Assembly: GCA_030613505.1 (NCBI GenBank)
Contig: JAUWLW010000079.1
Location: 1-6,299 of the forward strand
DNA: 6,299 nucleotides
Direction of reading: 5' to 3'
From: Candidatus Zixiibacteriota bacterium
GTDB lineage: Bacteria; RBG-13-66-14; B26-G2; WVWN01
Of the stretch, positions 1-6,299 are shown in pieces. Position numbers and translations under genes: made by a program. The number at the start of each line of letters is the position of its first letter. Within the stretch, counting starts at the first letter, position 1. Below the pieces are notes generated by a model, which did not search any database, was not told the DNA's origin, and worked only from the letters and a program-made list of their open reading frames with translations.

Positions 1-554
1 GGGGCCGTGACGCATCCGAACGTCAGATAATCGTCGAGGGCCTCGGCGTCTACCGCGCGGTCAACGCCGGGGCATACGAGCAGGGACTTTAGTTCCGAGG
101 CGAAATAGAACCGGTCCTTTACCCAAGTATAATAGAGGGGTTTTACCCCCAGCCGGTCGCGGGCCACGAACCACGTCGCCCCGTCCCAAACCGCCAACGC
201 GAAAATACCGCGCAACTTTTCGACGCAGCCGTACCCCAGGTCTTCGTAAAGGTGGGCTATGACCTCGGCGTCGGCCTTCGTCCGGAAGCGGTGCCCTTTC
301 TTCTCGAGCTCGCGCCGCAGTTCGCGGAAGTTATATATCTCGCCGTCGAAGACAACCGTAACGGCGGCGTCCTCGCTACTCACCGGCCGCCGACCGGTAT
401 GCCCGCCGATAATTTCCAGGCGGCTCATCCCGAGGCCTACCCGCCCGCTGGTAAAAGTTCCGCTGTCGTCTGGGCCGCCGCGCGCGAGGACCTCGCACAT
501 CTCATCCAAGAGGCGCGTATCGCCGTCGTTATAAAAGCCACAGATGCCGGACAT
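1..554 (-). CDS. AsnB-family asparagine synthetase-like protein, N-terminal half (partial, runs off left edge)
   Basis: This is the first 184 codons of a class II (Ntn-type) glutamine amidotransferase domain as found in glutamine-hydrolysing asparagine synthetases. Visible landmarks are MSGICGFY (residues 1-8), GGPDDSG (26-32), the loop with SRLEII (44-49), FDGEIYN (69-75), ADAEVI (94-99), ARDRLGVKPLYY near 140, FASELKSLL near 160 and a DDYLTFG segment at the edge. The ATP-dependent synthetase domain would follow beyond position 1. Two catalytic positions are unusual. Residue 2, which is the N-terminal nucleophile Cys in active enzymes, is Ser. The Asn of the NGE motif is Asp (D70). The Arg of the RLSI motif (R45) and the Asp of the SD-EVI motif (D95) are kept. 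Start 554 is chosen because it places MSGICG where MCGICG stands in the family. An in-frame ATG at 608 would add 18 residues, and neither start has a clear ribosome binding site. The family call is firm. The substrate is open, and an ammonia-dependent or non-asparagine amide-forming role is possible. Confidence 0.88.
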   Translation of the reverse strand, partial: MSGICGFYNDGDTRLLDEMCEVLARGGPDDSGTFTSGRVGLGMSRLEIIGGHTGRRPVSSEDAAVTVVFDGEIYNFRELRRELEKKGHRFRTKADAEVIAHLYEDLGYGCVEKLRGIFALAVWDGATWFVARDRLGVKPLYYTWVKDRFYFASELKSLLVCPGVDRAVDAEALDDYLTFGCVTA

Positions 555-570
555 AAAGGCTACCGCTTTT

Positions 571-757
571 TCAGGGCGCTTCGCTAAAATACCGGTGTAT
601 TCTCTCATCGTGCAGCAAGTATAAACGCCCAAAATTAACCAACTTGCCGGGGACTTTATACGTATTCGATATCACTACCGACGGCGAGACCGGCCCCTCC
701 CGCGGGATCATCCCGGTCCCGAACTGAAATAGTAGGTTGAAATTCCAAAGCGCAAGT
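571..757 (-). pseudogene. Gene remnant next to the IS, possibly an HsdS TRD fragment
   Basis: Just outside the left end of the IS, one minus-strand frame stays open for 61 codons and has the G/C-rich third positions typical of real genes here. Its peptide contains FGTGMIPREGPVSPSV, then a segment with LYLLHDERIHRYFSEAP before a TGA at 571-573. A G-x-x-P-x-x-G-x-VSP stretch followed some 20 residues later by an LL...IHRY helix is reminiscent, from memory, of one class of Type I specificity-subunit TRDs. I cannot confirm this without a search. It has no start of its own: the open frame continues into the IS end, where a GTG at 801 would add 15 IS-encoded residues. It may be the far side of the interrupted hsdS, part of another S gene, or an unrelated fragment. 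Coding origin is more likely than the family name. Confidence 0.35.
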
Positions 758-770
758 TGACCTGCCCCCA
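758..770. repeat. Left terminal inverted repeat of the IS3-family element
   Basis: TGACCTGCCCCCA pairs with the complement of 2027-2039, read as TGACCTGACCCCCA, with one extra A on the right copy. After a diverged middle the two ends match again at GTTAC (791-795 and the complement of 2001-2005), about 36 bp in. This repeat lies downstream of orfB, so it is the distal (right-hand) IR in transposase orientation. Confidence 0.85.
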
Positions 771-825
771 TTCTTAGTACCACAGTTAAAGTTACTCGCA
801 CAGCCTATTTATCCCCTCATTAGCG

Positions 826-1647
826 CTAATTCGCGGAACTGGCAAGCAGCGGTTCGAACGCCTCGGGCGCCGGGGGCCGGTAGTTCAACGCGCTGTGGGG
901 ACGCACCTCATTATACTCCCGCCGCCAACGATCCGTCAAGACCCTAGCCTCCAACACCGTATCCAGCAGCTCGCGGTTCAGGAACTCCTCGCGGAACTTC
1001 CCGTTGAAAGACTCGATGTAGCCGTTCTCCCAGGGGCTGCCGGGCTCGATATACAGGGTCCTCACCCCTACCCGTGCCAGCCACCCGCGTACCGCCCGCG
1101 CCGTGAACTCCGGGCCGTTGTCGGAGCGGATATGGGCCGGGACGCCGCGCCTTAAAAACAGCTGCGCCAGGCGGTGTAGTACGTCCTGGGCCGTGAACCT
1201 CCTGCCCGCGTCTATGGCCAGGCACTCCCGCGTATACTCGTCGAGGATCGTCAGGAGGCGGAGGGGCAGGCCGTCGCTCGTCCGGGCGCTCAAGAAGTCG
1301 TAGCTCCATACGTGGTTCTTACGCTGCGGCCGGAGGCGGAGGCACGAACCGTCGGTCAGCCACAGACGTCGCCGCGGCCTTTGCCGGCGGGGGACTTTCA
1401 GCCCCTCCGCCCGCCAAAGGCGCTCCACCCGCTTGTGGTTAACGCTCCACCCCTCCCGCCGCAACAGCGCCGTAACGCGCCGGTATCCGTAGCGGCCGTA
1501 CTGCGTGGCCAGCCGGACAATATCCTGCACCAACCGCTCCTCCTCCTCGTCTTCCCTCGGCCGGTACCGTTGGGTAGACCGCGACTGCCCGAGAACCCGG
1601 CACATACGACGTTCGGAGACCGACAGCTCGCCTCTCACCTGTGCCAC
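826..1647 (-). CDS. IS3-family transposase OrfB (DDE integrase-core domain)
   Basis: This is the catalytic part of the transposase, which cuts and joins IS ends through the figure-eight and circle pathway known for IS3 elements. Counted from the GTG at 1647 it has 273 residues. An N-terminal HTH_21-like region covers roughly 35-95 (GRYGYRRVTALL) and the RNase H-fold integrase core roughly 110-265. The DDE triad is D117 (SYDFL), D176 (RSDNG) and E212 (GYIESFNGKF), with exactly 35 residues between the second D and E. The C-terminus has the usual VRPHSALNYRPPAPEAF. The frame is open upstream through 1683 and beyond, encoding an AKLTSPAKRRQAV stretch normal for this family. The natural product is therefore probably an OrfA-OrfB fusion made by -1 frameshifting rather than a protein starting at 1647. 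No strong ribosome binding site precedes the GTG. Confidence 0.93.
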   Translation of the reverse strand: MAQVRGELSVSERRMCRVLGQSRSTQRYRPREDEEEERLVQDIVRLATQYGRYGYRRVTALLRREGWSVNHKRVERLWRAEGLKVPRRQRPRRRLWLTDGSCLRLRPQRKNHVWSYDFLSARTSDGLPLRLLTILDEYTRECLAIDAGRRFTAQDVLHRLAQLFLRRGVPAHIRSDNGPEFTARAVRGWLARVGVRTLYIEPGSPWENGYIESFNGKFREEFLNRELLDTVLEARVLTDRWRREYNEVRPHSALNYRPPAPEAFEPLLASSAN

Positions 1648-1650
1648 CGC

Positions 1651-1697
1651 CTGACGCCGTTTGGCCGGGCTCGTCAGTTTCGCGAGGCGGCCTCCTT
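1651..1697 (-). other. Probable -1 programmed frameshift region joining orfA and orfB
   Basis: orfB lies in the -1 frame relative to orfA. Around the orfA stop (TGA, 1674-1676) three elements line up on the minus strand. A Shine-Dalgarno-like AAGGAGG lies at 1697-1691. A possible slip stretch GCGAAAC lies at 1683-1677. A perfect 6-bp stem, CTGACG (1677-1672) with CGTCAG (1656-1651), encloses a 15-nt loop and spans the stop codon. An upstream SD and a downstream stem-loop are known stimulators of -1 frameshifting in dnaX and in IS3 elements. The slip stretch is not a classical A-AAA-AAG heptamer, and the stem starts unusually close to it, so the exact slip codon is uncertain. Confidence 0.5.
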
Positions 1698-1949
1698 CAG
1701 GATCTGGTTGTCCAACGACAGCTCGGCGACCAGCTTCTTGAGCCGGGCGTTCTCGTTCTCGAGCTGCTTCAGCCGCTGGGCCTGATCCACCCTCATCCCG
1801 CCGTACTCCCGCCGCCAGCGATAGTACGTCGTCTTCGTCACGTCTATCCTACGGCATACCTCCTCCAGGGCTACTCCCTGGCTCAGCAGCACCTCGGCTT
1901 CCCGGAGGTTCCCGATGATCTCCTCGGCCTTGAACTTCTTCGCCGGCAT
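1674..1949 (-). CDS. IS3-family transposase OrfA (HTH DNA-binding protein)
   Basis: This 91-residue protein begins MPAKKFKAEEIIGNLREAE. It carries a helix-turn-helix at about residues 20-50 (GVALEEVCRRIDVTKTTYYRW) and a leucine-zipper-like helix at about 58-85 (QRLKQLENENARLKKLVAEL), which in IS3 elements mediates multimer formation and binding to the IS ends. The ATG at 1949 is preceded by AGGAGG at 1963-1958 with 8 nt spacing, so the start is well supported. On its own OrfA usually acts as a regulator, and frameshifting into orfB gives the active transposase. Confidence 0.92.
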   Translation of the reverse strand: MPAKKFKAEEIIGNLREAEVLLSQGVALEEVCRRIDVTKTTYYRWRREYGGMRVDQAQRLKQLENENARLKKLVAELSLDNQILKEAASRN

Positions 1950-1957
1950 TGTCCTGA

Positions 1958-1963
1958 CCTCCT
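1958..1963 (-). promoter_or_regulatory. Ribosome binding site of orfA
   Basis: A full AGGAGG on the minus strand, 8 nt before the ATG at 1949, fixes the orfA start. Confidence 0.8.
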
Positions 1964-1993
1964 GATTATGCTACCCTGGTTCGGGTCCAGCTA

Positions 1994-2791
1994 CTAAATA
2001 GTAACATACCAACTGGACCAGTTTTTGGGGGTCAGGTCACTACCGCTTTTATAATAATCGAAATATTTCGTGTATTCGAAACCCGCTAACTTCGTTACGA
2101 AAGCACAATCGCCGAGCTTTTTTACTAACCACTTTCCCACGTTACTACTCTCCCTTAACCGCCCCTCCTCATCCACGCCGCGCGTCAAGAGGTCGTGGAG
2201 GAGGCCCCGCTTCACCATCTTGAGCTTGGCGATGAGCTCGTCAGTTTTGCGGATGGCCTCGTCCGCGGCGTCGAGGATTTCGGCTATGCGGCGTTGTTCA
2301 AATACCGGAGGTGCGGTTATCGTAATAGACCGGAGCCGTGGAACTTGAATAGTACTTATCGTAGTTGCTGAAGATACCGAAACCAAACAGTTTTGGAACA
2401 AATCGGAACTAAGTAAATGTCTCGCCCATCCGGGTTCGATAAGCGCTTTATTAAATTGCATACGAATCAAATTAGCAGTAATAACAGCCCCCTCCAAGGT
2501 TTCAGGGATTACCGCTACTTTCCCCATAGTACCTCGAACCGACATTACAAAATCTCCCGTTTTTAACCTAACCCTCGGGAATGCACTCGCCGTATTTTCG
2601 GAAACGTAACGAAATAACGCCCGGTCTAAATTTAGAACCCCATTCTCTTTAATAAGTTCCGGGCGTATTTCCGGGACTCCATCCTCGACATAATCGATAT
2701 TATAATATGTAGGGTAACGGTATAATTCAGTACAACAATCCCCGAAGGAGTATACTTCCCAAGAATCAGGTATTATAGCTTTATTCTGCAT
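1994..2791 (-). CDS. hsdS: Type I restriction-modification specificity subunit HsdS, truncated by the IS
   Basis: HsdS sets the DNA sequence recognised by the M2S methyltransferase and R2M2S nuclease. Here it has 265 residues, against roughly 400 or more for a normal two-domain S. TRD1 covers about residues 8-165: it opens with [11 protein letters not shown], has [20 protein letters not shown] in the middle and ends at TAPPVFEQ. The central conserved helix spacer is at about 162-213 ([20 protein letters not shown], then [20 protein letters not shown]). TRD2 begins near 218 ([10 protein letters not shown]) and stops at residue 250. Residues 251-265 and the TAG are read from the IS terminal repeat. 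The start overlaps the hsdM stop by 11 nt, with AAGGA (2804-2800) 8 nt upstream, which suggests translational coupling. Base composition is mosaic: TRD1 and TRD2 are AT-rich and the spacer GC-rich. It may be dead, or a half-S that works as a dimer. Confidence 0.9.
2027..2039. repeat. Right terminal inverted repeat of the IS3-family element
   Basis: GGGGGTCAGGTCA is the inverted partner of 758-770. It lies upstream of orfA. Read on the minus strand, this end also codes: hsdS translation passes through it and takes its last 15 residues and stop codon from the IS. A short palindrome, AACTGG-A-CCAGTT (2011-2023), lies directly inside the repeat. Confidence 0.85.
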
Positions 2792-5201
2792 ATCCTATTT
2801 CCTTATCATATCGGTCCATACCGGCAACGGTTTCCTCCCTCTTCGCTTCGATATCCCTTAGCGTTACCTTATACTTATCCCACCAGTTCTCGACGGCGGC
2901 GACGACGAGCTTGCGGCCTTCCGCAACGTACCGGCCGAGCGTAGCCGCCAGGCCCTCCTCGAAGATATCAAGCACGAGCTCCCGGCCCTCCTCGGCGCTC
3001 AACGCCGCGCGCCTATCCTCCAGCCGGGCGACGAGCTCCCGCTCGAGTTGTTTGACTTCCTTCCTCGCCCGCCGGATCTCGGCCCTGAGCTCCTTCAGCT
3101 CGGCTTCGGATAACGCCTCCTCCGGTTCCTCGGCCTCTTCCTCCTCGTTCTCCGACGGAGGTACCTGCGCCGCGGCGAGGCGGGCCTCCAGCTCGGCCCT
3201 CGTCGCCTCGGCCTGCGCCAGTTGTGCCAGGTACTCGTAAAGGAGCTTTTGGACGAGCCGGTCCTCGGTCGGGTCGGCGTTCGGCCCGTCGCGGCCGTCC
3301 TCCCCCACCGCGGCTTTCACCGTTGCCACCCAACCGTCGAGGAGGCCGTCGAAGCCCTGCGCGGCGAGGGTCTTGAGGTCGAACTGCGCTTCGTTCCACC
3401 ACGAGGCGAAGACGCCGGCGACCTTGAACCGGTCGAGTAAGCCTACGGGTTTGAGCGCCTCCTCAAATGACCCGATCAACTCCCGCCGGGCGACCATTAG
3501 GTCCTTCGTCTCGGGAAGCGAGGCGAGGCGCTCGCGCGCCCCTTTCCACCACCGCCGGAAGGCCTCATTTAACTCTTCCTCGCGGCCGCGGACGCCGTCG
3601 TGCGTCTCGACGACCTCTTTAATTTGGCTCCGCTCGGTAAGACCGGGCGCGAAGTCGAAATACCGCTCGTCGCGCTCGACGAAGACCGCGGCCGGGTCGA
3701 AGCCGTGGGCTTCGAAGAGCTCGCGCTGGGCCTCCACTTCGGCCTTGGGGACGCCGCCCACCAAATGCGCGCGGACGTCGTGGAGCTCCGGCGGCGGCAA
3801 GTTGTCGGCGTAACGGCGTATGTTGAGGTTGAAATCTTCCTGCTTGAGGTCGGCGAGGGTAACGACCGCGGCGTAACCCGGGACGTCGGCGAAGCGGTTG
3901 AAGGTCGAAAATATCTTCTCGATATGTTCAGACCGAAGGTAGTTCTGCGCCCGGCCGGCGTAGTACTCCGCGTCGGCGTTAATGAACAGCACCTTGCCCT
4001 GGCGGCTCTTGGCCTTCGACCCTTTGGCCCGAAGGATGAGAATGCAGGCCGGGATGCCGGAGCCGTAGAAGAGGTTAGACGGGAGGCCGATGACGGCCTC
4101 CAACAAATCGTCCTCGACTATTCCCGCGCGTATATCCCTCTCGGCGCCGCCGCGGAAGAGAACGCCGTGGGGCATAACGGTGGCGACCATCCCGTCCGGC
4201 CTGAGAACGGCGAGCATATGCTGGACGAACATCAGGTCGGCCTTCTTGCCACCCTCCGGGCACCAGCCGTACCGGAACCGTTCCTGGAACTTCATCCCGT
4301 CGCGGCTGTAGTTCTGGCTGAAAGGCGGATTCGTGATGACGCGGTTAAACCGCATCAACTCGCCGCCGTCGAGGTGGAGCGGGTTGGCAAGCGTATCGTC
4401 GTTCTCAACGCCGGCGTCGGCAATGCCGTGGAGGATCATATTCATCTTGCAAATCGACCACACGCCGCCGTTATTGTCTTGGCCGTAAAGCGCCAAGTCG
4501 CGCGGGTCGCCGCCTCGTTCCTCGACGTATTGCCGGCTTTGGATGAGCATACCGCCGGAGCCGCAGCAGGGGTCGTAAATACGCATCCCCTCCGCCGGCG
4601 CGAGTAGCAGCACCATTAGCCGTACGACGTCGCGGGGCGTGTAGAACTCGCCGCCCTTCTTGCCGGCGGAGTCGGCGAACTGTTTGATGAGGTACTCGTA
4701 CGCGGCGCCGAGGAGGTCGGGGAACTCGAAGTTATCGTTGGTGAGGCGATGCCGGCTGAAATGCATAATAAGGTCGCGGAGTTTCTTATCCGAAAGCCGC
4801 GTTTTCCCAGCTTGCCGAGTAAAGCTAATATGTCGCAGTACGCCTTCTAAAACGGGGTTATCATCTTCTAATTCGCCGAGTGCTTTGTTCAAACCATCGC
4901 CTACGTCGGCGTGGATCTCGTCGCGGATATATTGCCACCGGGCGCGTTCGGGCACGAAGAAATCGTCGGCGTAAGCGACTTTTCTATCGGCCCGTTTTTC
5001 GGCTTCGGCCCGCGTGCGCCCCCGCTTCAGCTGCTCGTCAATGATCCGTTCACGTTTCTGATCGAACGCGTCCGAACAACGCTTTAGGAACAACATCCCG
5101 AAGATGTACTCCTTAAACTCGGAGGCGTCCATCTTGCCGCGGAGGATATCCGCGGCGGCGAAGAGGTGTCGCTCGAGTTGGGGGAGGGTTAGCTTGGCCA
5201 T
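2781..5201 (-). CDS. hsdM: Type I restriction-modification DNA methyltransferase subunit HsdM
   Basis: This N6-adenine methyltransferase uses S-adenosylmethionine and pairs with HsdS. It has 806 residues, longer than the roughly 500 of classical HsdM. The N-terminal HsdM helical domain covers about 1-150 ([20 protein letters not shown]). The catalytic N6-MTase domain covers about 155-470, with [10 protein letters not shown] at 184-193, SAM-binding motif I DPCCGSGG at 210-217 and catalytic motif IV NPPF at 291-294. A helical C-terminal extension at about 520-806 carries an acidic stretch near 684-698 ([15 protein letters not shown]) and Lys/Arg/Glu-rich coiled-coil sequence at about 655-735. 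Start 5201 is preferred over an in-frame ATG at 5231 because AGAGGT sits 9 nt before it, the domain normally begins [10 protein letters not shown], and the upstream ATG has no ribosome binding site. The gene overlaps hsdS. No hsdR is in the window, so whether DNA is cut cannot be judged here. Confidence 0.95.
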
Positions 5202-5210
5202 TAGCAAACT

Positions 5211-5216
5211 ACCTCT
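5211..5216 (-). promoter_or_regulatory. Ribosome binding site of hsdM
   Basis: AGAGGT on the minus strand lies 9 nt before the ATG at 5201 and decides between the two possible ATG starts. Its first two bases are also the last two of the TAG stop of the upstream short frame, so a ribosome finishing there would sit on the hsdM start. Confidence 0.65.
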
Positions 5217-5355
5217 ACTTAGGGAGGGCATATATTACAAAAACCGCGACTGCGAAAAAACCGCCCCGGCTTACGCCGATGGGCGGCGGATTCGTTTGTA
5301 TATAAATTTCAGAGGCGACCTCGCAAAGCCCAGCCGTTTCCTCCTCCCCGTTCAT
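5215..5355 (-). CDS. Possible 46-codon leader frame upstream of hsdM
   Basis: A frame from ATG 5355 to TAG 5215-5217 would encode 46 residues beginning [13 protein letters not shown], with a PPP at 23-25 and a hydrophobic tail [12 protein letters not shown] at 33-44. Its ATG lies at about the position where the upstream promoter should start transcription, so it would be translated without a leader or barely at all. It runs through the terminator hairpin (codons about 23-34) and ends 13 nt before hsdM. The frame is also open further upstream, to 5430, so the openness itself is weak evidence. It may be a regulatory leader peptide or chance. I know no homologue. Confidence 0.22.
5255..5286 (-). 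terminator. Intrinsic terminator or attenuator hairpin in the hsdM leader
   Basis: On the minus strand CCGCCC (5286-5281) pairs with GGGCGG (5266-5261). After a 2-nt AT bulge, CGGC (5278-5275) pairs with GCCG (5270-5267) across a GTAA tetraloop (5274-5271), and TTTTTT (5260-5255) follows directly. This has every part of a rho-independent terminator. It lies between the promoter and hsdM rather than after a gene, so it would either stop transcription before hsdM under some conditions or define a short RNA of about 100 nt. Confidence 0.75.
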
Positions 5356-5361
5356 ATCCGC

Positions 5362-5390
5362 ATTGTAGTCACGTACGCAACAGTAGTCAA
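5362..5390 (-). promoter_or_regulatory. Sigma70-type promoter for the hsdMS leader
   Basis: On the minus strand the -35 box TTGACT (5390-5385) and -10 box TACAAT (5367-5362) are separated by exactly 17 bp, each one base from consensus. The predicted start of transcription is near 5355. A CGTACG palindrome (5377-5372) lies in the spacer; I cannot say whether it binds anything. No other minus-strand gene start lies between here and hsdM except the short leader frame. Confidence 0.7.
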
Positions 5391-5435
5391 GTTTTTTTAC
5401 ACCGAGTCTGTAGGAGGGCCGCCCGCGCATTTTAC

Positions 5436-5552
5436 TTAAGACGGCTTTGTGCAGCTCTCGCCGCGCACTACCGCGACGATTTCGCCGGCCACGTCGCGCA
5501 ACAACGACACAGCCGTCTCGTCGTCTTTTTCGTCCGCAAGCTCTATCTCCAA
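5436..5552 (-). CDS. Small protein of unknown function (38 aa)
   Basis: The frame from TTG 5552 to TAA 5436-5438 reads LEIELADEKDDETAVSLLRD and on to VAGEIVAVVRGESCTKPS. Third codon positions are about 76 percent G/C by my count (29 of 38), like real genes here, so it is probably coding although short. It overlaps the 3' end of the preceding frame by 10 nt (TTGGAGATAG shared) and lies in its -1 frame. It could be a coupled small gene, or the displaced C-terminus of the preceding protein after a frame change. GGGG lies just before the TTG but too close for an ideal ribosome binding site. It is acidic in its first half. I do not recognise the family. Confidence 0.4.
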   Translation of the reverse strand: MEIELADEKDDETAVSLLRDVAGEIVAVVRGESCTKPS

Positions 5553-5785
5553 TCGCCCCTATTCAGGGGGTATTCAAGGGGTTTCCTCGTTTCTAAAGTG
5601 TTCAAGGGGTTTCCGCTAATCAAAAAACGCTTATGCTTGCGCGTTTTACTCTCGCCGCGTCTTTTTTCCCGCGAGCGCTTCTTCGTAAGCGCGTTTATAT
5701 TCTCGGCCGTAGGCGTCCAGTCCGCGTAAATCACGTTGCCCACGCGGTCCGCCGCGTAGAACCGTTTGATGTCCTCCACGGCCAA
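5543..5785 (-). CDS. Hypothetical protein (about 78-80 aa)
   Basis: The frame starts at TTG 5785 or, more simply, GTG 5779 (then beginning MEDIKRFYAADRVGNVIYAD) and ends at TAG 5543-5545. A stop 6 codons upstream of 5785 limits the start. Residues up to about 50 use G/C-rich third positions and look genuinely coding, ending in a Lys/Arg-rich stretch (KKRSREKRRGESKTRKHK). The last 27 or so residues are AT-richer and are encoded by a 14-bp direct repeat, so the C-terminus may be a later addition. Start signals are weak. The protein is basic, with no membrane segment or signal peptide. It has no family I recognise, and its downstream partner is the 38-aa frame it overlaps. Confidence 0.5.
   Translation of the reverse strand: MAVEDIKRFYAADRVGNVIYADWTPTAENINALTKKRSREKRRGESKTRKHKRFLISGNPLNTLETRKPLEYPLNRGDWR
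5573..5614. repeat. Two 14-bp direct repeats 28 bp apart
   Basis: TTCAAGGGGTTTCC occurs at 5573-5586 and again at 5601-5614, separated by 14 bp. A partial third match, TTCAGGGGG, lies at 5562-5570. The neighbouring CCCC-TATTCA-GGGG (5557-5570 region) can form a small hairpin. The repeats fall inside the 3' end of the 5543-5785 frame. Two copies are too few, and too close, for a CRISPR array. Confidence 0.7.
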
Positions 5786-5837
5786 CCGTATGGTCTTTTA
5801 GGCCCATAGCCGCACAGTCCCTTGTGTTGTTATGCCG

Positions 5838-6299
5838 TTATTTTTTACGTTTATCCTTCTCCGCCTTAATAACTTCCCACGCTTCGACGAGCGCCCGCCC
5901 GGCGTCGGACGCCGTGGCCGTGGCCTCGACGACGGTTGCCGCCGGTGCGCCAACGTCGCGCACGTAGCTACGGCAGATAATACCGAAAATATCTGCCGTA
6001 AGCACGGTCCCTAATTGTGACTCAAGGCCGCGGAAAAACGCGCTGAAGTGTATCCCGAACTCCGTTACCACGTCTTCGCGCGATATATACCCCTCGCGGC
6101 GTCGCCGCTCGCGCGTCTCGATTAACTTGCGGAGCCGCTCGATGCTTATACTCTGTTGAACGCTCGCCCGGTAAATCAGCGCCGCGATGCGTTCGCCGCG
6201 CCGGAGCTTCCGCAGGAACGTCTTATGCTCGTCGGTTAGCCCTTCCTTCGTGTCGAACGTTTCCGGGTATTCCTCGGACGTTACGAGCGCAACGAGTTC
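5838..6299 (-). CDS. Hypothetical protein, C-terminal part (partial at right edge), possibly phage-related
   Basis: One minus-strand frame is open from the right edge to TAA 5838-5840, giving 153 residues with no start in the window. It begins ELVALVTSEEYPETFDTKEG. It continues through a basic helix (RLRKLIETRERRRREGYIS near 60-80), a segment with REDVVTEFGIHFSAFFRGLE (about 79-98) and an Ala-rich helix, and ends in EKDKRKK. The order of a charged helix, a ...S-RE-D/E-V turn and a long helix with an LG...L pattern loosely recalls the C-terminal part of Nu1-like phage small terminase subunits. That is an impression, not an identification. A GTG at 6071 could be misread as a start, but the coding signal clearly continues upstream. 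A 52-nt gap separates it from the next frame. Confidence 0.7.
   Translation of the reverse strand, partial: ELVALVTSEEYPETFDTKEGLTDEHKTFLRKLRRGERIAALIYRASVQQSISIERLRKLIETRERRRREGYISREDVVTEFGIHFSAFFRGLESQLGTVLTADIFGIICRSYVRDVGAPAATVVEATATASDAGRALVEAWEVIKAEKDKRKK

Follow-up and report, generated by a model that had tools for sequence, protein, structure and literature searches.

Half-specificity subunits in described type I systems

Half-specificity (half-S) subunits have been described in several type I restriction-modification (R-M) systems: in EcoDXXI, the insertion of Tn5 in the C-terminal TRD (C-TRD) of HsdS leads to a homodimer recognising TCAN8TGA (Meister 1993, in the account given by PMC3874165), the half-S of EcoR124I-delta50 recognises GAAN7TTC (PMC3874165), and NgoAV is a natural half-S, 208 aa in length (PMC9577141), with the palindromic target GCAN8TGC (PMC3874165). 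To these is added an engineered half-S of Staphylococcus aureus, which methylates ACCN5GGT in vivo (Bower et al. 2018, PMC6158711), and the precedents for a half-S reading of the locus described here exceed EcoDXXI alone, the one that an earlier note on this DNA had invoked and that the literature confirms as a Tn5-made half-S homodimer (PMC3874165). The success of the half-S in type IC was attributed by Loenen et al. 2014 to the similarity between D1 and D2 and was doubted for type IA; as of the same work, no natural homodimer outside type IC had been reported (PMC3874165).

The window considered here, namely the whole stretch of DNA analysed (6299 bp), is an entire contig (C5) of a MAG of 2.86 Mb, 93% complete and divided into 100 contigs, the only MAG in which the locus was seen. 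Its minus strand carries all five features, which are a gene of an unknown family (5838-6299), hsdM, a truncated hsdS, an IS3-family element and an asnB-like gene represented by its 5' part. Repeats are located at either end of the contig; in particular, C5 and another contig of the same genome, C75, terminate at the identical base of a duplicated gene (window position 6299), which points to the assembly having been interrupted at a repeat. The gene 5838-6299 has no match in Pfam, NCBIfam or PADLOC; it lies upstream of hsdM together with a stretch (5452-5620) containing the 28-bp direct repeat TTCAAGGGGTTTCC, and a copy of this upstream module, 84-91% identical, is found on C75 (L096 7772-8480) 5' of a different, type IIG-like R-M enzyme. 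A search of 13 other genomes of the phylum did not recover the module (gene and 28-bp repeat), which R-M loci could share as a regulatory or mobile unit.

Truncated hsdS, intact hsdM and the IS3-family element

The hsdS open reading frame (1994-2791, minus strand) encodes 265 aa, corresponding to 250 native codons, one hybrid codon and 14 codons derived from the insertion sequence (IS). The boundary between hsdS and the IS falls between 2039 and 2040, so that the hybrid codon 251 (2041-2039, AGT) owes its third base to the IS, and the IS-derived end of the frame (1994-2039, minus strand) supplies residues 252-265 and the stop codon (1994-1996). The Methylase_S domain PF01420 spans residues 8-191 (1.4e-9). 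TRD1 is complete (2312-2791, minus strand, approximately residues 1-160), with AlphaFold pLDDT above 90 nearly throughout, and is followed by the complete central helix D1 (2180-2305, minus strand, residues 163-204), a single helix of 42 residues in the model, whereas TRD2 is reduced to a remnant (2040-2140, minus strand) of about 33 aa, approximately residues 218-250, and two bases of codon 251. A search for the specificity of TRD1 through its nearest TRDs returned none with a known motif, and no hsdS orthologue was present among the 14 genomes of the phylum searched.

The comparison with relatives, 80 of which were found at 51-68% identity by a genome scan with HsdM, defines the extent of the truncation. 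In 69 of them an S protein of 378-616 aa is encoded near hsdM, against the 250 native residues of the window protein, which has one TRD and D1 only instead of two TRDs and two helices. Its D1 is identical to that of the relatives at a median of 27 of 44 positions and retains at its end the conserved LLHDLLTRG(V/I)D..G.LR; the anatomy is that of a half-S, with a complete N-terminal TRD (N-TRD), a complete D1, a break inside TRD2 and an adjoining hsdM. One relative, Herbidospora sakaeratensis, has an extra S-like ORF of 195 aa 5' of hsdM (L075 7285-7872) and a full-length hsdS downstream too.

The hsdM gene (2781-5231, minus strand) is listed with 816 aa, the likely start being MAKLTL at 5201, and is free of stop codons and frameshifts. 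The motifs DPCCGSGGM and NPPF are intact, the domains PF02384 (1.1e-100) and PF12161 (3e-30) are recognised, PADLOC assigns the protein to MTase_I PDLC03031 with 1097 bits, and the alignment to the relatives, at the same 51-68% identity, extends over its length. The overlap between hsdM and hsdS is 11 nt, likewise in a relative (L012). Since these are full-length homologous genes, a test against chance was unnecessary. Type IC systems are characterised by TAEL repeats in D1 and by an HsdM of about 520 aa. The window system is not type IC: plasmid S proteins (pKC90-L and pRWS531) served as TAEL-positive controls, and the window D1 is devoid of TAEL repeats, its HsdM is 816 aa long and is nearest to PacII M1 (325 bits vs 165 bits for EcoR124II M).

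The IS (758-2039, minus strand, 1282 bp) is bordered by imperfect terminal repeats, TGACCTG(A)CCCCCA; the left end, at 758, reads TGACCTGCCCCCATTC and the right end, at 2039, reads TGACCTGACCCCCAAAA in reverse complement. Its assignment to the IS3 family is based on the TG...CA ends and on an orfA/orfB transposase with HTH and rve domains, orfA (1674-1949, minus strand) matching HTH_Tnp_1 (PF01527, NF033516) and orfB (826-1647, minus strand) the rve integrase core (PF00665/PF13683, NF033516 with 251 bits). The left end is supported by a partial copy of 631 bp on contig C64, 95% identical, which begins at the same base, and the right end by an IS remnant, present in another genome of the genus, which ends at the identical position (TGACCTG). 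A chimeric junction between hsdS and the IS was rejected, because the break falls precisely at the end of the IS, an end that the other copies confirm; a join at the exact edge of the IS is not of the kind made by a collapsed repeat. On the asnB side an artificial join may have arisen.

The gene-level description given in the earlier note agrees with these results: an IS3-family insertion does halve hsdS, TRD1 and the whole central helix are retained according to both the alignment and the AlphaFold model, and hsdM and its coupling to hsdS are intact. Its figures are nearly exact: the TRD2 remnant has about 33 residues rather than about 35, and the 15 residues ascribed to the IS together with the stop codon, correct to within one, are one hybrid codon and 14 further codons.

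The far flank and the absence of hsdR

The far side of the IS differs from what a simple insertion would leave. No target-site duplication (3-5 bp expected) borders the element, the left flank being AGT and the right flank CTA, and beyond its far end no hsdS remnant is found; where the remaining hsdS and hsdR should follow, an asnB-like gene is present instead, represented by its upstream DNA and its 5' part (3-554, minus strand, PF13537 1.2e-41) and cut by the contig end. The two flanks, as they stand in the assembly, thus rule out a simple insertion, and either a later deletion or recombination or the joining of two IS copies in assembly has to be assumed. The asnB-like fragment (window 1-553) has a full-length counterpart, 93% identical, at C9:4440-4992 among the genes of a polysaccharide-type cluster; this genome therefore contains either a second asnB or a mixture of two strains.

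Of the 80 relatives, 59 have hsdR downstream in the same orientation and none has it upstream; 16 others have too little DNA to judge and 5 are without hsdR in at least 6 kb. Neither the PF04313 profile nor an HsdR query of the family detected HsdR in the MAG (2.86 Mb, 93% complete). A true HsdR of this HsdM family, used as positive control, matches PF04313 at 5.3e-37, so that the search would have caught an hsdR; the completeness of 93% makes its loss from the genome likely, and the locus would encode at best a solitary methylase. In the same genome, two more type IIG-like R-M enzymes of about 1030 aa are encoded on contigs C41 and C33; their HSDR_N (PF04313) matches (C41:28351-28566 and C33:20062-20292; L003, L004) were rejected as hsdR, the proteins carrying the methylase motifs DPACGSGSF and NPPY. 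A genome-wide Methylase_S search for the lost TRD2 half (2.86 Mb) matched only the window's own S domain.

A comparable arrangement occurs in a Ktedonobacteraceae MAG (JAFAXQ010000197.1, L049), in which a half-S of 196 aa directly follows hsdM (10693-11283). It is identical at 116 of 193 positions to the N-terminal half of the L012 S protein and ends with LMHDLLMGQ-stop; 2.5 kb further, a fragment resembling the HsdR C-terminus is present (13794-14246). This is an independent natural half-S with a decayed hsdR in the same HsdM family.

Possible activity of the half-S and comparison with known systems

That the locus specifies a solitary methylase of the form M2(half-S)2 recognising a palindrome, provided that the proteins are made, appears to us an evenly balanced proposition and the best available account. 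An IS3-family element would have inserted into the TRD2 part of hsdS in a complete type I R-M operon (hsdM-hsdS-...-hsdR), and a deletion or rearrangement at the far end of the IS would then have removed or split off the rest of hsdS and hsdR, so that what is left is HsdM, itself intact, and a half-S consisting of TRD1, the full D1 helix and a short unstructured tail. Two D1 helices would pair antiparallel, replacing the D1-D2 pair, with each half-S placing one HsdM; the target adenines would lie in an interrupted palindrome formed by the TRD1 half-site, a gap of 5-8 bp and the inverted copy, and restriction would not take place.

The predicted structure is compatible with this account. In the AlphaFold2 monomer model, built on an alignment of 28 S proteins, pLDDT exceeds 90 over most of residues 11-190, and the TRD1+D1 portion can be superposed on single halves of known S subunits (PacII S, Z 21.1; 1yf2, 16.5; EcoKI S, 15.2; EcoR124I S, 12.5); it also resembles Esub1, a 196-residue single-TRD protein (Z 16.6-17.4), on which a literature search gave nothing relevant. 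Over the best ungapped window of 38 residues, D1 and D2 share 15 identical positions in the HsdM family of the window (median of 56), compared with 8-10 in EcoKI and 19-21 in two TAEL-type IC controls, and their mean hydrophobicity profiles correlate in register (r 0.83) and not at shifts of 1-7 (at most 0.25). This intermediate identity, together with the register, makes the exchange of D1 for D2 plausible, yet less certain than in type IC; from D1/D2 compatibility and the confident TRD1+D1 model, a homodimer is possible. Residues 218-265, comprising the TRD2 remnant and the IS tail, have a mean pLDDT of about 57 or less and are predicted to be unfolded, and this tail of 48 residues could lower the stability of the half-S. 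It counts against the account, as do the merely intermediate D1/D2 similarity and the position outside type IC.

The disordered tail is also consistent with a dead relic, in which the half-S would be unstable or unpaired, HsdM would be left without a specificity partner and the reading frames would be intact through recency alone. This explanation, somewhat below an even chance, is nearly as likely as the solitary methylase: hsdR is absent, the missing duplication and the unrelated asnB fragment point to extensive rearrangement, and hsdM has no orthologue in the three other genomes of the genus (4 genomes searched), as would be consistent with a transient acquired system. It has to be weighed against the hsdM and half-S frames, which are free of stops and frameshifts, the survival of every part that a half-S methylase needs, and the tolerance of comparable truncations by half-S proteins of other systems (PMC3874165, PMC6158711). 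Less likely than both, and improbable in itself, is a contig fusing two IS copies, in which the hsdS-IS junction would be real, asnB would flank the other copy, and hsdR and the missing part of hsdS would lie unassembled beyond the IS, with the N- and C-terminal HsdS halves perhaps complementing each other as shown for EcoDXXI; the missing duplication, the repeats at both contig ends, the incomplete, fragmented MAG and the second, partial IS copy agree with it, but no other Methylase_S domain or HsdR is found in 2.86 Mb and, even so, the N-terminal half-S would be unchanged and the C-terminal half would be without translational coupling.

The solitary methylase, if active, would extend the transposition-driven change of type I specificity from the laboratory Tn5/EcoDXXI case to an IS event that took place in nature and in another HsdM family, and would suggest a route from type I systems to 'type 1 1/2'-like solitary methylases, along which the loss of HsdR would make an altered methylation pattern harmless. 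Taken as a whole, a natural transposon-made half-S outside type IC, methylating a new palindrome as a solitary M2(half-S)2 enzyme, with HsdR loss removing the cost of a specificity change, falls just short of an even chance in our estimation; if true, it would be, with the Ktedonobacteraceae locus, one of two independent half-S cases in one HsdM family, whereas an inactive locus would be an ordinary broken R-M locus. The half-S principle itself is known already, and the main interest is in a natural event, outside type IC, coupled to an apparent loss of HsdR.

With respect to the described systems, the analogy drawn in the earlier note is sound in its anatomy and precedents, the break falling after D1 and inside TRD2, in the region where Tn5 interrupts EcoDXXI HsdS and near the end point of the natural 208-aa NgoAV half-S, but it was extended to a system that does not belong to type IC, where natural and transposon-made half-S were shown; the half-S reading itself is plausible, although the missing hsdR and the non-simple insertion, without target-site duplication and with asnB as flank, had been overlooked. 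EcoDXXI-deltaC shares with the window a transposable element in the C-TRD, the remaining N-TRD and D1 and an unaffected HsdM; it differs in being type IC, with TAEL in D1, a laboratory transposon and proven activity, while the window has no TAEL, a longer HsdM, an IS3 element and no hsdR found. NgoAV of Neisseria gonorrhoeae is likewise a natural half-S with the N-TRD only and HsdM, but its truncation derives from a poly-G frameshift and is phase variable, hsdR is present and the system is type IC. In the S. aureus CC398-1 M-half-S the S protein has also lost TRD2, the cut being just before it; however, it is engineered, belongs to another type I family and has no IS tail. The Ktedonobacteraceae locus is similar in its HsdM family (51% identity), in the one-TRD S after hsdM and in the lack of a full hsdR, and is different in its clean end after a D2-like helix end, without IS, and in its TRD. 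Finally, the M.AhdI-like 'type 1 1/2' methyltransferases are M2S2 enzymes with a one-TRD S, as the window system would be, whereas in them the single TRD is the native state of S and the partner enzyme is a type IIP endonuclease.
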